Positions 1 through 24,501 of a stretch of 24,501 nt of DNA are shown here, piece after piece. Position numbers and translations under genes: made by a program. Origin of the DNA: a virus. Position 1 is the first letter of the stretch; the number at the start of each line of letters is the position of its first letter. The notes below the pieces were generated by a model. It saw nothing but the letters and a program-made list of their open reading frames with translations, ran no database searches and was not told the DNA's origin. Location: positions 1 to 24,501 of IMG/VR virus record IMGVR_UViG_3300025425_000154; one strand, written 5' to 3'.

Positions 1-5
1 TCAAC

Positions 6-13
6 GTTGTATG
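6..13 (-). repeat. Start (R'' box) of a fourth attC-like site, cut by the window edge
   Basis: The minus strand reads CATACAAC here, 37 nt after the methyltransferase stop. It is the exact reverse complement of the GTTGTATG box at 813-820 that opens the same cassette. The rest of the site lies outside the window. Confidence 0.6.
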
Positions 14-50
14 CAAGTGCTAAAGTTCGTGTTTTATCAAAGGTTATTGC

Positions 51-710
51 TTATCTACTCTTTTTTCTTTTATTTTTTTCCGCCCTTTTTTTACTCATAT
101 CCAAATAAAAATCTTTAAGTTCTATCCCTATACAGTTTCTATTCAAATCATCACATACAATTGCTGTAGTGCCATAGCCTAAAAAGCAATCTAAAACAAT
201 GTCATTTTCTTGTGTGAAGTTCTTTATAAAATGTTCAGCCACTTCATATTTCATAACGGCTTTATGTTCTTTAGGCATAGAAGAATTTACAGAAGTTGTA
301 ATTATATTTTTAGTGTAAGTTTTATTGCTTTTTAAAGAAACATTGCCTAATACGATAAAATATTCTACTGCATTTGTGATAGCTTTACCGCTTGCTGGCA
401 TTGGGTTTGATTTTTCCCAAATATGTATGTCAACTATTTTCTCACTAAATAATCCTATTAACTTATATACATCAGCTCTATTGTAGTAATTGGCTTGTAT
501 ATTATAAATAACGTGATTTTTAGTAACTCTTAAAAGTTCATTAATTACATTTACATTCATTTCAAGCCAATTGCCATTTATATCTGTAAATTCTTGGTAT
601 TTATCATTTCTTTTTCTGTTGTAAGGTGGCGAAGTAAATGATAAATCTACACTATCATTTTCCATTGTTCTTAAAACCTCTATACAATTACCTAACTTAA
701 ATTCTACCAT
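51..710 (-). CDS. DNA methyltransferase, beta-type (N4-cytosine or N6-adenine)
   Basis: This 219-aa protein is an S-adenosylmethionine-dependent amino-methyltransferase. Catalytic motif IV, TSPPY, is near residues 26-30. The SAM-binding motif I, DCFLGYGTT, is near the C-terminus at about 173-181, followed by the acidic GIEL segment. Motif IV before motif I is the beta-class order. SPPY is found in both N4C and N6A enzymes, so the modified base cannot be read from sequence. No restriction nuclease is adjacent, so it is an orphan enzyme. In a phage it would most plausibly protect the genome from host restriction. It is the only gene of cassette 3 and starts about 103 nt inside the cassette boundary. 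A basic tail ends the protein. Confidence 0.88.
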   Translation of the reverse strand: MVEFKLGNCIEVLRTMENDSVDLSFTSPPYNRKRNDKYQEFTDINGNWLEMNVNVINELLRVTKNHVIYNIQANYYNRADVYKLIGLFSEKIVDIHIWEKSNPMPASGKAITNAVEYFIVLGNVSLKSNKTYTKNIITTSVNSSMPKEHKAVMKYEVAEHFIKNFTQENDIVLDCFLGYGTTAIVCDDLNRNCIGIELKDFYLDMSKKRAEKNKRKKSR

Positions 711-812
711 ATCTTTGTAAATATTTGGCTATCGCCATTTGCCCTCGCTCAAAATAAAAGAAAAAAGGGTCAGTTATTAATTTAAAGTTTCGTGCTTTAA
801 AGTCGCACCAGA

Positions 813-876
813 CATACAACAATGTATATAACCCATTGCCGAAAAAGGCAACGTGCCATATACTCAGCGTTGGGGC
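813..876 (-). repeat. attC-like recombination site between cassettes 2 and 3
   Basis: This 64-bp site folds as an imperfect hairpin. Outer boxes 817-820 and 869-872 pair (CAAC/GTTG). Inner boxes 824-829 and 858-863 pair (GTATAT/ATATAC). An apical stem pairs 836-840 with 847-851 around a GAAAAA loop. The spacers between outer and inner boxes are unequal (3 and 5 nt), leaving unpaired bases on one side, as in integron attC sites. The minus-strand R'' is GCCCCAAC and the R' is GTTGTATG. They belong to different cassettes and are not complementary to each other, as expected for an integrated array. Confidence 0.75.
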
Positions 877-881
877 AAATA

Positions 882-1196
882 CTACAACCTTAATAGATTG
901 TATAAATCTTCTGGAGTTTTTAAAATAAAAGGTTTATTGTCTATTGTTACTTTGGAATCCTTTTTCCCGAAATCTATTTCCCATAAATAATACTCAATCC
1001 AACTTTGGTAATGTTCGTCTTTAAAATGTTGTTGAAGTATTTTTACCAAAGAATCTACAATGTAATTTCTTGGTAAACTATTATCTACATCTTCGTTATA
1101 ATAGTTGTTTACCGCTTTTGAAAAATCACTTTCTATTCTGCTTTGTTTTTCAATATTATTTATTGCTTCAATAAAAGTTTCCTTACTTATTTCCAT
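882..1196 (-). CDS. Conserved phage-type protein of unknown function (104 aa)
   Basis: A soluble, acidic, mainly helical protein. The middle holds an aromatic stretch (QSWIEYYLWEIDFGKK, about residues 63-78) and the C-terminus a KTPEDLYNLL motif. From memory, proteins of this shape (an N-terminal ETFxxAI helix, then W-I-E-Y and DFG, then a TPEDLYxLL ending) are common in phages and prophages, but I know no function. The start codon lies inside the end of the membrane-protein gene (14-nt overlap), so translation is probably coupled. Both genes share cassette 2. The stop lies 3 nt before the attC-like R'' region. Confidence 0.7.
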   Translation of the reverse strand: MEISKETFIEAINNIEKQSRIESDFSKAVNNYYNEDVDNSLPRNYIVDSLVKILQQHFKDEHYQSWIEYYLWEIDFGKKDSKVTIDNKPFILKTPEDLYNLLRL

Positions 1197-1401
1197 TTGT
1201 CTTTTTATTAAAAAATCTTCTTAAAATATAGCTTCTTGCTATGCTTATTAAGGTAAAATATAAAGTGATTATTAAATTTTTTCCAGTACTACTCTGTATC
1301 CCTAAAATTGGAAAAATCAGGAATAACGAAATCAACGAAATGAAATAGCCGATTGCTACATTTGTCAAACTTTCTAAAAAGGATTGTTTTTTTGTTTGCA
1401 T
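1183..1401 (-). CDS. Small inner-membrane protein, phage-associated family (72 aa)
   Basis: Two hydrophobic segments (about residues 15-33 and 43-55) are separated by a short polar turn, and the protein ends in a basic tail with SIARSYILRRFFN. This layout, N-terminal S-x-x-E-S, two membrane helices and C-terminal R-S-Y-x-x-R-R-x-F-N, matches from memory a small membrane-protein family found in many phages of unrelated hosts. No function is established. It is the first gene of cassette 2, starting about 33 nt after the cassette boundary. It overlaps the next gene by 14 nt. A two-gene cassette is unusual, since most integron cassettes carry one. Confidence 0.75.
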   Translation of the reverse strand: MQTKKQSFLESLTNVAIGYFISLISLFLIFPILGIQSSTGKNLIITLYFTLISIARSYILRRFFNKKTNGNK

Positions 1402-1425
1402 ATTTTTATCTTAAAATTACCGTAC

Positions 1426-1564
1426 TTGCCCCAACACCGTACAAAATTAATTGCTTAGGCTTGGTTTTATTTAGGAACGTCCTCGCAGACTTTCAATTTG
1501 GTTTATATCTATTCTGCTTATCGCTCAACCACGCAAAAAATCTTGTACAAATACGTTGTGCTTA
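1426..1564 (-). repeat. Long attC-like site between cassettes 1 and 2
   Basis: About 139 bp without a gene. On the minus strand it opens with TAAGCACAAC (1564-1555) and closes with GTTGGGGCAA (1435-1426). The arms are imperfect inverted repeats: both ends have CAAC/GTTG boxes, then a matching GTACAA block about 4-6 nt further in, and a TTGC block deeper. The centre is long and variable, as in long attC sites. I see no other feature in this stretch. Confidence 0.65.
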
Positions 1565-1567
1565 ATA

Positions 1568-1945
1568 CTACTTTAGTTCTATCAAAAAAGCCCCTTTCTC
1601 ATTTGGCTTATCTGCAACAGCAAAAAAATAAGTCGTTTTATCCATATCAATATTAAAGCAATCAATAAAGTGGTTTGCAAGGTCTTTGCTTGTAAATCTA
1701 AGTCCGTTATCATTAACACTTTTTGTTCTTAACATAAAGGCATCTGGCTCATCCTCTTTAAACATATAGGCTTTTTTTTGCTTATAGTTAAATCCGAACA
1801 TAACACCTTCGTCATTTTTAAGTCCAGTATTTTCTTGTGCCTTTTCACTTAATATAAATCTATTGCCATTTATTTCAAGTTTTAGAGTTGGGCTTTTTCT
1901 CTGGAAACGTCCGTTTGTTCTTCTAACGTATAGTAATTCTTCCAT
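1568..1945 (-). CDS. Unknown 125-aa protein, possibly AbrB-like at its N-terminus
   Basis: I do not recognise this protein with confidence. Residues 20-58 alternate short beta-type stretches (LKLEINGNRFILSEKA, VMFGFN, KKAYMF), which loosely resemble swapped-hairpin AbrB domains. The C-terminal half has RFTSKDLANHFIDCFNI and ends in beta-like FFAVADKP and GAFLIELK. There is no signal peptide or membrane segment. It is the only gene of cassette 1. The leader AAACACAGACT-ATG resembles the CAGTCA-type leaders of the phage genes. The stop TAG lies 3 nt before the attC-like R'' box. Confidence 0.65.
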   Translation of the reverse strand: MEELLYVRRTNGRFQRKSPTLKLEINGNRFILSEKAQENTGLKNDEGVMFGFNYKQKKAYMFKEDEPDAFMLRTKSVNDNGLRFTSKDLANHFIDCFNIDMDKTTYFFAVADKPNEKGAFLIELK

Positions 1946-1967
1946 AGTCTGTGTTTATTTAACCGTG

Positions 1968-2011
1968 CTAAGCACAACAATATGTATAGTGCATAGCTTA
2001 GGTAGTTGTTT
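1968..2011 (-). repeat. First recombination site of the array (attC- or attI-like)
   Basis: The minus strand reads AAACAAC, about 25 nt, then TATACATATTGTTGTGCTTAG. The right half resembles that of the site at 813-876 (TATACATTGTTG). A CTAAGC/GCTTAG inverted pair spans the site. The GTTGTGCTTA box is complementary to the end of cassette 1. I found no complement of its AAACAAC box upstream, so this may be an attI-like or captured secondary site. The rest of the 110-bp gap (1946-2055) shows nothing else. Confidence 0.5.
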
Positions 2012-2055
2012 ATTTATTAAATTATATCTAAAATTTTAGCCCTGTACAAATATTT

Positions 2056-2421
2056 TTAATGGATGCCTAAAATACTATCCACTCTACAACTTCTCCATCC
2101 CTGCTTCTCTACATCAAAAAATGTAACTACTTCTTCTGAACGAGTACGCTGTTTTTTCTCTTTAGGTAAAAAAGGCTCAATAGCTTTTCCTAATTTTTCA
2201 TCGTCTCCTTGTATCAGAGTGCCTGTACCAAATCCTACGTGAAAGTCTCTAGCTTCCGTTACAAGGTTCTCTACGGCTTTTGCAGAGTATTTTGGTATAA
2301 TGTCTCCATTTGTTGTTCCAAACGCCTCTCTGTGGTCTCCGTTGGTCTTTTGGAAAGTGAAATGGACAACGCCCTTTGCTAACTTATCCTGTAATTTTGC
2401 TAATGTTCCTGCTTCTCCCAT
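2056..2421 (-). CDS. WYL_2/DUF2693-like SH3-fold protein (121 aa)
   Basis: The central motif, VHFTFQKTNGDHREAFGTTN, and the C-terminal one, VVTFFDVEKQGWRSCRVDSI, match what I remember of the small Bacteroidota SH3-barrel family once called DUF2693 (WYL_2). Its pattern is F-x-[FY]-x-K-x-[DN]-G-x-x-R-E-A-x-G-T-T and later Y/F-F-D-x-E-K-x-x-W-R-S. The molecular role is not established; a ligand- or nucleic-acid-binding barrel is plausible. It starts within the stop of the upstream gene (TAATG), so the two are coupled. It is the last phage-backbone gene before the cassette array. Confidence 0.65.
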   Translation of the reverse strand: MGEAGTLAKLQDKLAKGVVHFTFQKTNGDHREAFGTTNGDIIPKYSAKAVENLVTEARDFHVGFGTGTLIQGDDEKLGKAIEPFLPKEKKQRTRSEEVVTFFDVEKQGWRSCRVDSILGIH

Positions 2422-2729
2422 TATTCTATTTTTAAAGATTTAACTGAATTTAATTTAGTGATTGTTTTTAAGTGCTTTCCTGCTTTTCCGTTATTGTCCT
2501 CAAAAATCGTGGCTTTTAATACTACGCCATCTAAAGAGAATTTAAAGATACATACATCTTTACCTTTCCAAGTAGTAAATCTTCTTGTGGTTACGGTTTC
2601 TAAAAAGTCGTGAGGGTTACTTACTGAACTTCCTACTTTTACAGTTCCTGTGTCAGATATTCCGTAACTTTTGTTACTGTTATATTTACACGCTGTTACT
2701 TCATTCCAAATTGGGTGCTGTCTGCTCAT
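2421..2729 (-). CDS. Unknown small beta-rich protein (102 aa)
   Basis: The frame is open further upstream to a GTG at 2762, but that GTG lies inside the -7 promoter box (2754-2761). The ATG at 2729, 24 nt below the box, is therefore the likely start. The protein begins MSRQHPIWNEVTACKY and continues with short alternating strands (YGISDTGTVKVG, TTWKGKDVCIFKFSLDG, VVLKATIFED), ending in a Lys-rich region. It is probably a small beta-barrel, perhaps a partner of the next gene, to which it is coupled by TAATG. I recognise no family. It is the first gene of the last phage transcription unit. Confidence 0.7.
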   Translation of the reverse strand: MSRQHPIWNEVTACKYNSNKSYGISDTGTVKVGSSVSNPHDFLETVTTRRFTTWKGKDVCIFKFSLDGVVLKATIFEDNNGKAGKHLKTITKLNSVKSLKIE

Positions 2730-2753
2730 TTTGGCTGGTTTTTTATTATACTT

Positions 2754-2787
2754 CAAAGGCACAAAAAATTTTGTTTATAAACAAAAT
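2754..2787 (-). promoter_or_regulatory. Palindrome promoter upstream of the 2729 gene
   Basis: On the minus strand the 20-bp palindrome ATTTTGTTTATAAACAAAAT (2787-2768) is followed by a -7-type box TGCCTTTG (2761-2754). The -33 TTTG is at 2785-2782, giving a spacer of 20. The box deviates from TAnnTTTG at one position. The ATG follows 24 nt later. The promoter lies directly after a terminator. Confidence 0.8.
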
Positions 2788-2791
2788 AAAT

Positions 2792-2830
2792 AAAAAAAAA
2801 ATAGGTAGCACCAATCAGAGTGTTACCTAT
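2792..2830 (-). terminator. Rho-independent terminator after the Dda-like helicase
   Basis: The minus strand has an 11-bp stem with one mismatch (2820-2830 with 2801-2811, core GGTAACAC...GTGCTACC) and an 8-nt loop, followed by a run of nine T (2800-2792). It lies 24 nt after the helicase stop and just before the next promoter. Confidence 0.85.
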
Positions 2831-2853
2831 CAATATTAAACAAAATGCCAAAC

Positions 2854-4299
2854 TTATGTTACTATGAATAGTTTATTTCTAGGTCTAGTAAACGCTGTAT
2901 ATTTTATCCTATTTCTTTGTTCGATGTTCTTAAATACATTAATATCTTCCTCTAGCACGAATACATTATCATAAGAACTTCCTTGACTTTTGTGGCTTGT
3001 TATAGCGTAGTTGTATTTAACGTCTGCAAAAACCTCCTGTATTCTAAAAAAATCTTTCCACTTGCTTGCAGCTTTCCATCCACGTTCAACTTTGGCTAAT
3101 TCTGCTAGATGATTAATTATTAATTTGTAATCTTGTTCTGAATTTTCGTGAATGACTTTTATAACTTTCTCCACTCCTGCACTATCTTTTACTCTACAAG
3201 TATAATACTTCAAAGGAACAGTTTTATACTCTCCATCTTCTACTTCAAAATTTACTACTTCAAATTCGTCATTGTTGTTAAATAATAACTGGCTCTCATC
3301 TGTAGGAGATGTTATAGGTCTATTGGCAATTAATTTTTCTCCAATACAAAGTTTCTCTGCCTCTTCTCCATAAATCATATTACGAACTTTGGTATTGAAA
3401 ATGTCCACAATTCTGTTAGTCCCTCCAATAATTTTTACAAAGTCTGCATCGTACTTAAAGTTCGGACTGTTGAAATAAGCATTCAATAATTCATAAAATA
3501 CTTCTTTATCTGCTCCCCCTAAAAAGTAAACTCCATCATCATTACGCAAATAGAAATCTTTTCTTACTGGTAAAATATCTTCTCTCAATATAGCCTTACG
3601 AACTTTCATCGTAACTTGTATAATTGGATTATCTTCACTCTGTCTTAATACTTCTGTCAAAGTACCTACTTGCATACTGTACTTTAGAACGCCCTCTTTC
3701 GTAAAAGGAATACACTCATTAGCACCAACTGGGGGTATCTGTGCAGGGTCTCCTATGAATATTAATTTTATGTTATATAATTTTAAATAAGGGATCAACT
3801 GCTCGAATAATTCATCTGAAAACATAGAAACCTCATCCAAAAATATTACAGAGTATTCTCCTACTTTTACGTCCTCATCTCTCATCTTAACAAAAATTTG
3901 ATTACCATACTGGGTAATTTTTTCTCTTAATCCTAAAAGTGAATGAATTGTACTAAATCTTAAATTTAGCATATCCGATTTAAACTGGCTTTGAGCCTTT
4001 AAAACTTTAACGGCTTTATTAGTCGGAGCAGTAACTGCTACTTTATGATTAGTAGTACTCAAAATCGTCTCCATCAACTTATTAGTAAGATAAGTTTTAC
4101 CAGTTCCTGCATATCCTTTTATAATGTAAATATGAGACCCTTTTTTTCCTTGCATCTCCATAACTTCATCGAAGATAATTCTTTGTTTATCTTTTAAAAA
4201 AGATATGTCTGGCTCTGTAGCAAAATCTAATTTTTCGCTTTCGTTGTACTCTTTTACTGGAGGTAATTGTATTAACCTATCAAACTGTTGTTGCTCCAT
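2854..4299 (-). CDS. dda: Dda-like SF1B DNA helicase
   Basis: An ATP-dependent 5'-3' helicase of the RecD/Dda type, 481 aa, close to T4 Dda (439 aa). Walker A is GYAGTGKT (62-69), motif Ia is APTNKA near 91-96, Walker B is FLDEVSMF with D155/E156, motif III is FIGDPAQIPP, and the C-terminal ITSHKSQGSSYDNVFV is the UvrD_C_2 motif. In T4, Dda helps start replication forks and displaces bound proteins. Here it would serve phage replication. The start overlaps the end of the 192-aa gene by 28 nt, so the two are coupled. A strong terminator follows. Confidence 0.92.
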   Translation of the reverse strand: MEQQQFDRLIQLPPVKEYNESEKLDFATEPDISFLKDKQRIIFDEVMEMQGKKGSHIYIIKGYAGTGKTYLTNKLMETILSTTNHKVAVTAPTNKAVKVLKAQSQFKSDMLNLRFSTIHSLLGLREKITQYGNQIFVKMRDEDVKVGEYSVIFLDEVSMFSDELFEQLIPYLKLYNIKLIFIGDPAQIPPVGANECIPFTKEGVLKYSMQVGTLTEVLRQSEDNPIIQVTMKVRKAILREDILPVRKDFYLRNDDGVYFLGGADKEVFYELLNAYFNSPNFKYDADFVKIIGGTNRIVDIFNTKVRNMIYGEEAEKLCIGEKLIANRPITSPTDESQLLFNNNDEFEVVNFEVEDGEYKTVPLKYYTCRVKDSAGVEKVIKVIHENSEQDYKLIINHLAELAKVERGWKAASKWKDFFRIQEVFADVKYNYAITSHKSQGSSYDNVFVLEEDINVFKNIEQRNRIKYTAFTRPRNKLFIVT

Positions 4300-4850
4300 T
4301 CTATTAATTCTTTAACTCTGTTTATTAAATTTGTATATGATGTAGTGGTTTTTTCGTCATTGAATCTCCAAAGGTTGTTTTCCATAACCTCCATTGCTTT
4401 TAGTACTTCTGCATAATTCCACTCCTTAAAATCATCCGCACGATAAGATTTATTAAGTCTATGATGGGCTTGTAACATAATATTTTCATCTTCTTTTTTA
4501 TCAAAAGGAAGAGCAACTATATCAGCAGATACTACTGATAAAGTTTCCATTGCTTGTTTTGAATGATAAACTCCATTAGCCTCTGCTATAATATTCAAAC
4601 TGGTATGAAATAATTGAGTACAGTAATCATTACTCATCTTATCTGCAAGTCTTTCTATATCCGTATCATCTGTAGGAAGAAATCCTAAATTTCTCAAATC
4701 GTTTGCGTGCAGGCTTGTAATTTTTACGTGGTTTATAGAATTTTGTACAGCTAATAATACAGTATCTATTTCTTCTTTAGAAATTTGGTCTGCATCATAT
4801 TGTAACATTCTAATTGTGCAGATTATATCCTGCTTTAACTGGGTTTCCAT
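4272..4850 (-). CDS. Unknown helical protein (192 aa)
   Basis: A mainly alpha-helical soluble protein with no motif I recognise. The middle contains DLRNLGFLPTDDTDIERLADKM and HTSLNIIAEANGVYH, and the C-terminal half is rich in Trp, Glu and Lys. It is the first gene after the promoter at 4880-4912 and overlaps the Dda-like helicase by 28 nt, so it is probably made with the helicase and could be a cofactor (inference). The leader ends AAAATCAGTCAACA-ATG, the clearest form of the shared leader motif. Confidence 0.75.
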   Translation of the reverse strand: METQLKQDIICTIRMLQYDADQISKEEIDTVLLAVQNSINHVKITSLHANDLRNLGFLPTDDTDIERLADKMSNDYCTQLFHTSLNIIAEANGVYHSKQAMETLSVVSADIVALPFDKKEDENIMLQAHHRLNKSYRADDFKEWNYAEVLKAMEVMENNLWRFNDEKTTTSYTNLINRVKELIEWSNNSLIG

Positions 4851-4879
4851 TGTTGACTGATTTTAATTGTTTAACAAAT

Positions 4880-4912
4880 CAAAGATACAAAAATTTTGTT
4901 TATAAACAAAAT
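4880..4912 (-). promoter_or_regulatory. Palindrome promoter upstream of the 4850 gene
   Basis: On the minus strand, ATTTTGTTTATAAACAAAAT (4912-4893) is followed by TATCTTTG (4887-4880), a perfect TAnnTTTG box. The TTTG at 4910-4907 gives a spacer of 19. The ATG is 29 nt below the box. No terminator separates it from the RNase H stop at 4919, so read-through from upstream is likely as well. Confidence 0.85.
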
Positions 4913-4918
4913 AAATTA

Positions 4919-5374
4919 TTAAATTAATCCTACTTCTTTTAAATAGTCTGTGATGCCCTCTTTAGAAAGTATATCTGCTTCTTTATTATCTTCTCTAGGT
5001 ATCCATTCAACTATCCTCAATCTACTACCTAGTAGCTTCTTATACATCATAGCCTTGTCGTGATAGTGTTTTAAATGAGGGGCTTTAACTTTGTATCTAC
5101 CAGAGAATTGTCTAATTATTAATTGACTGTCTCCATAAATTCTAATTTTAACATCTGCATCTATTGCCATTGTATAGGCGTGGGCTGTTTTTAATGCTTC
5201 TATCAAGGCTTCCCATTCGGCAATGTTAGAAGTTCCATTACTTCCTGCCATCTTTTTAAAATCCAACTCTTCACAACGTTCTCCATTTTCCCATACTGCA
5301 ACTCCTGCCCCCATAAATTTGAACTTGGAGTTATTATCAGCAGCACCGTCAAATTTTAATGTTAGACTTCCCAT
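4919..5374 (-). CDS. rnhA: Ribonuclease HI
   Basis: Cleaves RNA in RNA-DNA hybrids; in a phage it would remove primers or R-loops. The 151-aa protein has the whole catalytic set: D9 in FDGAAD, E53 in NIAEWEAL, D82 in YGDSQLI and D134 in REDNKEAD. Length is typical of a single-domain RNase HI without an N-terminal hybrid-binding domain. It starts on the base after the stop of the 68-aa gene and ends its transcription unit. It is unrelated in type to T4 Rnh, which is a FEN-like nuclease. Confidence 0.93.
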   Translation of the reverse strand: MGSLTLKFDGAADNNSKFKFMGAGVAVWENGERCEELDFKKMAGSNGTSNIAEWEALIEALKTAHAYTMAIDADVKIRIYGDSQLIIRQFSGRYKVKAPHLKHYHDKAMMYKKLLGSRLRIVEWIPREDNKEADILSKEGITDYLKEVGLI

Positions 5375-5581
5375 TTAGTGAGGCTTATAGTTTTTTCTAA
5401 TAACTGTATCAATCTTTTCAGTCATTCCGTCTATGTACATAGTCGCTTTCACATCTTCTTTATCGAAGACACTATCTAAAAAAGTTTCAGAAAATTTAAG
5501 AGCAGGAGCGAATGCTTCTTTATCGTCCATCTTAATATTGATAGTTCCGTGAAGTCTGGCATTTTTAAACTGTTCTTTCAT
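5375..5581 (-). CDS. Unknown small protein (68 aa)
   Basis: A short soluble protein beginning MKEQFKNARLHGTINIKMDD, with a likely central helix and ending in VIRKNYKPH. I recognise no family. It is joined to both neighbours: its ATG overlaps the stop of the CPCC protein gene (ATGA), and its stop directly abuts the RNase H start. This spacing, and an open frame free of alternative genes, support it as real. Confidence 0.65.
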   Translation of the reverse strand: MKEQFKNARLHGTINIKMDDKEAFAPALKFSETFLDSVFDKEDVKATMYIDGMTEKIDTVIRKNYKPH

Positions 5582-6018
5582 TTTTTCATTAATTCATTAT
5601 AGTTAAACATTTCATTTAGACAGTCTATAATACTAACAAAATCTCCAGAAGTGTCATAATGTTTATTATTATAAATATGTATATATTTTTGTACTGTTAA
5701 AAAATTATTTACAAAATCTGACCCTTTTTTGGTTATTTGATAATGCCCACTTTTTTTACTTTCTATTAGTCCCCAGTATTTTAATTTAGGAAAATCTCCA
5801 GTATATTTAGCACCCATTCCCATAACAGTAGATTGTTCCATTAAATGAAAATCTAAATTAGTACCAAACTTATTTAACATTCGTATAAGACAGTACGCCA
5901 TTGAGTACGTTATTTTTCTTTTGTACGCCTTGGCAAATTGCGTACAACAAGGACATTTTCCTCCTTTATCAATTAATTTTTTCTCTAATTCTTGTCTTGC
6001 TTGTTTTAATGTGTCCAT
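5578..6018 (-). CDS. CPCC zinc-motif, winged-helix-like phage protein (146 aa)
   Basis: The N-terminal region holds GGKCPCCTQFAKAYKRKI (about residues 19-36), a probable half zinc site. After it come a helix (YSMAYCLIRMLNKFG) and a winged-helix-like segment, KLKYWGLIES...YQITKKGSDFV (about 78-104). From memory, phages of many hosts encode proteins with this order (CPCCxQxxKxYKRK, then a LxYWGLI wing, then IYNNK), function unknown. DNA binding is plausible. The only intergenic sequence before it is 12 nt, and it contains the leader motif AACCAGTCAGAT-ATG, which argues that the motif acts in translation. Confidence 0.72.
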   Translation of the reverse strand: MDTLKQARQELEKKLIDKGGKCPCCTQFAKAYKRKITYSMAYCLIRMLNKFGTNLDFHLMEQSTVMGMGAKYTGDFPKLKYWGLIESKKSGHYQITKKGSDFVNNFLTVQKYIHIYNNKHYDTSGDFVSIIDCLNEMFNYNELMKK

Positions 6019-6030
6019 ATCTGACTGGTT

Positions 6031-6387
6031 TTAAGTGTGATGTTCTATAAATTGTTCTGGAGTGTCAAATACTGGAGAAGTCATATCTAATTTATTTCTG
6101 TCATACAGACCTATACGCTCCATTAGTCTCATCATTTGATTTGCTTGTTCCGACTTTTCCATCATAATCACAGCCCCTGCACAATGTTGAGTATTATTAT
6201 CACTACTGCGGTCAAATCCATCTTCTGTATCTGTAGTAGTTTTATGGCAAGAAAAAGTTAAATCTTGTTCGTATAGAGCCGATACTAATTCTTCTGCTCT
6301 TTCTTGTCCTAACCAACCTTTTAAACTATCTGTTCTAAAAGGGCAGTTACAAGTCCCTCCGCAGGGTTTCTTTAAATCTAATTTCAT
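6031..6387 (-). CDS. Cys-rich phage protein, DUF6283-like (118 aa)
   Basis: The frame is open to 6465 but that extension runs through the promoter, so the start is the ATG at 6387, 23 nt below the -7 box. The protein opens MKLDLKKPCGGTCNCPFRTD and later has FSCHKTT and QHCAGAVIMMEK. The set C-G-G-x-C-x-C-P-F-R, then C-H-K-T, then H-C-A-G-A matches what I remember of the phage family DUF6283. The cysteines and histidine could bind zinc or an Fe-S cluster. No function is known. It is the first gene of its unit and has the leader AAACAGTCAGA-ATG. Confidence 0.75.
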   Translation of the reverse strand: MKLDLKKPCGGTCNCPFRTDSLKGWLGQERAEELVSALYEQDLTFSCHKTTTDTEDGFDRSSDNNTQHCAGAVIMMEKSEQANQMMRLMERIGLYDRNKLDMTSPVFDTPEQFIEHHT

Positions 6388-6410
6388 TCTGACTGTTTTG
6401 TTTAATACTT

Positions 6411-6442
6411 CAAAGATATAAAAAATTTTGTTTATAAACAAA
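6411..6442 (-). promoter_or_regulatory. Palindrome promoter upstream of the 6387 gene
   Basis: On the minus strand, TTTGTTTATAAACAAA (6442-6427) is followed by a perfect TATCTTTG box (6418-6411). The spacer from TTTG (6442-6439) is 20. It lies just below the terminator of the lysis unit. Confidence 0.85.
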
Positions 6443-6450
6443 TAAAATTT

Positions 6451-6486
6451 AAAAAAGAAATGCACCAGATAATCTCTAGTGCATTT
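6451..6486 (-). terminator. Rho-independent terminator after the lysis unit
   Basis: The minus strand has an 8-bp stem AAATGCAC/GTGCATTT (6486-6479 with 6465-6458), a mismatch, 3 more pairs and a 5-nt loop, followed by TTTCTTTTTT (6460-6451). It lies about 20 nt after the stop at 6506. A short T run on the other side might allow weak plus-strand activity. Confidence 0.82.
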
Positions 6487-6505
6487 TTACTTACTATTGA
6501 AAATA

Positions 6506-6745
6506 TTATATTCTCAATTTTGTCTTATATCTTTTAGGGCTACTGTTTGGTTGATACGCTAGAGATTTAGCAGTAAGAACAATGACTCTTACACGCTCTC
6601 CTACTCTTATGTAATCTACTAAATCATTAGATAGTGCATAAGCAATAGCCTGTGCAGAAACTCCTCCTGCATAGGTATCTCTAAAATCTTTGATTGTCGC
6701 TAACTTTATACCTTTTTTTACTACTTCACTACTTACTTCTGCCAT
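6506..6745 (-). CDS. Small HTH-like putative DNA-binding protein (79 aa)
   Basis: A compact protein with a helical N-terminal half containing TIKDFRDTYAGGVSAQAIAYAL and then LVDYIRVGERVRVIVLT. The pattern of a GVSxQAIxYAL helix followed by a beta strand pair resembles excisionase/MerR-type winged HTH proteins that read a sequence in the minor and major groove. It has a basic C-terminal tail (PKRYKTKLRI). It is the last gene of the lysis unit, 6 nt after the spanin-like gene. If it is a regulator it is one candidate, among others, for the palindrome-binding factor (inference only). Confidence 0.65.
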   Translation of the reverse strand: MAEVSSEVVKKGIKLATIKDFRDTYAGGVSAQAIAYALSNDLVDYIRVGERVRVIVLTAKSLAYQPNSSPKRYKTKLRI

Positions 6746-6751
6746 CTTCGT

Positions 6752-7225
6752 TTATTTTAGTGCAATCACTACCGTAACTGCTACCAAGACTGCTACAACT
6801 CCTCCTAAAAAGCCTGTCTTTCGTCTTAATTTTTTATTCTCTGTTTGTAATCCATTTATTTTTAAATCTAATAAATTCCTTGTATCATTCTGATTTTTCA
6901 TTAAGTCGTTAAACTTTAGAACTTCTGACCTCAAACTTAATATTTCTACTCGGTTTTCGTCAATTACCAAATCTGCTAATTTAATTCTCACTTTAGCACT
7001 ATCTAATAAAGATGAACACTCTCTAAAATCTATCCTAGAACGATTAATTTTAACTACGCTACTATCCTTAACTAAAGTAACCCAAGTTCCTTTATACTTA
7101 ATTCTTTTAGGGTATTCAAAAACAGTTTTTACACTATCTTTAGTACTCTTTGGAATTGAGCCATTCTGACAATTTGCGTACGTGGTCATCCATAGACATA
7201 TTAGCATTAATCCTACGCTCTTCAT
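6752..7225 (-). CDS. Spanin-like protein with signal peptide, coiled coil and C-terminal membrane helix (157 aa)
   Basis: The N-terminus is a signal-peptide-like stretch (MKSVGLMLICLWMTTYANCQ) with a Cys at residue 19; the lipobox is imperfect because residue -1 is Asn. A periplasmic region with predicted coiled coil (about 75-135) follows, then a Lys/Arg-rich joint and a C-terminal hydrophobic helix (GFLGGVVAVLVAVTVVIALK). Signal plus C-terminal anchor is the layout of unimolecular spanins, which join the two membranes at lysis. It overlaps the preceding membrane/coiled-coil gene by 86 nt in another frame, as spanin pairs often do. The order amidase then these two genes supports a lysis role. 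Sequence similarity to known spanins was not tested. Confidence 0.65.
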   Translation of the reverse strand: MKSVGLMLICLWMTTYANCQNGSIPKSTKDSVKTVFEYPKRIKYKGTWVTLVKDSSVVKINRSRIDFRECSSLLDSAKVRIKLADLVIDENRVEILSLRSEVLKFNDLMKNQNDTRNLLDLKINGLQTENKKLRRKTGFLGGVVAVLVAVTVVIALK

Positions 7226-7508
7226 CGTATTTCTTTTTTAAATTAAAAAAATCTATTCTGGAACTGTTCCATCTTTTATATCTTGCATCGCTAACTTTTG
7301 CTAGGCTGTCATTCTTTTTCCTAAAAACTATAAGGGCATCTTCTAGTTCTTTTTTCTCTTCCTGTAGTTTTAATAGTTTTGCTTCATCTTCTACTGAAAA
7401 AGTCCATTCTTTAGAAACGAATACTTTATACCCTACAAAAAATAGTACCAATACTACAACTACATAGAGCCAACCTCTATTATTAAATATCGCTTTAGCT
7501 TTTTCCAT
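7140..7508 (-). CDS. Inner-membrane coiled-coil protein, i-spanin-like (122 aa)
   Basis: The start is taken as ATG 7508 because the longer frame to 7568 lies inside the amidase gene and adds residues that do not fit. The protein has one membrane helix near residues 12-31 (WLYVVVVLVLFFVGYKVFV), then a long charged coiled coil (about 40-110), an N-in, C-out design like Rz. It shares the short motif SSRIDF with RSRIDF in the next gene. It overlaps the amidase by 14 nt and the following spanin-like gene by 86 nt. It could alternatively be a pinholin-type or other membrane protein, but the coiled coil favours a spanin. Confidence 0.62.
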   Translation of the reverse strand: MEKAKAIFNNRGWLYVVVVLVLFFVGYKVFVSKEWTFSVEDEAKLLKLQEEKKELEDALIVFRKKNDSLAKVSDARYKRWNSSRIDFFNLKKKYDEERRINANMSMDDHVRKLSEWLNSKEY

Positions 7509-8106
7509 TGTATAATCTTTGTATGGTATCACAAATAGTACATACCATAGATGCTCTAAAACTTTCATCCCACAACAAATCGTAATCTTCTTTTTTATCC
7601 ATAAAAAGAAGTTCTAAAAGCAATGCAGGACCAAGAGTATTCTTTAAAATAAAATAGTCTGCTTCCTTATCTCTGTCTCCATCAAACCAATCAAATCTAG
7701 GTTTTAATTTTGGAAAATTGCTTTCTATGTCTTTTAAAAACTCTTCACAAATTGGATCAGACGGTGTATCTCCTTTACTGGTAAAACCCTCAATTCCTGT
7801 GCCTCCTCCTGCGTTACTGTGAATAGATAGTAAATAAGTACTTGGATTAGATTTATATATCGCATCTGCTCTATTTACTCTGGAGCGTAAAGAAATATCT
7901 TTTAACTCTGGGTTTGAAGCATAGTAAGGAATATTTCTACTATTTAGTTCCTGCATAATAGCCCAACCAAAATCTTTATTACTAACTCCCTCATACAAAA
8001 CTCCCTTATCCCAATTAGGGCTTCTTTTTCCTGCTGTTTGATATTGTCCTGCTATCATATAGCCGTGTCCGCAATCTATAATTGGTATAAGTCCTTGTGT
8101 TTTCAT
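7495..8106 (-). CDS. N-acetylmuramoyl-L-alanine amidase, phage endolysin
   Basis: An Amidase_3-type zinc hydrolase that cuts the bond between MurNAc and L-Ala in peptidoglycan. Ligands and catalytic residues are visible: H14 in DCGHG, E39 in LYEG, H96 in SIHSNAG and catalytic E165 in LLELLFMD. At 203 aa it is a bare catalytic domain with no signal peptide or wall-binding repeat, so it needs a holin or other export. It opens the lysis unit. The -7 box TATATTTG ends only 4 nt before ATG, so the transcript probably starts at or next to the start codon. Confidence 0.9.
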   Translation of the reverse strand: MKTQGLIPIIDCGHGYMIAGQYQTAGKRSPNWDKGVLYEGVSNKDFGWAIMQELNSRNIPYYASNPELKDISLRSRVNRADAIYKSNPSTYLLSIHSNAGGGTGIEGFTSKGDTPSDPICEEFLKDIESNFPKLKPRFDWFDGDRDKEADYFILKNTLGPALLLELLFMDKKEDYDLLWDESFRASMVCTICDTIQRLYNGKS

Positions 8107-8110
8107 TTAG

Positions 8111-8142
8111 CAAATATAGTGTTTAATTGTTTATAACCAAAA
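8111..8142 (-). promoter_or_regulatory. Degenerate palindrome promoter of the lysis unit
   Basis: The minus strand has TTTTGGTTATAAACAATT (8142-8125), which differs from the common palindrome at three positions, then a perfect TATATTTG box (8118-8111). The TTTG at 8141-8138 gives a spacer of 19. The -33 and -7 boxes are intact while the dyad is damaged, so this unit may respond differently to the shared regulator. The ATG follows 4 nt later. Confidence 0.72.
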
Positions 8143-8631
8143 TTAGGTCGTAGGCATATTCATATATTCGTCTATAATTTGTAAAGTATGTTCCAATCCA
8201 AAACCATAACCAGCCCAATACCCTTTGCTCCTCATACTAGCAAGGTGCTCTGACTGTTCTACATTATGGTCTGTGCCTGTATTTTTATCAAAACTCTTCT
8301 TTAGTTTACCATCTAATCTATAAACATCAGAAACTTCTTTTTTAAGTTCTATTAGCATCCCAAAATAACCGCCTCTTGCTTCTAAAATAGTCAAATCGTG
8401 GTAGCCTCTTTTGTGTCGCAATTTTTCTTTAGAAATTGCAGATTGACCTACAGTAAGTCTTATATCTGCTGCTATATCAAATCTAAATTCTACTGTAGGA
8501 TATTTTTTTACTAAAAATTCAGCTACTTCATAGCTTATCTTTTTTTCTATTTTACGTTGTTTAGATTTTCTCTTTTTATTGACTGGGATTTTTCTATCTG
8601 CTCCTCCATTTATGTCATCCCAAACTCCCAT
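8143..8631 (-). CDS. VRR-NUC-type PD-(D/E)XK nuclease
   Basis: A 162-aa protein with a basic N-terminal arm (KKRKSKQRKIEKK). The core is GYHDL (D79), then GMLIELKKE (E95-x-K97), then VEQSEHLASMRSKGY (Q126), which fits the VRR-NUC form of the PD-(D/E)XK fold. Related phage proteins are thought to be structure-specific endonucleases. Here it would process recombination or replication branches. It is the last gene of the long SSB-to-nuclease unit and follows the 161-aa gene with a 1-nt overlap. Confidence 0.8.
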   Translation of the reverse strand: MGVWDDINGGADRKIPVNKKRKSKQRKIEKKISYEVAEFLVKKYPTVEFRFDIAADIRLTVGQSAISKEKLRHKRGYHDLTILEARGGYFGMLIELKKEVSDVYRLDGKLKKSFDKNTGTDHNVEQSEHLASMRSKGYWAGYGFGLEHTLQIIDEYMNMPTT

Positions 8632-9116
8632 TAAGATATGTATTTACCTCTCAATTCTACAATCTCTTCTTTAGTTTTTGCTCCTGCTCCTTTGGTCTCC
8701 ATAATCTGCTCCAAAGACTTTTGAGAAAATGTGTTTAAATCTATAGAATTAATGTCTGAAATTTCAAAACATTTTCTTACTATGTTTTGGGTTCTTACCG
8801 ACAATTTTTTCAAATCCTGTGTAAAAGAAGATGCCTTAAAAACTCCCCAAATTAACTTCTCGTATTTAGTCATACCAGTAAGTCCTGCGTTGCAATATGC
8901 TTTTATAAGGTTCTCTCTATGGTCTAGTTGCTTACCAGTATCAATTTTGGTAAGTTTAGGGAGACTATTTTGAACAATTCGTACAAATTGTCTAGCTTTT
9001 ATTTTAGAGCCTCTAAAAGTGATATTATCACGTTTAGCAATTCCCCATTTTCTCTCCGACTGTAGTGGGTTCTTTATTTCAGCTACTTTTTGGTCTATGT
9101 CTATTTTATGGCTCAT
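8631..9116 (-). CDS. Putative helix-hairpin-helix DNA-binding protein (161 aa)
   Basis: The C-terminal 40 residues (SIDLNTFSQKSLEQIMETKG, then GAKTKEEIVELRGKY) resemble an HhH unit of the RNA polymerase alpha C-terminal type, where G-x-G-x-K/T backbone contacts bind DNA. The N-terminal two thirds is helical and Lys/Arg-rich with no recognised domain. It lies directly before the VRR-NUC-type nuclease with 1-nt overlap and may be its partner (inference). Its leader AAAACCACAGAAA-ATG lies in the end of the upstream HNH gene. Confidence 0.62.
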   Translation of the reverse strand: MSHKIDIDQKVAEIKNPLQSERKWGIAKRDNITFRGSKIKARQFVRIVQNSLPKLTKIDTGKQLDHRENLIKAYCNAGLTGMTKYEKLIWGVFKASSFTQDLKKLSVRTQNIVRKCFEISDINSIDLNTFSQKSLEQIMETKGAGAKTKEEIVELRGKYIS

Positions 9117-9597
9117 TTTCTGTGGTTTTAAATGATATTCCTTTAGTTTGTTTTCTTTTTCTTTTTAATATGGCGGTTATGTTTCCCTGCGAAACTTTAT
9201 AATATCTGGCGGCATCTGAAATACTATCAAAATCTTTTAGTTCGTCTCCTTTTAAATTTAAACTAGTAACTGCAACAGATGGTCTGCCCATATTTTTAGT
9301 TCTTACTCTTAATCCTAATTCAAAAGCGTGGGCAATATTCTCTTTATGAGTAGCCCATTCCAGATTATCTACGTGGTTATTTTCTTTGTTACCGTCTTTG
9401 TGGTTTACCGTAGGCTTATTTTTAGGATTTGGTATAAATGCTAACGCTACTAATCTATGTACTGTTTTAGTACTTATTTTATTATCCTTACAAAATTTTA
9501 CTATACAATATCCATTTTTATTTAGTTGATATTTTATAACTTTATTAGTTTTTATATTTACTATATTTCCGTTTCTTTCTGCTCTATATTCTGCCAT
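9106..9597 (-). CDS. Free-standing HNH homing endonuclease with NUMOD domains
   Basis: A 163-aa protein in the order NUMOD4-like start, HNH_3 core, NUMOD1-like tail. The core is VHRLVALAFIPNP, then TVNHKDGNKENNHVDNLEW, with the catalytic His in NHKDG. The tail SDAARYYKVSQGNITAILKR is a helix-turn-helix DNA-recognition module. Such genes make a break near their own location and copy themselves into phages lacking them. It sits just downstream of the gp46-like gene and overlaps the next gene by 11 nt. Confidence 0.9.
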   Translation of the reverse strand: MAEYRAERNGNIVNIKTNKVIKYQLNKNGYCIVKFCKDNKISTKTVHRLVALAFIPNPKNKPTVNHKDGNKENNHVDNLEWATHKENIAHAFELGLRVRTKNMGRPSVAVTSLNLKGDELKDFDSISDAARYYKVSQGNITAILKRKRKQTKGISFKTTENEP

Positions 9598-9635
9598 AAT
9601 GTAAATATTTCATATATTTACATACTACCAAAAAA

Positions 9636-11558
9636 TTAAACTAATACTGTGTTATTATTTTTGTCTAAAGAAAAATTAAAAGTTTTGGTATTCAAACTAT
9701 CTATGATGTCTATGTGAGTAATTAAATAAACTGACCTATCTTTTGCTTTCTCTCTCAATAATTCAAATACTATTTCAGTCCCCTCTTGGTCTAAATTAGA
9801 CAAACTCTCATCCATAACTAGTATGTTTATATTTGAATTTATAGTGATTAAATCGTGCATTGCGAATGCAATACAAATGTCAACTCTTTGTTTTTGTCCT
9901 CCAGATAAATCTTCATAGTATTTAACTGCATCTTGCTTATAAATTAAAGTTTGAAAAGGTTTACTGGCTTTGGTCATATCAATAGAAAATTCAACTCTAA
10001 ATCCTAATTTGGATGCGTAAGCGTGAGTGAATGAATTTAATTGACTTAACATTGCATTGAATACAAAAGATTTTAAACCAGACGAACCGAAGCCTTTTGA
10101 AACCCACCATTTAACTTTCTCCAATCTACTCTCGGCAATTTTGCATTCTGCATCTTTATCTTTGATAATTCCAGAGTAGTCTTGTATCAGTTTCTCGGTA
10201 ACTTTAGTATCAACGGCAGGCTTCTTTTCTCCTTTGGTTTTAGTCAAAGAAGTTTCGGCATCGGAAATCTCTTCGTCTAGTTCTTTTAATCTTTTTTGGT
10301 TTAAATCTATAGTAGTAGTTAATGTTGCTTTTTTAGTAACATCTTCTGCGAATGTAGAAATTTTATCTTCTGTAGATTTTAAAGATTTTTGTACTGTTGA
10401 CAAATTCTTTTCTGCTACTTCTAAAAGTGTATCGTAACTTTTACTGGATTTTCTCAACTCTACAACTACACTCATTTCTTTTTTGGCGCTATCTTGTAGA
10501 TTTTTAATTACTTTATTCACTTTAGATTTATCTAAAGGTTGCTCACAAGACGGACAAATGGTATCTACTTTATGTACTTTATCAATAAAATCTTTTTGAT
10601 TTTTCTCTGCTTTATCTATTTCTAATTTACAATTTTCTACATCTTTTTTAGCGCAATCATAACTTTTTTGTGCAGTATCTACTGCTTCTTTTTGAGTAAT
10701 TCTAGTTTGCTTTAATTTATCTAGTTCCCCAGACTTTAAAGCATCACGTTCTTTTATAATTTTATCTGTAGAAGTGCTTAATTCATATTTCTTTTTCAAT
10801 ACTGCATCTAGTACTTCTGTAGCATTTTTAACGCGCTCTTTTTTATTTTTAGTAAATTCCTTTAGTATCTTCTGCTCTCTTTCCAAACGTTGTTCAGACT
10901 TTTCTAAATCATCTTCTGCATCTTCTATTGCTTTAGTAAAATTAGAGACTTTTTGAACTAACTGGTCTTGCTCCGATTTGGCCTTGTCTTTTGCTTGTGC
11001 TACAAAATCTACATCGAATAATTCATCGAATAATTCACGCTTTGTAGAATTATCAGTAGTAACTAAACTTTCCAGTCTTTGACCAAAAAATATAGAAGAT
11101 AAAAAAGTCTTGGCATTCATTCCTAACTGCTCGTTTATTATCAACTGCATATCAGATTTGTGCAAACCGTCTCCAACTAAATCTGCATCTGTGAATTTAG
11201 CTTGCTGTATAGGTCTTTTGAAAATCATCAATTTGTCCCCTCCAGATAATCCTGTAGTTTTCCCTTTGTACTTTAAGTGCCTCACTATTCTGTAAACGTG
11301 AGTTCCATCTGTACGTTCTACTACAACCCTTGTACCTTTAAAGTTTTCTGTTTGGTTCTCATCCCAAGTTGCAATAGACTTTTTTAAATTTATGCCGTAT
11401 TCAGCCCAAAGAATAGCATTGAATGTAGTAGATTTCCCTGTACCATTATGCCCTTTTATTAAATTTAATCCTACATTATTTAAAGGAAAAATCATTTGCC
11501 CCTCTATTGACTGGAAGCCCTCTATAATAACTTTTGAGTATGTGATTTCTTGTTTCAT
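9636..11558 (-). CDS. SbcC/Rad50-like recombination ATPase subunit (T4 gp46-like)
   Basis: The SMC-like subunit of the phage nuclease that resects DNA ends for recombination. At 640 aa it has Walker A GHNGTGKS (36-43), two coiled-coil arms (about 190-330 and 350-480), a zinc hook C335-P-S-C338, the ABC signature LSGGQ (551-555) and Walker B VMDES (581-585). The size matches phage gp46 rather than the larger bacterial SbcC. Its partner, the gp47-like nuclease, is just upstream, separated by an HNH-like gene. The leader is TAAACACAAACA-ATG. Confidence 0.92.
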   Translation of the reverse strand: MKQEITYSKVIIEGFQSIEGQMIFPLNNVGLNLIKGHNGTGKSTTFNAILWAEYGINLKKSIATWDENQTENFKGTRVVVERTDGTHVYRIVRHLKYKGKTTGLSGGDKLMIFKRPIQQAKFTDADLVGDGLHKSDMQLIINEQLGMNAKTFLSSIFFGQRLESLVTTDNSTKRELFDELFDVDFVAQAKDKAKSEQDQLVQKVSNFTKAIEDAEDDLEKSEQRLEREQKILKEFTKNKKERVKNATEVLDAVLKKKYELSTSTDKIIKERDALKSGELDKLKQTRITQKEAVDTAQKSYDCAKKDVENCKLEIDKAEKNQKDFIDKVHKVDTICPSCEQPLDKSKVNKVIKNLQDSAKKEMSVVVELRKSSKSYDTLLEVAEKNLSTVQKSLKSTEDKISTFAEDVTKKATLTTTIDLNQKRLKELDEEISDAETSLTKTKGEKKPAVDTKVTEKLIQDYSGIIKDKDAECKIAESRLEKVKWWVSKGFGSSGLKSFVFNAMLSQLNSFTHAYASKLGFRVEFSIDMTKASKPFQTLIYKQDAVKYYEDLSGGQKQRVDICIAFAMHDLITINSNINILVMDESLSNLDQEGTEIVFELLREKAKDRSVYLITHIDIIDSLNTKTFNFSLDKNNNTVLV

Positions 11559-11567
11559 TGTTTGTGT

Positions 11568-11960
11568 TTAAAATGGGCAATCAAAATTATCTCCGTTAAA
11601 TCTATTGCCTTTACTGGCGTTATGCCTATTAGTTTTTATTCTCATATTCCAAATATGATAACCGTGTATGTTACACAATCTATCAATAGTAGCATTTTGT
11701 CCTCTTCTGCCTTTAGAAATTATGTAATTTTCATCTTCACAAAATTTTCTAAACTGCTCCAGAGTTACTGAATTTTCTATTCCTCTCGAAGTGGCTTTAC
11801 TACAAAATTGATTATATCTTGCATATACTGGGTCTTTCTCTTTTAATTTTCTAGCGTAGTGCTTATGGCAAAGTCCTCCTTTTTTCGGATTAGGTTTTTC
11901 TTTGCAACCATAAGCACAACAATAATCTCCTTTATTCTTCTTGGTTTGGCTTATCTTCAT
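11568..11960 (-). CDS. Putative HNH-like homing endonuclease with Cys/His cluster (130 aa)
   Basis: The N-terminus has CCAYGC, then CHKHY and later QFC and KFC, a likely zinc site. The C-terminus has ATIDRLCNIHGYHIWNMRIK, then NRHNASKGN, which resembles phage HNH-type proteins with the pattern I-D-R-x(5)-G-Y-x(2)-x-N followed by N-x-x-K-G. A canonical HNH triad is not obvious, so catalysis is unproven. It lies between the gp47- and gp46-like genes and overlaps the gp47 gene by 29 nt, the kind of insertion expected for a mobile endonuclease. Confidence 0.62.
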   Translation of the reverse strand: MKISQTKKNKGDYCCAYGCKEKPNPKKGGLCHKHYARKLKEKDPVYARYNQFCSKATSRGIENSVTLEQFRKFCEDENYIISKGRRGQNATIDRLCNIHGYHIWNMRIKTNRHNASKGNRFNGDNFDCPF

Positions 11961-12966
11961 CGGACGGTAATTTATGAGTTGGTAAAAATCCTATTCCAAT
12001 CTCTAAAAGTTCCTTATCCTTTCCGTCAACCTCATTCCAATAATTAGTAAGTAAATCTTGTGCTTCTAAACTGGTATTAAAATCTTTGATATTAGCATCT
12101 TCTTTTAATGCAATTTCATCTAATCTAGGCTCCCTAACAACATACATCTGCTCCTCATTTTCTACCTCTTCATCTTCAAATGCTCTAACAAATTGAGGAT
12201 AACCTTTTAGTTCTATAAATTTCATTCCGTTTTCTGGAGCGAGTAAATTCATAACTAAAAATCCTTTTTTGTGTCCTGCATCTGCAAGGTCTCTGTGTAT
12301 CGGATTTCCAACTAACGTAAACTTTTCGGTTATTCTCTTATGAATATGAATATGTCCGCAGAAAACGTGGTCAAATGGCTCGTACGCATCGTCTTTTGGA
12401 TTAGTGTCTGTAGGTATCATCTCATTACCTATACCCTCTGGGGTTTGGTGTATCATAAGATAATGTTTATAAGTATCTGCTTGTTTTGCAACTTCTGAAA
12501 CTTCACTTAATTTAGTTGCAAAATGTTCTTTATACTCATAGTAAGGAACTCCTTGAATTAAGATACTATCTCCAATTTTTCTATTAGTATTATCTACTAC
12601 TACAAAATTAGGACAAATGGCTTCAATATGAGATAAAGCAGATACTGCCTCATTACCAATTAAATTTTTTGTGCTTTGATCGTGGTTTCCAGTTATTGCG
12701 TAAATTGTTTGGTGGGGGTAATTCTCCCCAAACTTTTTAAATGCAATAACTGTTTCATTCACTACCTCTGTTAAAAGTGCTTTCTGTTGGTCGTATAAAT
12801 CTCCAGAAAATAGTATAGTTTTAATATTGTTTTTTACACAAAAATCTCCAATATCAAAAAGTACTTTTAAACAGTTAGTCAACCTAGACCCATCTACATT
12901 AAATCTTCTATAAGAATGTATATGTAAATCGCTAAATATGACTGCAAGATGTCTTTTTTGTTTCAT
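11932..12966 (-). CDS. SbcD/Mre11-like nuclease subunit (T4 gp47-like)
   Basis: A 344-aa calcineurin-type metallophosphoesterase that forms the end-resection complex with the gp46-like ATPase. The metal motifs are in order: FSDLHIHS (D13, H15), FSGDLYD (D56), TGNHDQ (N94-H95-D96), MIHQTPEG and VFCGHIHIH. It starts within the stop of the GIY-YIG gene (ATGA), with no leader motif, so it may depend on coupling. Homing endonuclease genes lie on both sides. Confidence 0.92.
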   Translation of the reverse strand: MKQKRHLAVIFSDLHIHSYRRFNVDGSRLTNCLKVLFDIGDFCVKNNIKTILFSGDLYDQQKALLTEVVNETVIAFKKFGENYPHQTIYAITGNHDQSTKNLIGNEAVSALSHIEAICPNFVVVDNTNRKIGDSILIQGVPYYEYKEHFATKLSEVSEVAKQADTYKHYLMIHQTPEGIGNEMIPTDTNPKDDAYEPFDHVFCGHIHIHKRITEKFTLVGNPIHRDLADAGHKKGFLVMNLLAPENGMKFIELKGYPQFVRAFEDEEVENEEQMYVVREPRLDEIALKEDANIKDFNTSLEAQDLLTNYWNEVDGKDKELLEIGIGFLPTHKLPSDEDKPNQEE

Positions 12967-13607
12967 ACTCTATTTAGTTTTTTGTCCCAATATTCTTTCC
13001 TTGATTGGGACATTTTTAGCTTAGTTTCCTCGCTATGCTCCCTGCCTAACCATCTGCCTTTACTAGATTTACTAATTAGTTTTTTGGTTTCGTCAGACAA
13101 TTTAGTACCTTTCTTTCCACTAGGTCTATTTTTACTGGCAAGTCCTACTTTAATTTTAGTTTCCTGTGATAGTTTTCTCCCAGTAGCTGACTCACTTATC
13201 TTTTTTTTCGTTTCTATTGTGTGGGTTCTTCTACTACTTGCTTTAGAGATATTTTCTATATGCTCCTTACTTAATTTTTTACCTTTATGAGCCGTGCTTA
13301 ATTTTTCTTTAGTAGAACTAGACATAGAACTATTTTTACCTCCTAACTCAATATTATATCCTATATTTCTATTAGTAGAACTTAATTTACTAATCCATAA
13401 AATTTCTTTACAATTAAGTTCGTCAATATTATCTGCATAGTCTATAACTTCACAAGAAAAATTAATAGTACCATTTTTTATTAATGCTTTTTTAATGGTA
13501 GTACCAGAACCATAATAACTTAATTTTACTTTCCCTATTCTTTGTCCTACATAAATCTTACCGTTTAATAAATTTGTGCTTTTGTATATGTAACCAAATT
13601 TACTCAT
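12963..13607 (-). CDS. GIY-YIG homing endonuclease with NUMOD3 repeats
   Basis: The start is set at ATG 13607, giving MSKFGYIYKSTNLLNGK and a tight ATGAGTAA overlap with the upstream gene. The frame also allows 13622. The N-terminal catalytic domain shows G-Y-I-Y, then IYVGQR (the YIG equivalent), and a Glu in NCKEILWI (the metal-binding helix). The C-terminal half is a series of NUMOD3-type repeats (STAHKGKKLSKEH, SATGRKLSQET, KGTKLSDET, KGRWLGREHSEET) for DNA binding, as in I-TevI-like enzymes. It is inserted between the NinB-like and gp47-like genes. Confidence 0.92.
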   Translation of the reverse strand: MSKFGYIYKSTNLLNGKIYVGQRIGKVKLSYYGSGTTIKKALIKNGTINFSCEVIDYADNIDELNCKEILWISKLSSTNRNIGYNIELGGKNSSMSSSTKEKLSTAHKGKKLSKEHIENISKASSRRTHTIETKKKISESATGRKLSQETKIKVGLASKNRPSGKKGTKLSDETKKLISKSSKGRWLGREHSEETKLKMSQSRKEYWDKKLNRV

Positions 13608-14085
13608 CTTTAATAAAATCACTTAAAAAATTATTTCCTCTAGGGTCGGGTATGTCGCAACCTTTTTCTGCCCAATATTTTTGAATTTTTTTATATAAAT
13701 CTGTAAATTCTTTAGTATTTAAAGCGGAAGTACTTTTACCTTTTACTACTATTATTTCAGTTCCGTAAACCTCTTTTACTTCTACTTCATAATCTAAAAT
13801 TCTTTGCAAAGTATGAGCGTGTATCGCATCCTTACTTATCGCCTCTCCATTAGTTTCTTTATACCAAGCAGCAATAGTTACGTAGGCAACCCCCCACAAT
13901 GCTCTATTCTGTGCAGCAGAACGTTGATATTTCAACTGCTTAAAACTTACATCTAAAGGCTGTCCTATGAGAGCCTTGAATATCCTTTTAAGAGGTTTGT
14001 AGTGGGCAATTTTAATAAACTGCCCATCTTCGGTCAATTCGCCCACTACGTTAAACTCTCTTTTATTTATGCCTGCTTTAGACAT
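13600..14085 (-). CDS. NinB-like recombination-associated protein (161 aa)
   Basis: The motif YQRSAAQNRALWG (about residues 53-65) and the later KGKSTSALNTKEFTDLYKKI and DIPDPRG resemble the NinB family, which in lambda-like phages is tied to recombination (Orf, an SSB and recombinase-loading factor). The family link is from memory of the R-S-x-x-Q-N-x-x-x-W pattern. The context fits: it follows SSB by 3 nt and precedes the SbcCD-like genes. It may instead be a separate phage family with the same motif. Confidence 0.62.
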   Translation of the reverse strand: MSKAGINKREFNVVGELTEDGQFIKIAHYKPLKRIFKALIGQPLDVSFKQLKYQRSAAQNRALWGVAYVTIAAWYKETNGEAISKDAIHAHTLQRILDYEVEVKEVYGTEIIVVKGKSTSALNTKEFTDLYKKIQKYWAEKGCDIPDPRGNNFLSDFIKDE

Positions 14086-14088
14086 ATT

Positions 14089-15063
14089 CTATAAATCATC
14101 TAAAGCTCCACCACCGCTACCAGAAGTTGCATCATCTAATAAACTTCTACCAGTAGATTTTTTAGGGGCTGATTTCTCCTCTTCAACGTTATCAGAAATT
14201 TTCTGACGTTTATGGCCTCCTCCACTAGATGCGGCTTTTTCCATTTTCTCTACATTCTTTTCTGTAGCCGTTTCTTTAGTATCTGAACTTCCAGAATTTG
14301 CATCTTCAATGATAGCCTCCCCATATAAATAGTTACGAATGATAGAACGTAAAACTTCATCAGTTTTTGCGTACTTTCTAGTGTATTCAAAAGCGTTAGG
14401 AATTTTCTTTGCATCGTACCATTTTTCGTCCATCTCCATTTGAGAGTTCCAACCCATAGAACTGTATTTTGTTTCTTTACCAGTTCCCGTTTTACTTAAA
14501 ATAATATTAGAACCTTTTACTCTATCCGCAATTCCGTGAAACGTTTTGTTTTGGTATTGTCTGTGAGTAACAACTTTATGAATGCTGTCCAATAGAGTAG
14601 GTTTAGCAACTAATAATCTTGCATCTACAACTTTACACTCTACCAACTCATCATCGTCATCATAAATAACGTCTAACTGCAATACTGGAACTAAAGAACG
14701 GTACTCTTTTTTGATAAGAGGCATCCCATTTTTCTTCTTGTTTACCAAAGCAATGATGTCCTCATCTTCACTATTTTTGGCTAATTCTATTTCCTGCTCA
14801 ATAACATCTTCTCCTCCTAGAATTTCTGTGTCATTAGTAACATAAAATTTACCACTAATCCACCATCCTGCTTGCTCCACAAAATACACACCATTAGCCT
14901 CTTCTGGAGGTGGTAATATTCTTGCATTGTCCTCTTCCCCTAATTTGTTAGCGTACCAAAGAAGTCCGTCTCCTCCTCCTGCTTTTTTAGTAAGGTCTTT
15001 ACTCATTGCTCTTAACTTTTTGATGTCTAGCCCAGAGCCAAATTGTTTTTCTTGTTTTGCCAT
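14089..15063 (-). CDS. gp32-like single-stranded DNA-binding protein
   Basis: A 324-aa protein with the layout of T4-type SSB. A basic N-terminal arm is followed by DNARILPPPEEANG near residues 46-59, a core OB-like region, and a long Gly/Ser/Asp-rich tail ending in GGGALDDL, the acidic tip used to recruit other replication proteins. T4 gp32 binds zinc, but this protein has only one cysteine and no such site. It is the first gene after a palindrome promoter, as expected for a protein needed in high copy. The leader is about 35 nt, AT-rich, without the CAGTCA motif. Confidence 0.82.
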   Translation of the reverse strand: MAKQEKQFGSGLDIKKLRAMSKDLTKKAGGGDGLLWYANKLGEEDNARILPPPEEANGVYFVEQAGWWISGKFYVTNDTEILGGEDVIEQEIELAKNSEDEDIIALVNKKKNGMPLIKKEYRSLVPVLQLDVIYDDDDELVECKVVDARLLVAKPTLLDSIHKVVTHRQYQNKTFHGIADRVKGSNIILSKTGTGKETKYSSMGWNSQMEMDEKWYDAKKIPNAFEYTRKYAKTDEVLRSIIRNYLYGEAIIEDANSGSSDTKETATEKNVEKMEKAASSGGGHKRQKISDNVEEEKSAPKKSTGRSLLDDATSGSGGGALDDL

Positions 15064-15098
15064 AATTTTGATATTAATTAATAATTTTTATTAAAGTT

Positions 15099-15130
15099 CA
15101 AAGGTATAAAAAATTTTGTTTATAAACAAA
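15099..15130 (-). promoter_or_regulatory. Palindrome promoter upstream of SSB
   Basis: On the minus strand, TTTGTTTATAAACAAA (15130-15115) is followed by a perfect TACCTTTG box (15106-15099). The TTTG at 15130-15127 gives a spacer of 20. It sits in the 73-bp gap after the DNA polymerase stop and drives the longest unit of the window. Confidence 0.85.
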
Positions 15131-15136
15131 TTAATT

Positions 15137-17800
15137 TTACAACTCTATTTCTTTCAAATCTTTCCAACTTTCTTTAGAAGCCTCTGCATCTACAGTCATA
15201 CCTACATTACTTAATTCTCTATTAAAGTACTGCTTGTTAGGTAAGTTTTCCATAGTGTTTATAACGGTCTTGGTAGCGTAGTCTATCATATTGTCTGGAA
15301 TATAGAAAATAATACTATCGTGAACCGTATTAACGAACTTTACACGACTATCTAATCTATGATGTAATAAAGCTATAGCGAATACCATAAACTCTCCAGA
15401 AGTTCCTTGAATTGGGCTATTAATTGCTGCTCTTTCATCCATAGATGCAATATACTCATCGTGGTCATCGATTTTAGGTAATCTTCTACGTCTACCGTAC
15501 AAAGTTCTTACCCATCCATATTTCTTTCCTTTAGCAATATAAGTATCGTGATATGCTAATAATTTAGGATAGGTTTTAAAGAAAGTATCTCTAATTTTAG
15601 TAGCCTCATCTAGTGTTAGAATTAAACCATAGCTGTTTTTTGCATATTCCATAAAACCTCTAGCACTCATTCCGTAAATTAAACCAAAGTTTACTGCTTT
15701 AGCATTGGAACGTCCAGCTTTTTGCTCTCCTTTAGGAAGTTTGTAAAACTCTTCTAAAGTAACTTGCATCATTTCAGAAGCAGTTTTTGCGTGTAAGTCT
15801 AAATTGTTATTATAGACTTCTAGCATTGTAGTTTCTTTTGCAAAGGATGCTATAGTTCTTAATTCGGCTTGTCCATAATCGTATTGGAACATTGTGTAAC
15901 CCTCTGGAACTACAAACGACTTTTTAATCAATCCAACTGCGTGAATTAAAGTCTCATCTTTCAATTTCGCTACATTAGGAACATTCTGTAAATTAGGATT
16001 TGCAGAACTTAATCGACCAGATACTGTGCCGTGTAATTTGAATGAAGTATGGATGCGATTATCTCCATCTAATCTTTTGTAAATTCCCTCTAAATAAGTA
16101 CTCAAAGTTTTGCCTAAAGAACGATAATTTAGCAGCCCATCTACAAAACCAGATTTATCATTCAAATCTTTTATAATGTCTTTACCAGTACCTCCAGTTA
16201 TAGTAGGAAATTTAAAGCCATTAGGACTGTAGTATAGTAAATCTTCTAATTGTTGCCAAGAACCGAAATTAAAGCCCTCATAAGCTAAAAGTTCTCCAGA
16301 TTTTAATTGCTGTATTTTTTCTGTGTAGCCTTTCTCTCGTACTGATACGTTAGTGAATTTTTTAATTAGTTCTATTTTTACATCCTCTAAATCGTATTCC
16401 TTATCGTCCATATAAGGCTTTAAGGATTTTTTTCTAGTAGTTCCTACACTTCTAGCGGATACTAAAGCAGCCATAAAGACTATAACTTTATTATCCCTAG
16501 ATACTACCTCTTTCTTTCTTAGTTCAGAACGTTTTGTCTCTAGTTCGTCTAAAGTAGAATTTATTACTTCTTGTGCTTTAAAGTCAGTATATCTCTTAAC
16601 TACTTTATGGTCTTTTAATCTAGTTTTTGCTCTTTGTAAAAGTATTTTTACATCTCTAATTGCTTCCGATAAAAATTGAGGGTCTATTAACATTCCTCTA
16701 GTTTCTGCATCAAATAAAGGTCTGAATGCAGCCATAGTTAAATTCCTGTAAATTCTATAAACTGGAATATCCTCTAATAACCAACTCTCTAAAGCTACCA
16801 TTAATCTATAGGTTAAATCGGTATCAGTTGCGTTGTATTGTGCTAAAATTTTAATTGGAATATCCGACCATTTGAAACCTTTTAAGTCATCGTCATATCC
16901 TGCATACTCTGGGTACAACTCTTCTATAATTCCTTTTAATCCGTGCCTCTTTGTTTCATCGTACAAATGGTGCATTAACATTGTGTCATCTAATCTACCT
17001 TTTAGTTTAGTATCATAAATTCTGCAAATATGAGCATCATAATTTAAGTTATGTGCAACTTTTCTTACTTCAAAGTTTTCAAAAATTTCACGCTTCAAGT
17101 AAGGCATTATTTTTTCTCTAACATATTCAGAAGTGAATGGGCTGTCTTTATGCTCCAAAGGAATTACATAACCGCTCCCTGCTTGAAAAGAAAACGATAA
17201 CATAGTAGCGTGATGTCCCTCTTTAAAAGTTCCTTTATCTTCATCAATTTTAGGTGTCTCAAAATCGAATACTGCCAATCCAGTTTGTTTTACATATTGT
17301 ACGGCTGTGTGGATCAACTCTTTTGTATCACAATAAACCATTTTCGTAGGAGAAATAGAACTTGCAATATCCTGTGATATGTTCCACGCTTTCAAAAAGT
17401 CTTTAGCCCAAATATTTAAAAGTCTAGGACTATTGGTAACTTCTTTATCTGTGAAACTGGATATAAAATGCCCTGCGTAATCCCAATCAGTTTTTACTGT
17501 TTGAATATTGCCTCTAGTTTTGTGTATATTTTTATTGCCTCCCAAAAGACTTGCAGGACGTTCTCCTAAAGCTAAAATACATTTAGGGTTATGTTCCTCT
17601 ATTTCTATTCTTAACTGCTCTGAAAACTCTTCTTTTTGAACCTCTCCTATTTTTTCTAATCCAAGTAAACGTTCTGTAGCTATAGAAAAAATTACGTTCT
17701 CTTCGGTTGCGCCTATAACTTCATACAAAACTTTATAGACCATAGAATTATGGGTTTGGGCTTGTTGTGGGTCATCTGTTATAATTATTAGCTTATCCAT
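15137..17800 (-). CDS. polA: DNA polymerase I family A with 3'-5' exonuclease and UDG-like N-terminal domain
   Basis: The 887-aa replicative polymerase. Exonuclease motifs are D179/E181 (FDFETP), D255 (NLNYDAHI) and Y322-x3-D326. Polymerase motif A is FQYDYGQAELR (D641), motif B is RSNAKAVNFGLIYG (697-710) and motif C is VHD (826-828). The first 140 residues do not match the 5'-3' exonuclease of bacterial Pol I. They carry ILALGERPASLLGG (75-88) and KTRG (94-97), like the uracil-DNA glycosylase fold of SPO1-type phage polymerases. Residues about 385-515 form a variable insertion. It starts 13 nt inside the end of the Cys-motif gene and ends before the SSB promoter. Confidence 0.93.
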   Translation of the reverse strand: MDKLIIITDDPQQAQTHNSMVYKVLYEVIGATEENVIFSIATERLLGLEKIGEVQKEEFSEQLRIEIEEHNPKCILALGERPASLLGGNKNIHKTRGNIQTVKTDWDYAGHFISSFTDKEVTNSPRLLNIWAKDFLKAWNISQDIASSISPTKMVYCDTKELIHTAVQYVKQTGLAVFDFETPKIDEDKGTFKEGHHATMLSFSFQAGSGYVIPLEHKDSPFTSEYVREKIMPYLKREIFENFEVRKVAHNLNYDAHICRIYDTKLKGRLDDTMLMHHLYDETKRHGLKGIIEELYPEYAGYDDDLKGFKWSDIPIKILAQYNATDTDLTYRLMVALESWLLEDIPVYRIYRNLTMAAFRPLFDAETRGMLIDPQFLSEAIRDVKILLQRAKTRLKDHKVVKRYTDFKAQEVINSTLDELETKRSELRKKEVVSRDNKVIVFMAALVSARSVGTTRKKSLKPYMDDKEYDLEDVKIELIKKFTNVSVREKGYTEKIQQLKSGELLAYEGFNFGSWQQLEDLLYYSPNGFKFPTITGGTGKDIIKDLNDKSGFVDGLLNYRSLGKTLSTYLEGIYKRLDGDNRIHTSFKLHGTVSGRLSSANPNLQNVPNVAKLKDETLIHAVGLIKKSFVVPEGYTMFQYDYGQAELRTIASFAKETTMLEVYNNNLDLHAKTASEMMQVTLEEFYKLPKGEQKAGRSNAKAVNFGLIYGMSARGFMEYAKNSYGLILTLDEATKIRDTFFKTYPKLLAYHDTYIAKGKKYGWVRTLYGRRRRLPKIDDHDEYIASMDERAAINSPIQGTSGEFMVFAIALLHHRLDSRVKFVNTVHDSIIFYIPDNMIDYATKTVINTMENLPNKQYFNRELSNVGMTVDAEASKESWKDLKEIEL

Positions 17801-18228
17801 ACGATACCAGATTTAGTGTTTATACCCTCCGTATTTGTAATAAATTTCTTTAGAAATTGTATTCCTGCTTCTTGGTCAGAAGTGCAAGCTAAACTCATAA
17901 CATAAGTAAGTAAATCTTGTACTTTAGTTTCTCCAGAAACTACCCAATCAAAAACAGTATTTTTATTAACTCTATCAAAATCTGACAAATCTAAAAATAT
18001 TGCTCCTTGCTCTTGTTGTACTTCTTTAACTTTGCCTTTTACAGTTTCATTAAAGATAATACCACATACATCTCTTTCGGCACATTTTGAACATTCAACT
18101 GTTCTTAAATCCCATACCTTTCCGAAGCAATCGGACTGCTCTATTTTTGCCATAATATCTTCCGAGTTTAGTGGAATGGTTAAATCTACATCTGAAAATC
18201 TACTTTCAGTTTTTAGTACTCTCTCCAT
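17788..18228 (-). CDS. Phage protein with CxxC...C motif, unknown function (146 aa)
   Basis: The region DCFGKVWDLRTVECSKCAERDVCGIIF (about residues 33-59) has four cysteines in a possible metal site. From memory, phages encode similar segments of the type CFG-x(4)-D-x(3)-x-C-x-x-C-x(4)-x-C. The C-terminal half is helical with no known motif. It overlaps both neighbours (about 13 nt with polymerase, about 23 nt with the small coiled-coil gene), so it is co-translated with polymerase and may be a replication accessory protein (inference). Confidence 0.68.
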   Translation of the reverse strand: MERVLKTESRFSDVDLTIPLNSEDIMAKIEQSDCFGKVWDLRTVECSKCAERDVCGIIFNETVKGKVKEVQQEQGAIFLDLSDFDRVNKNTVFDWVVSGETKVQDLLTYVMSLACTSDQEAGIQFLKKFITNTEGINTKSGIVWIS

Positions 18229-18385
18229 AAATGTTATACTTTTTATTTATACTATCATCTATGTATCTCATAGATTTTGTGATTTGCTCTATTCTATCCA
18301 ACAGCGCTACTTTTTCTTCCAGTAGTGCACTAAACTCTACTCGTAGGGCTTCACATTCCTGCTTTCTTGTTAGAGGATTTTCCAT
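18206..18385 (-). CDS. Small coiled-coil protein, probably from a leaderless transcript (59 aa)
   Basis: The start is ATG 18385 (MENPLTRKQECEALR), not the upstream in-frame codon at 18418, because that lies inside the operator. The protein is one charged helix with heptad-like spacing (LRVEFSALLEEKVALLDRIEQI) and a polar tail. The -7 box TATCTTTG ends 3 nt before ATG, so the RNA probably begins at or next to the start codon. It overlaps the next gene by 23 nt. It may act mainly as a ribosome loader for the polymerase unit, or as a small adaptor. Confidence 0.7.
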   Translation of the reverse strand: MENPLTRKQECEALRVEFSALLEEKVALLDRIEQITKSMRYIDDSINKKYNIYGESTKN

Positions 18386-18388
18386 ACT

Positions 18389-18423
18389 CAAAGATACAAA
18401 AATTTTGTTTATAAACAAAATTT
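18389..18423 (-). promoter_or_regulatory. Palindrome promoter of the DNA polymerase unit
   Basis: This is the longest dyad of the set: a 24-bp perfect palindrome at 18423-18400, core TTTTGTTTATAAACAAAA, followed by TATCTTTG (18396-18389). The TTTG at 18419-18416 gives a spacer of 19. Only 3 nt separate the box from the ATG at 18385. The palindrome touches the stop codon of the upstream helicase gene. Confidence 0.87.
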
Positions 18424-19909
18424 ATTTTAATACTGGAAATCCTCTTCTATGTTCATACATTTGCTCGACTTCAAAACCCTCTTTTTTATAAATACGAACA
18501 CGGTCTCTGGAATGTTTACCAATGTATTGTCCTACATCCATAAAATCAAATACTAAAACAGTATCACTTTTGCCGTCGTGTCGTAAGGCTCTACCAAGAT
18601 ACTGCTTGACAGTAATTACAGATTTGCCTCCTTGTCCCATTATTAAGACTTCAATATTAGGAATATTAGCACCTCTTTTTAAAATCATAGAAGCAAATAA
18701 TACTGTAATTCTGCCACTTTTAAAATCGTCAATCTGCTCGGTTCTATCTTTACTATCTCCGTGAACTATTCCCATATTAATATTAGGCAATGCGTTCTTT
18801 AAATAGTTGTACATAAAGTAGCCGTGTATCTTATCATTAAAAGAAACTACTACATTTTTATCCGAATGTTCAATTAATATCTGTTCAATTAATTTAACTC
18901 GCTCCAAAGAAGTATGAATACCTTTGACTTTTTCGTCATTGTAATTCATTCTATAGCCTAATTTAGTTCTGTTTAGTAGAATTTTAATAATTGGTTTTTG
19001 GCTATGTCCTGCATCAATTAAATCTTTGTTGGTTATCTTGCTCAATACAGGTCCAGACAAACCTATAGAAATCATATTATTTACTTTAGATGCTTCTAAA
19101 GGAGTTCCAGAAACAAATAGTCTCATTCCTGCTCCTATGAATGCCAAAGTTTTGCTGTAATCTGTAGCACCACTCTCATCACTTTCATCAACTATTAATA
19201 CTTTAATTCTATGAAGTTTGGTTCTTATGGTACTATCTTTTACTGCTCTATTGTATAGAGTTTTTACCATACAAACAGTAAACCGCTTGAAGTCTATTTT
19301 ACCAGTTCTAACTTCTCCTACTGGTTCTCCAATTACTTGACTAAAAAAGTCAACTGCTTGCTTGTAAATTGTACGATTTGAGACCATAAAAATAGTCTCA
19401 TATTTAGTTTTTAAATTATTAGCAACCAATGCAGCCATACTATTTTTACCTGCATTCGTAGCACAATCTAGGATGCCTCTAGGAAAATATATCTCTTGTC
19501 CTCCTACATTTATATAATTTTTTAAAGCAGCTACTTGTTCTAATTGATAGGCTCTACCAGTTTCTTCATTTGCAAGCCATATTGTTCCGTCAATTTCTCC
19601 AATAAAATCATCTAAAGTATCTGAAAGTACTGGAAGTTCTCCTCTTACGTCTTCTATTAATATTTGAACTCCTAAACTGGTTAAAAAATTTGCTACTAAT
19701 GGTAAAAATCCTGTAGCAAATTTGCCTCCTTTTGTAATGAAATATTTATAACCGTCCCATCTACCATCCATATAAGCTGTAGTACGCTCGTAGCCGTCTG
19801 GTCGTACTCTTAAATATTTCTGTAACTCTTTCATTATGTCAAAGTCCAGAAGATTATCAGAACCTCCAACAATAGCTGTAGTTATTATGTTGTCTATCTT
19901 TAATCGCAT
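18422..19909 (-). CDS. uvsW: UvsW-like SF2 DNA helicase
   Basis: A 495-aa helicase like T4 UvsW, which remodels branched DNA and R-loops. Residues 1-110 form a small UvsW-type N-terminal domain. Motif I is ILDCATNAGKNS (147-157), with N156 where most SF2 enzymes have Thr. Motif II is LIVDESD (238-244), motif III SGTP, and motif VI QYLGRALRHDGK. UvsW itself has an unusual motif I, so activity is likely. It overlaps the 88-aa gene by 10 nt. The promoter for the polymerase unit begins at its stop codon. Confidence 0.88.
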   Translation of the reverse strand: MRLKIDNIITTAIVGGSDNLLDFDIMKELQKYLRVRPDGYERTTAYMDGRWDGYKYFITKGGKFATGFLPLVANFLTSLGVQILIEDVRGELPVLSDTLDDFIGEIDGTIWLANEETGRAYQLEQVAALKNYINVGGQEIYFPRGILDCATNAGKNSMAALVANNLKTKYETIFMVSNRTIYKQAVDFFSQVIGEPVGEVRTGKIDFKRFTVCMVKTLYNRAVKDSTIRTKLHRIKVLIVDESDESGATDYSKTLAFIGAGMRLFVSGTPLEASKVNNMISIGLSGPVLSKITNKDLIDAGHSQKPIIKILLNRTKLGYRMNYNDEKVKGIHTSLERVKLIEQILIEHSDKNVVVSFNDKIHGYFMYNYLKNALPNINMGIVHGDSKDRTEQIDDFKSGRITVLFASMILKRGANIPNIEVLIMGQGGKSVITVKQYLGRALRHDGKSDTVLVFDFMDVGQYIGKHSRDRVRIYKKEGFEVEQMYEHRRGFPVLK

Positions 19910-20166
19910 ACTATAAATATAACTTCAATTTTTAATCCTACTGGAGCAAATTCATCTGCTTCCGATTGGTAAGAATTTTTTAAAGTATTAGCATAATCTG
20001 AATTTAAAGTAGCCCATAGTTTGTTCCAAAATCTTAATTTAACCTTGACTACAATAGTTCTATCTTCATAAAATTCAAATATAGTTACTCTAACCGTTTT
20101 GCTCTTTTTTAAGAACATATTGATTAGGTCTTTTGGTGTCTGCATTAATTTAACATCTTCTTCCAT
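19900..20166 (-). CDS. Unknown small protein (88 aa)
   Basis: A mixed alpha/beta protein with a helical start (TPKDLINMFLKKSKT) and beta-type stretches RVTIFEFYEDRTIVVKVKL and LKIEVIFIVCD. I recognise no family. The first ATG is preferred because it shares a base with the stop of the upstream gene (TAATG), although the Met at residue 8 is possible. It overlaps the UvsW-like gene by 10 nt and so belongs to the primase-helicase unit. Confidence 0.65.
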   Translation of the reverse strand: MEEDVKLMQTPKDLINMFLKKSKTVRVTIFEFYEDRTIVVKVKLRFWNKLWATLNSDYANTLKNSYQSEADEFAPVGLKIEVIFIVCD

Positions 20167-21017
20167 TATTTCTTATCGTATATGTTTAGTACATCATTTT
20201 TATCTTCTTCTTGATTGGCAGATATTAAAGTATTCAAATACCTATCATATCTAGTTTTAGCACCCTCTCCATAGAATTGGTAAACTTCTGGTATCACATC
20301 TAAAAATGCTAACCCCTCGAACTGCGCCGTGATCCATTCTGTATAATCTGCTTTATGTCTTTCAGCTTCATTTCTAGCATAAATTATGTGAGCAAATTTT
20401 ACTAAATCTTTATCTATATTTATTAATTCATCAACTCCAGAATGCTCCAACATTAATTGTTGCCAAATACCATAAAATTCTCTAGTATCTTCTTTTCTGT
20501 CATCTTGAACTACTGTAACTTTGCTTTCAAATGCTTCGTATATACGCTCCTCGTATGTCTTAAATCTGTTTAATCCGTACTTACTCATAAATCCTATACC
20601 TAAAGATAAAAATTCACGTACGCCCTCTATTTTAGGTTGTATATCAAAGTGTTCTGAAAACTCTACGGCTAATTTTGCTATTTCTTTTAAAAGTAAATAT
20701 TGCTTACTGGTTTTTAATATCCCTCTTACTTTCGCTCTTGGGTTATCTCGCTTTCTTAAATCCATTATGTACAGATTGACTTTTTCAACTGTAGCGTATG
20801 GAACATCGTCTGCCTCCATTGAGCGTTCTACTTTTTTCTTGGTCTTGGCTCTTAATTGTAAAATCTGTAAATATCTATCTGTTATTTGGAATGGTTGAGA
20901 TGCCTCCAGAATACTATTTGCAAGTTTTATACCTGTGGTTCTACTGGTATAATTCAACTCGTTTAAAACTTCCGTAAGGTCGCTTAATTTAATATGCAGT
21001 ACTGGGTCTCTATACAT
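20166..21017 (-). CDS. Unknown 283-aa protein between primase and helicase
   Basis: A large, mainly helical, charged protein with no catalytic motif that I can identify. Notable parts are YMSKYGL-type aromatic helices near the centre (GIGFMSKYGLNRFKTYEERI), an acidic linker (VVQDDRKEDTREFYG) and a C-terminal QFEGLAFLDVIPEVYQFYGE. It overlaps the primase gene by 8 nt and the 88-aa gene by 1 nt. Position in a primase-to-helicase unit makes a helicase-loader or other replisome role possible, but this is inference from context. Confidence 0.72.
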   Translation of the reverse strand: MYRDPVLHIKLSDLTEVLNELNYTSRTTGIKLANSILEASQPFQITDRYLQILQLRAKTKKKVERSMEADDVPYATVEKVNLYIMDLRKRDNPRAKVRGILKTSKQYLLLKEIAKLAVEFSEHFDIQPKIEGVREFLSLGIGFMSKYGLNRFKTYEERIYEAFESKVTVVQDDRKEDTREFYGIWQQLMLEHSGVDELINIDKDLVKFAHIIYARNEAERHKADYTEWITAQFEGLAFLDVIPEVYQFYGEGAKTRYDRYLNTLISANQEEDKNDVLNIYDKK

Positions 21018-22023
21018 CGTAATTCAAAAATTCTAACATTGTTTCTTGCTCATTTCTAATAGGAGATTTTCTGTATTGCTCCATAAAGGCTTCCTTGCCT
21101 ATTTCGTTTACATCTTTACCGCCCTCCATAACGTTTAAATCTACAACTCTAACTTTTTTGTGGGGCATTAAATCTAAAGCCAATTTTAGAGCGTGTAGAT
21201 AAAATAAAACTCCTTGACCGTCTGCTCCTGCATCTGGAACGAGTGTAATTATATCGGCTTCGGATTTTAGTATCTTACTCATTTGTGTAGTACTCAACTT
21301 CCAACCTAGACTGGCTACGGCTTGCCTGCCTATTGTATAAGCATCTGTCCATCCCTCCAGTACAAAAACTTCATCGTATAAAAATAGTGCATCTTCATTA
21401 AAAAACACATCTCCTTTACCAATATCAAATTCTGCTTTTGGAGGATTTTTATATCGAAGAAAATTTCCAATATAATCTCTTCCTATGAAATAAATTAGTT
21501 TACCTCTTACCTTGAATGGTATTATTATATAACCGAAATAATCTTCTTGGTCTGAACCCTCTGGAGGAGATTTTGAAACGTAACCAACCCCCATTCGGTC
21601 AAGTTCCTTTAAATTAAATCCTCTTCCTTTTAAATACGCTCTGGCTCGTTTCCCTAGTGAGCCTGTTCCCTCTAAAAGAGAATTGAAACCAAATGGCATT
21701 TTCATTTCTGAAAATACTTTTGTGCTTCTGTCCGTATCAATGAAATCTAAATCTACAGAACTAGGTTTACATTCTCTTAAAATGTCTCTAGCATCGTTGT
21801 AAGAAACTCCCTCTACGTCCGCAACAAAATCTATTACGTGTTCTTGGTAGCCACAAATCCAACATTTAACAGTTCGATACGAAAAGTGTACCGCCATCTT
21901 TTTTCTGTTCTCTAATTCTGCACAAAGAGGACATTTAAAAGTGTGCCAACCTTTTGAAGTTTTCTTAATAGAAAAATTACTATTAAAATAAGTGTAAACT
22001 TGGTTTGGTGCTATAAAACTCAT
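21010..22023 (-). CDS. dnaG: DnaG-type DNA primase
   Basis: Makes RNA primers for the lagging strand. The 337-aa protein has an N-terminal zinc ribbon (C31-x2-C34, H46, C54-x2-C57), a CHC2-type helical region, then a TOPRIM domain with FVLEGWTDAYT (E223) and TLVPDAGADGQG (D264, D268). It lacks the C-terminal helicase-binding domain of bacterial DnaG, as many phage primases do. It is shorter than DnaG (about 580 aa). It follows the 55-aa gene by 2 nt and overlaps the 283-aa gene by 8 nt. Confidence 0.92.
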   Translation of the reverse strand: MSFIAPNQVYTYFNSNFSIKKTSKGWHTFKCPLCAELENRKKMAVHFSYRTVKCWICGYQEHVIDFVADVEGVSYNDARDILRECKPSSVDLDFIDTDRSTKVFSEMKMPFGFNSLLEGTGSLGKRARAYLKGRGFNLKELDRMGVGYVSKSPPEGSDQEDYFGYIIIPFKVRGKLIYFIGRDYIGNFLRYKNPPKAEFDIGKGDVFFNEDALFLYDEVFVLEGWTDAYTIGRQAVASLGWKLSTTQMSKILKSEADIITLVPDAGADGQGVLFYLHALKLALDLMPHKKVRVVDLNVMEGGKDVNEIGKEAFMEQYRKSPIRNEQETMLEFLNYDV

Positions 22024-22025
22024 AT

Positions 22026-22193
22026 CTAATATTCTTGAACATCAGTCCAGTCTCTACGAATGGAATTTCCTATTTTCATTTTAGATACTTTTTTCTGTGC
22101 TTCACTTTTAGCCTCTCTTTCGTTTTTGGTTGTTACGGTAACAAACTTATCAGATTGAAAAGTTGCGTTAACTCTATATTTTTTATTTGTCAT
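22026..22193 (-). CDS. Small unknown protein (55 aa)
   Basis: A clean ATG-to-TAG frame of 56 codons fills the space between the 131-aa gene (3 nt away) and the primase gene (2 nt away). It begins MTNKKYRVNATFQSDKFVTV, with two likely beta strands, continues with a basic helix (KNEREAKSEAQKKVSK) and ends in RRDWTDVQEY. The shape is a small beta-beta-alpha nucleic-acid-type protein, but I recognise no family. Tight packing in the unit supports it. Confidence 0.7.
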   Translation of the reverse strand: MTNKKYRVNATFQSDKFVTVTTKNEREAKSEAQKKVSKMKIGNSIRRDWTDVQEY

Positions 22194-22196
22194 ATC

Positions 22197-22592
22197 TTAA
22201 AATCTTCCAACAATTAAACCAGTCTCCTTTACCCATTTTCTACTTACGTCATCATTTGGATAAAAAGTGTCTGAAAAATTTATAGTATCTTCTTCTATAG
22301 AAATTACTCTCAAAGGTGCAGAAGTAATTGAGCCTCCTACTTCCATTTCATTTAAAAAAGTACATTCGTAAGTTTCTAATTTATAGAATATTCTGAAAGG
22401 TCTATTATAATTTTGTGCAGGGTCAACTGGAACAAAATAAGCAACTACTTTAGAGTGTTTTAATTTACGCAATAGTACTTCTCTTTTCTTAATCTCACTA
22501 GCTTCATAAGGCTTAAACAGTCCAATTACTTGTGGATGTTTAAATATGCTAGATAACCCCTCTACTTTTTCAGTAAATTTTAATGTTTTCAT
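22197..22592 (-). CDS. Unknown 131-aa protein
   Basis: Begins with MKTLKFTEKVEGLSSIFKHP, has a Lys-rich helix (EIKKREVLLRKLKHSK), then beta-type sequence (VVAYFVPVDPAQNY, FRIFYKLETYE) and an acidic end. No family recognised. It is the first gene after the promoter at 22617-22650 and has the clearest leader, TTAAAAACAGTCAACA-ATG, nearly identical to that of the 4850 gene. Confidence 0.7.
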   Translation of the reverse strand: MKTLKFTEKVEGLSSIFKHPQVIGLFKPYEASEIKKREVLLRKLKHSKVVAYFVPVDPAQNYNRPFRIFYKLETYECTFLNEMEVGGSITSAPLRVISIEEDTINFSDTFYPNDDVSRKWVKETGLIVGRF

Positions 22593-22616
22593 TGTTGACT
22601 GTTTTTAATGATAAAT

Positions 22617-22650
22617 CAAAGATACAAAAATTTTGTTTATAAACAAAATT
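22617..22650 (-). promoter_or_regulatory. Palindrome promoter of the primase-UvsW unit
   Basis: A 22-bp perfect palindrome on the minus strand (22650-22629), AATTTTGTTTATAAACAAAATT with its two outer A/T pairs, is followed by TATCTTTG (22624-22617). The TTTG at 22647-22644 gives a spacer of 19. The ATG at 22592 is 24 nt below the box. Confidence 0.87.
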
Positions 22651-22990
22651 ATTTTTTATAAAACAAATCTCCTACCGCTCTTACTCCTTTTTTCATTTTA
22701 CCTTTTTCAGATATTTCTTTTTTATAATACAACTTTAGGTGCTTACTGGTAGTTATATTTAGATTTAAGTGTTGAGGTACTTTAGTATCTTTTCCTGCGA
22801 CTGGCATAACTTTCTCTTCTACTATTTTTGGTCTTATGGTACACACTCTATGAAAAGATATAGAGTTACCTTTAGACAACTCTTCTGTCATTATTTCAGA
22901 TAATCTATTAACTACATACTCTGCGTGAAGTAATGTAATTCCATCTGTTTGTAATTTCTCTATGAGTGCAGTTTTTCCTATTCTAGTCAT
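22649..22990 (-). CDS. HU/IHF-like DNA-bending protein
   Basis: A 113-aa nucleoid-type protein. The N-terminal helices (GKTALIEKLQ, ITLLHAEYVVNRLSEIMTEEL) and the following beta start (GNSISFHRVCTIRPKI) follow the HU/IHF order. The expected beta-arm region lacks the usual G-R-N-P motif and is replaced by VAGKDTKVPQHLNLNITTSK, so DNA contacts may differ. A basic tail follows. HU-like proteins assist initiation, recombination or packaging. It overlaps the end of the DnaB gene by 8 nt (ATGACTAG). Confidence 0.78.
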   Translation of the reverse strand: MTRIGKTALIEKLQTDGITLLHAEYVVNRLSEIMTEELSKGNSISFHRVCTIRPKIVEEKVMPVAGKDTKVPQHLNLNITTSKHLKLYYKKEISEKGKMKKGVRAVGDLFYKK

Positions 22991-24377
22991 CTGTTAAATC
23001 TTTAGTTCGTGGTCTTTTTCTAGACTTTTTAGCTTCCATTCCAGATTTTACAATTTCAACTCGGTCTTTCCACTCCTCGTAATCTATTTCAGTAACGGAC
23101 ATTTTAGCCTCTTTTATATCAATAAAGCAAGCTATATTAGAAGATTGAGCAACCCCATCTCTTTGTAGTACTGGAACAATTCTACCTACTCCTGCCTGCT
23201 TTTCGTCGTCTGTTCTACAAATTGCAAATGCAGCGTGGCAGTTTGAAGCTTTTCCAAAATCTTCTGCAAAACCAGTCATATCAATTACGGCTTTGTTTAC
23301 GGCATCTTTATTAACTTGGGACGGAGACATTCCAAAAATGTTTCTACGTTTCTGTAATCGGATGGCATCGTGATAAACTGCTTGTATCTGTAGGCGTTTC
23401 TCTTTGATGGTATAATCTTCTGGCTTCATTAAATCCAAATAATCGTAAATGATTATGTCTGGTCTCCAATTATACTCTTCTTCAATAGCCTCTAAACAAT
23501 CTTCTACATCTGCCATACTTTTTGTATGTGCAGGATAAAAGTCTGAACGAAAATCTCCACCTCTCATCTTGAAACGTGTAATCATTTCTTTTAAAACCTC
23601 ATCTAAATCTCCATCATTGTACTCATCCCATTCGGCTTCGAGCATTGCTTGGTAAAATCTATCTAAAATTCTATCCTCTCCATTCTCACAATCTACATAG
23701 TAAACCTTGTAGCCGTCCCTAACAAAATTCATTGCTAAATTTAGAGCGTTACCAGTCTTAAAAGATTTAGGAGCACCCATAAGAATAATAAGTTGAGGAG
23801 CATAAAATCCGCCAGTTGAAGTCATCCTATTCAAAGTTTTTAAATAAGTGGCTGTAGCAGTTATTTGAGTTCTTTGACCTATCTTAAATTCCTGTAATGC
23901 AAATTTACCTTTGTTAGCTTCCTCATCCTCGTTGTTATCTTCAAGTTTTTTAATTTTGGAAACATTTTTGTAAATATCCTTGACTACATCCTCATCCCCA
24001 TTTTTTAAATCTAGCATTTTGTTGGCAAACAAATCCGTCATCAACTTGATCTGATATTTTTTTATTATCTGTTCCCTAATGAAATCTGAATTACCAGTAA
24101 ATGAGATATAACATTCCCTAATTGTTTCAACTATTTTAGCATAAACTTCTTTAGGAACATCTGCTTTACTGTTCTGTGCTTGTAAATCAAAATATTCTAG
24201 TAAACTGGGTAAAGTCGGTTGAGATTTATACTTTTCTACAAAACCTTTGATAATTCCAAATACTGTGTACTGGTCATCTAAATCAAATATCTCTGGCTGT
24301 AATATCTCAACGTATTTTTTTCCGTTACGGCTTTGGACTAAAAACTGCAGCAGTTCGGTCTGAAATTCTAAAGTCAT
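22983..24377 (-). CDS. dnaB: DnaB-like replicative helicase
   Basis: The 464-aa RecA-fold replicative helicase. Residues 1-150 form a helical N-terminal domain, followed by an acidic linker. Walker A is GAPKSFKT (201-208), with Phe206 in the place of the usual second Gly. The catalytic Glu is likely E231 in CENGED and Walker B is IIIYDYLD (308-315). SPSQVNKD (351-358) and the later CRTDDE and PVLQRDG are the DNA-loop and C-terminal arginine-finger regions. It is smaller than bacterial DnaB but like T4 gp41 (475 aa). The start codon overlaps the stop of a 24-codon leader ORF (ATGA). Confidence 0.87.
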   Translation of the reverse strand: MTLEFQTELLQFLVQSRNGKKYVEILQPEIFDLDDQYTVFGIIKGFVEKYKSQPTLPSLLEYFDLQAQNSKADVPKEVYAKIVETIRECYISFTGNSDFIREQIIKKYQIKLMTDLFANKMLDLKNGDEDVVKDIYKNVSKIKKLEDNNEDEEANKGKFALQEFKIGQRTQITATATYLKTLNRMTSTGGFYAPQLIILMGAPKSFKTGNALNLAMNFVRDGYKVYYVDCENGEDRILDRFYQAMLEAEWDEYNDGDLDEVLKEMITRFKMRGGDFRSDFYPAHTKSMADVEDCLEAIEEEYNWRPDIIIYDYLDLMKPEDYTIKEKRLQIQAVYHDAIRLQKRRNIFGMSPSQVNKDAVNKAVIDMTGFAEDFGKASNCHAAFAICRTDDEKQAGVGRIVPVLQRDGVAQSSNIACFIDIKEAKMSVTEIDYEEWKDRVEIVKSGMEAKKSRKRPRTKDLTDD

Positions 24378-24448
24378 AGGCTAACTATTCTTTGCCTATT
24401 GCAGATTTTCAGAGTGCGTAAAGTTCTATAAAAATTTTTATTGCTCAT
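24374..24448 (-). CDS. Possible 24-aa leader peptide upstream of DnaB
   Basis: ATG at 24448 opens a frame of 24 codons ending in TGA that overlaps the DnaB start codon (CTATGA). The peptide starts MSNKNFYRTLRTLK and is strongly basic (seven Lys/Arg in 24 residues). Its ATG is preceded by AAGAACAGTCA, the same leader motif as several larger genes, while the DnaB ATG itself lacks it. The combination suggests that ribosomes enter here and reach dnaB by coupling. A short ORF can occur by chance, but motif plus ATGA overlap make it likely to be used. Confidence 0.5.
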   Translation of the reverse strand: MSNKNFYRTLRTLKICNRQRIVSL

Positions 24449-24501
24449 TGACTGTTCTTAAAATTAGTTTTTTGACTGTTTTTGAAATTGAAAAAGTATC
24501 G

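Follow-up and report, generated by a model that had tools for sequence, protein, structure and literature searches.

Cassette arrays that lack an integrase have already been published in phages, and the one described here joins them: the accessible sections of Qi et al. (2023; PMC9892861) report 17 such arrays, that of P12002L among them, as well as an assay in which IntI1 recombines P12002L_attC2. For the bacterial side, the part of the IntegronFinder 2.0 paper available to us (PMC9024848) gives Salinibacter ruber M1 as the complete integron in Bacteroidetes proper. The window that we analyzed is an entire IMG/VR virus record of 24,501 bases, a genome fragment whose main genes are all read on the minus strand. 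It contains a phage replication region, with genes for a family A DNA polymerase, DnaB-like and UvsW-like helicases and a Dda-like helicase, among which lie putative homing endonucleases of the HNH and GIY-YIG/NUMOD kinds, judged by eye (9106-9597, 11568-11960 and 12963-13622). At its left end (6-2011) the original prediction placed an integron-type cassette array carrying phage-like genes, and the pairing of segment ends, the attC models and the edges of gene exchange all uphold this. We consider it probable that the region forms one end of such an array, carried by a phage of Flavobacteriia and served by a patch-less integrase of the host, with phage genes antisense to attC and a largely separate cassette pool.

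In this array each cassette spans the interval between successive plus-strand G|TT points and ends, on the plus-strand 3' side, in an attC of its own, as the sequence itself, independent attC models and exchange boundaries show; as a circle, such a cassette would have one complete attC. The first 13 bases (1-13, plus strand) are the R' end of an additional attC cut off by the contig end, with GTTGTATG at position 6. Cassette A (7-869, in plus-strand cassette orientation) starts here, at the G|TT of 6/7, which is also exactly where the identity between P12002L and P12002S begins; its paired ends, GTTGTATG and CATACAAC, coincide with the identity boundary between these two phages. It carries an orphan N6/N4 DNA methyltransferase on the minus strand, antisense to attC (51-710; PF01555, E 6.8e-32). 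A short complete attC (813-876, plus strand) joins it to cassette B (870-1555, plus; ends GTTGGGGCAA and TTGCCCCAAC), which holds two minus-strand genes, one for a 104-aa protein of unassigned function (882-1196; phrog_28377) and one for a 72-aa DUF7220 protein (1183-1401; PF23858, E 1.8e-28; phrog_4276). A long complete attC follows (1428-1562, plus) and leads to cassette C (1556-2038, plus), whose minus-strand gene encodes a 125-aa protein that found no family match in profile searches (1568-1945). The two complete joints thus measure 64 and 135 bases, the third being cut short. Adjoining the truncated array end is a gene for a WYL_2 domain protein (2056-2421; PF10902).

The earliest observation on this locus was that each of three segments begins with the reverse complement of its own end. 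When all segment starts were compared with the reverse complements of all segment ends, this proved correct: pairs from the same segment match over their first 8, 10 and 10 bases and the cross comparisons over 4-5, which barely exceeds the common GTTG core. Outside the core, pairing within a segment adds 4, 6 and 6 matched bases, with a chance probability of about 4^-16 at fixed positions, uncorrected for the choice of sites. The same property is found again in relatives. In particular, the homologue of the middle segment at phage locus L049 has the ends GTTAGGGC...GCCCTAAC and the segment of the window GTTGGGGC...GCCCCAAC, both cassette ends having changed together. As in CALINs, the R' and R'' boxes are therefore complementary cassette by cassette, with edges at G|TT. 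The claim that the joints fold with paired boxes stands for two of them, which are complete. The third, at about 1969-2038, retains only the left half (R''/L'', plus strand) of the cassette C attC, its far half having been replaced by unrelated phage DNA; it reaches a mere 8.9 bits with model R3 (see below), and in the related phage L001 its counterpart is still complete (4842-4975, 59.8 bits).

A covariance-model search for attC, which had been named as a check, came out in favour of the array, which thereby withstands the refutation set out in the original prediction. Besides R1, built from seven phage joints, we used two models made from host chromosomes and containing no phage sequence, R2 from 40 long attC sites and R3 from 12 short ones. 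These host-only models match the two complete joints and nothing else: the long one scores 79.6 bits with R2 (E 1.2e-13) and the short one 46.3 bits with R2 (E 2.9e-7) and 43.8 bits with R3 (E 2.6e-8), while the next-best R2 or R3 match in the window has an E-value of 0.34, all these values being rough since the calibration was shortened. Both strong matches lie on the plus strand, the short joint scoring 7.9 bits with R3 on the minus. The window thus holds at least two attC sites recognized by covariance model (1428-1562 and 813-876), another trait of CALINs. In the alignment of chromosomal sites, which were gathered with R1 and are therefore biased towards its structure, 96% of the pair cells are paired, and shifting the partner columns abolishes the signal. 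Of its 13 L-stem pairs, ten have compensatory changes at both positions and wobble intermediates are absent, which is what a structure folded in DNA would predict. Single-strand folding energies on the minus strand (z -1.8 for 813-876, -0.4 for 1428-1562) are not decisive alone, and the argument for attC rests on covariation and model scores instead. An ad hoc L-box scan was dropped as sole evidence, given its many chance matches.

Intergenic, stem-forming repeats that sit in the 5' leader of their own gene, as the phage attC sites do, could also act at the level of RNA, as transcription terminators or hairpins, with no part in recombination. We find this very hard to credit. An Rfam scan of the window gave no match, the L stem is devoid of G-U intermediates, end pairing is confined to the same gene block, and edges of gene exchange fall at the repeats. 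Moreover, R1 matches in flavobacterial chromosomes form arrays that adjoin a tyrosine recombinase found independently by protein search.

Comparison with related phages, the second check that had been named, shows cassettes being gained and lost at G|TT. The Polaribacter phages P12002L and P12002S have a methyltransferase cassette in common that is identical from G|TT to G|TT on the plus strand, attC included, and they differ outside it. Cassette C is common to the window and L001, where a 96% identical protein lies between other flanks and identity begins exactly at GTTGTGC. Another methyltransferase cassette is common to L006 and L018, with identity beginning exactly at GTTAGCGG. The homologue of cassette B in L049 has both its ends altered in step, and the 104-aa gene of the same cassette is also found in a further phage array (L166, 4342-4731). 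Each cassette of the window thus recurs singly in another phage, beside other genes. Among the viral cassette genes examined are DNA methyltransferases, a PAPS-reductase-like protein, an HNH endonuclease and a YopX protein. Outside phage arrays, most DUF7220 relatives have no cassette ends, and DUF7220 is therefore an ordinary phage gene that is sometimes found in a cassette. At two loci (L050, 383-1025; L031, 4001-5312) a DUF7220 and YopX pair is bordered at one end by an attC and at the other by ordinary phage surroundings, which suggests either that a cassette is arising out of common phage genes or that one is degenerating back into them.

Some of these exchanges could be attributed to homologous recombination within common attC sites. 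In one rival reading the array is a relic: its cassettes would have been taken up a single time out of a host integron, and homologous recombination at the conserved attC sequences would be all that moves them between phages today. The truncated joint at the right end of the array, the lack of a recombinase in the phages and the L050 locus, which resembles a mosaic with its DUF7220/YopX pair minus one attC, would all fit such a history. Nevertheless we judge it unlikely, since exchange edges fall on the G|TT base and are not scattered through attC, cassette ends in the window and L049 change together as expected if both still meet as one attC in a circle, cassette B is flanked by very different attC sites of 64 and 135 bp, and the cassette genes find no match among those of host arrays.

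The polarity of recombination assumed in the original prediction turned out to be reversed. Both the reading direction of the attC sites and the cut points, at G|TT, belong to the plus strand, which puts every attC upstream of the gene in its own cassette. In host arrays, we counted open reading frames of at least 70 aa between neighbouring attC sites, finding 108 in sense and two antisense. Phage loci of a first set, one of them a Tenacibaculum prophage locus (L031), gave two sense and 44 antisense. A second viral set, fetched separately from IMG/VR by attC sequence patterns only, gave six sense and 122 antisense once duplicates were removed, and none of its contigs has attC on both strands. 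Genes oriented with attC, a usual though not strictly defining trait of CALINs, are therefore not what we see: those of the window and 166 of the 174 viral cassette reading frames are antisense. All these counts come from related loci, which are not independent events, and from reading frames called by a simple script; despite such kinship, the contrast between phage and host is nearly complete in both directions. Furthermore, a comparison of 215 viral with 105 chromosomal cassette reading frames returned no protein match at E <= 1e-3. Reversed polarity and the lack of common cassette genes together point to a pool of cassettes traded between phages and separate from that of their hosts.

What, then, does the host offer? 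Among 120 Flavobacteriaceae genomes, 84 encode a XerA-like recombinase some 355-440 aa long. It fits XerA best, scores 183-216 bits against the integron-integrase model TIGR02249, below the 265 cut-off, and lacks the additional domain, or patch, of IntI, as seen in the comparison of A7 with IntI2 and in IntI4 matching in two separate stretches; on neither count does it fall within the IntI family. Canonical IntI was found in none of 299 Flavobacteriaceae genomes at E <= 1e-50; the controls built into the search tool do not respond at this threshold, and a plasmid IntI2 run through it as positive control scores 410.7 bits. The recombinases of L081-L091 have an N-terminal extension of about 80 aa with a conserved tryptophan motif (KWS......W) and no Pfam match, which could be a DNA-binding domain specific to the flavobacterial integrase.

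Around this recombinase, attC matches were found at 34 of 40 loci (29 with R1 and five more with R2), the loci not being phylogenetically independent; in four of the other six the contig ends just after the gene, and one more (L138) has a single marginal match. Control loci from the same genomes gave none in 18 with R1 (E <= 0.1) and one in 18 with R2. That one (L156, 9087-9232; E 5e-4) may be a lone attC in the chromosome, at a distance from the recombinase. The R1 matches lie downstream of the recombinase gene in 100 of 101 cases and have the same polarity in all 101; at L090, L133 and L134 the array is on the opposite side and still reads away from the recombinase. Directly 3' of the gene we recognized attI-like motifs that end in GTT and fall into two families, one with a palindrome ahead of ATTGTT and the other of the ATATAACCAGTTG type. 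Tyrosine recombinase, attI-like motif and attC array, the components of an integron, are thus found together in these hosts. A chromosomal example is Arenibacter palladensis (L090, 6259-12343), with recombinase, attI-like dyad and contiguous cassettes, which makes it well suited as a model. On a Chryseobacterium plasmid (NZ_CP041688.1, 8995-18981), a patch-less recombinase is accompanied by co-oriented cassette-like genes and weak attC matches, possibly a mobile, plasmid-borne version of the host integron.

As had been noted for the array, no intI accompanies it: there is no match to PF00589 or A3 in the window or in the P12002 genomes, and the absence of an integron integrase nearby is again as in CALINs. 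Of the two sources of integrase first envisaged, the phage itself and the host, the former found no support, PF00589 being absent from the window, the complete P12002L and P12002S genomes and the 83.7-kb contig that holds L001. A phage recombinase beyond the 24.5-kb fragment is possible, with the complete P12002 genomes having none. Two virus records (L171 and L172) contain stop-ridden, degraded copies related to the recombinase. That an enzyme encoded by phages, instead of the host integrase, moves the cassettes seems to us improbable: the mirrored polarity, the fragmentary nature of the window and those two degraded copies would speak for it, but P12002L, P12002S and the 83.7-kb contig are free of tyrosine recombinases and the phage sites fit models built from host sites.

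A host integrase acting in trans is therefore the probable source, most likely the XerA-like, patch-less enzyme, which has an attI and attC arrays of its own, their attC belonging to the same family. Its association with arrays in hosts is directly observed, and we infer that it would act on phage attC sites as well. It would excise and insert phage cassettes during infection, probably from phage genome to phage genome. Genes antisense to attC follow the direction of phage transcription, which may be the reason for their orientation. The recombining attC strand would be the coding strand, and hence the lagging-strand template if replication and transcription are co-directional. In this context we put forward, tentatively and as a real possibility rather than our expectation, that phages of Flavobacteriia keep a pool of mirror polarity swapped by the patch-less integrase of their hosts, in which a recombining attC strand on the coding strand would make cassettes more mobile and hold the two pools apart.

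Phage cassette arrays would gain a likely engine in the host, and the polarity rule sets their cassettes apart from those of host arrays. Both elements, the patch-less host integron as engine and the phage polarity rule, appear new within a literature coverage that is incomplete and without preprints; no earlier report of patch-less flavobacterial integrons was found in it, most subscription papers also lying outside. Integrons as a gene-swapping system of phages, for instance of methyltransferases against restriction, and the need for the IntI patch in attC recombination now become testable. IntegronFinder looks for a patch-bearing integrase. Searches based on the patch would miss an integron type present in about 70% of the sampled Flavobacteriaceae genomes. 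The Salinibacter ruber M1 integron is likewise from Bacteroidetes, and the available part of its source (PMC9024848) names no complete integron in Flavobacteriaceae, which fits a system missed by patch-based searches.

The closest described relatives of the window are the phage CALINs of Qi et al. (2023; PMC9892861), likewise attC arrays without an integrase, found in virulent phages and including methyltransferase cassettes; P12002L itself carries a homologue of the methyltransferase cassette of the window. Unlike the present analysis, the accessible sections of that paper name no host system for P12002L, call its attC directions divergent and do not describe mirrored genes as a pattern among viral contigs. 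Chromosomal integrons share with the flavobacterial system a recombinase, an adjacent attI-like site, an array of cassettes with folding attC sites, genes reading away from the recombinase and complementary cassette ends. They differ in having IntI, whereas the flavobacterial recombinase has no patch and stays below the TIGR02249 cut-off, and in phage arrays the recombinase is missing and the genes are reversed. In sequence, the nearest relatives of the flavobacterial recombinase are XerA and other Xer proteins (4a8e, 5hxy; NF040815), from which it departs in the N-terminal extension of most members and in its association with a cassette array rather than with a dif-type role.
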